Positions 1-47,015 of a stretch of 47,015 bases of DNA are shown here, one piece after another. This DNA is from Megasphaera geminata F0357 (lineage in GTDB: Bacteria; Bacillota; Negativicutes; Veillonellales; Megasphaeraceae). Location: contig NZ_JH417569.1 of assembly GCF_000239275.1 (NCBI RefSeq), positions 1 to 47,015 of the forward strand. Direction: 5' to 3'. The translations under genes and the position numbers were made by a program. A model generated the notes under the pieces. That model did no database searches. It was not told the DNA's origin and saw only the letters and a list, made by a program, of their open reading frames with translations. The stretch's first letter is position 1, and the number at the start of each line of letters is the position of its first letter.

Positions 1-209
1 GGCCTGCAGGCCGTTCGCTTCTCTCTTTTTTACAGGTGATCGGTATGAATCCTGGCTATATATGTGAATGATATATAGAATATCTATGGATATACCAAAC
101 TTTTACATATTATACGTTATATAGCGTGTGTGATAAAGTGTACAAGTAAAACGGAAGTCGTTACAGATTTATGTATGTCCCTATCTTTGAGAGGAGTGTG
201 TATTAATTC

Positions 210-1642
210 ATGAGTGAAAATCGCGAAGACTTGAAAGTGGAAGAAGCGGCGGCTCAGAAACTTGGAGAGGCCGGTGCGGGTATTAAGCCGAACGGAGCGG
301 CTCTGTTTCCGTTTGTCGTATTCGTTGCCGTTTATTTGGGTGCAGGCATATTCTTGCAACTGCAAGGAGTGGAAATGCCGTTTTATCAATTTCCGGCACC
401 GCTTGCTTCGATTATCGGTATTATTGTTGCCTTTATTCTGTTGAAGGGTAAATTTGATGATAAATTCAACACCTTTGTCAAGGGGTGCGGTGATCCGGAT
501 ATTTTGATCATGTGCATGATCTTCCTTTTGGCCGGCGGTTTTGCAACGGTTTGCAAGGTTATGGGCGGTATCGATTCAACGGTCAATCTCGGGTTAACCT
601 ATATTCCGCCGCAGTACCTGGCGGCAGGGGTTTTCCTCATTGCCGCTTTCATTTCCACGGCAACCGGTACGTCTGTGGGATGTTGTGCGGCGGTCGGCCC
701 TATTGCCGTTGCCATTGCTGAAAAATCGGGTACCCCTTTGGGGCTCGTTCTCGGCTGCCTCATCGGCGGTGCCATGCTCGGGGATAATTTGTCTATCATT
801 TCCGATACAACTATCGCCTCGACCCGCACGCAGGGGTGCGAAATGAAGGATAAGTTCAAATTGAACTTCTGGCTCACTTTGCTTCCGGCAATTATCACGT
901 TTATCCTTCTTATTGTCTTCGGCGGTTCCGAAGCGGCAGTCAGTGCCGGTGAGCATCCTTTTAGCATCATCAAAATCCTGCCGTACATCGTTGTTCTCGT
1001 TACGGCCATCATGGGTGTTAATGTGTTCCTCGTGCTGGTCGGCGGCATCGTTTTAGGCGGTGTCATCGGCATGGCTTACGGTGATATGAACTTCCTCGGT
1101 TTTATGCAGGCGATTTACAAGGGCTTCAGCAGCATGTTTGATATTTTCCTTCTCTCCCTGCTGACCGGAGGCCTGGCAGCCATGGTTAATAAAGCGGGCG
1201 GTATCGCCTATCTCCTGCATTCGGTCGAAAAATTTATTACCGGCACCAAATCGGCTCAGCTCGGTATTTCCGCGCTCGTGTCCGTTACGGATATGGCTTT
1301 GGCAAATAAACGGTATCTATTATTATTAACGGTGAAATGGCAAAACGCCTTTGTTACAGATACAAAGTCGATCCTCGCCGCAGTGCGGCCCTTTTGAGCA
1401 CGTTTTCGTCCATCTTCCAGGGCCTTATCCCTTACGGGGCGCAGATGCTCATTGTTACGGGATTTACGGCAGGTCTTATCTCTCCTCTCGACGTATTGCC
1501 GTATACATGGTTCCTCTATCTTTTGGCAATTTCCGCGGTTGTGTCCGTTTTCATTCCCTTTTCCGACGGCTTTATCAAACGCGATCCGTGGAATTATGAA
1601 CGGCAGATGGCGCAGAGTAAAGTGGACATGCTGAACCGGTAA
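210..1642 (+). CDS. nhaC: NhaC-family Na+/H+ antiporter, interrupted by one frameshift
   Basis: Predicted multi-pass inner-membrane antiporter that exchanges Na+ for H+ (NhaC family). The first frame gives about 366 family-like residues with many membrane segments and small-residue motifs such as GTSVGCCAAVGP and GDNLSIISDTTIAST. The reading then jumps to the -1 frame near 1308-1310. One extra base there restores ANNTVSIIINGEMAKR, matching the conserved ANNTVAI-type motif of the family, and the second frame continues to the stop at 1642. The repaired protein is about 477 residues, normal for NhaC. The ATG at 210 follows a GAGGAG with rather long spacing. It stands alone and is followed by a hairpin terminator. 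A sequencing error is likelier than a pseudogene because the remnant frame shows no other damage. Confidence 0.85.
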
Positions 1643-1766
1643 CTGCGTGTACGGTATCGGTAAGCGTATTTGTCTTATTATGTTTAACGGCGGTATAACG
1701 AAATACTGCCCGAACCGAAGCGAGCCGGATTTACAAGGCTCCTGAATGTGTTTTCTGTAAATAAAA

Positions 1767-1815
1767 GAGCCGGGATATCTCTGCGGTTGAATGCCAAGAG
1801 AAATCCCGGTTTTTT
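1767..1815 (+). terminator. Rho-independent terminator after nhaC
   Basis: An imperfect stem (GCCGGGAT-TCTCT paired with AGAGA-ATCCCGG) with a loop of about 14 bases is followed by six T residues. It lies about 125 bases past the antiporter stop, between convergent genes. Confidence 0.7.
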
Positions 1816-1895
1816 GTGCGGAAAAGGCTGCGGATTAAAGTAAGAGAATATCTCTTTATGTTGCCGCGCCCGTTCTCGTATATCCGTCGTTCGGA

Positions 1896-2714
1896 TTAGA
1901 ACGCCGGTAATACGGAACCGCGGAAATGTTCTTCAATGAATTTTTTAACCGCGTCGGACTGATAGATTTCAACGATTTTCCTGTATGCGGCATTGTCCGC
2001 ATCTTCGGTGCGAACTGCGATGACATTTGCGTACGGGGAGTTCTTATCCTCAACGATGAGCGCATCGCTTTGCGGGTTGAGTCCGGCGGGAATTGCATAG
2101 TTCGTGTTTACGCAGGCAAGATCCATGTCGTCGAGGGACCGGGCGATTTGTGCCGCGTCGAGTTCTACGATTTGGAGATGCTTCGGATTTTCGACGATGT
2201 CCTGAACCGTCGCGTCAACAGTTTTGCCGTCTTTCAGTTTAATGAGCTTTGCCTGCTGCAAAAGAAGAAGAGCACGAGCGCCGTTTGTCGGATCGTTCGG
2301 TATCGCCGTTTTGGCACCGTCGGCTGTTTCGTCGAGGCTCTTGTATTTATGGGAGAAAATGCCCATGGGCAGAATAATTGTTTTGCCGATAGATGTTAAG
2401 GTAAGCCCTTGTTTTTTTACGACGTTGTCGAGGTACGGCTGATGCTGGAAGGAATTCATATCCAAATCCTTCTGAGAAAGTGCCGTGTTGGGCTGCACAT
2501 AGTCGTTGAATTCAACAACTTTTAACGTGATGCCTTGTTTAGCCGCTTCTTTGGCCACTTCTTCCATGACTTCCGCATGAGGGCCGGCAGTTACGCCGAT
2601 TTTAATTTCTTGCCTGTCCGCCGAACCGCCGTCCGAGTTGCCGCAGCCTGCCGCAAATGCGGCAGCGGCCGCGATGAGGAGTAAGGCAAGACCTTTTTTC
2701 CAATACAATTTCAT
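1896..2714 (-). CDS. metQ: MetQ/NlpA-family methionine-binding lipoprotein (copy 1)
   Basis: Substrate-binding lipoprotein of a D/L-methionine ABC importer. The signal peptide ends in a lipobox (AAGC, Cys24) for lipid anchoring. The mature part has the NlpA-family blocks IKIGVTAGPHAEVMEEV, VEFNDYVQPN, SFQHQPYLD and AIPNDPTNGARAL. The upstream ATG at 2768 is rejected because the one at 2714 sits behind GAAAGGGATG and begins a proper signal peptide, giving 272 residues. A SAM-I riboswitch and terminator precede it, so expression should rise when S-adenosylmethionine is low. No MetN ATPase or MetI permease is adjacent, so it must use a transporter encoded elsewhere. It is paralogous to the MetQ at 39347-40180. 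Confidence 0.93.
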   Translation of the reverse strand: MKLYWKKGLALLLIAAAAAFAAGCGNSDGGSADRQEIKIGVTAGPHAEVMEEVAKEAAKQGITLKVVEFNDYVQPNTALSQKDLDMNSFQHQPYLDNVVKKQGLTLTSIGKTIILPMGIFSHKYKSLDETADGAKTAIPNDPTNGARALLLLQQAKLIKLKDGKTVDATVQDIVENPKHLQIVELDAAQIARSLDDMDLACVNTNYAIPAGLNPQSDALIVEDKNSPYANVIAVRTEDADNAAYRKIVEIYQSDAVKKFIEEHFRGSVLPAF

Positions 2715-2753
2715 AGATACAACATCCCTTTCATAATATAGTGTACGCGGCCG

Positions 2754-2785
2754 AAAAAAAGCCGTCATACAGATGACGGCTTTTT
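2754..2785 (-). terminator. Riboswitch expression-platform terminator upstream of metQ copy 1
   Basis: On the minus strand an AAGCCGTCAT/ATGACGGCTT stem with a four-base loop is followed by seven T residues. It sits just downstream of the SAM-I aptamer and before the metQ start, as expected for transcription attenuation. Confidence 0.9.
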
Positions 2786-2796
2786 ATACTGTGCTC

Positions 2797-2897
2797 ATTC
2801 ATCTGCCGGCATACGCCGTTGGAGTTGGCACCTTCCCGTTGACGGGGGTTGCCGCAATGTCATCGGGCCATATCCCTCGATTGCTCTTGATGAAACT
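2797..2897 (-). promoter_or_regulatory. SAM-I (S-box) riboswitch controlling metQ copy 1
   Basis: Read on the minus strand, the leader has the S-box core: ATCAAGAGCAATCGAGGGA, then TGGCCCGATGA, GCGGCAACC, a hairpin, and AAGGTGCCAACTCC. It then closes with a P1 strand (GATGAATGAG). These are the conserved SAM-binding elements. When SAM is bound the downstream terminator is expected to form and metQ is shut off. Confidence 0.93.
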
Positions 2898-2918
2898 ATA
2901 TTCAATTAGTTGAGGCTC

Positions 2919-2947
2919 ATTCTAACATCGAATGAGTAACCTGTCAA
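2919..2947 (-). promoter_or_regulatory. Sigma-70-type promoter for metQ copy 1
   Basis: Minus-strand TTGACA (2942-2947), 17-base spacer, TAGAAT (2919-2924), placed directly upstream of the SAM-I aptamer. Confidence 0.75.
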
Positions 2948-3364
2948 TAAATTTTATCGGGAAAAGTGTTTTTTACCCGAACTACGTATGACCTTCGGAT
3001 CCATGGTGCTTTTAATGGGTGCATGAGCGTCTTTCGCCCTGCCGACGTGAACTTTCCATATACGCATTTTGCGCGATCTCATGTTTGTCGATTAAGCGGT
3101 CGTCGATGTTGTCTGTATAAGTATAGACTTTGATGGAATGATTCCGCTGTATCCGCTTAGTTGATACAAGTCGTGTGATTAGCTTGTTTTGCGAAGCGGC
3201 TTAAAACCGGCTCTTCTTTTTTGTATAAAGGAGCTGTTATGTCACAGCCCCTCCTTTTGCGTGTCCTGATACGGGTATCAGGAATTCCGACTAAAGCAGG
3301 GAAAGGTGTGTGGTAAAATAGAAAAGATGGGGAAGGGAATTTTTGAAAAGGAGACTGCCTGATC
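2948..3364. other. Intergenic region without a recognised gene
   Basis: No convincing coding frame on either strand. It contains a perfect 9-bp inverted repeat, TCCTGATAC/GTATCAGGA (3264-3283), with almost no loop and no T tract. There is also an imperfect AAAGGAGCTG/CAGC-CTCCTTT hairpin near 3227-3258. Either could be part of a leader for the amidohydrolase gene. No known RNA family was recognised. Confidence 0.5.
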
Positions 3365-4324
3365 ATGAATATCATAGATGCCCACAGTCATTGTATATTT
3401 CCGGAATATATTGATTTACTGGCAAAATACAAAGCTCTGCTTGAAGACGGATTTCCACTGCCGAAAGACTGGTCCATTGAAAAACAATTGGAACTTATGG
3501 ATGAGGGGAATATTTCCTGGTCGATGCTCTCTCTTTCATCGCCGCATCCATATTTCGGCAACAAGAAAGAAAGTATCCGAATATGCCGTCAAATCAATGA
3601 GAAACTGGCTGAAGCAAAAAGAAAGTATCCGGACCGGATTGGCTTCGGCGCCTGTTTACCGTTGCCTGACGTAGATGCTGCCATAGAAGAAGCTGTCTAC
3701 GCGTTGGATATCCTCGGTGCCGACAGTATCAAACTGGGCAGCAATGCAAGGGGGCAGTATTTGGGAGATCCCGCTTTGGAACCGCTTTTTGAGAACTTGG
3801 ATAAAAGGCATGCTGTTGTGAATATTCACCCGCATCGGCCGGAACCGCAAAAAGAAGGGATTTTTACAGCCGGACCGGTACCTGTATTTGAGTTTCTCTG
3901 CGATACTACACGTGCCGTTTTGAATATGGCAGCCCACGGAGTCATTGAACGATATCCGCATATAAAAGTAATCGTACCGCATAACGGATCTTTTTTGCCC
4001 AACATATATGATCGGCTGAAAGGCGTGGCGGGGCTCCTTATATCACAAGGACTCATGGATCCGTTTGATGTGGAGAAAAGCTTTTCCATGTTCTACTATG
4101 ATACTTCCGGCAATCCCGTCCCGGTTTTACTGAAATTTCTGCTTAATATAGCGGATCCGAGCCATATCCTGTATGGAACGGATTATCCGTTCACACCGAA
4201 GGAAACGGTTCTTGATAATCTCCGAACACTTGAGGAGTATCTTGAAAATGAGCCGGCTCTCAGCCCCTATAAGCATATGATTTTACATGATAATGCGATC
4301 AGGTTGTTTAATTTGAAAATCTGA
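3365..4324 (+). CDS. Amidohydrolase-family protein (amidohydrolase_2, ACMSD-like)
   Basis: Metal-dependent TIM-barrel hydrolase or decarboxylase of the amidohydrolase_2 type. The N-terminal metal motif DAHSH (His7, His9) is present, followed by a conserved HPHRP segment near residue 153, VIVPHNGSFLPN near 210, and YGTDYPF near 273, where the Asp is the usual catalytic or metal-binding acid. Length (319 residues) fits the family. The ATG is preceded by AAAAGGAGACTGCCTGATC, a good ribosome site. There is no signal peptide, so it is cytoplasmic. It is a single gene with no pathway partner next to it, so the substrate cannot be deduced. Confidence 0.85.
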   Translation: MNIIDAHSHCIFPEYIDLLAKYKALLEDGFPLPKDWSIEKQLELMDEGNISWSMLSLSSPHPYFGNKKESIRICRQINEKLAEAKRKYPDRIGFGACLPLPDVDAAIEEAVYALDILGADSIKLGSNARGQYLGDPALEPLFENLDKRHAVVNIHPHRPEPQKEGIFTAGPVPVFEFLCDTTRAVLNMAAHGVIERYPHIKVIVPHNGSFLPNIYDRLKGVAGLLISQGLMDPFDVEKSFSMFYYDTSGNPVPVLLKFLLNIADPSHILYGTDYPFTPKETVLDNLRTLEEYLENEPALSPYKHMILHDNAIRLFNLKI

Positions 4325-5016
4325 CAGCTGTAAGGGTGTGCACGGTAACGATGAAAAGATTTTAAACATACCGGAGAAACCGGCATTTATATATCTTCCC
4401 GTATTTTGCTCATTGTGCAGATTCAACATGCACAATACGCCGTCTGTCCTGCCCCGGCGTATTGGCGCAGTTCCGGCAGTCCGCACGGCCGCGGGCATAA
4501 AAATTGTCCGTGTATTCGATACTTATCGGGGCGATGACCGCTTTCATCAGTTGTTACGGAACCGTGCGGATATCTCCGGCCGCATACGTAAAATATAGTG
4601 TTTCACACCGGCAAAAACCATACACTTGTTGTTAAAAATAACCAAGACGAATAGTAGGAGGCTTTTTATAAAAAAAATGCATGCAACTGTCAAAAAAAAG
4701 AAGGGTGTCACTCTTTATAATGAGAACAGTTGTCCTCGCATTCGACGAAAGCATACAATATATGGAAAGTATCCATGTAAGGGGATTAACACTATCCGGG
4801 CAGAGACAGGCCGTATTGCATGAACATTGTACCAGCTTGTATTTTTTATCCGTTTCTTTGAATGATTTTTGATATAAGTTATCATATATAAATGGGATAA
4901 CTATGCTGTTTATAACGGCCCGGCAATGATTGACAAACAGGCGGCGCCGTGTAATAATTATGTCAACGAAAGGTCGTCAAGCCCTTCGAGTGAATACTAT
5001 TACGGAGGTGAAAATC
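4325..5016. other. Intergenic region upstream of the ferredoxin gene
   Basis: About 690 bases with only short reading frames of poor composition on both strands and no conserved motifs. Apart from the ferredoxin promoter at its right end I see no structured RNA, repeat or gene. Confidence 0.5.
4930..4958 (+). promoter_or_regulatory. Probable promoter of the ferredoxin gene
   Basis: TTGACA (4930-4935) is followed after 16-17 bases by TAATAAT (4952-4958), about 60 bases before the ferredoxin start codon. Confidence 0.55.
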
Positions 5017-5181
5017 ATGCATGTAGTTTCCGATGAATGCGTAAAATGCGGTGCTTGTGCCGGCACTTGCCCGACAGGCGCTATTACTGAAGGCGAAACG
5101 AAGTACGTTGTAGGCGATGCTTGCATCGATTGCGGAGCTTGTGAATCCGTATGTCCTACAGGAGCTATCACAGCTGGATAA
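5017..5181 (+). CDS. 2[4Fe-4S] ferredoxin (clostridial type)
   Basis: Small soluble electron carrier of 54 residues holding two [4Fe-4S] clusters. Both Cys motifs are complete: CVKCGACAGTCP and CIDCGACESVCP, each followed by TGAI. The start is the ATG at 5017 behind GGAGGTGAAAATC. An upstream in-frame start at 4930 would add a tail foreign to the family. It is monocistronic, with its own promoter and a strong terminator, as expected for a highly expressed ferredoxin in an anaerobe that uses it with hydrogenase or pyruvate:ferredoxin oxidoreductase (partner role inferred). Confidence 0.95.
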   Translation: MHVVSDECVKCGACAGTCPTGAITEGETKYVVGDACIDCGACESVCPTGAITAG

Positions 5182-5198
5182 TAGCAATATATACATGG

Positions 5199-5226
5199 AC
5201 CGCCGTGTTATAACACGGCGGTTTTT
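5199..5226 (+). terminator. Terminator after ferredoxin
   Basis: Perfect stem ACCGCCGTGTTA/TAACACGGCGGT followed by TTTT, 17 bases after the stop codon. Confidence 0.92.
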
Positions 5227-5236
5227 GTGTGTCCGA

Positions 5237-5265
5237 TTGTATTTTCCCCCGTTCTGTGATAGGAT
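5237..5265 (+). promoter_or_regulatory. Possible promoter of lspA-rluD-pyrR
   Basis: TTGTAT (5237-5242), 17-base spacer and TAGGAT (5260-5265), about 50 bases before the lspA start. Both boxes deviate from consensus. Confidence 0.4.
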
Positions 5266-5314
5266 AAAATCGTTCTGACAGTGACGTAAGATTTTGTCCG
5301 GAGGAGGAAATTCT

Positions 5315-5749
5315 GTGGCAGTTTTTATTATCGCCATTATCGTTTTATTGGCGGACCAGGCCAGTAAATATGCTGTTGTACAGCATATGATGTTACACGA
5401 GTCAATTCCGGTTATACCGGGATTTTTTCATATAACTTACATTTTAAATAAAGGGGCCGCTTTCGGCTTCTTGGAGAATAAACGGTGGCTTTTTGTGGCT
5501 GTAGCGGCATGTCTTTTTGTTCTCTGTGTTATTTTCCGCCGATATTTGCCGCAAAGCAATCTTGTGTATACGGGCGTGGGTTTTCTCCTGGGAGGGGCTC
5601 TGGGTAATGCGGTGGAGCGATTTTTCTTTGGCGCCGTAACGGATTTTTTTGATTTTCGTATTTGGCCCGTCTTTAATGTTGCCGATATAGGTATTGTTGT
5701 CGGCGTATTTCTTTTGTTAGTGTATTGTTGGACTCACGGTTCGGATTAA
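5315..5749 (+). CDS. lspA: Lipoprotein signal peptidase (signal peptidase II)
   Basis: Inner-membrane aspartyl protease that removes signal peptides from prolipoproteins after lipid attachment, such as the MetQ and FMN-binding lipoproteins in this window. Four membrane segments are visible, with family blocks LADQASKY near the N-terminus, LNKGAAFGF, GGALGNAVERF, and the catalytic Asp regions VTDFFDF and FNVADIGI. I chose the GTG at 5315, seven bases after GGAGGAGG, over an upstream TTG that would place the ribosome site inside the gene. The protein is 144 residues, slightly short but complete. It is followed 11 bases later by rluD, a typical Firmicute pairing. Confidence 0.95.
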   Translation: MAVFIIAIIVLLADQASKYAVVQHMMLHESIPVIPGFFHITYILNKGAAFGFLENKRWLFVAVAACLFVLCVIFRRYLPQSNLVYTGVGFLLGGALGNAVERFFFGAVTDFFDFRIWPVFNVADIGIVVGVFLLLVYCWTHGSD

Positions 5750-5760
5750 GGCGGTAGAGG

Positions 5761-6672
5761 ATGGAAACAAAGATATTGACTGCTACGGAAACGGATCAAG
5801 GCTTGCGTGCGGATGTATATATAAGCAGGGCATTGGACATATCGCGCTCTTACGGCGGCAGCCTCATCAAAGGCGGTAAGGTGACTGTCGGTGATAAGGC
5901 TGTAAAGGCGAATTATAAAGTTGCCGCGGGAGATAAATTTGCGGTCGTAGTGGAAGCGGCGACGGCTTTTTCCGTTGAACCCGAGAATATTCCTTTGGAT
6001 ATCGTTTATGAAGACCGACATATCATTGTTATCAATAAGGCCCGCGGCATGGTCGTTCATCCGGCGGCGGGCAATCCGGACGGTACTCTTGTCAATGCGC
6101 TTCTCTACCACTGCGGGAAAGAATTGTCCGGCATAAACGGGGTTATTCGTCCCGGTATCGTGCATCGGCTGGACAAAGATACGTCCGGGATTATGGTGGC
6201 GGCGAAGACGGATATGGCCCATAAAGCGTTGGCCGAACAAATAAAAGCGCACTCGGCGCGACGTACGTATAAGGCGCTTGTGCACGGTAATATCGTTGAA
6301 GCAAAGGGGCGTATCGAAGCCCCAATCGGCAGACACCCGAAAGATCGCATTAAAATGGCCGTCAATCTTAAAGACGGCAGGGAAGCGGTTACACATTTTA
6401 CGGTACTTGAGCGGTACGGTGATTATACCCTTATCGAATGCCGGCTGGAAACGGGCCGGACTCACCAGATACGCGTTCACATGGCTTATATCGGACATCC
6501 CGTCGTTAATGATCCGCTTTACGGGCACACGCGGGATAATTTTCCCATAATCGGGCAGGTACTGCATTCATGCACATTGGATTTGGCGCACCCTGTGACA
6601 GGGGTCCCGCTGCATTTTGAAGCGCCTGTTCCTGACGACTTTGCGGGAGCTGTTGCCCGTGCTGAACCGTGA
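5761..6672 (+). CDS. rluD: 23S rRNA pseudouridine synthase, RluD family
   Basis: Converts specific uridines of large-subunit rRNA (in E. coli 1911, 1915 and 1917) to pseudouridine. It has an N-terminal S4 RNA-binding domain (about residues 14-75, including the GGKVTV turn), then the RluA-type catalytic domain with the linker motif [16 protein letters not shown]. The signature HRLDKDTSG carries catalytic Asp138. The C-terminal half has the family motifs [11 protein letters not shown] and DPLYG. At 303 residues it is full length. It sits in the conserved order lspA-rluD-pyrR and ends seven bases before pyrR. Whether the site specificity is exactly that of E. coli RluD is inferred from the S4-plus-RluA layout. 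Confidence 0.94.
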
Positions 6673-6679
6673 GGCTGAG

Positions 6680-7225
6680 ATGTTACAGTATAAAACTCTC
6701 TTATTGGATGAAAAAGCCATCGACAGAGCCGTTCGACGCATTGCACACGAAATAATCGAGCGGAATAAGGGGCTTGATGATACGCTTCTTGTCGGTATTC
6801 ATACGCGCGGTGTGCCGTTGGCACAGCGGTTGGCAAAAGAACTGGCCGCTATTGAAGGTATACTCGTGCCGGTTTATGATCTCGATGTATCGGCGTACCG
6901 CGATGATCAAAAAAAATCGGATATACGCCGTGTCGGCAAAGCCCGGTCCCGTTTTGCCGCAGACGGCAAGACGATTGTCCTTGTCGATGATGTCCTCTTT
7001 ACGGGCCGCACGGTCCGTTCGGCTTTAAATGCCGTCATGGAGCTGGGCCGTCCCAAGTTTATTGAATTAGCCGTTCTTATTGATCGCGGTCATAGAGAAC
7101 TGCCCATTCGGGCCGATTATGTCGGGAAGAATGTACCCACCTCGCTGCGTGAGATCGTTTCGGTACAGCTTACGGAAACGGATGAACAAAATCAGGTTGT
7201 TTTATGTGAAGAAGTACGCCCGTAA
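6680..7225 (+). CDS. pyrR: PyrR bifunctional pyr operon regulator / uracil phosphoribosyltransferase
   Basis: Belongs to the type I phosphoribosyltransferase fold. PyrR binds the pyr mRNA leader when UMP is high and also converts uracil plus PRPP to UMP. The PRPP-binding loop [17 protein letters not shown] is intact, and the family blocks [23 protein letters not shown] and VGKNVPTS are present. The ATG at 6680 lies in GGCTGAGATG just after the rluD stop. An upstream in-frame start would overlap rluD and add non-family residues. The length of 181 residues is standard. No pyr biosynthesis genes follow, so regulated operons must be elsewhere. Confidence 0.95.
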
Positions 7226-7258
7226 AGGAGTGCTTCTTTTGCCTTTATAAGGAGAAGT

Positions 7259-8197
7259 ATGAAAGCATTGCGTAATGTACTGATTGTTCTGATCATATTG
7301 GCCGGAGCCGCCGGCCTTTATGCGGGAGATATAGCATATAACGAATTTATGGAAGCCCCGTGGGATCAGGTGCTGGGTATTAAAAACCATAAGGGAGCCG
7401 TTACCGCCGTGCGGGAGAAAGAAAAAAACGACGGATGGGAAGCCGTACAGATAAACAGTGACGACGGGCTTATTCTTCGGGGCACATATATTGCCGCCGC
7501 GCAGGCAAGCGAAAAGGCGGTTATTCTTCTGCACGGACTTTACCAAAACCGTTCTATGTGTATTCCCTTCGTCGACATGTATCATACACGGGGCTATAAT
7601 GTCCTTATTGTTGATCAGAGGGGCCATGGTGAAAGTCAGGGTGAAGGTACGACTTGGGGAATCCGTGAAACTGATGATATGGACGGCTGGGTACGGTGGC
7701 TTAAGCAGCGGAAAAAACAGGAACGGATCGGTCTGCACGGCGTTTCTCTCGGGGCGGCCATGGCTCTTTTATATGCCGGCAGTGAAAAAGGAAAGGATAC
7801 GGCCTTTGTTATAGCAGACAGTTCATACGGTAATATTATTGATTTGGGCCGTGAGAAAATTGCCGCCCGGCAGGGCGGTCGTGACCTGGTTGTCGGGTAT
7901 AATATATTGCTGCCCTTCTTTCAGGCGGCCATGTTTCGGCATACGCGCAAGACGGTTGCCCGGATCGAACCGTCACAGGCCGTAAAAGCGCTGACTGTAC
8001 CCGTTCTTTTCCTACATGGAGAAGACGACGGCCTCGTACCGTCAAAGACTGCGGAACAGCTTTATGCAATGTGCGGGAGCCCACGGAAATATATTTATTT
8101 ATTCCGTAATTCCGCCCATGCCGTCGGCGTGGAGACAAACTATGCCGAATACGTGAAAACGGTAGATGACTTCCTGGATGGAACGGAAGATAACTGA
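7259..8197 (+). CDS. Membrane-anchored alpha/beta hydrolase
   Basis: Serine hydrolase of the alpha/beta fold (YqkD/BAAT-like group). An N-terminal hydrophobic segment (residues about 5-24) with one preceding Lys suggests a signal anchor, so the catalytic domain is probably outside the inner membrane. The oxyanion region is ILLHGLYQNRS, the strand before the nucleophile reads DQRGHGES, the nucleophile elbow is GVSLGAAM (Ser about 162), the acid lies in LFLHGEDDGLVP and the catalytic His in NSAHAVG. The ATG follows AAGGAGAAGT. The natural substrate is unknown. It is followed by a palindromic terminator shared with the tRNA gene. Confidence 0.85.
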   Translation: MKALRNVLIVLIILAGAAGLYAGDIAYNEFMEAPWDQVLGIKNHKGAVTAVREKEKNDGWEAVQINSDDGLILRGTYIAAAQASEKAVILLHGLYQNRSMCIPFVDMYHTRGYNVLIVDQRGHGESQGEGTTWGIRETDDMDGWVRWLKQRKKQERIGLHGVSLGAAMALLYAGSEKGKDTAFVIADSSYGNIIDLGREKIAARQGGRDLVVGYNILLPFFQAAMFRHTRKTVARIEPSQAVKALTVPVLFLHGEDDGLVPSKTAEQLYAMCGSPRKYIYLFRNSAHAVGVETNYAEYVKTVDDFLDGTEDN

Positions 8198-8212
8198 AAA
8201 GTGAAATAAAAT

Positions 8213-8246
8213 AACCGGGGACATCATTTTTGTGATGTCCCCGGTT
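8213..8246. terminator. Perfect 14-bp hairpin terminator between convergent genes
   Basis: AACCGGGGACATCA pairs perfectly with TGATGTCCCCGGTT around a six-base loop. On the minus strand it is followed by ATTTTATTT, so it fits best as the terminator of the tRNA-Ser gene. It may also stop transcription of the hydrolase gene. Confidence 0.75.
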
Positions 8247-8251
8247 CTGCT

Positions 8252-8342
8252 TGGCGGAGTGGGAGAGATTCGAACTCTCGCAAGCCTTACGACCCCTAAC
8301 GATTTAGCAAACCGTCCTCTTCAGCCTCTTGAGTACCACTCC
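8252..8342 (-). tRNA. tRNA-Ser (anticodon GCT, reads AGC/AGT)
   Basis: Ninety-one bases including an encoded CCA. The acceptor stem GGAGTGG pairs with CCACTCC, discriminator G. The D arm closes CTC/GAG, the anticodon stem ACGGT/ATCGT carries loop TTGCTAA (anticodon GCT at 8306-8308), and the T arm is GAGAG-TTCGAAT-CTCTC. A long variable arm, the class II hallmark of tRNA-Ser, lies between anticodon and T arms. Confidence 0.96.
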
Positions 8343-8475
8343 ACGAGTGCTGACTTAAACAGTATACACTGGCAATCATTTTATTGTCAAGACAATACGG
8401 CGGGGCAGGGGGCTTAACCTTTCGCAGGGCGGGATCCGGGATTATTGAAACTTATGCTGCGAAGTTACCTGATAA

Positions 8476-8772
8476 TTACGTTAATAAATGTTCTACCGCC
8501 TGTACTTTTTTCTCCATCATGCCCGTATGTCCGGGACGTACGTCGGCTTTCATGATAACTTCCGTGCGGATGCCCTGTCCGGCAAGGTGGAACGTACATT
8601 TTTTGACGACCGCCATAACGTCGTCCCACTCTCCCTCGACTTCCGTAAACATTGAATTGGTACGGTTTTTAAGACCTGAAGCGCGAATGATTTTGACGAT
8701 TTCCGCTACATACGGGGCGTATTCGTCTCCCGTACCGCAAGGGGCGATGCAAAGGGCGATTAATGTGTTCAT
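8476..8772 (-). CDS. Thiamine-binding protein, DUF77 / MTH1187-YkoF family
   Basis: Small cytoplasmic protein (98 residues) of the Thiamine_BP (formerly DUF77) family, whose members bind thiamine or its hydroxymethylpyrimidine part as oligomers. Family features seen are the N-terminal strand LIALCIAPCGTGDEYAPYV, the central SMFTEVEGEWDDVM and a C-terminal IRTEVIMKADVRPGHTGMM. Its ATG overlaps the stop of thiM by four bases (ATGA) in the same orientation, so translation is probably coupled to thiM. This neighbourhood supports a role in thiamine or thiazole handling. The exact biochemical task is not established from sequence alone. Confidence 0.88.
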   Translation of the reverse strand: MNTLIALCIAPCGTGDEYAPYVAEIVKIIRASGLKNRTNSMFTEVEGEWDDVMAVVKKCTFHLAGQGIRTEVIMKADVRPGHTGMMEKKVQAVEHLLT

Positions 8773-9607
8773 GCGAGCACCTCCATGGTAAATTCCGATG
8801 CGGCCATGTCGTCGGCCGTCACATAGTATAAATTATCAATAAAATGTTCTTTAAATGACGCCGGGCCGTGAGCCGTTTTTGCCGCTGCCGTACCGGCTAA
8901 ATTATAAGCTGCGTGCCGCAGAAAGCCGCGATGAGCGGCGAAACAACGGCGGCATATACGGCAATGACGCCGCCGAGTGAACAACCGCAGCCGGTGATGC
9001 GTTCCATCATGGGAGAACCGCCGTTACAATAAAGCGCGCAAGTACCGTCCGTGATCAGATCTTCCGCGCCCGATACGGCAACGGCACCGCCCGTAAAACG
9101 TGCCAGAGAAACGGCCGCGTCCAGGGCTGTGCGGACCGTGTCCGTTGAATCGACACCGCGCACCTGGGACATGGCGGAACCGCCGTTCAGGCCCCAGAGG
9201 CCCGCCAGGGCGATAATTTCCGATGCATTGCCGCGAATGATTGCAGGCGGGCAGTTTCTGGCTGTTGACAGGAGTTTTGTCCGCAGCTCGCCGAGACCGA
9301 CGGCGACCGGATCGAGGACCCACGGCTTGGCCGAGCGATGTAATTGTACCATCGCGGCAGGGACGGTCCGTTCATGAACCGGTAAGAGAGTGCCGACATT
9401 AATGTACATGGATTGGCCGGCAATGGCTAATGCCGTACCCTCATCGGGTAAATAGACCATGGCGGCGGAACCGCCGACGGCGAGCTGCGCATTGGCGACA
9501 AAATCAATAGTAACAAAATTTGTAATCGAACCGGCTAAAGGCGTCGTTTCGTGTACTGCCGTCACGGCAGCCGCAGCTTGCGTTCGCAGCTCTTTTTCTG
9601 TAAGCAT
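8769..9607 (-). CDS. thiM: Hydroxyethylthiazole kinase, interrupted by one frameshift
   Basis: Phosphorylates 4-methyl-5-(2-hydroxyethyl)thiazole with ATP for thiamine salvage. The N-terminal 230 residues carry the family motifs THYVTIDF-like ITNFVTIDFVANAQLAVGG, the LDPVAVG nucleotide region, IRGNASEI and the catalytic-loop ITGCGCSLGGVIA. The Cys in GCGCS is typical of ThiM. Near 8915 the frame shifts by one base. Adding one C there joins AAFCG directly to HAAYNLAGTAAAKTAHGPASFKEHF, the usual ThiM C-terminus. The repaired protein is about 279 residues. No TPP riboswitch is visible upstream. It is translated ahead of, and overlapping, the thiamine-binding protein gene. Confidence 0.88.
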
Positions 9608-9637
9608 AAAAACACCTCGCTATCATCATCTGACTAC

Positions 9638-9666
9638 ATTATAGTAAGATATCCGTGAGTACGCAA
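9638..9666 (-). promoter_or_regulatory. Probable promoter of thiM
   Basis: Minus-strand TTGCGT (9661-9666), 17-base spacer, TATAAT (9638-9643), about 30 bases before the thiM start. The short leader leaves no room for a TPP riboswitch. Confidence 0.6.
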
Positions 9667-9679
9667 ATAAGCCGTTCAG

Positions 9680-9708
9680 TTGCTTTTTAATCTCCGGTTT
9701 TATATAAT
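9680..9708 (+). promoter_or_regulatory. Probable promoter of the repeat protein / lptD-like genes
   Basis: TTGCTT (9680-9685), 17-base spacer, TATAAT (9703-9708), diverging from the thiM promoter. Confidence 0.55.
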
Positions 9709-9774
9709 AATAACTGATTATCGAAGTAAGATGTCATTGCCTACGGCAATAGAAAAACAGGAGGAATGACGAGT

Positions 9775-10945
9775 ATGTGGAAAAGAAAAGTAGCCGCGCT
9801 CTTGACAGTTTTTTCTGTATGCGGCGCTGTTGCCGGCGCTGCCGATTATACAATTTTAGAAAAAACGGAAAAAGTGGAAACCAGCGTTTACGGGACAACT
9901 CAATCCGGTTCGTTGAACAGCCGTATCGCTGCACTTGATAAACTGTTGAACGGGTCTGATTCCGTGTCCGGCAGCATTGATGCGAAGACCGATGAATTAT
10001 ACAAAGAGGTTTACGGCAATACAGGCTCCGACCTGTCTATGATGGCGGCTGTTAACATGATGCAGCGCCAGTATTCGGGATCCGTTACGAACGATTCTCT
10101 TGTGACGCGTGTGGGTGAACTTGAAGAGGGTATTAACGGCAAGGCGGGTACCGGTTCTTTGCGCGGCCGTGTGGCTTCACTTCGTTCCGTTATGCTGGGG
10201 AATAAGAAATTTGTGTCTCAAGTTGTCACCGTTCCGGCAGGGACGGTTGTGGAACTGATCAACGAAGATCCTATTGAATCGAAGACGCTTACGGAAGGAG
10301 ATCGCCTTACCTTTTCCGTTGCCGAGGATATTATGATCGGTGATGTTGTCGCTATTCCCCGCGGGATGCAAGCGGACGGTACTGTAAGCAAAGCTCGTAA
10401 AGCGGGCCGTTTCGGTCGCGACGGAAAAATTGAAATCACATACGATTCCGTCCATGCCGCAGACGGTTCGCCTGTCGCTCTTGTCGTAGGGGAAAAGACG
10501 AAAGAACAGTATAAACGCACTGCCGGTGCGGTCGGAGCGTCGGCGGCCGGAGCGATTATCCTTGGCCCCGTCCGGTCTTGTAGGCGGTCTTTTTGTCAAA
10601 GGACATGACGTGAATATTCCGGCAGGCTCAACCATGTATGCTGAAACGGATCCCGATACGGATGTCGTCGGCTTCAAAATAGAAGGAAAAACGGAAAATA
10701 TGGAAACGGCCGATATGGCTGCGCGCGGCGTCGTTGTTTCTTCTGCCGATGAAATGGAAGATATGATCGTGCCCGTGACCGCTGTACCGGAACCGAAAGC
10801 GGAAAAGACGGCTGAAACGGAAGAATCTCATGTTTCTCAGACGGAACCTGCCGTTGCGGAAAACGGCTCCGACGGTATCCGGCCCGTTGATTTAGATGAT
10901 TCCGATGACGAAACAATCATTACTATTACCCCGACTAAGCAGTAG
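9775..10945 (+). CDS. Secreted repeat protein of unknown function, interrupted by one frameshift
   Basis: I do not recognise a named family. Residues 1-22 form a signal peptide ending AGA-AD. Residues about 29-143 hold three imperfect repeats of roughly 30 residues, with a pattern like EKxEKLExxVYGxxxxGSLxxRVxxLxxxLxG. Residues about 150-240 form a beta-rich domain (VPAGTVVELINEDP, GDVVAIPRGMQADGTV, KAGRFGRDGKIEITYDSV), a pattern seen in many envelope proteins annotated hypothetical. A Gly/Ala-rich hydrophobic stretch follows. Near 10571 the frame shifts by one base. Removing one C gives ILGPVGLVGGLFVKGHDV, and the acidic, Pro-rich tail ends at 10945, about 389 residues in all. The ATG at 9775 is eight bases after GGAGGAA. 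The next gene is an LptD-like protein, suggesting an envelope role. Confidence 0.75.
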
Positions 10946-10962
10946 GTATACAGGTGGTTCAG

Positions 10963-12486
10963 ATGAACAAACGACTGACCGCGCTGGTCATGGCTTTAGC
11001 CGTACCCTTGACGTTTTCAGCCAATGCTGCTGACCGGACGGGGACGGATCAATCACACATAAAAAATACGCCTGTCGGAAAAAACGGCACTGCGACGGCT
11101 GTTTTTCCCGTAGATCTGGATGCTGTCAGTGCGAAGGAAAATACAATGCCTCAGCCGGCAACGAAGGTCGAGGCCGATACCCTGTATGTCCGTAATCCGG
11201 ACGGATATATGCAGGGGCGCGGCAATGTTGATGTTACGCGTGGCACCGATGAAATACATACGGGGTTTATTACGGGCAATTCCAAAACGCAGGTTTATGA
11301 AACAAAAGGGCCCACCATTTATATAAGCGATGACCAGGTTGTTACGGCTGACGGTGCTATTTATGATGCCGCTCACGGTACCGCATCGGTTGACAAAGTG
11401 GACGGTTATGCGCTGAATGTCAATTCGGCCCTGTATTTTCGCGGCGAAGGGGCAAAGCTTGCCGACGGCTCCGTATATATGAAGCACGGGCTGATAACAA
11501 CTCCCCATGCCGTTGCGAAAACACCGGATTATTATATAACGGCTGATGATATTCATATTTATCCCGGGGAAAAATACACTGCCGAAAACACGAAATTATG
11601 GTTTAAACATATCCTCATACTGACGTACGGGCATTATGAAGGGACTCTGGATAAAGAAGAAAGTACACACCCCTGGTTTTTTTCACTCCTGCCCAGACCG
11701 TCCTTTAACAGTAAAGACGGCTTTGGCGTAAAAGGTGATGCTCAGTTTCCGCTGTCAGCGGATAAATCGGTACAACTTAACGCCGAATACAGGATTTCTA
11801 CAAAACGCGGTTTTAAACCTACTCTTACGGTGGTTAAATATTCTCCTGTCGGCAGATTTTCTTTCGGATATAGTAAAAGCGTCAGCAGTGTGACTGATAA
11901 CGATGATTATATCTGGGTTACCAAATGGCCCGAACTGACATATAATACCCCGTCGTTCAGGCTCGGCAGTACGGGCCTGACGATGAACGGCTCCGCGAGC
12001 TACGGCAAGTGGGAGGAGAGCGGTGTCGGCAAAGGTACGCACAAAGGAATATCCGTCAGCATATCTCATGATCCGATCCGTCTGTGGAAGGGAGCGGCTC
12101 TCCATCTGTATGCGGGGTATCGAAAAGATTGGTATGAAATCGGCCATAATATCCGCAAAGACCCTTATTGGGGCGCTGTATTGAAACAGCAGATTTCAGA
12201 CCGGTTTTGGACAAGCATCTGGTATAAGCAGCACCATATTTCAGGGGCAACACCCTACGGTTTCGACTCCATCGGCTATCCGCATCAAGCCGGTATTCTG
12301 TTCGGATATGCCGTCTCGCCCCGTGACGCGTTTATTTTCTCTTTATCCAGAGAAACGGATAATAATCATATTGACTATCGTAATTATACATGGGTTCGCG
12401 ATCTTCACTCGTTTATCGCGACTATTACGTACAAGCAGGTGCAGAAACAGTGGGAAATTAAAGTTACGGCAAAGGATTTTGAGTAA
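10963..12486 (+). CDS. LptD/OstA-like outer-membrane protein
   Basis: About 507 residues, starting at the ATG behind CAGGTGGTTCAG, with a signal peptide ending near ANA-AD. Residues about 55-200 resemble the OstA/LptA-type beta domain (VEADTLYVRNPDGYMQGRGNVDVT, and a second unit from TGFITGNSKTQVYETKGPTIYIS). The rest has alternating aromatic strands (for example WYEIGHNIRKDPYWGAVL, FWTSIWYKQHH) typical of a beta barrel, with a C-terminal strand region. It is shorter than classical LptD (usually above 700 residues), so it may be a divergent LPS-transport protein or another barrel with an OstA domain. It is a strong sign that the organism has an outer membrane. It lies 17 bases after the repeat-protein gene, probably in one operon. 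Confidence 0.72.
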   Translation: MNKRLTALVMALAVPLTFSANAADRTGTDQSHIKNTPVGKNGTATAVFPVDLDAVSAKENTMPQPATKVEADTLYVRNPDGYMQGRGNVDVTRGTDEIHTGFITGNSKTQVYETKGPTIYISDDQVVTADGAIYDAAHGTASVDKVDGYALNVNSALYFRGEGAKLADGSVYMKHGLITTPHAVAKTPDYYITADDIHIYPGEKYTAENTKLWFKHILILTYGHYEGTLDKEESTHPWFFSLLPRPSFNSKDGFGVKGDAQFPLSADKSVQLNAEYRISTKRGFKPTLTVVKYSPVGRFSFGYSKSVSSVTDNDDYIWVTKWPELTYNTPSFRLGSTGLTMNGSASYGKWEESGVGKGTHKGISVSISHDPIRLWKGAALHLYAGYRKDWYEIGHNIRKDPYWGAVLKQQISDRFWTSIWYKQHHISGATPYGFDSIGYPHQAGILFGYAVSPRDAFIFSLSRETDNNHIDYRNYTWVRDLHSFIATITYKQVQKQWEIKVTAKDFE

Positions 12487-12623
12487 TCTGTGAACTGTGG
12501 CAGGTGTCCCGTCTGTTACAGTTTTTCCTTTCGGGAATCAACACTGAAAGAGTGTTGATTGTAACGCATTCCTGTGCTATACTGCGTGTAAGAGGACAGG
12601 GGTCTTCTGAAGGAGTGATTGCG

Positions 12624-13043
12624 ATGAAAGTTGAAGAAGGTACGATCGTATCCGTTTTTGCAGACGGATCGGCAGAAGTAAAAGTAGGCCGTCATTCGGA
12701 CTGTATTGCCTGCGGTGCATGTGAAGGCGCAAATGATATTGTCGTTACGGCTTTGAATCCTGTGAATGCGCAGGAAGGACAGCATGTGAAATTTGAGTTC
12801 CACGACACCAATATTGTTGTCGGAGCCTTTATCTGTTTCGTTATGCCTCTTCTTCTGGCGGCAGCCGGCGCGGTTATCGGTTACTTGGTCAGCGTTTCGG
12901 CAGGTACGGAACAAGTACAAAGTGAGGTTATCGGCGCCGTTATTGCTTTCCTTATCGGTTTGGGCGGCGTCAAGTATTTTGACCGCTCATTATCAAAAAA
13001 TGAAAAATCGAAACCGAAAATTATTGAGATTATTACAGCCTGA
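12624..13043 (+). CDS. rseC: SoxR-reducing system protein RseC family
   Basis: Inner-membrane protein of 139 residues. It has an N-terminal beta domain with the Cys motif CIACGACEG (spacing C-x2-C-x2-C) and then two membrane helices (about residues 70-95 and 103-122). In E. coli RseC works with the Rsx/Rnf ferredoxin-linked complex. Here no rnf genes are adjacent, so the role is inferred from the family only. The ATG at 12624 is nine bases after AAGGAG. A longer upstream frame starting at 12504 is rejected because it contains no family sequence. The gene is followed immediately by a bidirectional hairpin. Confidence 0.85.
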   Translation: MKVEEGTIVSVFADGSAEVKVGRHSDCIACGACEGANDIVVTALNPVNAQEGQHVKFEFHDTNIVVGAFICFVMPLLLAAAGAVIGYLVSVSAGTEQVQSEVIGAVIAFLIGLGGVKYFDRSLSKNEKSKPKIIEIITA

Positions 13044-13048
13044 TACGT

Positions 13049-13094
13049 AAAAAGCCTTGTTTTTCAGGAAAGGCCTGAAAGACAAGGCTTTTTT
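13049..13094. terminator. Bidirectional terminator between rseC and the GDT1-type exporter
   Basis: Outer stem AAAAAGCCTTGT/ACAAGGCTTTTT encloses an inner hairpin TTCAGG/CCTGAA. It ends in T runs on both strands, between convergent genes. Confidence 0.88.
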
Positions 13095-13101
13095 ATAGCG
13101 G

Positions 13102-13674
13102 TTAACCGATGAAACCGAAGGTATACGCCAATTCAATACAGCCGCAGAGGATGAAAAAGAGAGCCGAAAAAAATTGAATCCGTTCGGATGAAATATGATT
13201 GTTAATAAATGTACCCGCGAGAACTCCGAGACTGTCGGCCGCAACCATACCGAGAGTCGTACCGATAATAAGGGGGCCCCACGCCCCGAAGCGGGCCGCA
13301 ATAGTGATGGCGGCAAGTTGTGTTTTATCCCCCGTTTCAGCGAGAAAAAAGGCAATGGCTACCGTCCAGAAGGGGTTGATAAAGGTCTTCTTTTCTTTGA
13401 ATTTTTCTTCTCTTTTGTTGCTGAACAGCGTGCTTGCGCCGAAGGCAAGAAATGCGGCGGCAGCGGCGATATGAATATACGCCATGTTAATGGCCGAATT
13501 CAAGTATATACCGATGAGAATGGCAACGAGATGGTTCAGGATTGTAGAGAAGAGCACGGCGAACATAACGGTCTGCCATCTGTATTTTGCCGCAAAGGTC
13601 ATGACGAGAAGCTGCGTTTTATCACCCAACTCGGCGAGAAATACCATAATGAATGCTGTGATAAATGCGGTCAT
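13102..13674 (-). CDS. TMEM165/GDT1 (UPF0016) family cation exporter
   Basis: Six-helix membrane protein of 190 residues with the duplicated family signature E-x-G-D-K-T: ELGDKTQL near residue 15 and ETGDKTQL near residue 118. Bacterial members export Mn2+ and eukaryotic ones move Ca2+/Mn2+ in exchange for H+. The basic cytoplasmic loop SNKREEKFKEKK separates the two halves, as is usual. It lies 16 bases downstream of the anchored hypothetical gene, with AAAGGAGATTTTCCCGCT before its ATG, so the two are probably cotranscribed. No yybP/Mn riboswitch was recognised upstream. Confidence 0.9.
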   Translation of the reverse strand: MTAFITAFIMVFLAELGDKTQLLVMTFAAKYRWQTVMFAVLFSTILNHLVAILIGIYLNSAINMAYIHIAAAAAFLAFGASTLFSNKREEKFKEKKTFINPFWTVAIAFFLAETGDKTQLAAITIAARFGAWGPLIIGTTLGMVAADSLGVLAGTFINNHISSERIQFFSALFFILCGCIELAYTFGFIG

Positions 13675-13690
13675 AGCGGGAAAATCTCCT

Positions 13691-14725
13691 TTATTGCGGC
13701 AACCTTTCGGAACGTTTCACGATCGTTCCGTTTTTCAGACGCAATGATAAAATTTCAAGCGCGCCCGCCGTATCCGTCAGCGTGCCTCTTTCAATAAGCG
13801 CCTGTTGGGACGGGATGAGCGGGTTTAAGAGAAATTGTGAGGTTATGGGGGAACTGCTCTTATAAATGCTGATATGCAGGTCCGCCGTGTAGAGAAGTGC
13901 GCCGTCGCTGTTGCGGCGTAATGTATACCGACAAAGAACGTCGTCGATGTCGCCGTTTCCCTGCGGGTAAACAGGTGCATATTGAAGACGCAGGAAGGTT
14001 TTTCCGTCGCCCGGATCCTTCTGAAGAGAAGAATTGACAGCCTCTATGCTCACGTAGCAGTTCATTCTGCGGACTGTATCTTCATTATATGTATCAAGGG
14101 CTTTTTCATACGCTTTGTTTACGGCTGTCAGAAAGGCGATACTGTCGGCAAGGCCGGTTATATGCCATGAAGCGTTGCTCTTTTCTAATAGAATTGTACA
14201 GGGGATGGTTGATCTGATAAGGTCGTTGTATAAATAAACGGTTATTTTCGCTTTGCCGGGTGCCGTCTCTTTACTCATGCCGCGGGAACTGTAATGCCAT
14301 CCTTTCAGGGGAACGGAAAAACCGAAGCTGTGCAGGATGTCGCTTGCGGCGTTTGCTTTAGTTCCGTCCGGATCGTATTCGGAGGAATTGTTCAGACCGT
14401 CCGCCAAAAGCGCATGAAGATCGATTTCAAAAGCGGATCGAGCCGGCATTCCCGTGAGTTTCAATATAGTCGCAAACGCGTCGCCTTGCTGGCGCTTTAC
14501 CAAGTCATCGAAGAGGTCGCGGGCGATTTTCCTGTCGTGTACAAGCTCGAAAAATCCGGCCTCGTCACCGTTGTCAAACGATGTGATGACACGGCCTAGC
14601 GCATAGTCCGGCGTCTTTTCGTATAGCTCATGACGGGAAAGCACCGCAAAAGCAAGGCACAGCACAATCACCAGGACAGAACTGATTGTACGCGCGTCGA
14701 CAAGACTTGTGCTCGGCTTTGTCAC
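13691..14725 (-). CDS. Single-pass membrane-anchored protein of unknown function
   Basis: I do not recognise a family. The product is 344 residues. Residues about 13-30 form one hydrophobic segment after a short N-tail, so most of the protein is probably periplasmic. The segment after it (ALGRVITSFDNGDEAGFFELV) resembles small periplasmic accessory domains that precede substrate-binding parts. The rest is mixed alpha/beta, with a Tyr-rich stretch around residue 230-260. There are no Cys pairs or catalytic motifs that I can name. The start is GTG at 14725, eight bases after AGAAGG. It is followed by the GDT1-type exporter gene 16 bases later, so an envelope or metal-related role is possible but not shown. 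Confidence 0.7.
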   Translation of the reverse strand: MTKPSTSLVDARTISSVLVIVLCLAFAVLSRHELYEKTPDYALGRVITSFDNGDEAGFFELVHDRKIARDLFDDLVKRQQGDAFATILKLTGMPARSAFEIDLHALLADGLNNSSEYDPDGTKANAASDILHSFGFSVPLKGWHYSSRGMSKETAPGKAKITVYLYNDLIRSTIPCTILLEKSNASWHITGLADSIAFLTAVNKAYEKALDTYNEDTVRRMNCYVSIEAVNSSLQKDPGDGKTFLRLQYAPVYPQGNGDIDDVLCRYTLRRNSDGALLYTADLHISIYKSSSPITSQFLLNPLIPSQQALIERGTLTDTAGALEILSLRLKNGTIVKRSERLPQ

Positions 14726-14874
14726 CCCGAAAACCTTCTTTCTGTTAAATAAAGATTATTTATACATGCTGCATAACAAATTACATTATAACACAGAAGG
14801 TACCGTTTGTGGTTTATATACGTTTAGTCAAATGTAGTCAAATGAACTTTGTGCCGGAGACGGAGGATATATGC

Positions 14875-16537
14875 ATGGTAATAATTCACGATTTGACAAA
14901 TGACAGAGAAATAGAAGCGCAGGAGGAACAGACTTTAGCATCGGTCTGTCCTTCGGTATCGGGAGAAACTGCATGGCCTGTTGCAGGCGCCTATTATCAT
15001 GACGAATTTGTCGGCCTTCAGGAAAAAGTCGGTGCGGGAGGCGCCGTTCGCTGGGTGCCTCTCAATTCACTTGCAGGGAATCAGGCCCTTGTCAGGAGCT
15101 GTATCCTTTTGCTGGTATGTGCCGTAGCGGATGTGTTTCCCGGCGGGACCGTCAAGGTGCGGCACGCTCTCCGCAAGGCTCTGTATTGTGAACTCAATAC
15201 GGGACGTACGCTGACCGGGGCGGATGTCGTTCGTATCAAAGCCCGCATGAACGAACTTGTTGAGGATAAAGAACCGATTGAGCTGATCGGTTCCGTTGAA
15301 AAGACGGTGAGTGAAACGTGCCGACAAATTATACGGTGAGCAGGACGCCGAACAGGCCGGACATGTTGTTGCCGGGAATATTGCCGTATACCGCTGCGGT
15401 GATGTAACCGATTGTTATATGGGACCGCTTTTACCGGATATGGGCTATATTACGCGTTTTAACTTGCGCCTTTACGGTTCCGGGGTGATTCTGGAGACTC
15501 CCGAACCTGAAAATCCGCAAACACTTCCTGTATACAAAGATATTCCCAAAATGGCGCAATTGTTTTTGGAGGCGGAAGAGTGGGGACGTATCGTTCACTG
15601 CGAATATGCAGCCGACTTGAACCGGCACATCGCCGAGGGAACAGTTCATACGGTAATTGACATGTCCGAAGCTTTACAAACAGAAAAAATCAGGGCGGTC
15701 GCCGATACCGTGTTTTTCCGGCGGCCGTCGTTCAAGGTGGTTCTCATTGCGGGCCCTTCATCATCGGGCAAGACAACCTTCTGTAAGCGGTTACAGGCGT
15801 ACCTTAGGGCAGCCGGATTAAAACCGCTTGCCCTTTCTTTGGATGACTATTTTTTTAATCGTGAAGACACGCCGAGGAACCCGGACGGTTCGTATGATTT
15901 TGAATCACTTAGGGCGGTTGATATTGAACTCTTCAATAAGCAGATCCATGAACTTCATCAGGGGGTGCCCGTGCATCTGGCACGCTTTGATTTCATGACG
16001 GGTAAACGCTGTTATGATAAAGATGCGACGCTAATGCCGGCAGGCGGACTGATCATGGTGGAAGGACTGCATGCGCTCAATGACTCGCTGACGTATATGT
16101 TGCCGCGTGATGAGAAATTTAAAATTTCTCTCGGCGTGTTGACTCAAATCCGCATTTTCGACCATAATCGCATACCTACCGCAGATACTCGTATTATCAG
16201 GCGTATGATTCGTGATTACAGATTTCGCAACTGCGGACCTGAACGGACTTTGGACATATGGCACGCAGTGCGGCAGGGCGAAGAAATTAACATATATCCC
16301 TATCAGGAAGATGCGGATATTCTCTTCAACACGGCCTTGCCTTACGAACTGTCCGCCATGAAATCGTATGCCGAGCCGTTACTGACGACAGTGAAGGCTC
16401 AAAGCCCGTATTATGCGGAAGTGAAGCGTCTTCTCCATGTCCTTGGTTCCTTCAGGCCGGTAGAGAGTAATTTGGTGCCGCGTAACTCGATTCTGCGCGA
16501 ATTCATCGGCGCACAGTCGGACGGGAGGAGTGAATAA
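14875..16537 (+). CDS. Nucleoside kinase with ThrRS-like N-terminus (uridine kinase family), interrupted by one frameshift
   Basis: The first frame gives a ThrRS SAD-like domain (VRHALRKALYCELNTGRTLTGADVVRIKARM). The second frame gives a P-loop kinase with Walker A AGPSSSGKTTF, LSLDDYFFN, the uridine-kinase-type FMTGKR and VEGLHALN. Firmicutes encode these as one protein of about 550 residues annotated nucleoside or uridine kinase. Here the two halves overlap in different frames around 15311-15339. Dropping one base near 15315-15325 joins them into a 553-residue product. The GTG at 15311 could allow a separate kinase to be made, but the middle region then lacks its normal lead-in, so a sequence error is the simpler view. 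The start ATG at 14875 follows GGAGGATATATGC. Confidence 0.85.
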
Positions 16538-16541
16538 TGAT

Positions 16542-16570
16542 TTGACAAAGAAAGGCCGCGTGGCTATAAT
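16542..16570 (+). promoter_or_regulatory. Promoter of yceD-rpmF
   Basis: TTGACA (16542-16547), 17-base spacer, TATAAT (16565-16570): a consensus sigma-70 site beginning just after the kinase stop codon and 21 bases before the yceD start. Confidence 0.9.
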
Positions 16571-16591
16571 AATATAGTCGAGGTAGAAAAG

Positions 16592-17092
16592 ATGAGGATT
16601 CAAGTCGAAAATGCGCGTAAAGAGGAAGGAACGCAATTCCCCTTTTCTTTTGTACAGCCTGCGTCTCAACTGGGCAATGTGGAAGACATGCCTTGGCACG
16701 ACAGCGGCATTGCCGTTTCGGGCAGCTATTGGTTCGACGGTGTTCATCTCCGTGTGGAGGGTACGGTCGGAACGACAGGTGTCTATACATGCGGTCGTTG
16801 CCTGACGCCGGTTGAGATAGAGCGAAAAGAAGCACTGTCGGAAGTCTATGGTACGGAAGCCGAGCTTCCTGACGATGTATCTCCTTATAACGGGGAATAC
16901 ATCGATTTGACAGAAACTGTTAGAGAACTCCTGATCCTAAGTGAGCCTATGAAAGTCTTGTGCCGGTCTGATTGCGCAGGCCTTTGTCCTGAATGCGGGG
17001 TAAACCTGAATGAAGGTGCCTGCAGTTGCCGTATTGACGGAACAGACCCGAGATTAGCGATTTTAGGCGACTTATTAAACCGAGAACACTAA
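16592..17092 (+). CDS. yceD: YceD family protein (DUF177), ribosomal large-subunit accumulation factor
   Basis: Protein of 166 residues of the DUF177/YceD family, linked to 23S rRNA accumulation and almost always encoded directly before rpmF, as here. The central YTCGRCLTPVE motif and the Cys-rich C-terminal block CRSDCAGLCPECGVNLNEGACSC probably bind zinc. A conserved acidic EYIDLTETVRELLILSEP segment lies between them. The ATG follows GAGGTAGAAAAG. It has its own strong promoter and is cotranscribed with rpmF, 32 bases downstream. Confidence 0.92.
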   Translation: MRIQVENARKEEGTQFPFSFVQPASQLGNVEDMPWHDSGIAVSGSYWFDGVHLRVEGTVGTTGVYTCGRCLTPVEIERKEALSEVYGTEAELPDDVSPYNGEYIDLTETVRELLILSEPMKVLCRSDCAGLCPECGVNLNEGACSCRIDGTDPRLAILGDLLNREH

Positions 17093-17124
17093 ATTCGTAC
17101 CAAGCTTTTAAGGAGGTGCAGATA

Positions 17125-17310
17125 ATGGCAGTACCGAAGAACAGACTATCCCAAACACGCCAAAAACGGCGCCGCGCTAACTGGAAATTGACGGCTCCAG
17201 GATTCGTGGAATGTCCGCAATGTCATGAAGCAGTTATGCCTCATCATGTGTGCCCCACTTGCGGGTTCTACAAAGGAAAGCAAGTTGTAAACAACATGTC
17301 TGCCGAATAA
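17125..17310 (+). CDS. rpmF: Ribosomal protein L32 (zinc-ribbon form)
   Basis: Structural protein of the 50S subunit, 61 residues. The N-terminus MAVPKNRLSQTRQKRRRANW is the classic L32 start and the zinc ribbon CPQC...CPTC is intact, so this is the zinc-containing form. The ATG at 17125 follows AAGGAGGTGCAGATA. It is translated after yceD, and a hairpin terminator ends the unit. The fapR-plsX genes that often follow rpmF in Firmicutes are absent here. Confidence 0.97.
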   Translation: MAVPKNRLSQTRQKRRRANWKLTAPGFVECPQCHEAVMPHHVCPTCGFYKGKQVVNNMSAE

Positions 17311-17316
17311 GAAGTG

Positions 17317-17346
17317 AAAGAGTGTGCCTTGGGCATGCTCTTTTTT
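17317..17346 (+). terminator. Terminator after rpmF
   Basis: AAAGAGTGTGCC pairs with GGCATGCTCTTT (one G-T wobble) around a short loop and runs into six T residues. Confidence 0.85.
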
Positions 17347-17433
17347 AATGTTAATGCCGCCTTTATAAGTGCCGTCCGGTATGAATACCTGGTATGCAGG
17401 GCGACGGATATGCAATACCCGTTTACAAATGAC

Positions 17434-17473
17434 AAAAAGAGTTGATGCACCGGACAGGCGCATCAACTCTTTG
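17434..17473 (-). terminator. Terminator of the response regulator gene
   Basis: Perfect 13-bp stem AAAGAGTTGATGC/GCATCAACTCTTT with an 11-base loop. On the minus strand the right arm continues into TTTTT, immediately after the response regulator stop codon. Confidence 0.88.
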
Positions 17474-18155
17474 TTACTCTCTGGCCATATAGCCGATGCC
17501 GCGGATGGTGGCGACATAGGCATTATCTTTGGTTTGCCGTAATTTGCTGCGTATATAGCGGATATATACGTCGACGACATTGGTCGTTCCGAGGAAGTCG
17601 TAACCCCAGACCTGCTCCAATATCTGGTCTCGTGAGAGTACAGTGTTTTTATTGCGGATAAGAAAAGCGAGGAGATTGAACTCCCTGTTTGTCAGGGAAA
17701 TCCGCTCATCTTCCAGATATACATCGCGGCTGTCCAAGTCAATGAGGAGATCCTTTAGAGTCAGGGTATGATGAAAGTTGTTGCACACGGGCCGGCCGTT
17801 ATAGAGCAGCGCGCGTAAGCGGACAGCTAATTCCTGGCAGTTAAAGGGCTTTGTCAGATAATCATTGGCGCCGTAATCGAAAAGCGGTAACCTTTGTTTT
17901 TATATCGTCCAGCTCGGAGAGGATTATAATGGGGATAGACGATATATTGCGGATTTCTTTGCATAAGAGAAGCCCGTTTATATCAAGCAGTAAAATGTCG
18001 AGAATAATCAGATCAAACCGCTCTTCGGCCAGGTGATTCAAGGCGGAGAACCCGAGCGTATCAACGGTGCAAACGTAGTTTTCACGGGCTAAATTATCAC
18101 GGATGCAGGTTGCAATATGCTTGTTGCCTTCTATTATCAGAATTTTCTTGTCCAT
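17474..18155 (-). CDS. OmpR/PhoB-family response regulator, interrupted by one frameshift
   Basis: Two-component regulator: an N-terminal receiver (LIILDILLLD with the phospho-acceptor Asp, a Ser in IIILSELDD and Lys in YLTKPF) and a C-terminal winged helix (LTNREFNLLAFLIRNKN, ILEQVWGYDF, VDVYIRYIRSKLR, IRGIGYMA). The frame breaks near 17879, where removing one base gives VTAFDYGANDYLTKPFNCQELAVRLRALL. The repaired protein is about 226 residues. The receiver begins ILIIEGNKH, so the second residue of the usual acidic pair is Gly, which may weaken Mg2+ binding. No histidine kinase is next to it. The target genes are unknown. Confidence 0.86.
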
Positions 18156-18533
18156 TTTCCATGTAACGCCTCCAGTACTTTTACGTTTCCGGATCCGTTT
18201 ACTGATTATATTATACTTTAATGAGAAACGGTAAGATACGGACGTATCGTTTATAGCGATATAAAGCCGGATTATTATTATATAGCATAGCAGCCGGAAA
18301 CGTATTCCCGTTTATTTTTCCGAAAGAGGCATGATAAAGAGAAATGCCGGGAAACTAAGACGGTTTGATTCTGTGCGGGAATACGGCGGATTTTGATAAA
18401 AGAAAATGAATCATAGAGGTTGATAACGCAGTTGTTCGGATTTTCCCCGGAACGGGCAGTAAACCGGGTCTTCCCATAGCCCCCAATGCCTGTTCTGTGG
18501 TATAATAACTAAGTTACGGAGAGGAGGTTTTTT
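18156..18533. other. Intergenic region between the response regulator and ruvC
   Basis: About 380 bases with no convincing gene. A TATAAT at 18501-18506 lies about 30 bases before the ruvC start and could be its -10 box, without a good -35. The left part probably holds the response regulator promoter on the minus strand. No structured RNA was recognised. Confidence 0.45.
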
Positions 18534-19034
18534 ATGAGAGCAATGGGAATAGATCCGGGGACGGCGATTTGCGGTTTCGGCATTGTCGATTCTGACGGAA
18601 GCCGCTTGACCCCCGTTACGTACGGAACGGTACAGACCACGCCGGACCGCAGTGACGCGGACAGACTGGTAACGATTTATAACAGTCTCCATAAGCTCTA
18701 TGAAAAGTACAGTCCCGATATTATCGGTGTGGAACAGCTCTTCTTCAATCGAAATGTTACGACGGCTATTACTGTCGGACAGGCGCGGGGCATTATCCTG
18801 CTTACGGCGAAACAGGCAGGCATTCCCGTTATGGAATTTAGCCCGTTACAGGTGAAACAGGGAGTTACAGGTTACGGCAGGGCGACTAAAGAACAGGTCA
18901 TAGATATGACGATGCGGCTTTTGGGTATCCGGAAAAAAATAAAACCTGATGATGCTGCCGACGGTTTGGCTATGGCAATTTATGCCGTTTACTCCAGCCA
19001 TTCCCGGCAGCTGAACAGAAAGGTGCAATTATGA
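18534..19034 (+). CDS. ruvC: Holliday junction resolvase RuvC
   Basis: Endonuclease that cuts Holliday junctions symmetrically, working with RuvAB in recombination repair. The catalytic acids are visible: Asp in MGIDPGTAICGFG, Glu in IGVEQLFF and the C-terminal pair in DDAADGLAMAIY. Length is 166 residues, normal. The ATG is preceded by GAGAGGAGGTTTTTT. It overlaps ruvA by four bases (ATGA), so the ruvC-ruvA-ruvB unit is translationally linked. It opens the long housekeeping run that continues through secF. Confidence 0.97.
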   Translation: MRAMGIDPGTAICGFGIVDSDGSRLTPVTYGTVQTTPDRSDADRLVTIYNSLHKLYEKYSPDIIGVEQLFFNRNVTTAITVGQARGIILLTAKQAGIPVMEFSPLQVKQGVTGYGRATKEQVIDMTMRLLGIRKKIKPDDAADGLAMAIYAVYSSHSRQLNRKVQL

Positions 19035-19627
19035 TCGGATATGTAAAAGGCATCGTTACGCACATCTTTTTGAGTTCCGCTTTTGTCAATGTGCACGGCG
19101 TAGGCTATCGTGTGCATGCTCCCGTCTCGACGTTGTCACGGCTTGCCGTGGGGGAGGAAGCCCTTTTGTTCACGTATATGAATGTGCGTGAAGATGCCGT
19201 CGTTCTTTACGGATTTTTAACGCAGGATGAATATGACCTCTTTATGCTCCTCATCGGAGTAAACGGTGTGGGGCCGAAAGTGGCTAACGGAATTTTAAGC
19301 GCGGATCGTACGGACAGGCTGCGTCTTGCCGTCGCCAATAAGGAAATCGGCGTGCTCACGAAAATGCCCGGTATCGGTAAAAAAACGGCTGAGCGCATAG
19401 TTTTGGAATTGCAGGATAAGATCGGCACGGGCGACGGTGCTGCAGGTACTGCCGCGTCTGCCGAACCTGCAGTATCCGGTATCGGAGATGAAGTGACCGC
19501 TGCCCTTACGGGCCTGGGCTATTCGGTACAGGAAGCGGGTCCTGTCGTAGAACGGCTGGCTCCCGATTATGAAACTGTCGAAGACTTGCTCAGGGCTTGC
19601 TTGCGTGCCTTAGGCACGGGGAGGTAA
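19031..19627 (+). CDS. ruvA: Holliday junction DNA helicase subunit RuvA
   Basis: Tetrameric DNA-binding platform that loads RuvB on Holliday junctions. The N-terminal OB fold ([18 protein letters not shown]) is followed by two helix-hairpin-helix motifs ([17 protein letters not shown] and [19 protein letters not shown]). An Ala-rich linker and a C-terminal domain III ([15 protein letters not shown]) that contacts RuvB complete it. At 198 residues it is complete. It starts inside the ruvC stop and ends two bases before the ruvB start codon. Confidence 0.97.
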
Positions 19628-19629
19628 AA

Positions 19630-20662
19630 GTGGAAGAACAGCGTATTGTTGAAATGGACGATTTGCCCGGCGATTCGTGGCAGTACAGTTTGCGGCCCCA
19701 CTATTTAAATGAATATATCGGTCAGGAAAAGGCGAAAAAAAATCTGGAAGTCTTTATTGCAGCCGCTAAAATGCGCCGTGAGGCATTGGATCACGTACTT
19801 CTGTACGGCCCGCCGGGCCTCGGCAAAACGACGCTTGCCGGTATTATTGCCAATGAACTGGGCGTAGGCTTCCGCATCACGTCCGGTCCCGCTATTGAAC
19901 GGGCCGGAGATCTGGCGGCGCTATTAACGAATCTCCAGGAACGGGATGTTCTTTTTATCGATGAAATACACCGCCTGTCGCACAGCGTTGAGGAAGTTCT
20001 CTATGCAGCCATGGAGGACTATGCCCTGGATATCGTTATCGGCAAAGGACCGAGCGCCCGATCCGTGCGCATCGACCTGCCTCCCTTTACTCTCGTCGGG
20101 GCGACGACACAGGTAGGACGCCTGGCTTCGCCGTTGCGCGATCGTTTCGGCGTTATCAGCCGGCTGGACTTTTACCGGCCCGGAGAACTTGTGCTGATCA
20201 TTAAACGTACGGCCGATATATTGAACGTACAGCTTGACGATACCGGCGCTTTGGAAATTGCCGGCCGTTCCAGGGGCACGCCGCGTATTGCCAACAGACT
20301 CCTGAAACGCGTCCGAGATTTTGCTCAAGTTGCCGAGGCCGGCACGATTACGAGGGAATTGGCGGGAGAAGCGTTACATCGTCTGGAAGTGGACAGCTGC
20401 GGTCTGGATAGAACGGATCGGCGGGTATTACAAGCTATCATTGAAAAATTTAAACGGCGGCCCCGTCGGGCTGGATACGATTGCCGCGGCTATCAGTGAA
20501 TCTGTTGACGCGGTGGAAGACGTGTATGAACCCTTTCTCATGCAGCTCGGGTTTTTAAACAGGACTCCTCGCGGGCGCGTAGTCACCGCGGCGGCATATA
20601 AACATCTCGGTATGCCTGCGCCCATGAACGGCGATGACGGTAAGGGGCAGGCCCTTTTTTAG
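19630..20662 (+). CDS. ruvB: Holliday junction ATPase RuvB, interrupted by one frameshift
   Basis: AAA+ motor that drives branch migration with RuvA. Visible are [16 protein letters not shown], Walker [13 protein letters not shown], Walker [11 protein letters not shown], sensor [11 protein letters not shown] and the arginine finger region PLRDRFGV. The GTG at 19630 follows GGGGAGGTAAAA. The frame breaks at about 20450-20453. Removing one A gives [19 protein letters not shown], the exact RuvB consensus, and the reading then continues through the winged helix ([20 protein letters not shown]) to 20662. The repaired length, 343 residues, is standard. Loss of RuvB in an otherwise intact ruvCAB operon is unlikely, so an extra A in the sequence is the likely cause. 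Confidence 0.95.
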
Positions 20663-20670
20663 GAGCGCTT

Positions 20671-20886
20671 ATGGCAAAACTGTTGATTTTTATCGGATTG
20701 ATTTGCATTGCCGCCGGCGTTATATACCATGTGGCGGATCATACGGGTATAAGCCGTTTCCTCGGTAGTCTTCCGGGCGATATACGCATAACACGGGGAA
20801 ATACGACCTTCTATTTTCCCGTTGCCACGTCTGTTGTTATCAGTATTGTCGCATCACTTGTTGCCGCCGTCTTTTTGCGGCGATAA
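20671..20886 (+). CDS. DUF2905 family small membrane protein
   Basis: Protein of 71 residues with two membrane helices (about 3-20 and 48-68) and a conserved central stretch FLGSLPGDIRITRGNTTFYFPV that defines DUF2905. Members are often encoded beside ruvB and queA, as here. The function is unknown. The ATG is preceded by AGGAGCGCTT and lies eight bases after the ruvB stop. Confidence 0.9.
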   Translation: MAKLLIFIGLICIAAGVIYHVADHTGISRFLGSLPGDIRITRGNTTFYFPVATSVVISIVASLVAAVFLRR

Positions 20887-20903
20887 GGGAGGAGGGAATA
20901 ATA

Positions 20904-22147
20904 ATGAAGCGGTATAAACAAATCCTCGCTGCGGGGGCGGCAGCCTTTTTCCTGCTGAGCCCGGCGGCAAGCGTCCTCGCGGGGGCCCCTGATACCGTCG
21001 TCCGTATCGGCATTCGTGAAGGCCAGACTTCCGTTGCCGTTGCCGGCCCTTTTGGTGTGGGCGTGTACAGAAACGGCTCTTTATGGAAGAAATATCCGGC
21101 ACGTAAAAATATCAATATAACATACGGCGATAAAGGAATAACCGTGGACGGTGCCGCAGCCGGCGGCAGTGTCCTTCTGCGCTCCTTGGACGCGCGGGGC
21201 GCTTTGAAAATCAGCAACGGATATTCCTATCGCGGTGATTTGGAAGTCATCAAAACACCGCAAAAGCAAGGACTTACCGTCGTCAATGTCGTTCCTGTCG
21301 AAAAATATCTCTATGGCGTTGTGGGCAAGGAAATGTCCCCGTCATGGAGCATGGAAGCATTGAAGGCGCAGGCTGTGGCGGCCCGGACCTATGCGATTTC
21401 TCATAAAGGGTATTTTAAGAGCCGCGGCTTTGATATGACCGATGACACGAACAGCCAAACTTATGCCGGCGTCAACGGTGAAGCGCCGTCCGTGTTAAAA
21501 GCCGTTAAAGCGACGCGGGGCGAGATACTTACGTACGGCGGCAAGCCTATTGAGGCATTTTTCAGTGCCAATGCCGGCGGCTGGACGGAACACACCAAAA
21601 TGTCTGGGGAAATAAAATACCTTATCTACGCGGCGTTTCCGACAGCGCCGATAAAATGCCCGAATACAGATGGTCCGTTACGGTGACGCCGGAACGGTTG
21701 GCCGCCGCTCTGGCAGCGGCGGGTAAAAATGTCGGTGCGATTAAGTCCATTACACTGACACCGTTGGCAAAACGGCCGATGGCCGTGCCGGATCGCGGTG
21801 TTTCCGGCAGGGTCCTCTCCCTGACCGTAAGCGGTTCGGCCGGTCAGGCGAAAATAACGGGAAATTCTTTCCAGTCCATGACATGGTCTAAGAGTACACT
21901 TTTTGATTTCTATCAGGGCAACGGCAATCCGCCCGATCCGGATAAGGCAAAGGCCGCCCGCAGCAACGTATTCCCCGTAAAAGCGGGAACTCCTCTTACC
22001 ATCTACGGTTTCGGCTGGGGCCATGGCCTCGGTATGAGCCAGTACGGCGCCTACCAGATGGCCAGGGAGCACGGTGAGGACGCCGCGTTTTACAGAAAGA
22101 TACTCTCCCATTATTATACGGGGACGAGTCTGTCAAAGTTGTATTAA
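20904..22147 (+). CDS. spoIID: SpoIID/LytB-domain protein, interrupted by one frameshift
   Basis: Exported cell-wall protein related to the sporulation lytic transglycosylase SpoIID and amidase enhancer LytB. After a signal peptide (residues 1-26) comes a beta domain, then the SpoIID core: [44 protein letters not shown] and [14 protein letters not shown]. The frame breaks near 21597-21600. One extra A gives [21 protein letters not shown], matching the family's NVWG...PYLRSV block. It continues to [20 protein letters not shown] near the end. The repaired length is about 414 residues. In Negativicutes it need not mean sporulation. The place in the ruv-queA-tgt run is common. Confidence 0.9.
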
Positions 22148-22161
22148 GGAGTAGATTGATT

Positions 22162-23177
22162 TTGAAATTGTCGGACTTTTCATATGAACTGCCGCAGGAA
22201 CTGATTGCCCAACATCCTGTCGAACCGCGTGATGCGGCTCGGCTCATGCTGTATGACCGCGTAAGCGGGGAAGTGGAACACGCTCGTTTTTATGATCTCG
22301 TCGATGCGCTTAAGTCCGGCGATGTGCTTGTTTTTAACGATTCCCGGGTTATACCGGCGCGCCTGTACGGGACGCGGGTGCCTACAGGCGGTAAGGTGGA
22401 AGTATTATTGCTGGCCCCTGTCGGCGAAGATATGTGGGAAGTTCTTGTTAAGCCGGGTAAAAAAGCCTTGCCGGGAACCGTCATTTCTTTTGGCGACGAC
22501 CTGACGGGGACCGTCCTTAAACGAACCGATTTCGGCGGCCGCATAGTGCAATTTAAATACACCGGCGTTTTTGACGACATAATCGGACGTATCGGTGAAA
22601 TGCCGTTGCCGCCGTATATTCATGAAAAACTTGAAAACCCGGATGATTATCAGACTGTATATGCCCGCGAAAAGGGATCCGCCGCGGCGCCGACGGCAGG
22701 CCTGCATTTTACCGAGGCACTGCTCGACAGGATTCGCGCCAAAGGTGTGGAAACGGTATTTGTCACCTTGCATGTAGGGCTCGGTACATTCCGGCCGGTT
22801 GGAGAAACATTGAAGACCATGTCATGCACAGCGAATTTTACAGCATTATGCCGGCAGCCGCGGCGAAAGTGAACAGGGCAAAAGATGAAGGGCGACGTGT
22901 TATCGCGGTCGGGACGACGTCGATTCGAACACTGGAAAGCGCCGGTTCAAACGGCCGTGTCGAAGCCGGAGCAGGACGGACCGACATCTTTATTTATCCC
23001 GGATACACGTTTCGCGTTGTAGACGCGCTTGTAACGAATTTTCACCTTCCCGAATCAACCCTGCTCATGTTAGTCAGCGCCATGTCGAAACGGGAAAAAA
23101 TTCTGCGCGCTTATGAAACGGCCGTTCGTGAAAAGTATCGTTTTTTCAGCTTCGGCGACGCCATGTTTATACACTAG
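22162..23177 (+). CDS. queA: S-adenosylmethionine:tRNA ribosyltransferase-isomerase QueA, interrupted by one frameshift
   Basis: Adds the epoxycyclopentane group from SAM to preQ1 in tRNA, the step after Tgt in queuosine synthesis. Family blocks are [43 protein letters not shown] and [14 protein letters not shown]. The frame breaks at about 22805-22808. One extra A gives [18 protein letters not shown], the normal QueA sequence, leading on to [11 protein letters not shown] and [16 protein letters not shown]. The repaired protein is 338 residues, standard. The start is taken as TTG at 22162, ten bases after AAGGAG. TTG at 22156 is the alternative. It precedes tgt by nine bases. Confidence 0.94.
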
Positions 23178-24293
<1,116 letters not shown>

Positions 24294-24333
24294 CCCGGTA
24301 CGGACACGACATTACCTTCGGGAGGTGAGACAG

Positions 24334-24618
24334 GTGGACATTATGGAGCAGATGCAAGCGTTCTGGCCGATTATTCTCATGGTAGTTATTTTTTATTTCA
24401 TGTTGTGGCGGCCGCAGAAAAAGCAACAAAAACGCCGTCAGGAAATGCTTGAAAGTCTGAAGCCCGGTGCAAAAATCATTACAGTCGGCGGTATTTTCGG
24501 TACAATCGTTTCGTTGCACGAGGACCATGCGACAGTACGGATTGCCGAAAAGACGGAAATCAAAGTTACCCGTCAGGCTATCAATCAGGTCTTGAGCAAG
24601 AATGAAGAAAATCAGTAA
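24334..24618 (+). CDS. yajC: Preprotein translocase accessory subunit YajC
   Basis: Small membrane protein that joins SecD-SecF in the holotranslocon. One membrane helix (about residues 8-24, AFWPIILMVVIFYFMLW) is followed by the family motif RPQKKQQKRRQEML and a small beta domain with LKPGAKIITVGGIFGTIVSL. The GTG at 24334 is chosen because GGAGGTGA lies five bases before it; ATG at 24343 is possible. Length is about 94 residues, typical. Its place between tgt and secDF is the standard Firmicute arrangement. Confidence 0.94.
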   Translation: MDIMEQMQAFWPIILMVVIFYFMLWRPQKKQQKRRQEMLESLKPGAKIITVGGIFGTIVSLHEDHATVRIAEKTEIKVTRQAINQVLSKNEENQ

Positions 24619-24632
24619 ACCGGAGTTATGTG

Positions 24633-25196
24633 ATGGAAGAAAAAAAGGTGCTTCGCAAACAAATGAACAGCCTTTTGCATTCTCTGCCTGCCGACGTATG
24701 CGCGGCAGGCAGCTCCGTTATTTGCCGGTCCCTGTGGCAGTCGGAAAAATATAAGACGGCAAAACGGATTATGGCCTTTCTCCATATGGCCGGAGAAGTA
24801 TCGCTGGATGCCTTTATTGACCGGGCCGTAAAGGACGGCAAGGAAATCTATGTTCCCCGCTGTCTGGATGAAGGGCGGATGGAAGGGGTTCGCCTATATT
24901 CGCTTGCCGCGGCTGTATCCGGCCGTTACGGTATCCGCACCGCCGCCGGCGGTGCGCCTGTGTGTGACAGGCGGCAGCTCGATTGGCTCATTGTATCAGG
25001 GCTTGCCTTTGACCGGCAGGGGCATCGCCTCGGCAGAGGGGCGGGATTTTACGATCGCTTTGCGGAGAACATCCGCGGGGACATCGTCTGGGCCGTGGCA
25101 CACGGTTTTCAGCTCATAGATAGCGTGCCTGTCGAAGCGCATGACGTGTCCGTTTCCGTCATTGTGACGGAAAAAGAATATATCAGTACCATATAA
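24633..25196 (+). CDS. 5-formyltetrahydrofolate cyclo-ligase
   Basis: ATP-dependent conversion of 5-formyl-THF to 5,10-methenyl-THF, returning a storage or inhibitory folate to one-carbon metabolism. The family signature is clear near residues 126-145: GLAFDRQGHRLGRGAGFYDR, with the phosphate-binding Gly-rich turn. KTAKRIMAFLHMAGEV and KEIYVPRCL are further conserved blocks. The length is 187 residues. The ATG at 24633 is seven bases after GGAG. It lies between yajC and secD, probably simply cotranscribed with them. Confidence 0.92.
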   Translation: MEEKKVLRKQMNSLLHSLPADVCAAGSSVICRSLWQSEKYKTAKRIMAFLHMAGEVSLDAFIDRAVKDGKEIYVPRCLDEGRMEGVRLYSLAAAVSGRYGIRTAAGGAPVCDRRQLDWLIVSGLAFDRQGHRLGRGAGFYDRFAENIRGDIVWAVAHGFQLIDSVPVEAHDVSVSVIVTEKEYISTI

Positions 25197-25228
25197 ATAA
25201 GTTACATTCCCAGAGAGGGGGAGCGTAG

Positions 25229-26479
25229 TTGCGTCTCAAAAACATGATCAAATTTTTTGGCGCCGTTGCCATCATTATCGGCGTCTTTGCCACATGTATC
25301 CGGCCCCTGGCCGAATCGATAAAGCAGGGGCTTGACCTGCAGGGCGGCACGCATATCGTCCTGGAAGCACAGGATACGCCGGACTCGCCAGTTACGGATG
25401 ATTCCGTTAACCGCGCCGTTACTATCGTTGAACGCCGCATTAACGAAATGGGCCTGACCGAACCTATCGTCCAAAAGGAAGGCTCGCGCCGCATTATCGT
25501 CGAGCTGCCGGGCGAAAAAAATCCCGAAAAGGCTATCGAAACCATCGGCAAAACGGCCGTTATGGAGTTTAAAGACGAAACCGGTACTACGCGGATGACC
25601 GGCAGCGACTTGAAAACGGCAAAGGAACAAATCGATAACGGTAAGAAAAATGTTGTCGCTATTGAATTTACGGACGAAGGAGCGCAGAAATTTGCCGATC
25701 TTACGGCGGCCAACGTAGGCCATAAGATTTCCATCACACTGGACGGGGAAGTATTGACGGCGCCTGTCGTCAACGAAGCCATTACAGGCGGCAAAGCGGT
25801 GATCACCGGCAGCCAGTCCCTGGAAGAAGCGAAAAATCTCGCGATCTTGCTCCGTTCCGGCGCTCTTCCGGTTAAACTCAAAGTTCTCGAAGTGCGGACA
25901 ATCGGCCCCAGCCTCGGACAGGATTCGAAGGAAAAAAGTGAACGTGCTTTTGCTATCGGCATTGTTCTGATCATGATTTTCCTTGTCGTCGTCTATCGCA
26001 TGTCCGGCATTGTCGCCAATGTGGCGCTCCTCGTCTATGTTCTGATCCTGCTTGCTATTCTCAAGTATCTGGATGCAACGTTAACACTTCCCGGTATTGC
26101 GGGGATTATCCTCTCCATGGGTTTTGCCGTCGATGCGAATATTCTTATTTTTGAACGCTTTAAAGAAGAAGTTCTTGTCGGCAAGAGCCTGCGTACATCC
26201 ATGCAGGCCGGGTTTAAGCGCGCCTTCAGTACGATCCTCGATGCCAATGTGTCCGTTATGATTGCGGCGGTCGTACTCATCGTCATGGGATCCGGCACGG
26301 TACGCGGCTTTGCCGTTAACCTGGCGCTCGGTATTGTTGTCAGCATGTTCACTGCCATTCTTGTCAGCCGCTCCCTGCTTACGTGGTTCATTAACACGGG
26401 GATCCTTGTCAATCCCCGCTTCTACGGGTTAAACAGAACTGTTGGACAGAAAGATGGCGGAAAGGAGGGACAGGCATGA
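25229..26479 (+). CDS. secD: Protein translocase subunit SecD (short Firmicute form)
   Basis: Inner-membrane RND-type subunit that uses the proton gradient to pull exported proteins out of SecYEG. The first helix (residues 7-26) is followed by the hallmark QGLDLQGGTHIVLEA, then a short periplasmic domain (VERRINEMGLTEP, GSRRIIVELPG, ITGGKAVITG). A five-helix bundle follows with SMGFAVDANILIFERFKEE and FSTILDANVS. At 416 residues it lacks the large extra domain of E. coli SecD, as in other Firmicutes. The start is TTG at 25229 behind GAGGGGGAGCG. It overlaps secF by four bases. Confidence 0.95.
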   Translation: MRLKNMIKFFGAVAIIIGVFATCIRPLAESIKQGLDLQGGTHIVLEAQDTPDSPVTDDSVNRAVTIVERRINEMGLTEPIVQKEGSRRIIVELPGEKNPEKAIETIGKTAVMEFKDETGTTRMTGSDLKTAKEQIDNGKKNVVAIEFTDEGAQKFADLTAANVGHKISITLDGEVLTAPVVNEAITGGKAVITGSQSLEEAKNLAILLRSGALPVKLKVLEVRTIGPSLGQDSKEKSERAFAIGIVLIMIFLVVVYRMSGIVANVALLVYVLILLAILKYLDATLTLPGIAGIILSMGFAVDANILIFERFKEEVLVGKSLRTSMQAGFKRAFSTILDANVSVMIAAVVLIVMGSGTVRGFAVNLALGIVVSMFTAILVSRSLLTWFINTGILVNPRFYGLNRTVGQKDGGKEGQA

Positions 26480-27414
26480 AATTCAGCATTGTAAAGCATC
26501 GTAAATGGTGGTTCACTCTGTCCGCGATCCTTGTCATCGCGAGTTTACTCTCCATTTTTACCCATGGATTCAATTTCGGTATCGACTATACGGGCGGTAC
26601 CATATTGGATATGCGGTTCAACCGTCCCGTGACGGTTGCCGAAGTCCGTCAGGTTGTCGACGGCACGGGGATGAATTTGGAAAGCAGCGTTATTCAGCTC
26701 TCCGGCGTTACGGATCAGGAGGCGTCTCAGGACGTTATGCTTCGCATGCGCAATCTTTCCAGCGATGAAAGCGGGTCGCTGGCCGATAAGCTCCATACCC
26801 GGCTCGGCGGGGCGGAAATTAAGCGTACTGAATCGGTCGGCGCCGTTATCGGCGCGGAGGTGACGAAAAATGCGGTCATGAGCCTGGCTGTGGCTTTTCT
26901 GGCCCTGGCAGCATACATCTCTTTCCGTTTTGAATATAAAATAGCGATTTCCGCTATTGTTTCCATTCTTCACGACCTTATTATGGTTTTGGGCGTATTT
27001 TCCTTTTTCCGGTTGGAAATAGACTCGTCTTTCCTGGCGGCAATTCTCACGGTTGTCGGGTATTCCATGAATGAAGCGGTAGTTATTTTTGACCGTGTTC
27101 GCGAAAATACGCGAACTCACAGGAGAACCGATACATACGAACAATTGGCGGAAGACAGTATTTCCCAAAGTATCCACAGAAGTATATATACCTTGACAAC
27201 GGTGCTTCTTGCTTGCGGTTCCCTCCATTTCTTCGGCGGCGAATCGACGAAAAACTTCTCGCTTGTCATGCTCATCGGGTTTGTCAGCGGGGCCTATTCG
27301 TCCATTTGTGTCGATACCTCGTTGTGGGTTGTCTGGAAAAACCGATCCGACCGCAGACGCGGCCCCGGCGCGGTTAACCGTGACGCGGAAGAAACGGAAG
27401 TCGTCGAAGTCTGA
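26476..27414 (+). CDS. secF: Protein translocase subunit SecF
   Basis: Partner of SecD in the translocase. It shows the SecF hallmark FNFGIDYTGGTILDMRF near residues 33-49, a periplasmic part, and five membrane helices. These include VVGYSMNEAVVIFDRVREN and the repeat-end segment ISQSIHRSIYTLTTVLLA. Its ATG lies within the secD stop region (ATGA), so translation is coupled. The C-terminus is a basic then acidic tail. A clear terminator ends the whole ruv-sec run just downstream. Confidence 0.96.
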   Translation: MKFSIVKHRKWWFTLSAILVIASLLSIFTHGFNFGIDYTGGTILDMRFNRPVTVAEVRQVVDGTGMNLESSVIQLSGVTDQEASQDVMLRMRNLSSDESGSLADKLHTRLGGAEIKRTESVGAVIGAEVTKNAVMSLAVAFLALAAYISFRFEYKIAISAIVSILHDLIMVLGVFSFFRLEIDSSFLAAILTVVGYSMNEAVVIFDRVRENTRTHRRTDTYEQLAEDSISQSIHRSIYTLTTVLLACGSLHFFGGESTKNFSLVMLIGFVSGAYSSICVDTSLWVVWKNRSDRRRGPGAVNRDAEETEVVEV

Positions 27415-27425
27415 TCGGAAATGCG

Positions 27426-27461
27426 AAAAAGCGTCTTACCCGTTACGGTAAGGCGCTTTTT
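27426..27461 (+). terminator. Terminator after secF
   Basis: AAAAAGCGTCTTACC pairs with GGTAAGGCGCTTTTT (one mismatch-like wobble) and ends in a T run. Confidence 0.88.
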
Positions 27462-27552
27462 GTATACGTTCGTTAAAAATCATAATTATGAAATCTCATA
27501 ACAACAGGCGTCCGGACTGTGTTATAATAAATAAAATCAGAGGAGACCCGCT

Positions 27553-28290
27553 ATGAGCGATTATATGCTGTCCGTCCTGCCCCGAACGGGTAGCGGCGAA
27601 GCGGAAGGAAAACGACATGATTACGGCAGTGAAATGACTGCGTATTTCGAAACTCTTTTTCCCGGCCGCAAACGTACAATTTATAAGGACCGGACGTTAT
27701 TACCGGTCGCCGTGGATGTAGCCGTCCTTCATCCGACGGCGGACGAACCTTTTTACTTACTGTATACGATCGGGATGAGTTCTCTTTCCATGGCCGATTA
27801 TTTAGGCGGTAAAGAAGGCGATACGGCTCTGGCCGAACTCTATATGATGCTTTCGGAAGATTGGTGCCTGCCGGCTTCGGCGGCCCTTTTCAGCACGGAG
27901 AAGAAGCCTTGGCCCGTGCGGCTTCTGACCGATTTGGGCCGGTTTTCCCACTTGAATAAAATGTGGCTTTCCTACGGTTTTATGTTGCCGGCCGAAGAAA
28001 GCCGTGAAACCTTTTCCGATGCCGGAGAATTTTCCGGTGCCGTCATCATTCAATTTGACGGCGAACTCGGAGAAATAAAAACGGCCGACGGCAATATAAT
28101 TCAATTATATATGCCCATGCCTCTCTATGCGGAAGAAAAAGAGTTGTACGGGACGGTCGGTCCCGATGAGTTGACAGAACGTATTTTACGGTGTAACGGC
28201 GGTTCTTTTTTGGTGAACCCCGAACGGCCCAATGCGGCCGCGGCACCTCAGACCGAAGGAAGAAGGGAGACTGTTGACGAAAATACTTGA
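27553..28290 (+). CDS. Suppressor-of-fused (SUFU) domain protein
   Basis: Protein of 245 residues with a bacterial SUFU-like domain, seen in the pattern VDVAVLHPTADEPFYLLYTIGMSSLSM near residues 57-83, in LAELYMMLSEDWCLP and in the later LYMPMPLYAEEKELY. SUFU-like proteins in bacteria are often linked to immunity or regulatory proteins, but no biochemical function is settled. There is no signal peptide or membrane helix, so it is cytoplasmic. The ATG at 27553 follows AGAGGAGACCCGCT, and a TATAAT lies about 30 bases upstream. Its last 17 bases overlap the next gene, indicating one operon with the FAD-binding protein and YqeC. Confidence 0.8.
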   Translation: MSDYMLSVLPRTGSGEAEGKRHDYGSEMTAYFETLFPGRKRTIYKDRTLLPVAVDVAVLHPTADEPFYLLYTIGMSSLSMADYLGGKEGDTALAELYMMLSEDWCLPASAALFSTEKKPWPVRLLTDLGRFSHLNKMWLSYGFMLPAEESRETFSDAGEFSGAVIIQFDGELGEIKTADGNIIQLYMPMPLYAEEKELYGTVGPDELTERILRCNGGSFLVNPERPNAAAAPQTEGRRETVDENT

Positions 28291-29086
28291 TGTGCTGTAT
28301 CCGACGACGCCGGAAGAAGCGTTAACGCTGTATAAGGAAGATGAAAATACTGTGTTTGCCGCCGGTGGCGGCGGGTTAAGGAAAAAAGACGCGTCCGGAC
28401 GTCGTATTATCGCCTTGTCTGAACTGGGCCTTGATTATATACGCGACGAGGAGGAAGAACTGGTTATCGGGGCGACGACCGCTTTAGCGGCGTTGGAACA
28501 GTCGGCGGCGGTGGAATCAATGTGTAAAGGCCTGCACTGCTGTTTTCATGATATTTATGACAAATCGGTAAAGAAAAGAGCTACGGCAGGCGGTGTTGTG
28601 AGCGGTAAATATCCTTTTTCAATCCTGCTGCCCGTACTGCTTACATTGACGGTTGACGTCGTTTTGGCAGGACGCGGCAGAATGAGCCTGGAAAATTATT
28701 TGCTTTGTCCGCCTGTCCGTGATCTCATTTGCGAAATACGGATTTTAAAAGAAAAAATACACGTATCCTATGAAGTGCTGCGCCCGCTGCCGTCTGATGA
28801 GCCCGTTCTCGTGGCAGCCGTTTCACTCAGTTCCCGGGGCTGGAATATTGTGGTCGGCGGGCGGCCGGGAATAGCGGCAATTGCTCATAATGCAGTGGCT
28901 GAATTGAATGAGAAAGGGATTAAAGCGAAGGATAACGTGGCGATCATGGTACGGGATGAGTTGGATTTTGCCGATTTCGGAGCGGCATCGGAAACGGAAC
29001 GAAAAGAAATGACGGTTGCCATGTTGAAGCGATTGCTTCCGCTTGTCTATGAAGAGTTCGGTAAGTTGGGATATACTGCGATATAA
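28274..29086 (+). CDS. FAD-binding subunit of a molybdopterin hydroxylase family (xanthine dehydrogenase medium subunit-like)
   Basis: About 270 residues resembling the CoxM/XdhB FAD-binding subunit: PTTPEEALTLYKED, the FAD loop FAAGGGGLRKK, LVIGATTALAALEQS and a second FAD-contact block ATAGGVVSGKYPFSILLPVLL. In the usual enzyme this subunit passes electrons between a [2Fe-2S] protein and a molybdenum subunit. Neither partner is encoded here. The start is taken as TTG at 28274, five bases after GGGAG and inside the SUFU gene's end. The YqeC gene follows 11 bases later, which points to selenium-dependent molybdenum hydroxylase biology. The FAD loop (GGGGL rather than GGTDL) is unusual. Confidence 0.75.
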   Translation: MTKILDVLYPTTPEEALTLYKEDENTVFAAGGGGLRKKDASGRRIIALSELGLDYIRDEEEELVIGATTALAALEQSAAVESMCKGLHCCFHDIYDKSVKKRATAGGVVSGKYPFSILLPVLLTLTVDVVLAGRGRMSLENYLLCPPVRDLICEIRILKEKIHVSYEVLRPLPSDEPVLVAAVSLSSRGWNIVVGGRPGIAAIAHNAVAELNEKGIKAKDNVAIMVRDELDFADFGAASETERKEMTVAMLKRLLPLVYEEFGKLGYTAI

Positions 29087-29097
29087 GGAGGCGGAAA

Positions 29098-29877
29098 ATG
29101 GCGGAAGATAAGCGCTGGCTGCGGCTCTTGCAGCCGGGAATTACGGCCATTGTCGGAGCCGGCGGTAAAACGACGGTTCTCGAACGGCTGGTGACATACG
29201 GGCAGGGGGCGAATTTGCCGATTATGGTGAGTTCCACCGTTCCGGCCGATACAGAGTGGCTGGGCAATGTCGGGCAAATCGACATTATCTGCACGGAAAA
29301 CAGAGAAAAGGGAGAAGCCTTCTGTGTAGAAAAAATAGCGGCAGGGCGCGCCCCCGGCTGGTTCCGTTCAGTTGATGGGGACGGTAATTATGAAGGCCTG
29401 GAGCCGGACATGCTCGACTACGTACGGGAACGGCATCCTGCCTGGTATATTATTGCCGAAGCGGACATGGCTCACCATAAATGGCTGAAAGCCCCTCTGG
29501 CTGAAGACGTGCCGCTGCCGCAGCATTGTGATACCGTTATCGGTGTGGTCAACCTGCAAATGCTGGGTTCATCCATTACGGAAGAACGGGTCGAGGGAGC
29601 CGAACAGGCGGCTCTTATTATGAATCGTCCTATGGACGCCGTAGTTACACCGGCTCTCCTGGCGAAACTGTTGAGTCACCCCCGCGGGCTCTTTCGCGGC
29701 GCGTCGGCATGCAGAGTCCTCTTCTGCAGCGGTTATAATGCTGTCCAGCACCGCATGACCGAGGCGCTTTTGGATGAATTGGAAGGCCTTGATTTGCAAG
29801 TTATCGTATTGGCTGACGGCTATAAGGAAACCTGTACTATCCGCCAGTATATTTCATGCGGCGACAATAAAAACTGA
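29098..29877 (+). CDS. yqeC: Selenium cofactor biosynthesis accessory protein YqeC
   Basis: YqeC-family protein of 259 residues with a P-loop near the N-terminus (ITAIVGAGGKTTVLERL) and a conserved acidic block IIAEADMAHHKWLKAP where family members usually read EADGA...LKAP. YqeC marks genomes that have the selenium-containing molybdenum hydroxylase cofactor pathway, alongside YqeB. The upstream FAD subunit fits this. Start ATG 29098 behind AGGAGGCGGAAA. It ends the operon, and a hairpin with a T-rich tail follows at 29898. Confidence 0.82.
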   Translation: MAEDKRWLRLLQPGITAIVGAGGKTTVLERLVTYGQGANLPIMVSSTVPADTEWLGNVGQIDIICTENREKGEAFCVEKIAAGRAPGWFRSVDGDGNYEGLEPDMLDYVRERHPAWYIIAEADMAHHKWLKAPLAEDVPLPQHCDTVIGVVNLQMLGSSITEERVEGAEQAALIMNRPMDAVVTPALLAKLLSHPRGLFRGASACRVLFCSGYNAVQHRMTEALLDELEGLDLQVIVLADGYKETCTIRQYISCGDNKN

Positions 29878-29897
29878 ACCGTAAGGTAACGAAAATA

Positions 29898-29938
29898 CGA
29901 GGAATACAGCCGGTTTACAGGCGGTATTCCTTCCTTTT
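29898..29938 (+). terminator. Probable terminator after yqeC
   Basis: GAGGAATAC-AGCC pairs with GGC-GGTATTCCTTC around a short loop and is followed by CTTTT, about 20 bases after the yqeC stop. Confidence 0.55.
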
Positions 29939-30696
29939 ATGCATGATATAGAAGAAGTATTCAGGAATAATGTAACGGAGGAACGTTTCGGAGAATTGGC
30001 GTGAATGCCCGTAAAAAAGATAAGAAGGCTTTACCGCAGTATTGGACGGGCAGGACAATATCCTTTTTTGTCAATGGTATTTATTAATATGTATTTACCT
30101 GTGTCAAGCGTAAATAAAAATGTCACAAAAAAAACAGCAAATATAAGCGCTTTTTAGAAGCTAAAGTCCATTCTTGTATGCATGGGCCGTGCAGCATACA
30201 TCACCAAAAGAATAGAGTCGTTCCGCTGTGTTGGTTTCAAGAACGGAAAACGTATCGTGTTTCTGCGGACAGCGCATAGCCGGAATGTACGGTGATTTAG
30301 TTTTTCAAGCGGTTGATGATCAACTTTGGGGGGGGAAGCCCGCTTCGGCCGAACAGCCGGGTCGTAAGGAAATTCCCGGTTATTGGCAGGCAGGGGCTTT
30401 AGGGGATAAGCGGTCATAATCCGTACGGTTAAATAGTCTTATACTTGTATTCTTCAGTCATAGTCAGTATTGTCTTGCTCACGGCGTACCTTCGTAGAAG
30501 TAGTATGCGATATGTGTAACAAATTCATTCGCGTTTTATATGGTATTTATAATTGTGACATTATTTGACAAGTTAAAATAGGCTTTGCTATACTTAACTA
30601 GCAATACGATAACAAAAATCAGTTTCATCAATATACGTAAAGCGTACTGAACGTGCCCGCGCTTTTACTTTTTGGCATAGCAAGAGGAGTGATACC
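29939..30696. other. Long intergenic region before the iron-uptake block
   Basis: About 760 bases with no convincing gene. It contains a run of eight G residues around 30328-30335 and AT-rich stretches near 30060-30150. A short frame at 30228-30419 has no start context or recognisable motif. The right end carries the promoter for exbB. No clear Fur box was seen. Confidence 0.45.
30565..30594 (+). promoter_or_regulatory. Probable promoter of the exbB-exbD-tonB-ftr1 operon
   Basis: TTGACA (30565-30570), 18-base spacer and TATACT (30589-30594), about 100 bases before exbB. The leader is long enough for a regulator site, but none was recognised. Confidence 0.65.
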
Positions 30697-31311
30697 TTGA
30701 ACGGCTTGGAATTATTTGAAAAGGGCGGCTTTATCATGTATGTGCTGGTCCTGTGCTCACTCGGTGTCGTGACTATTGCGGCGGAGCGATTGAATTTTTA
30801 TCGTCGGCTGAGCAGGGGGATGGAACAGTTCTCGGCGCGTCTTCCTATAGCGTTGCGCAACAACGGCTGGGAGTCGACCCTGGAGGATTGTGAAGAGTCG
30901 GATAATGCTGTCGCCTTTTTGGCCGCCGCCGGGATCAAGGAAGCTCTCCGCGGCGGCGACGTCACGCTTGCGCTCGATACGGCCTATAATGAAGTGGCCG
31001 GGCATCTGCGCGCTCATCTTAATTACCTGGGCATGATTGTTACCTTGTCCCCGCTGCTGGGCCTGCTCGGTACGATTTCGGGCATGATCTCGTCGTTTAA
31101 CGTGTTCAGTATGCAGGCGGGGGAACCGCTGGCCATTACGGGCGGCATAGGCGAAGCGTTAATCGCGACGGCGACCGGCCTTTGTGTTGCCATTATGGCT
31201 CTTATTATTCATACATTTCTGGCACAACGTCTGGATGAAATACTCTCGGTTCTCGACAAGGCGTCTTCCGCGGTTCTCGCCGAATGCGGCAAAAACGGTG
31301 AAAGACGATGA
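30697..31311 (+). CDS. exbB: ExbB/TolQ-family proton channel subunit
   Basis: Inner-membrane subunit of the ExbB-ExbD motor that energises TonB with the proton gradient. It is 204 residues with three membrane helices: FIMYVLVLCSLGVVTIAAERL near the start, then MIVTLSPLLGLLGTISGMISSF, then IGEALIATATGLCVAIMALI. The last two are the classic MotA/TolQ/ExbB signature. The start is TTG at 30697, eight bases after AGAGGAGT. It overlaps exbD by four bases. Position beside tonB and iron-uptake genes favours ExbB over TolQ. Confidence 0.92.
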   Translation: MNGLELFEKGGFIMYVLVLCSLGVVTIAAERLNFYRRLSRGMEQFSARLPIALRNNGWESTLEDCEESDNAVAFLAAAGIKEALRGGDVTLALDTAYNEVAGHLRAHLNYLGMIVTLSPLLGLLGTISGMISSFNVFSMQAGEPLAITGGIGEALIATATGLCVAIMALIIHTFLAQRLDEILSVLDKASSAVLAECGKNGERR

Positions 31312-31709
31312 GACGGGAACACAGAATAACTGCTCAGCCGGCTGTCATTATTATACCGATGATTGATATCATGCTTTTTTTATTGGTATTCTTCATGATC
31401 AGCAGCATTTCCATGATTCAGGCCAACGCCATTCGCGTTAATCTGCCGGCCGGCCAATCGGCGGAAAATGATATGAAGCCCCATACGGTTATGATTACCA
31501 TCACATCGAGCGGAGATATCCTTTATGAGCAGGATACGAAGCCGACAAAAGACTTCGATGAAAAAATAAAAGCAAAGGTTGCCGGTGATCCCGACGCCGT
31601 ATTTGTCGTGCGCGGCGATCGCAAAGCTCCGTATGAAAATATTGCCTATGCGTTGGATGCCCTGAAGGCCGCCGGGGTCCAGCATATTTCCATTTCCGTA
31701 GATAAGTAG
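31308..31709 (+). CDS. exbD: ExbD/TolR-family subunit
   Basis: Partner of ExbB, 133 residues. One N-terminal membrane helix has the essential Asp in IPMIDIMLFLLVFFMI. It is followed by a periplasmic domain with VNLPAGQS and a C-terminal VVRGDRKAPYENIAYALDALKAAGVQHISI, both standard in ExbD. It starts inside the exbB stop (ATGA). Its TAG stop shares a base with the GTG proposed as the tonB start. Confidence 0.93.
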   Translation: MRREHRITAQPAVIIIPMIDIMLFLLVFFMISSISMIQANAIRVNLPAGQSAENDMKPHTVMITITSSGDILYEQDTKPTKDFDEKIKAKVAGDPDAVFVVRGDRKAPYENIAYALDALKAAGVQHISISVDK

Positions 31710-32442
31710 TGAAGAAGGCGAAACGACGAGATTCAGATCAAAGTGGAAACAGGCATTAATAATTGCCGTAGCACTGCACATTGTCTTTATCGGTATTTTC
31801 GGATTCCTCGTTCCCTGGATTGACGGACAGGCGGCCGACAAAGCCCCCGAACCGACGGTAGAGTTTGCTTCCGGAGACGGTACGGACGGTGACGGCGGCG
31901 GCGGTGATCCGGAACAGCAGGATCAGGACGAACAGAAAGAGGAAGAAAAACCGGAAGAACAACAGCCGGTTACACCCGAACCTTCTCCTGTAACGCCCGT
32001 TCCCGAAACGATTACAAGCCCTGTAACGGCAAGCGACCCGTATAATGCCATTGCCAAGAAGACAAGCGAAGGGGAGACGGCTGAACCGAAGTCGGGCAAC
32101 GGCCGGGACAGCGGCAAAAAAGGCGGCGGTAAAGGACAGAAAAAGGGGAATCCGCCGATTACGGAAAAAACTTTTTATCCGCCCAAAGGCATCGTTAAGT
32201 TTAAGGGGTATATTACAGTACAGTCTCTTGTCGGTACGAACGGCAAGGTAACGAAGGTTAAATTGATGACGCCCGTTCGGGACAGGAAGAATCCCGAATC
32301 GGCCAAGGTTAACAAGTTGGCGGAAGAGTATGCCATGAAATGGCTGTTCAAGCCGGCTACGGATGAAAACGATAATCCCATTCCGGCGTACAAAAATATC
32401 AGCATACCTTTCAATGCCCCGCCCAAAGTGGAAAAAGAATAA
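31709..32442 (+). CDS. tonB: TonB energy-transducer protein, interrupted by one frameshift near its start
   Basis: The frame running from about 31729 to the stop at 32442 encodes a membrane anchor (QALIIAVALHIVFIGIFGFL). A Gly/Asp/Glu/Gln then Pro-rich periplasmic spacer follows (PEEQQPVTPEPSPVTPVPET), then a C-terminal TonB-like domain (GIVKFKGYITVQSLVGTNGK, LAEEYAMKWLFKPATD). This frame has no ATG, GTG or TTG before the anchor. The GTG at 31709, overlapping the exbD stop (TAGTG), opens one frame away with KKAKRR, and one extra base near 31728 joins the two. The repaired length is about 244 residues. It links the inner-membrane motor to outer-membrane receptors. The gene is easy to miss because it lacks an intact start. 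Confidence 0.85.
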
Positions 32443-32479
32443 TACGGTATTTATCATCACTTAAAGGAGTGACCTGTTC

Positions 32480-33703
32480 ATGAAATTACGCAAGTGGCTG
32501 GTTGCGGTTACAGCAGCGGTGCTGTTTTTTGCCGCCGTGCCCGGCTCTCAGGCTGCGCCGCGCTGGGAACAAGTCGGCAATCGCGTGGTACAGTCCATTA
32601 ACGAAGCCGTGAATATTTACAATTCCGGCGATTCGAACGGCGCGAAGACCGCCGTTAATAATGCATACTACGGTATTTATGAAAAAGACGGCCTCGAACC
32701 GGCTATCCGCTCCAGTGTGGCCGCTAAGGATGCGGCTCTCACGGAATATCAGTTCAGTAAGCTCAAAAAGGTAATGAGTGAGCCGAATAACGGGGATCAG
32801 GTCCGTGCCGAAGCGGACAAACTGAACCAAATGGTTATGGAAGATGTGAAAAAACTGGAAGACAAGGGTTCGGCCGGCGGCGGTTGGGCGACATTCGGCC
32901 CGGCTTTTCTTATCCTTTTACGTGAAGGCATCGAAGCGATGCTCGTCCTTCTGGCGATTATTGCATATCTTCGCAAATCGAGCAACGAGAAATATCTTAA
33001 AACGGTTTATAATTATTCCCTGGCGGCTATCGTGGCCAGCTTCATTACGGCATATCTGTTCAGTACACTTATGAATGAAGAAGCGGGTATCGGCGCGAGC
33101 CGTGAATTGATTGAAGGCGTAACGGCGCTTATTGCCGTTGTTGTCCTCTTTTTCACCAGTGCGTGGCTCGGCGCCAAATCCGATAAAAATGCCTGGAAAG
33201 AGTATATTGAAAGTATGATTCATACGACCATGACGACAGGACATGCCAAAGCTCTCGGCATGGCTGCCTTTTTGGCCGTATACCGTGAAGGAGCCGAAGT
33301 AATTCTTTTTTATCAGGCATTGTTTAATAACTCGTCCGGCGATACACATTTGATTTGGGCCGGTTTCGGCGCAGGGTGTGTTGCTCTGGCCGTCTTTTTC
33401 TTCCTTATGCAGCGGGGAATTTTTCGTATCCCCCTGCGGCCTTTCTTTATCTTTACAAGCGTCTTGATGTATGTTTTGGCGGTAAGCTTTGCCGGCGGCG
33501 GCATTGCGGAACTACAGGAAGCGGGTGTAGTCGGCCAGACTGTAATTGAAAGTTCGATTATTCCGACCATCGATTACCTTGGCATTTACCCGACTGTAGA
33601 AACGCTCGGTGCTCAAGGTTTCATGATCTTGTTGGCGGTCGGTATGGTTTATTATAGAAGCAGAAAAAATCGAAATGTTGATGTGTCTGCTCAAAATTCA
33701 TAA
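32480..33703 (+). CDS. FTR1-family iron permease (FetM/EfeU-like) with periplasmic N-terminus
   Basis: Membrane permease for iron, 407 residues. A signal peptide (residues 1-25) precedes a helical periplasmic domain of about 110 residues. The FTR1 core follows, with both REXXE motifs, REGIE (148-152) and REGAE (269-273), each in a membrane helix, and about seven helices in total. The ATG follows AAAGGAGTGACCTGTTC. The layout of N-terminal domain plus FTR1, followed by P19, matches the FetM-FetP and Campylobacter Cj1658-P19 systems. The ferroxidase-like partner is the next gene. Confidence 0.92.
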   Translation: MKLRKWLVAVTAAVLFFAAVPGSQAAPRWEQVGNRVVQSINEAVNIYNSGDSNGAKTAVNNAYYGIYEKDGLEPAIRSSVAAKDAALTEYQFSKLKKVMSEPNNGDQVRAEADKLNQMVMEDVKKLEDKGSAGGGWATFGPAFLILLREGIEAMLVLLAIIAYLRKSSNEKYLKTVYNYSLAAIVASFITAYLFSTLMNEEAGIGASRELIEGVTALIAVVVLFFTSAWLGAKSDKNAWKEYIESMIHTTMTTGHAKALGMAAFLAVYREGAEVILFYQALFNNSSGDTHLIWAGFGAGCVALAVFFFLMQRGIFRIPLRPFFIFTSVLMYVLAVSFAGGGIAELQEAGVVGQTVIESSIIPTIDYLGIYPTVETLGAQGFMILLAVGMVYYRSRKNRNVDVSAQNS

Positions 33704-33717
33704 AAGGAGATGTTGTT

Positions 33718-34284
33718 ATGTTTGGTTCTAAAGTTAAGAAGTTGAAAGTTGCATTGGCAGTATGCGCGTTGGCAGGTTCTTTCGCTGCATTCGGCGGTCA
33801 GTCTACGTATGCATTTGAGGAATACCCGATCGGCGAAGAACAGGAAGTGAAGGATCAGCACTTCAATGTTGCTTTAGTTTACTTCCAACCGATACAGATG
33901 GAACCGGAAGGCGTAATGCTCAGCCCGGACAAAGCCGACCTCCACATGGAAACGGATATTCATGCGACCGAAGGCAATGATACCGGTTTCGGTGTAGGCG
34001 AATGGATTCCCTACCTGACAGTTCATTACAAATTCACCAAGCAGGAAACCGGTGAAACAATGGAAGGCGTATTCATGCCGATGAATGCCGATGACGGCCC
34101 GCACTACGGTGCCAATCTCAAGATGCTCGGCGCCGGTACGTATGATTGTGAATTCACGATCGACAGCCCGTACCGCATGAATTACGGCTTACACGTAGAT
34201 AAAGAAACGGGTGTTGAAGGCCGCTTCTGGAAGGAACCGGTTGTCCTCCACTGGACATTTAACTACGTTCCTCGTAACTGGTAA
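33718..34284 (+). CDS. P19/FetP (Tp34) family periplasmic iron-transport protein
   Basis: Exported protein of 188 residues in the iron_transport (P19) family. A signal peptide ends near STYA-FEE. The mature part is an Ig-like beta sandwich that in Campylobacter P19 and E. coli FetP binds copper and iron and helps feed FTR1. Metal-ligand regions are visible in ADLHMETDIHATEGN, GPHYGANL and GLHVDKETGVEGRFW. Its ATG follows AAAAGGAGATGTTGTT, 14 bases after the permease stop. It is followed by a structured spacer rather than directly by the next gene. Confidence 0.93.
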   Translation: MFGSKVKKLKVALAVCALAGSFAAFGGQSTYAFEEYPIGEEQEVKDQHFNVALVYFQPIQMEPEGVMLSPDKADLHMETDIHATEGNDTGFGVGEWIPYLTVHYKFTKQETGETMEGVFMPMNADDGPHYGANLKMLGAGTYDCEFTIDSPYRMNYGLHVDKETGVEGRFWKEPVVLHWTFNYVPRNW

Positions 34285-34309
34285 GCGCTCAATCAGCTAA
34301 CGTAAGGAA

Positions 34310-34366
34310 AAAGTCCTGCCGGCCGGACCGTAATGAGGCATTATTACGACCGGTTTGCAGGACTTT
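34310..34366 (+). terminator. Large hairpin in the spacer between P19 and DUF2318 genes
   Basis: Outer stem AAAGTCCTGC/GCAGGACTTT encloses inner CCGG and GTAAT/ATTAC pairings and is followed by CTTTCTTTCC. It sits inside the operon, so it may partly terminate transcription or protect the ftr1-p19 mRNA 3' end, leaving less message for the downstream ABC genes. Confidence 0.6.
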
Positions 34367-34390
34367 CTTTCCTATATAAAGGAGTACGAC

Positions 34391-35650
34391 ATGTTACAGG
34401 CATTTCTTTTGCAGTTCATTCCAGCCATGGTGCAGGGCGTGACCCTTGCCGTTCCGCTGGGGATTTTATTGGCTATCTTTTTGCGCCTTGAGTTGCCGGA
34501 ATACAAAAACACATTAAAACGGGCCATCTATTGGGGGTTTTGGCTCTCCCTTTTCTTTGTCGCCGTCAAAGTCGGCACGAAGAACGCCATTACGCGTGAA
34601 GGGTTCGAGGCGCTGACCATAACGATTGCCGTTGTGGCCGAAATTATCCTTTTGATTATGCTTTTCTTCGGTAAGAATTTGTCGGAAAAGGTGAATAAAG
34701 TCGTTGCGACGAGTGCCTTTATTTTGGCTGTCATGAATATCCTTTTTCACGGTATGGAGCTGTGGCTTATGCCGTATACGTCATTTATCGGGGCGTCCGG
34801 CAAGTATTTTACTTTAAACTTTTTCATTGTGAATCTCGGCTTTATTACAGGCCTCCTTTTTGCGCTTCTCGGCGCCGTCATCACGTATAAAGCGGCAGCG
34901 GCTCTCCGTTATAAGCGGCTTCTTTTTGTATTTGCCATTCAGATTCTGGCGCTTTTTATTGAACAGATTATTTATATTCTCCGCGTTGCTATGGCGCGCC
35001 AATTCTTGCCGAGCGGATCGCTCATCAAGATCATGGCGCCGATTATTAACAATCAGGACATGCTGGTCTTTGTTATTTACGGGGCGCTTCTTTTTGTGCC
35101 GCTCACTCTTTTCTCACAACCGAAACCGGAACGGCCGGAAGGCACCAATCCGGCGGAGTACCGTCGTATTGTGTCCGGCGCCAAGGCCAAACGCCGTTGG
35201 GGAGTCGGTACGGTGATCTGCCTTTGCTGCATGGCTTGCTTTTCCACTTTCGGCTGGTCTTATGCAACGCATAAGGAAGAGATCGTGCCTGCCGTACAGG
35301 TGAGTGCCGTGAACGGTAAAGTTTCAATTGATCTGGGGCAGTTCGCGGACGGGCATTTACATCGGTACGTGTACAGGGCTTCCGGCGGTGAAGGCGTTCG
35401 CTTTATCGTTATCTTAAAAGGCGGCTCCGCATACGGTGTCGGCCTCGATGCCTGCGAAATCTGCGGGCCTACCGGTTATTATGAAAAAGACGGGCAAGTC
35501 GTCTGCAAGTTGTGCGATGTCGTTATGAATAAGGCGACTATCGGCAGCAAAGGCGGCTGCAACCCGATTCCCGTCAAATATACGATTGAAGGCGGTAAGC
35601 TCATTGTCAATGCTGAAGATCTGGAAGCTAACCGCAAAGTATTCCGCTAG
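34391..35650 (+). CDS. DUF2318 membrane protein of the P19/FTR1 iron-uptake cluster
   Basis: About 419 residues: some eight membrane helices in the first 240 residues, a basic cytoplasmic loop, one more helix (VGTVICLCCMACFSTFGW), then a C-terminal DUF2318 domain. That domain has two Cys pairs (DACEICGP and CKLCDVVM) and GGCNPIPVKY, likely to bind metal or a cofactor. The same protein type follows P19 in the Campylobacter cluster. The start ATG at 34391 lies behind AAAGGAGTACGAC. An upstream frame start at 34355 lies inside the hairpin and is rejected. Its precise task (electron or metal transfer) is unproven. Confidence 0.85.
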   Translation: MLQAFLLQFIPAMVQGVTLAVPLGILLAIFLRLELPEYKNTLKRAIYWGFWLSLFFVAVKVGTKNAITREGFEALTITIAVVAEIILLIMLFFGKNLSEKVNKVVATSAFILAVMNILFHGMELWLMPYTSFIGASGKYFTLNFFIVNLGFITGLLFALLGAVITYKAAAALRYKRLLFVFAIQILALFIEQIIYILRVAMARQFLPSGSLIKIMAPIINNQDMLVFVIYGALLFVPLTLFSQPKPERPEGTNPAEYRRIVSGAKAKRRWGVGTVICLCCMACFSTFGWSYATHKEEIVPAVQVSAVNGKVSIDLGQFADGHLHRYVYRASGGEGVRFIVILKGGSAYGVGLDACEICGPTGYYEKDGQVVCKLCDVVMNKATIGSKGGCNPIPVKYTIEGGKLIVNAEDLEANRKVFR

Positions 35651-35664
35651 AAAGGAGTGAACCT

Positions 35665-36939
35665 ATGTTTTGGTTGATGGTTAAAGGTGCCCTCATACGT
35701 CAGCGCGGCCGGTTCTTCCTGATAGCCCTGACCGTTGCCCTCGGCGTGTCTCTGGCATCGGCCATGCTGAACGTTATGTTTGATGTCGGTGACAAGGTTA
35801 ATCAGGAATTAAAAGCCTTCGGCGCCAACATTACGGTGGCACCGAAAAATGCTTCGCTTCTCAGCGATGTTTACGGCGTCGGCAGTGAGAGCGGACATAA
35901 AGAATATTTGAAAGAATCCGATTTAGGGAAGATTAAAACAATTTTCTGGACGAATAATATCGTCGCTTTCGCCCCTATGCTGGACGGGACCGTTTCGGTG
36001 AACGGCAAGACAGTCAATCTTGTCGGCACCTGGTTCAATTATCATATGCAATTGCCTACGGGCGAAGCGTTTGATACAGGCGTGGAAGAAATGAAGTCCT
36101 GGTGGCAGATCGACGGCAGCTGGCCGAACGACGGAACGGATCAGGTCCTGGTGGGGCAGAAGCTTGCCGAATCGCTGCAGGTTAAGGTCGGCGACACCGT
36201 AAGTTATCAAAAAGCCGACGGCACACAGGGGAACTTTACCGTTACCGGTATTGTTTCCGGCGGCGGTGCGGAGGATGATGCCGTTCTGGCAAGCCTGTCC
36301 GTCGCTCAGCAAGCTTTGAATTTACCCGGTAAGGTCAGTGAAATTGAAGTCAGCGCCATTACGACGCCGGAAAATGAACTGGCCCGTAAGGCTGCCGCCA
36401 ATCCGGAACGACTTTCCCAGGCGGAGCGGGAAATCTGGTATTGCACGGCTTATGTCAGCTCCATTGCTTTCCAGATTGAAGAAGTCATAGAAAACTCCAG
36501 CGCCCACCCGGTACGGCAAATCGCCGAATCGGAAGGGAAAATTCTTGATAAGACGCAGATGCTGATGCTTTTAATCACCGTGTTGAGCCTTCTCAGTGCG
36601 GCCCTCGGCGTTTCCAACTTGATCAGTGCCAACGTGATGGAACGAAGTCGGGAGATCGGCTTGATGAAGGCCTTAGGGGCCAAAAATTATGAAGTTATCG
36701 TCATGATTTTAACGGAAACCCTTATTGCCGGTGCCATCGGCGGTATTATCGGTTACTTTGTGGGTATGGGTTTTGCCCAGATCATCGGGGTCACCGTTTT
36801 CGGCTCGGCCATTGCCAATAATCTTATTGTTATTCCCGTCGTCGGGATCCTTATGACGGTTGTTCTCTTGCTTGGCAGTCTGCCCGCAATCCGTATGTTG
36901 CTTTCGTTGCAGCCGGCAAGTGTTCTTCATGGCAGGTGA
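35665..36939 (+). CDS. FtsX/MacB-type ABC permease 1 (iron-uptake cluster)
   Basis: Permease of the MacB/FtsX/LolC class, 424 residues. An N-terminal helix (about residues 13-37) is followed by a large periplasmic MacB-type domain to about residue 290. Three C-terminal helices form the FtsX domain, beginning MLMLLITVLSLLSAALGVSNLI, with the cytoplasmic coupling motif MERSREIGLMKALGAKNYEV. The ATG follows AAAGGAGTGAACCT. It pairs with the next permease and the ATPase, corresponding to Cj1661-Cj1663 or FetA-C-type genes next to P19 systems. Confidence 0.88.
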   Translation: MFWLMVKGALIRQRGRFFLIALTVALGVSLASAMLNVMFDVGDKVNQELKAFGANITVAPKNASLLSDVYGVGSESGHKEYLKESDLGKIKTIFWTNNIVAFAPMLDGTVSVNGKTVNLVGTWFNYHMQLPTGEAFDTGVEEMKSWWQIDGSWPNDGTDQVLVGQKLAESLQVKVGDTVSYQKADGTQGNFTVTGIVSGGGAEDDAVLASLSVAQQALNLPGKVSEIEVSAITTPENELARKAAANPERLSQAEREIWYCTAYVSSIAFQIEEVIENSSAHPVRQIAESEGKILDKTQMLMLLITVLSLLSAALGVSNLISANVMERSREIGLMKALGAKNYEVIVMILTETLIAGAIGGIIGYFVGMGFAQIIGVTVFGSAIANNLIVIPVVGILMTVVLLLGSLPAIRMLLSLQPASVLHGR

Positions 36940-36944
36940 TTTGT

Positions 36945-38090
36945 ATGATAAAAAAATATAAAATGTTTTTTACAATGGTTATACACGCCCTGCTGCGCAG
37001 ACACACGCGTATGCTCGTCGCTCTCCTGGCCGTAGCCGTCGGTGCGACAATTATTTCCGGTATGGTTACGGTTTATCGTGAAGTACCGCGGCAAATGGGG
37101 CGCGAATTCCGTGCTTACGGGGCCAATCTTCTCATTTTGCCGAGCGGTGATGAGGCGATGTATGATGAAAGTGAAGTGGAAAAGGTCCGGACGCTTCTGG
37201 CGGGAAATGAAGTCGTCGGTATCACGCCGTATCTTTACGATACATTGGAAGTGAACAAACAGCCCGTCATGACGGGCGGTACGGACTTTAAATCCCTCCG
37301 GGCGGTCAGCTCGTATTGGCAGGTCCGGGGCCAATGGCCTCAGGAAGGGGAGCGGGAAGTCCTCATCGGCGCGGAACTGGCGAAAAAAATTTCCCGTGAT
37401 CCCGACAAGCTCATAGGACAAAATGTCAGCATCAGCGCCGGCGAAGGTAAGGCGATGCGCAATTTCAAAGTCTCCGGTATCGTGGCTACGGGCAGTAAAG
37501 AAGAACAGTTTGCGTTCATCAATTTGAAAGAGATGCAGGATATTGATGAAAAGCCGAATCAGGTCAGCCTGGCTCAAATCAGTATCGTTGCCGACGGGGA
37601 TAAGCTTGACGGCCTGATCCAGAAATTGAAAGCCGGCGCTCCCGCTATTCAACCGCAGCCGGTACAGCAGATTGCCCGTTCTGAAGAAAATGTCCTCGGC
37701 AAATTGCAGGTTCTCGTTTTCCTTGTTACCATTGTCGTCCTCTTATTGACGATGATTTGTGTGACGACGACGATGATGGCCGTTGTTACGGAGCGCCGTA
37801 AGGAAATAGGCCTGAAAAAGGCTCTCGGCGCAAGCAATCAGAATATTGTCGTCGAATTTTTCGGTGAAGGTTGCGTTCTCGGCGCTATCGGCGGCATTCT
37901 CGGCAGCGCTTGCGGGTATGTGTTTGCCCAAAGTGTCAGCATGAACGTATTTAACAGAGCTATCGAATTTTCACCGTCCGTTGTCGTCTTATCTATTGTC
38001 TTGTCTGTTTTAGTTACGGGTCTGGCCAGTCTTATTCCTGTACGGATAGCGACGAGTGTCGATCCGGCAATCGTTTTGCGCGGTGAATAA
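36945..38090 (+). CDS. FtsX/MacB-type ABC permease 2 (iron-uptake cluster)
   Basis: Second permease, 381 residues, same layout as its neighbour: N-terminal helix, periplasmic MacB-type core (VTVYREVPRQMGREFRAYGANLL, VRGQWPQEGEREVLIGAELA), then FtsX helices with coupling motif TERRKEIGLKKALGASNQNI. The ATG at 36945 is five bases after AGGTGA. A GTG at 36936 that overlaps the previous gene is possible but less well placed. Tandem permeases suggest a heterodimeric transporter. Confidence 0.88.
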   Translation: MIKKYKMFFTMVIHALLRRHTRMLVALLAVAVGATIISGMVTVYREVPRQMGREFRAYGANLLILPSGDEAMYDESEVEKVRTLLAGNEVVGITPYLYDTLEVNKQPVMTGGTDFKSLRAVSSYWQVRGQWPQEGEREVLIGAELAKKISRDPDKLIGQNVSISAGEGKAMRNFKVSGIVATGSKEEQFAFINLKEMQDIDEKPNQVSLAQISIVADGDKLDGLIQKLKAGAPAIQPQPVQQIARSEENVLGKLQVLVFLVTIVVLLLTMICVTTTMMAVVTERRKEIGLKKALGASNQNIVVEFFGEGCVLGAIGGILGSACGYVFAQSVSMNVFNRAIEFSPSVVVLSIVLSVLVTGLASLIPVRIATSVDPAIVLRGE

Positions 38091-38102
38091 GGGAGGATTT
38101 TC

Positions 38103-38756
38103 ATGAGTTTATTGGAATTGAAAGATGTATCCATGGCTTATAACGGCAAAGTTATGGCCTTACAGCATATCACCATGTCTGTAGAAAAAGGAGAATGGGT
38201 GGCCATCATGGGTCCTTCCGGTTCCGGGAAGACGACATTGATGAATATTATCGGTTGTATGGATCATGCTACAGGCGGCTCGGTTGTTCTTGACGGCATT
38301 GACTTGCGTAACAGTACGGATGCGGAGCTGACGGAAATGCGCCGCAGTAAAATCGGCATGGTTTTCCAGCAGTTCCACCTCATTCCGTATTTGACGGCTG
38401 TTGAAAATGTTATGGTAGCCCAGTATTATCACAGTATGCCGGACAAAAAAGAAGCTATGGAAATGATGGAACGCGTCGGTCTGAAGGATCGCGCCAATCA
38501 TTTGCCGAGCCAGCTTTCGGGCGGTGAACAACAGCGTGTGTGCATTGCCAGAGCCCTGATCAACTACCCGGTTGTCCTGTTGGCCGATGAACCGACCGGC
38601 AACCTGGATGAAGCAAACCAAAAATTGGTTATGAAAATTTTCCGTGAACTTCATGATGAAGGGCACACGATTATTACCGTCACTCATTCGCCTGAAGTCG
38701 GTGCGGAAGCGCAGCGCTGCATCGTTATCGAACACGGCCATATGGTAACGGAGTAA
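38103..38756 (+). CDS. ABC transporter ATPase (MacB/LolD type) of the iron-uptake cluster
   Basis: ATPase of 217 residues driving the two permeases. Walker A GPSGSGKT (37-44), Q-loop VFQQFHLIPYLTAVENV, signature LSGGEQQR (138-145), Walker B LLADEPTGNLD and switch His in VTHSPEV are all intact. The short MacB/LolD-like form, with FtsX-type permeases, usually works on lipoproteins, peptides or small periplasmic substrates by mechanical force rather than by classical import. In P19 clusters its exact role is not established. Confidence 0.92.
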   Translation: MSLLELKDVSMAYNGKVMALQHITMSVEKGEWVAIMGPSGSGKTTLMNIIGCMDHATGGSVVLDGIDLRNSTDAELTEMRRSKIGMVFQQFHLIPYLTAVENVMVAQYYHSMPDKKEAMEMMERVGLKDRANHLPSQLSGGEQQRVCIARALINYPVVLLADEPTGNLDEANQKLVMKIFRELHDEGHTIITVTHSPEVGAEAQRCIVIEHGHMVTE

Positions 38757-38766
38757 GGAGAGGGAC

Positions 38767-39243
38767 ATGGCGAAACGTAAATATGCGATTTTTGCGGCAG
38801 CGGCGTTTGCGGCGCTGCAACTGATGACCGGTTGCGGCAATGATGAAACTGATACCGCAGGCCAAGCGCAGCAACCGGGCGAGACGGCGGCATACTGTGA
38901 TTTGTCAAAGACTAAGGACGGGACGTATACGGCAGAAAGTTCTGCAGATAAGGTACACGGTAAGTCCGTTATTTCCCTGACGATTAAGGATCATACGATT
39001 ACGGCCGTTAATTATCAAGGTATTGATAAGGACGGTACGCCTAAAACGTCCGACTACGGGAAGGATAAAGACCCGACGAATGCGAAAAAAGCTAAAATTG
39101 CATTCGAAGCGCAGCAGAAGTATGCGGACCAGCTTTTGCAGAAACAGAAACTGGCTCAAGTTGACGCTATCTCCGGTGCGACCATTAACTATCATCAGTT
39201 CATTGAAGCAGTGAAAAAAGACTTGGAAGAGGCTAACAAATAA
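38767..39243 (+). CDS. FMN-binding-domain lipoprotein
   Basis: Lipoprotein of 158 residues. The signal ends in lipobox LMTGC (Cys23), then an FMN_bind domain from about residue 48, with DGTYTAESS, VISLTIKDHTITAVNYQGID and the family's C-terminal DAISGATINYHQF (SGAT 136-139). The flavin is often attached to Thr or Ser just after the SGAT core. Here that place is Asn, so attachment by ApbE may occur elsewhere or not at all. The ATG follows AAGGAGAGGGAC. It closes the iron block, where Campylobacter has thioredoxin-like genes, suggesting a redox role. Confidence 0.85.
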   Translation: MAKRKYAIFAAAAFAALQLMTGCGNDETDTAGQAQQPGETAAYCDLSKTKDGTYTAESSADKVHGKSVISLTIKDHTITAVNYQGIDKDGTPKTSDYGKDKDPTNAKKAKIAFEAQQKYADQLLQKQKLAQVDAISGATINYHQFIEAVKKDLEEANK

Positions 39244-39249
39244 AGAAAT

Positions 39250-39301
39250 ATACCTGAGAAGGCAGTGGATATCAGTGGATATCCACTGCCTTCTCAGGTA
39301 T
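39250..39301. repeat. Perfect 24-bp inverted repeat with four-base loop
   Basis: The arms begin ATACCTGAGAAGGCAGTGGA and are perfectly complementary over 24 bases around AGTG. No T tract follows on either strand, so it is not a textbook terminator. It lies between the convergent FMN-lipoprotein and metQ copy 2 genes and may act as a bidirectional stop or mRNA 3' end structure. Confidence 0.85.
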
Positions 39302-39346
39302 GAGAAAAGACCGTTGAAAAATGCGGTACACCGTTTTTTACATTAT

Positions 39347-40180
39347 TTAAAATGACGGCAGAATTGCCCCTTTATAGTGGTCTTCAATAAATTGCTTTAC
39401 TTCCGGAGATTGAAGTGCTTTTAAGAGCTTTTGAATTTCCGGACGGTTTTCGTCTCCCTTGCGAATGGCGAGAATATTGGCATAAGGCGAATCTTTCGCT
39501 TCTAAGAAGAGGGCGTCCTTCAACGGGTTAAGTCCCGCTTCCAGGGCGAAGTTCGTGTTGATGACGGCTATATCCGTATCGTCGAGGGAACGGGGAATCT
39601 GTGCCGCTTCCAGTTCGAGGAATTGCAAGTTCTTCGGATTTTTGACGATATCCTGGACCGTACTTGATACATTGCCGCCGTCTTTCAATTCAATAAGTCC
39701 GGCGGATTGCAGGATAAGAAGCGCTCTGCCGCCATTGGACGGATCGTTGGGAATAGCAACTTTGGCATTATTTGGCAACTCGCTTAATTCTTTGATTTTA
39801 TGCGAATATACGCCCATCGGCTCGACATGAATCTTGCCGGCCGAGATGAGTTTTGTGCCGTGTTCGGCATTGAATTTTTCAAGGAACGGAATGTGCTGAT
39901 GGAAGGTGGCGTCCACCTCTTTGTCAGTCAAGGCGAGATTCGGCTTTACATAGTCCGTAAATTCGATAATCTTCAGGTCGATTCCTTCTTTTGCGAGAAG
40001 CGGTTTAATTTCGTTTAAGATCTCACTGTGCGGGACCGGCGTGGCGGCAACTGTTACAACCGTATTTTTCGTTGCTTCCGTACCGCCGGCAGGTGCGGAA
40101 CTGCCGCAGCCGGATAAGAGTGCGGCCGCAAAGAGAAGCGCGGCTGCCGTGAGTCCTGTGAGTTTCTTGAATGAATGCAT
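39347..40180 (-). CDS. metQ: MetQ/NlpA-family methionine-binding lipoprotein (copy 2)
   Basis: Second methionine-binding lipoprotein, 277 residues, with lipobox LLSGC (Cys25). Its NlpA-family blocks VVTVAATPVPHSEILNEI, IIEFTDYVKPN, FHQHIPFLEKF and AIPNDPSNGGRALL parallel those of the copy at 1896-2714. The two differ enough to be old paralogues, so substrate preference may differ (for example D- versus L-methionine). The ATG follows AAAGGAGGACTTACCC. A SAM-I riboswitch lies upstream. Again no metNI genes are adjacent. Confidence 0.94.
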   Translation of the reverse strand: MHSFKKLTGLTAAALLFAAALLSGCGSSAPAGGTEATKNTVVTVAATPVPHSEILNEIKPLLAKEGIDLKIIEFTDYVKPNLALTDKEVDATFHQHIPFLEKFNAEHGTKLISAGKIHVEPMGVYSHKIKELSELPNNAKVAIPNDPSNGGRALLILQSAGLIELKDGGNVSSTVQDIVKNPKNLQFLELEAAQIPRSLDDTDIAVINTNFALEAGLNPLKDALFLEAKDSPYANILAIRKGDENRPEIQKLLKALQSPEVKQFIEDHYKGAILPSF

Positions 40181-40235
40181 GGGTAAGTCCTCCTTTAAGA
40201 AATATAAATCAGAATAAGATTATGCGATATATCCG

Positions 40236-40267
40236 TAAAAAAATCCCCTTCCGAAAGAGAAGGGGAC
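40236..40267 (-). terminator. Riboswitch expression-platform terminator upstream of metQ copy 2
   Basis: On the minus strand CCCCTTCTCTTTCGGAAGGGG is followed by ATTTTTTT, between the SAM-I aptamer and the metQ start. Confidence 0.9.
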
Positions 40268-40272
40268 CGTGT

Positions 40273-40364
40273 ATTATCTCTCGGAAAATCCGCAGGAATT
40301 AGCACCGTGTTAACGGTTGCCGGGTTTCATAGGGCCAGTCCCTCCGCCGCTCTGGATAAACGCA
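40273..40364 (-). promoter_or_regulatory. SAM-I (S-box) riboswitch controlling metQ copy 2
   Basis: Minus-strand leader with the S-box core: CCAGAGCGGCGGAGGGACTG, GCCCTATGAAACCCGGCAACC, a short hairpin and GGTGCTAATTCCTGC, then a P1 strand ending GAGAGATAA. It matches the consensus more closely than the copy at 2797-2897. Confidence 0.96.
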
Positions 40365-40384
40365 TATGAAATTATCTTGGTGCT

Positions 40385-40414
40385 ATTGTAGCGAATAGAA
40401 AGCGGTTCTGTCAA
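40385..40414 (-). promoter_or_regulatory. Promoter of metQ copy 2
   Basis: Minus-strand TTGACA (40409-40414), 18-base spacer, TACAAT (40385-40390), just upstream of the riboswitch. Confidence 0.7.
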
Positions 40415-40491
40415 GATATGAGAAGGGTTTTTATGGACGGTTCCGGTCTCCCTGTGGTATTCTATGGGAAAAATAAAGGAGGAATAATTCC

Positions 40492-41340
40492 GTGAGAATA
40501 GAAGAGCTGTCTTTCGTAAAGGCGTTTATACGGCTGGCGACCGACGGAGATCGGCGCGGCTGGCATGAAAGGAACGGCGGTAATTTAAGCTATAGAATGA
40601 CAGGCGCCGATATTAATGCGTGTTCGGCACAGTTTGATACGGCCGCACCGTGGATTCCCGTAAAAACGGCGGTTCCCCTGTTGGCAGGCGACTGTATCCT
40701 TCTTACCGGCAGCGGTAAATGCATGCGTAATATCGCAGCGGCACCGACCGATACTGTCGGTATTATAGAGCTTAACGGACGCGGGGACGCATACCGGATC
40801 GTCTGGGGACTTATTAAAAGCCGGCCTACAAGTGAATTGCCGACGCACCTGGCTGTGGCGGCTTTGAAGAAGACGGAGGATGCCGAAAAAAATCGCGTTA
40901 TTTATCATGCCCATCCGGCGCATCTTATCGCGCTGACGTTTATTCTCCCCATAGATGACGCCCGGTTTACCCGTGAGCTGTGGGAAATGGATATAGAAAA
41001 CCCGCTTGTTTTCCCGGAAGGGATAGGTATTGTCCCGTGGGTAATCCCCGGCAGCGAGGCTGCCGCGGCGGCGACGCTGGAAAAAATGAAGCGCTACAGG
41101 GCTGTTGTCTGGGCCCATCACGGTACCTTTGTCTGCGGTGATGATTTTGACGACACGTTCGGACTCATGGATGTCCTTGAAAAATCCGCTCAGATTTGCG
41201 GAGAGATTATTGCCATGGGCGGCAAGCGTCAAAGTGTGACCGCCGCCGATCTGAACGCTTTGGCGGATATGTATAATTTACATCTGAATGAGGCGGCTCT
41301 CGTTATAGAAGAGCGGCGGGACTGCCCCGGAGAAATATGA
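40492..41340 (+). CDS. rhaD: Class II aldolase, rhamnulose-1-phosphate aldolase (RhaD)-like
   Basis: Zinc-dependent class II aldolase of 282 residues. It resembles RhaD, which splits L-rhamnulose 1-phosphate to dihydroxyacetone phosphate and L-lactaldehyde. Diagnostic parts are GWHERNGGNLSYRM near residue 23, LTGSGKCMRN, Glu115 in TSELPTHLAV, zinc ligands His139 and His141 in YHAHPAHL, and the third zinc His in VWAHHGTFVCG. The start is GTG at 40492 behind AAAGGAGGAATAATTCC. No other rhamnose genes are near, so the physiological substrate may differ. Confidence 0.83.
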   Translation: MRIEELSFVKAFIRLATDGDRRGWHERNGGNLSYRMTGADINACSAQFDTAAPWIPVKTAVPLLAGDCILLTGSGKCMRNIAAAPTDTVGIIELNGRGDAYRIVWGLIKSRPTSELPTHLAVAALKKTEDAEKNRVIYHAHPAHLIALTFILPIDDARFTRELWEMDIENPLVFPEGIGIVPWVIPGSEAAAAATLEKMKRYRAVVWAHHGTFVCGDDFDDTFGLMDVLEKSAQICGEIIAMGGKRQSVTAADLNALADMYNLHLNEAALVIEERRDCPGEI

Positions 41341-41562
41341 AAGCAGAGCTGTTGTTGGCCGTATTATTGCCTTTGAACCGGCGGGCACACTGTGTATGAA
41401 AGCTCCTGAAGGCAATACGAAGCCGTGGCCGGCGGTCGGCGTTATTGTAAGCTGTAGTATCGCTATTTATATAGTCTCGGCCGTTATGACCCCCTTGCCT
41501 TTAAATGTCACTTATACTGCATGGTATCCTTAAATCTTTTAGGAAATACAGGACATTACGTA
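41341..41562. other. Intergenic stretch upstream of the T-box leader
   Basis: About 220 bases between the aldolase stop and the leader promoter. No gene, repeat or structured RNA was recognised. Confidence 0.4.
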
Positions 41563-41591
41563 TTGACAAGTAAGGGAAAAGCCTGTACAGT
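41563..41591 (+). promoter_or_regulatory. Promoter of the T-box/ECF transporter operon
   Basis: TTGACA (41563-41568), 17-base spacer, TACAGT (41586-41591). This places the start of transcription near 41598, at the foot of the T-box stem I. Confidence 0.7.
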
Positions 41592-41597
41592 AAATAC

Positions 41598-41840
41598 ATA
41601 ATTGAAGAAACGGTCGATGAACGAAACGAGTACGTTTGTAAAGACGGTTGCAGCGAGCCGACGGCGGTGAGAGGTCGGTACAGTCGACAGGCGGAATGGA
41701 TTCGCGAGATGCGTCCTGAAAGGCGACGAGTAGGGTGCGACGGTGTATCTCCACCGTTATGAAAGAGACTTGTATCGCAGATGCCGTACATGTGGAGCCG
41801 GGCTTCTAGCCAATAAGGGTGGTACCGCGGAAGAGTAATG
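41598..41840 (+). promoter_or_regulatory. T-box leader, predicted tryptophan specifier (TGG)
   Basis: The conserved T-box AATAAGGGTGGTACCGCGG is at 41812-41830. Upstream, stem I is recognisable: the AGTA motif in CGAGTACG, the GCGAG and GGTGAGAGG distal elements, and a helix CGTTTGT/ACAGGCG. The descending strand then reads GGAATGGATTC, so the specifier is TGG (41697-41699) followed by the invariant A. This fits uncharged tRNA-Trp as the inducer. The T-box bulge reads TGGT, which pairs with discriminator A, or with G by wobble. Confidence 0.88.
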
Positions 41841-41885
41841 ACCTTTCGTCCCTATAGTTATAATAGGGATGAAAGGTTTTTATTT
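41841..41885 (+). terminator. T-box-controlled terminator
   Basis: ACCTTTCGTCCCTAT pairs with ATAGGGATGAAAGGT around a short loop and is followed by TTTTATTT. The 5' arm (ACCTTTCGTCCCT) is the part that can instead join the T-box antiterminator. Confidence 0.9.
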
Positions 41886-41900
41886 ATGTGGAGGGAAAAG

Positions 41901-42719
41901 ATGCTTGAGTTAAGAGATGTAAGCTTTGCTTACAATAACGCCGTTCCCGTATTGGAAAACTTGAATATACAAGTGCGGGAAGGTGAATTTATCGGCCTCG
42001 GCGGCCGTAACGGTTCGGGTAAGACGACGGTTACACGCCTTTTTATGGGCCTGGAAAAACCGACAGGCGGTTTTGTTTATATAGACGGCCGTGACGTAAC
42101 TGAAGAAAAAGCGGCCCGGCGGAGCAAATCGATCGGGTACGTGTTCCAGCGGCCGGAACGGCAGATGTTTCGGCCGACTGTAGCGAAAGAAATCGCTTAC
42201 GGACCGGAGCAGGCAGGTCATGCCGCGGCAGACGTAAAGATCGCGGTGGAAACGGCCATGGCTGCGACGGGACTTGCCGGGCTTGCCGACGCGTACCCGC
42301 CCAATTTGAATCGCAGTGAAAAACAGCGCGTTGCCATTGCTTCGGCCTTGGCGATGAAAACGCGATATATTATTTTGGATGAGCCGACAAGCGGTCAGGA
42401 CAATGCGGATAAAAAAATGCTTATGGAACTCCTTAAAGCTCTTAATAAGCAGGGGATCACAATCCTGCTCATTACTCACGATATGGATATTCTTGCCGAA
42501 TATTGCAGTCGCGTTATCGTTATCGGCAATCGCACGAAAGCCTTCGACGGAGGGCCGGAAGAACTTTTTACAAAACGTGACGATTTGTATGAACTCGGAC
42601 TCAGTCGCCCCGTTTCGGTTACCTTGTCCATGGCTGTACCCGGCTTGCCGTACTGCCCGACTATGGCCGCTTTTCGGGAGGCTTTGTTAAGTCATGCGGG
42701 AGGTAATAAGATATGTTAA
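41901..42719 (+). CDS. ECF transporter ATPase (EcfA-like) with non-canonical signature motif
   Basis: ABC ATPase of 272 residues for an energy-coupling-factor importer. Walker A GGRNGSGKTT, Q-loop GYVFQRPERQMFRPTV, Walker B YIILDEPTSG and switch His in LLITHDMD are intact. The signature expected to read LSGGQKQR reads LNRSEKQR (residues 136-143), so one ATP site of a dimer would lack its usual LSGGQ contacts. The ATG at 41901 follows GGAGGGAAAAG. Earlier in-frame starts fall inside the terminator. It overlaps ecfT by seven bases and is the first gene after the Trp T-box. Confidence 0.9.
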   Translation: MLELRDVSFAYNNAVPVLENLNIQVREGEFIGLGGRNGSGKTTVTRLFMGLEKPTGGFVYIDGRDVTEEKAARRSKSIGYVFQRPERQMFRPTVAKEIAYGPEQAGHAAADVKIAVETAMAATGLAGLADAYPPNLNRSEKQRVAIASALAMKTRYIILDEPTSGQDNADKKMLMELLKALNKQGITILLITHDMDILAEYCSRVIVIGNRTKAFDGGPEELFTKRDDLYELGLSRPVSVTLSMAVPGLPYCPTMAAFREALLSHAGGNKIC

Positions 42720-43421
42720 AAAATCTCGTTCCTGTTACTAAATTAATCGGTACGATAGCTTTCTCGTTTTGGGCTCTCGTCTTCAACACGCCCGGAACGC
42801 TTATCGGCCTGGTCGTTGCGGAAGTCGTCATCCTGGCGGCGTGCGGCAGCTTCCGCCGCAACGTCAAGGCTCTTGCCAGTCTCTGCGTTTTTGCCGTGTT
42901 TCTCGGCATTATTCAGCTTCTCGGCGGCGGCTCCCTCGAATCCGCTTATGTGACGGGGTTGCGTATGCTTGCCATGACGGTGGTCTTTATTATTCTTTTA
43001 ACGACGACACGTCTTCAGGATTTAACGGCAGCTCTCGTCAAACAGATTAAAATCCCTTATGAATATGCTTTTATGTTTACGGCGGCACTGCGTTTTGTGC
43101 CTGATTTTATTGCCGAAAGCAAAGCCGTGCAGGAAGCGCATCCGATGCCGCGGTCTTTCCGTGTCGGGGAATATTTTCAAAAAGATGAAAAACTACATGA
43201 CCGTTATTCAGCCGCTTCTGCTCAAGTCTCTCGGCCGGTCTGAAACGATGGCTCTCAGCCTGGAATTGCGGGCGTTCGGCAGTAATGAACACAGTTTTAT
43301 GAGTAATGTGGCGCCTCGCGCAAAAGACTATGCGCTTATTTTGCTGATGATTGCTGTCAGCATTGCTTTAGTATACGGGCGGATGACCGATTACTCGTTC
43401 ATTTCGTCCATTGCCGGTTAA
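42713..43421 (+). CDS. ecfT: ECF transporter transmembrane component EcfT, interrupted by one frameshift
   Basis: Membrane scaffold that couples the ATPases to the substrate-binding S component. The first frame gives four or five helices and IKIPYEYAFMFTAALRFVPDFIAESKAVQEA, where the family's coupling region begins. The frame breaks near 43140-43150. Dropping one base leads to CRGLSVSGNIFKKMKNYMTVIQPLLLKSLGRSETMALSLELRAFG, the expected second coupling helix, and then a last membrane helix. The repaired length is about 235 residues. The ATG at 42713 follows GGGAGGTAATAAGAT. Confidence 0.88.
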
Positions 43422-43436
43422 GAAAGGGGAATTGTC

Positions 43437-44912
43437 ATGAAAACGGTCGAACATATCGGTGAATTGGAATTTCATCATCGCCAGGGAGGGCAGTTCCGTT
43501 GGGTTACCGTATCCACCCTGCTTCTTGCCGTCGGGACTATTTTGCACCTTGTTTCACCGAGCGTTGCCGGCGTTACGCCGAACTGGACGATTGCCACATA
43601 TTGCGTGGCCATTTGCCTGACCGGGCCGTCGTACCGGCAAGCGCTCGGCATCGGTCTGGTCGCGGCTCTTGTCAATGTGCTCACGTCGAAGTCGGGATTT
43701 CCTTACGGTAATCTTGTGAGCGAGCCCTTGGGCGCCCTTACATGTGCCTGTATCGTCAACAACCTGTCGTTCCTGAAAATCAGGGATTATTCTCTTTTGC
43801 CGGCATTGAGCGGGTTTCTGGCCACCTGTATAAGCGGCGGCGCTTTCGTTACCATTTTGAAGTTTGTTTTAAATCTGCCGAATGAAGTGTACTTTGCCGG
43901 GATGCTTCCTCTCGTCGGCATTATCGGACTGCTGAACGGTGTCATTACGCCGGTCATGTATTTTCCGGCATACCGTCTTTTTGCTTCGCGCGGTTTTCTT
44001 GATTCCGCTGAAGAAAAAGAATATATTTCGGATCACCGTGATTATGAGTTGAACCCGGCATCGGATGCGCTTATTTCCGTAGAACATCTTTCCTACATAT
44101 ACAATAAACAAAAAACGCCCGTTTTGCAGGATGTCAACCTGACAGTGCATAAGGGTGACTTTCTCGTCGTCACCGGCGAGAGCGGCAGCGGCAAGAGCAC
44201 TCTCTGCCTGTCCGTGACCGGCGCCGTGCCCCATTATTTCGGCGGCGTCATGAAGGGCATGGTCTTTGTTAAAGGCGTGGCGACGACGCAGACGACTATT
44301 GCCGATTTGGCAAGCCGCGTCGGTACGATGCTTGATGATTATGACAGCCAGCTCGTTGCCGTGACGGTGGAAGAGGAAATTGCCTTCAGCCTGGAAAACA
44401 TGGGGACGGCAGCCGATGAGATTGAAGCGGCTGTCGAAACGTCGCTGAAAAAAGTCGGCCTTTCCGCGTACCGGACGCACCGGATTTCCGATCTTTCCGG
44501 CGGTCAGCGCCAGCGTCTCGTCATTGCGGGCGTCCTGGCGACCGATCCGGAAATTCTTGTCTTTGATGAACCCACGTCGGCGCTTGACCCGGAAGGAACC
44601 CATGAATTCTATGAACTCGTTCATGACCTTAACGTTAAACACGGGCATACGATTATCGTTATTGAACATTCCCTGGAGGCGGTAATCCCTTATGCCAACC
44701 GTCTGGTTCTTTTGGAACGCGGCCGGATTCTTTGTGACGGAGATTTGGAAACAACACTTCGTTATATGTATGATAACGACGTTTGCAAGAGCGCAGTACC
44801 GCAGGTATTCGCATGTCAGCTTGATTTTGAAAAAGCCGGGTTCCGTCCGCCGCACACATGGTTGTCCGCCGAGGCGGCGGTTAAAGATTTACGGCAGTTT
44901 CAATGCCGGTAA
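43437..44912 (+). CDS. Fusion of an ECF substrate-binding (S) component, TrpP-like, with an ABC ATPase
   Basis: One protein of 491 residues. Residues about 20-185 form five or six helices. TLLLAVGTILHLVSPSVAGVTPNW and LGIGLVAALVNVL resemble tryptophan transporter TrpP and related S components. From residue 212 runs a full ABC ATPase: Walker A GESGSGKST (247-255), LSGGQRQR (353-360), Walker B LVFDEPTSALD and switch His in IEHSLEA. The Q-loop reads MLDDYDSQL where FQNPDDQL is usual, so the Q is missing. The ATG follows AAAGGGGAATTGTC. With the Trp T-box upstream, tryptophan uptake is the best inference. Confidence 0.82.
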   Translation: MKTVEHIGELEFHHRQGGQFRWVTVSTLLLAVGTILHLVSPSVAGVTPNWTIATYCVAICLTGPSYRQALGIGLVAALVNVLTSKSGFPYGNLVSEPLGALTCACIVNNLSFLKIRDYSLLPALSGFLATCISGGAFVTILKFVLNLPNEVYFAGMLPLVGIIGLLNGVITPVMYFPAYRLFASRGFLDSAEEKEYISDHRDYELNPASDALISVEHLSYIYNKQKTPVLQDVNLTVHKGDFLVVTGESGSGKSTLCLSVTGAVPHYFGGVMKGMVFVKGVATTQTTIADLASRVGTMLDDYDSQLVAVTVEEEIAFSLENMGTAADEIEAAVETSLKKVGLSAYRTHRISDLSGGQRQRLVIAGVLATDPEILVFDEPTSALDPEGTHEFYELVHDLNVKHGHTIIVIEHSLEAVIPYANRLVLLERGRILCDGDLETTLRYMYDNDVCKSAVPQVFACQLDFEKAGFRPPHTWLSAEAAVKDLRQFQCR

Positions 44913-44966
44913 GGGGCATGTCTTGTCCGTTGGTTTATAATACTGTCTTGTATATAAAAAGGAGCG

Positions 44967-45566
44967 ATGCATTTAAGTACCATGACTGCGTTATCTATCG
45001 CCTGCTTCGGTGACAGTCTTACGTACGGCTATCCTTACGGGCCGACCGCAAGCTGGGTGAAAGAGGCCGGAGAAAAATTGGGGATTGCCGCGGTTAATGA
45101 AGGTATATGCGGCCAAACAAGCGCGGACATCCTTGCCCGTCTCTATCGGGCATTATCCTGTGAAAAAGCGGATATATATGTTTTCTGTGGCGGTACTAAC
45201 GATATTCTCCGTGATCTTGCCCCGGATGAAATAACGGGCAATGTACGGGCTGCCCGGGAGGCTGTCGGCACGGCGGGAAAACTCTTTGTTGCGGCATCGC
45301 CGCTGCCGCTTACACCGGACAGCATCGCCTGCGGCTGGCAGAGTGCCGCTGCAGCGGCACGGCATGATACGGCGTTATGTGCATATCGGACGGAACTGGC
45401 AGCTTTTGCCGGAGTGAATACTGTGTCGTTCATTGATTTTTATGAGTCTTTTGCGGCGATGCAGGATCATCGGCTCTATTATACGGACGGTGTGCATCCG
45501 AATCGCCGCGGCTATGAGATAATGGCCGCGACGGCGCTGAACGTGTTGCGGGACCTGGTAAGGTAA
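44967..45566 (+). CDS. SGNH/GDSL-type hydrolase
   Basis: Lipase/esterase-like hydrolase of 199 residues, SGNH family. The catalytic Ser is in block I CFGDSLTYG, block II Gly in NEGICGQTS, block III Asn in FCGGTNDI, and block V Asp-His in YTDGVHPNRRGYEIMA. No signal peptide is present, so it is cytoplasmic and could act as thioesterase or deacetylase; the substrate is unknown. The start is taken as ATG 44967 close after AAAAAGGAGCG; ATG 44982 is an alternative. It may be cotranscribed with the ECF genes. Confidence 0.87.
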   Translation: MHLSTMTALSIACFGDSLTYGYPYGPTASWVKEAGEKLGIAAVNEGICGQTSADILARLYRALSCEKADIYVFCGGTNDILRDLAPDEITGNVRAAREAVGTAGKLFVAASPLPLTPDSIACGWQSAAAAARHDTALCAYRTELAAFAGVNTVSFIDFYESFAAMQDHRLYYTDGVHPNRRGYEIMAATALNVLRDLVR

Positions 45567-45573
45567 ATCCGAT

Positions 45574-45602
45574 TTGACGATGAGAAGGCTTCTTTATATA
45601 AT
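45574..45602 (+). promoter_or_regulatory. Promoter of tyrS
   Basis: TTGACG (45574-45579), 17-base spacer, TATAAT (45597-45602), 31 bases before the tyrS start. The short leader has no room for a T-box, so tyrS is not T-box controlled here. Confidence 0.85.
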
Positions 45603-45633
45603 AAATTTACATATATAAAAAGGAGAGAGAGCC

Positions 45634-46965
45634 ATGAATATTATTGATGAATTGTCTTGGCGCGACGCGATCAACCAAATAACTGACGAAGCCGGATTAC
45701 GCAGGCTGACGGAGAAAAAGAGCGTATCCCTGTATTGCGGCGTTGATCCGACCGGTGACAGCATGCATATCGGACACTTGATCCCCTTTATGATGTTAAA
45801 GCGCTTTCAGCTGGCAGGACATCATCCGTATATTATCATCGGCGGCGGTACGGGCGTTATCGGGGATCCGAGCGGCCGTAAAACGGAACGGCAGCTCCAG
45901 ACGGTGGAACAGATTCATGCCAACGCGGAAAAATTGAAGAAACAGTTTATCCGCCTTTTTGGCGAAGATACGAATATTACGATTGTCAATAACTATGACT
46001 GGCTGTCCCGGATAGACCTTCTCGACTTTCTCCGCGATTACGGCAAACTTTTCAGTGTCAATGTCATGCTTGCTAAAGATGTTGTTTCCAGCCGTCTGGA
46101 AGGGGGCATCTCCTTTACGGAATTTTCCTATCAGATTCTTCAGTCTATCGATTATCATCATCTTTTGAAGAACTATGATGTACAGCTTCAGGTTGGCGGT
46201 GCCGACCAGTGGGGCAATATCACGTCGGGTATCGATATGATTCATAAGATCGAAGGCGCCGAACAGGAAGCGTACGGACTGACCATCCCGCTCATGCTTA
46301 AAGCGGACGGCACGAAGTTCGGCAAGACCGCCGGCGGTGCGATCTGGCTCGATCCGGAAAAGACATCGCCTTTTGAATTCTATCAATTCTGGCTCAATCA
46401 GGAAGATGCCGATGTCGTCCGGTACCTTAAATACTTTACCTTCCTCAATCAGGACGAAATTGCCGCACTTGCCGAAGCCGTACGGGAAGAACCGGAAAAG
46501 CGCCTGGCTCAACGCCGTCTTGCCGAAGAGGTCACGGCATTCGTACACGGCGATACGGCATTGAAAGAAGCGGAAAATATTACGGAAGCCCTTTATCACG
46601 GCGACATCGCCGACCTGAGCAAACGCGAGCTGGAACAGGCTTTCGGCAAGATGCCCACCGTTACGGTCGGTGCGGAAGCAAAGAACATCATCGACTGGCT
46701 CGTCGACGCGACGATTTACCGGTCGAAACGGCAGGCCCGTGAAGATGTGCAGAACGGAGCGGTTTCAGTAAACGGCATAAAGGTGACGGAACTGAACGCC
46801 GTCGTTACGCCTCACAAGAACTCGGACGGCCGATATGTCATCATCCGCCGGGGCAAGAAAAAATACACGCTTGCAAAAGTGGAGAAATGTGGACTACCTC
46901 GGCGTAGAAGACTCGACGTACGCGAGCGCGAGAAAAAATACATGCGTGAAAGAGCGGAGAAATAG
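45634..46965 (+). CDS. tyrS: Tyrosyl-tRNA synthetase
   Basis: Class I synthetase that charges tRNA-Tyr. It has YCGVDPTGDSMHIGHLIP with the HIGH motif (residues 45-48), GGGTGVIGDPSG, VQLQVGGADQWGNI and KFGKT, the KMSKS-equivalent loop. A C-terminal S4 domain is present (SKRQAREDVQNGAVSVNG). Normal TyrS proteins end shortly after the S4 domain, at RRGKKKY plus a few residues. This one continues for about 26 very basic residues (GLPRRRRLDVREREKKYMRE), possibly the result of a shift or lost stop near 46885. The ATG follows AAGGAGAGAGAGCC. Confidence 0.95.
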   Translation: MNIIDELSWRDAINQITDEAGLRRLTEKKSVSLYCGVDPTGDSMHIGHLIPFMMLKRFQLAGHHPYIIIGGGTGVIGDPSGRKTERQLQTVEQIHANAEKLKKQFIRLFGEDTNITIVNNYDWLSRIDLLDFLRDYGKLFSVNVMLAKDVVSSRLEGGISFTEFSYQILQSIDYHHLLKNYDVQLQVGGADQWGNITSGIDMIHKIEGAEQEAYGLTIPLMLKADGTKFGKTAGGAIWLDPEKTSPFEFYQFWLNQEDADVVRYLKYFTFLNQDEIAALAEAVREEPEKRLAQRRLAEEVTAFVHGDTALKEAENITEALYHGDIADLSKRELEQAFGKMPTVTVGAEAKNIIDWLVDATIYRSKRQAREDVQNGAVSVNGIKVTELNAVVTPHKNSDGRYVIIRRGKKKYTLAKVEKCGLPRRRRLDVREREKKYMRERAEK

Positions 46966-46968
46966 TGC

Positions 46969-47014
46969 TTGACAGATTCATGTTTTTGTAGGTTTGTCAA
47001 ACATATGTTACACT
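46969..47014 (+). promoter_or_regulatory. Possible promoter/operator at the window edge
   Basis: TTGACA (46969-46974) and TGTCAA (46995-47000) form an inverted pair. TTGTAG with a 17-base spacer to TACACT (47009-47014) could be a promoter for a gene beyond the window. Weak evidence because the sequence ends here. Confidence 0.25.
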
Positions 47015-47015
47015 T

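Follow-up and report, generated by a model that had tools for sequence, protein, structure and literature searches.

The window analysed here, a stretch of 47,015 nucleotides of Megasphaera geminata F0357 (contig NZ_JH417569.1), contained a compact three-gene operon on the + strand (27553-29877 in the list of open reading frames) which is probably a remnant, conserved and reused, of the molybdenum-hydroxylase operon, a type already known. The genes code for a SUFU protein, a protein with the predicted fold of a hydroxylase FAD subunit (FAD-like) and a YqeC protein, and their features were as follows:

27553..28290, + strand: SUFU-domain protein, first gene of the operon, 245 aa; PF05076, E 5.6e-24
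28274..29086, + strand: FAD_binding_5-fold protein, a lone FAD-subunit homologue (FAD-like), 270 aa from TTG; PF00941, E 1.9e-15
28361..28378, + strand: equivalent of the first FAD loop, AGGGGL, from the FAD-like alignment
28583..28624, + strand: equivalent of the second FAD loop, TAGGV..FSI, from the FAD-like alignment
29098..29877, + strand: YqeC-family P-loop protein, 259 aa; PF19842, E 7.7e-24
29155..29172, + strand: P-loop of YqeC, GAGGKT, kept and identical in 16/16 trio rows
29236..29241, + strand: residues 47-48 of YqeC, TT in the family and TV in this protein, with V48 in 15/16 trio rows

All three proteins scored above the Pfam cut-offs. The SUFU protein reached 85.4 bits for PF05076 (cut-off 25) with no NCBIfam match, and the YqeC protein reached 85 bits for PF19842 (cut-off 27.6) and 81.2 bits for the NCBIfam model TIGR03172, over its cut-off of 73.05. 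The FAD-like protein reached no NCBIfam cut-off, and its best model was TIGR03312 (YgfM type) with 67.6 bits, far under the cut-off of 241.5. An alternative ATG start at 28232 would lengthen the FAD-like protein to 284 aa, but the TTG at 28274 (270 aa) agrees better with its relatives; with this start the gene overlaps SUFU by 17 bases and is separated from YqeC by 11 bases. The reading frames, the Pfam matches and the overlap all agree with the initial annotation, which had proposed an operon of a SUFU protein, a lone FAD subunit and YqeC from the sequence. A scan for promoters (2, shuffle mean 3.5) and terminators (3, against 3.5) gave counts not above the shuffles, so the limits of the operon are set by gene spacing only.

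The FAD-like protein was the sole PF00941 match in the whole F0357 assembly (1.8 Mb, 88% complete), in which no MoCoBD_1 (PF02738) or MoCoBD_2 (PF20256) domain was found, and no Fe-S or Mo subunit gene adjoined it. The FAD protein is thus without its iron-sulphur and molybdenum partners across the assembly, as had been noticed from the operon itself, and the proposal that the remaining subunits have their genes at another locus was rejected for this assembly; the three-subunit hydroxylases of relatives, moreover, carry their own FAD subunit. At 88% completeness, the absence of a gene carries less certainty than it does for the relatives that are 99% complete. A check of cofactor genes, also proposed at the outset, returned SelD (a 376-bit match with one in-frame TGA) and MoaA, but neither YqeB nor the Mo subunit of a hydroxylase.

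Conservation of the unit was followed across the Megasphaera family, in 17 genomes denoted here by G numbers. SUFU was matched by its profile in 16/17 genomes (the exception was G012, where the contig ends), the FAD-like protein in 15/17 (absent from G007 and G008) and the trio-type YqeC in 16/17 (absent from G003). The trio-type SUFU (profile A3) was found in 0/44 other genomes of the order that were searched. SUFU lay directly 5' of the FAD-like gene in 13 of the 15 genomes having the latter, and the two exceptions were G012, with its contig end, and G015, where both genes stood at contig ends with foreign sequence (by eye, the sequence past the SUFU end was part of a transposase). YqeC is not indispensable, because G003, a genome 100% complete, retained SUFU and the FAD-like gene without it. 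In G007 and G008 SUFU was followed directly by YqeC, and among the 15 genomes with a FAD-like match the gene was a fragment at the contig end in G012, lacked a recognisable N-terminal part in G004 and was broken in G006. From these losses and damage, SUFU and YqeC are the steadier pair, and the FAD-like protein may be dispensable.

The unit holds its gene order amid differing surroundings. A polysaccharide deacetylase gene and then aromatic amino-acid genes lay downstream in its vicinity in 14 of the 16 relatives (DAHP synthase, prephenate dehydrogenase under its cut-off, aroB, aroA and aroC in the locus that was scanned), secD and secF preceded it in the window, G007 and G008, and an ExbB/ExbD pair lay 3' of it in the window. 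Searches with a single window protein recovered no relative's locus, while searches with an alignment recovered 10 loci. The trio was well conserved in relatives, a point that the initial annotation had left to be checked, and the combination which that annotation had named as refuting it (a complete hydroxylase operon at another locus together with a trio not conserved) did not occur.

By the distribution of cofactor genes, the trio is not dependent on molybdenum or selenium in every genome. A second, ordinary YqeC apart from the trio was present in 10/17 family genomes and, in the three loci read for it (G013, G003 and G001), lay near MocA-like, molybdenum-transport-like and MoaA genes (the transport label, and the MocA label in 2/3 of these loci, were assigned by eye); the distance to YqeB reached about 20 kb. 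YqeB was present in 9/17 genomes, SelD above its cut-off in 13/17, MoCoBD_2 in 12/17 and MoaA in 15/17. MoCoBD_2 was not found in G000, G004, G007, G008 and G014, three of which keep the FAD-like gene. G004 and G014, each 99% complete, had no MoCoBD_2, no YqeB, no SelD over the cut-off and no MoaA, the last being the single marker by which lack of molybdopterin synthesis was judged; both still carry SUFU, YqeC and the FAD-like gene (truncated in G004). Neither YqeB nor SelD over the cut-off was found in G004, G014, G015 and G016, and these genomes thus lack the co-occurrence of YqeB and SelD that is given as a trait signature in PMC2276186. Since the trio is kept in G004 and G014 without the molybdenum and selenium genes, maturation of a selenium cofactor fails as a general explanation and was excluded as a general role. 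The suggestion that the FAD protein had taken another role in selenium cofactor maturation accordingly is supported as to the other role and unsupported as to selenium, YqeB being absent from F0357 as well.

The proposal that YqeC marks selenium-dependent hydroxylases dates from 2008 (PMC2276186). Processes unrelated to selenium were suggested for YqeC alone in PMC5029168, so the occurrence of YqeC without selenium is not new; what is new here, beyond that occurrence, is the conserved unit of SUFU, FAD-like protein and YqeC.

The FAD-like protein retains the fold of a FAD subunit with altered loops, as judged from a predicted model of moderate confidence (pLDDT 65.7). All 34 Foldseek matches of the model at E 0.001 or better were molybdenum-hydroxylase chains, and superposition on 3hrd_C gave Z 18.2 and rmsd 2.9 over 204 residues. 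The FAD-like profile likewise gave 11 matches among solved structures, all of them molybdenum-hydroxylase chains (best E 5.1e-10), and the single sequence gave one match at E 0.1. The first loop, which had been singled out for reading GGGGL, does read so, although as a special feature it did not hold, GGGGL being limited to this genome among the aligned rows; the relatives have AGAQGL, AGTQGL, AGGQRL, AGGKGL, AGAQEL and AGGQRH. In the second loop, the Asp column and the N/S column after GG were hydrophobic in 14/14 trio rows (the broken G006 row was retained in the loop counts), whereas the FAD rows of hydroxylases have D and S in these columns (Megasphaera, 10/10; the sister family f4 described below, 12/12). 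Loss of FAD binding in the trio is not proven by this, because YgfM of E. coli also lacks the Asp, with V and E at the two columns. The YgfM-type FAD subunit (TIGR03312) thus resembles the FAD-like protein as its best NCBIfam match and in having V at the Asp column, while the FAD-like protein falls under the cut-off of that model (67.6 against 241.5 bits) and has no Fe-S or Mo gene adjoining.

An operon of the likely ancestral type was found in a sister family of the same order (f4), which we infer to be the Veillonellaceae. An order-wide search with the FAD-like profile gave one match in each of 28/28 f4 genomes and none in 16 genomes of the families f2 and f3. In 12/12 f4 loci read, out of the 28 genomes with a match, genes for 2Fe-2S and Mo subunits came after the FAD gene, and YqeC was next after the Mo gene in 11/12; the twelfth contig broke off within the Mo gene. 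One f4 locus was scanned and contained MocA-like, YqeB and XdhC genes after YqeC, with YqeB over its cut-off (TIGR03309, 335.9 bits), MocA under its cut-off (TIGR03310, 142.7 bits against 186.45) and an XdhC_C domain. By eye, the remaining f4 loci looked similar to the scanned one. Class-wide, the FAD-like profile matched 90/300 genomes (E 1e-20 or better). Of these, 47 lie outside the order, and in 20/20 loci read from the 47 the FAD gene was followed by 2Fe-2S and Mo genes. Among the loci read, a FAD-like gene standing alone is thus confined to the Megasphaera family.

Phylogenetic trees joined the trio with the f4 operon for both shared proteins. In the FAD tree with YgfM left out, a branch separated the trio and f4 from every other row (100/98), and in the YqeC tree a branch did likewise (100/95). 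The FAD subunit of the three-subunit hydroxylases of Megasphaera grouped instead with six rows of f14 and f18 (99/99). Constraining the trio to group with the Megasphaera hydroxylase FAD was not rejected at 5% (p-AU 0.0755) and the trio branches in the FAD tree were long, so the grouping of trio and f4 FAD proteins is strong without being closed. Rows left out of the trees were the broken FAD rows of G006, four near-identical rows and E. coli XdhB, and the AU-tested trees also excluded the truncated G004 row, YgfM and the class-level YqeC rows L193 and L197 (<140 bits). The trio therefore shares with the f4 operon of three subunits and YqeC-MocA-YqeB-XdhC a homologous FAD gene and YqeC in the same order, joined by the trees, and differs from it in having no Fe-S, Mo or other accessory genes, in having SUFU, and in the ligand-site residues of the FAD-like protein and YqeC.

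Comparison of the trio YqeC with three reference groups showed that 13/21 columns conserved in the references were kept, the whole P-loop included, and 8 were changed. Residue 48 is V in the trio rows noted above and T at a frequency of 80% or more in each reference group, and residues 137-138, an E-P pair in the references, were changed in the trio. Such a pattern suggests a live NTPase with another ligand. The predicted model (pLDDT 65.6) gave weak structural matches, the top ones mostly P-loop NTPases, of which one fell under 1e-3 (MipZ, 5.8e-4). The single match of the YqeC profile to solved structures (E 0.22) was taken as chance, and a phage home for YqeC was rejected with no tblastn match in a phage collection. 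Like the YqeC of selenium hydroxylases (TIGR03172), the trio YqeC scores over the model cut-off and keeps the P-loop; unlike it, the trio YqeC occurs without YqeB here and without SelD over the cut-off in four relatives, has the T48 and EP positions changed, and is separate from an ordinary YqeC that exists in 10/17 genomes. The ancestral role gives little guidance, because deletion of yqeC in C. difficile had no clear phenotype alone according to PMC11448449, where yqeB nevertheless complemented a yqeB yqeC double mutant only incompletely, a hint at a part for yqeC.

From these homologies, gene orders, tree positions and phyletic patterns the following order of events is inferred as the simplest. 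The ancestor of the order would have carried genes for the FAD subunit, 2Fe-2S subunit, molybdenum subunit, YqeC, MocA-like protein, YqeB and XdhC. In the Megasphaera lineage, genes two, three and the last three would have been lost, leaving the FAD-like gene beside YqeC (genes one and four), behind a lineage-specific SUFU gene. That the trio is what remains of an old molybdenum-hydroxylase operon and now serves a new purpose is given about even chances; the leftover parts were probably reused, because the unit is retained in two species seemingly without the enzyme and key genes for molybdenum and selenium cofactors. More tentatively, and with the odds somewhat against it in full, the three proteins may form an NTPase module acting on a cofactor or client that has nothing to do with molybdenum or selenium. 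In the mechanism proposed for the reused remainder, YqeC would be a switch that hydrolyses nucleotides, its intact P-loop powering the handling of a client protein or an insertion step on it, and the altered T48 and EP positions would give it a ligand different from that of the Mo/Se ancestor. The FAD-subunit fold would serve as a docking scaffold inherited with YqeC, probably without bound FAD, and SUFU may pick or shield the client. SUFU domains bind varied proteins (PMC3482391); the SUFU profile gave no match to solved structures.

The unit could also be a slowly decaying relic in which only SUFU and YqeC work, as a pair, with the FAD-like protein as a passenger that leaves once the hydroxylase is gone, although this was considered unlikely. 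The long FAD-like branches in hydroxylase-free genomes (window 0.86, G014 0.77, G004 1.01), the N-terminal truncation in G004 and the loss in G007 and G008 fit relaxation of the FAD-like protein in such genomes, and G006 adds a broken copy although it has hydroxylases. An intact FAD-like protein was present in 9/10 genomes with a fused Fe-S/Mo hydroxylase against 3/6 judged to be without one (G012 was set aside, as its contig ends there), but this association was not significant (Fisher p 0.118). The ratio dN/dS was low in all of the computable FAD-like pairs (0.057-0.097, 5/7 pairs computable), as it was for YqeC (0.019-0.077, 6/7) and SUFU (0.064-0.125, 5/6); all pairs came from hydroxylase-bearing genomes, and for those genomes only the values argue against plain decay. 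Against a relic also speak the open FAD-like frames in the window and G014 and the intact FAD-like protein of G013, which has no fused hydroxylase.

It was judged improbable that the FAD-like protein serves in trans, as FAD subunit or maturation factor of a Mo/Se hydroxylase encoded elsewhere. A fused Fe-S/Mo enzyme does occur in 10/17 family genomes with no FAD gene adjoining in the ten loci read, and the one in G001 is a selenium-dependent xanthine dehydrogenase (TIGR03311). However, three of the five genomes in which MoCoBD_2 was not found (G000, G004, G007, G008, G014) keep the FAD-like gene, G004 and G014 are also without MoaA, and the three-subunit hydroxylases of the genus have a FAD gene of their own. 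The fused enzyme of G015 is an aldehyde oxidoreductase (NF045668), a type that is not known to need a FAD subunit.

It is about as improbable that the FAD-like protein still binds FAD and works, with YqeC serving it, as a stand-alone flavoprotein such as an electron carrier or a diaphorase. The fold is kept in the predicted model, the first loop retains its AG in 13/13 rows having the loop, most rows retain T.GG, and YgfM, a protein of a hydroxylase operon, is likewise without the Asp. In the trio, though, most polar residues of the two loops have given way to others, residues 30-40 (first loop) and 112-115 (just after the second) are among the segments under pLDDT 50, and the FAD-like protein of G004 lacks the first loop altogether. 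That SUFU is an immunity gene with two unrelated neighbours, in an operon without common function, is very improbable: bacterial SUFU domains are widespread immunity proteins by the account in PMC3482391 and share the PF05076 domain with the trio SUFU, but the latter lies in a fixed chromosomal operon, directly before the FAD-like gene in 13/15 genomes with the remaining two at contig ends, overlaps that gene in the window, and has no recognised toxin partner among the neighbour genes read, and a role in a defence system was rejected with no PADLOC match for the three window proteins.

The three-protein NTPase module outlined above would, if true, give the first defined role of YqeC outside selenium metabolism, as far as the literature searched goes, and a case in which the fold of a flavin subunit is reused as a cofactor-free adaptor; the literature searched on Megasphaera with YqeC or FAD-binding subunit contained nothing on the trio. 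The unit is a clear case of an operon without its enzyme in which accessory parts were kept. In Megasphaera, "selenium cofactor biosynthesis protein" can be a misleading database name, and the persistence of YqeC in genomes where MoaA and SelD were not found means that this presumed NTPase can be studied apart from selenium.

In 14 relatives the trio (SUFU, the FAD-like protein and YqeC) was followed by a polysaccharide deacetylase and then by aromatic amino-acid genes. In the window no polysaccharide deacetylase gene comes after the trio. The loci described here are as follows.

L028 6881-7768 and orthologues, 14 loci in total (L028-L041): polysaccharide deacetylase
L040 8530-10121, M. massiliensis (G006): broken SUFU and FAD-like genes
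L031 9247-9280, G003: site of the lost trio YqeC, between FAD-like and deacetylase
L202 2206-2291 and L036 18078-18456, M. paucivorans (G015): foreign sequence at two contig ends
Window 19597-22872: RuvB, SpoIID-like and QueA genes, shortened or split relative to the ORFs of G008, another genome of the family
G000:C46:108473-109396, the window's genome: SelD with one in-frame TGA
L046 7460-11006 and nine similar loci: three-subunit hydroxylase of the genus

The SUFU and FAD-like frames were both interrupted in M. massiliensis, unlike its YqeC and deacetylase frames, which were open; intact copies of SUFU and FAD-like were present in its relatives. The trio YqeC was missing in G003, and the ordinary YqeC, a second and distinct type, was retained elsewhere in that genome. 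The 3' end of SUFU in M. paucivorans was adjoined by foreign sequence, part of a transposase as judged by eye, which separated it from FAD-like.

ORF comparison of the window with G008 showed 300 against 340 aa for RuvB and 238 against 341 aa for QueA; the SpoIID-like protein (labelled by eye) was split into ORFs of 260 and 163 aa that overlap, against one of 422 aa. This region probably contains frameshifts or errors of assembly, and gene absences in the G000 assembly should therefore be read with caution.

The SelD gene of G000 carries one in-frame TGA, and its product is therefore probably itself a selenoprotein. Thirteen genomes of the family have a SelD over the cut-off, and in 12 of them, G000 included, it carries one such TGA.

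The first FAD loop of the genus's three-subunit hydroxylase FAD subunits reads GGCCWL, with GGGCWL in one of the ten. In the tree these subunits grouped with families f14 and f18 and not with f4, the sister family of the same order, which hints at horizontal transfer behind them.
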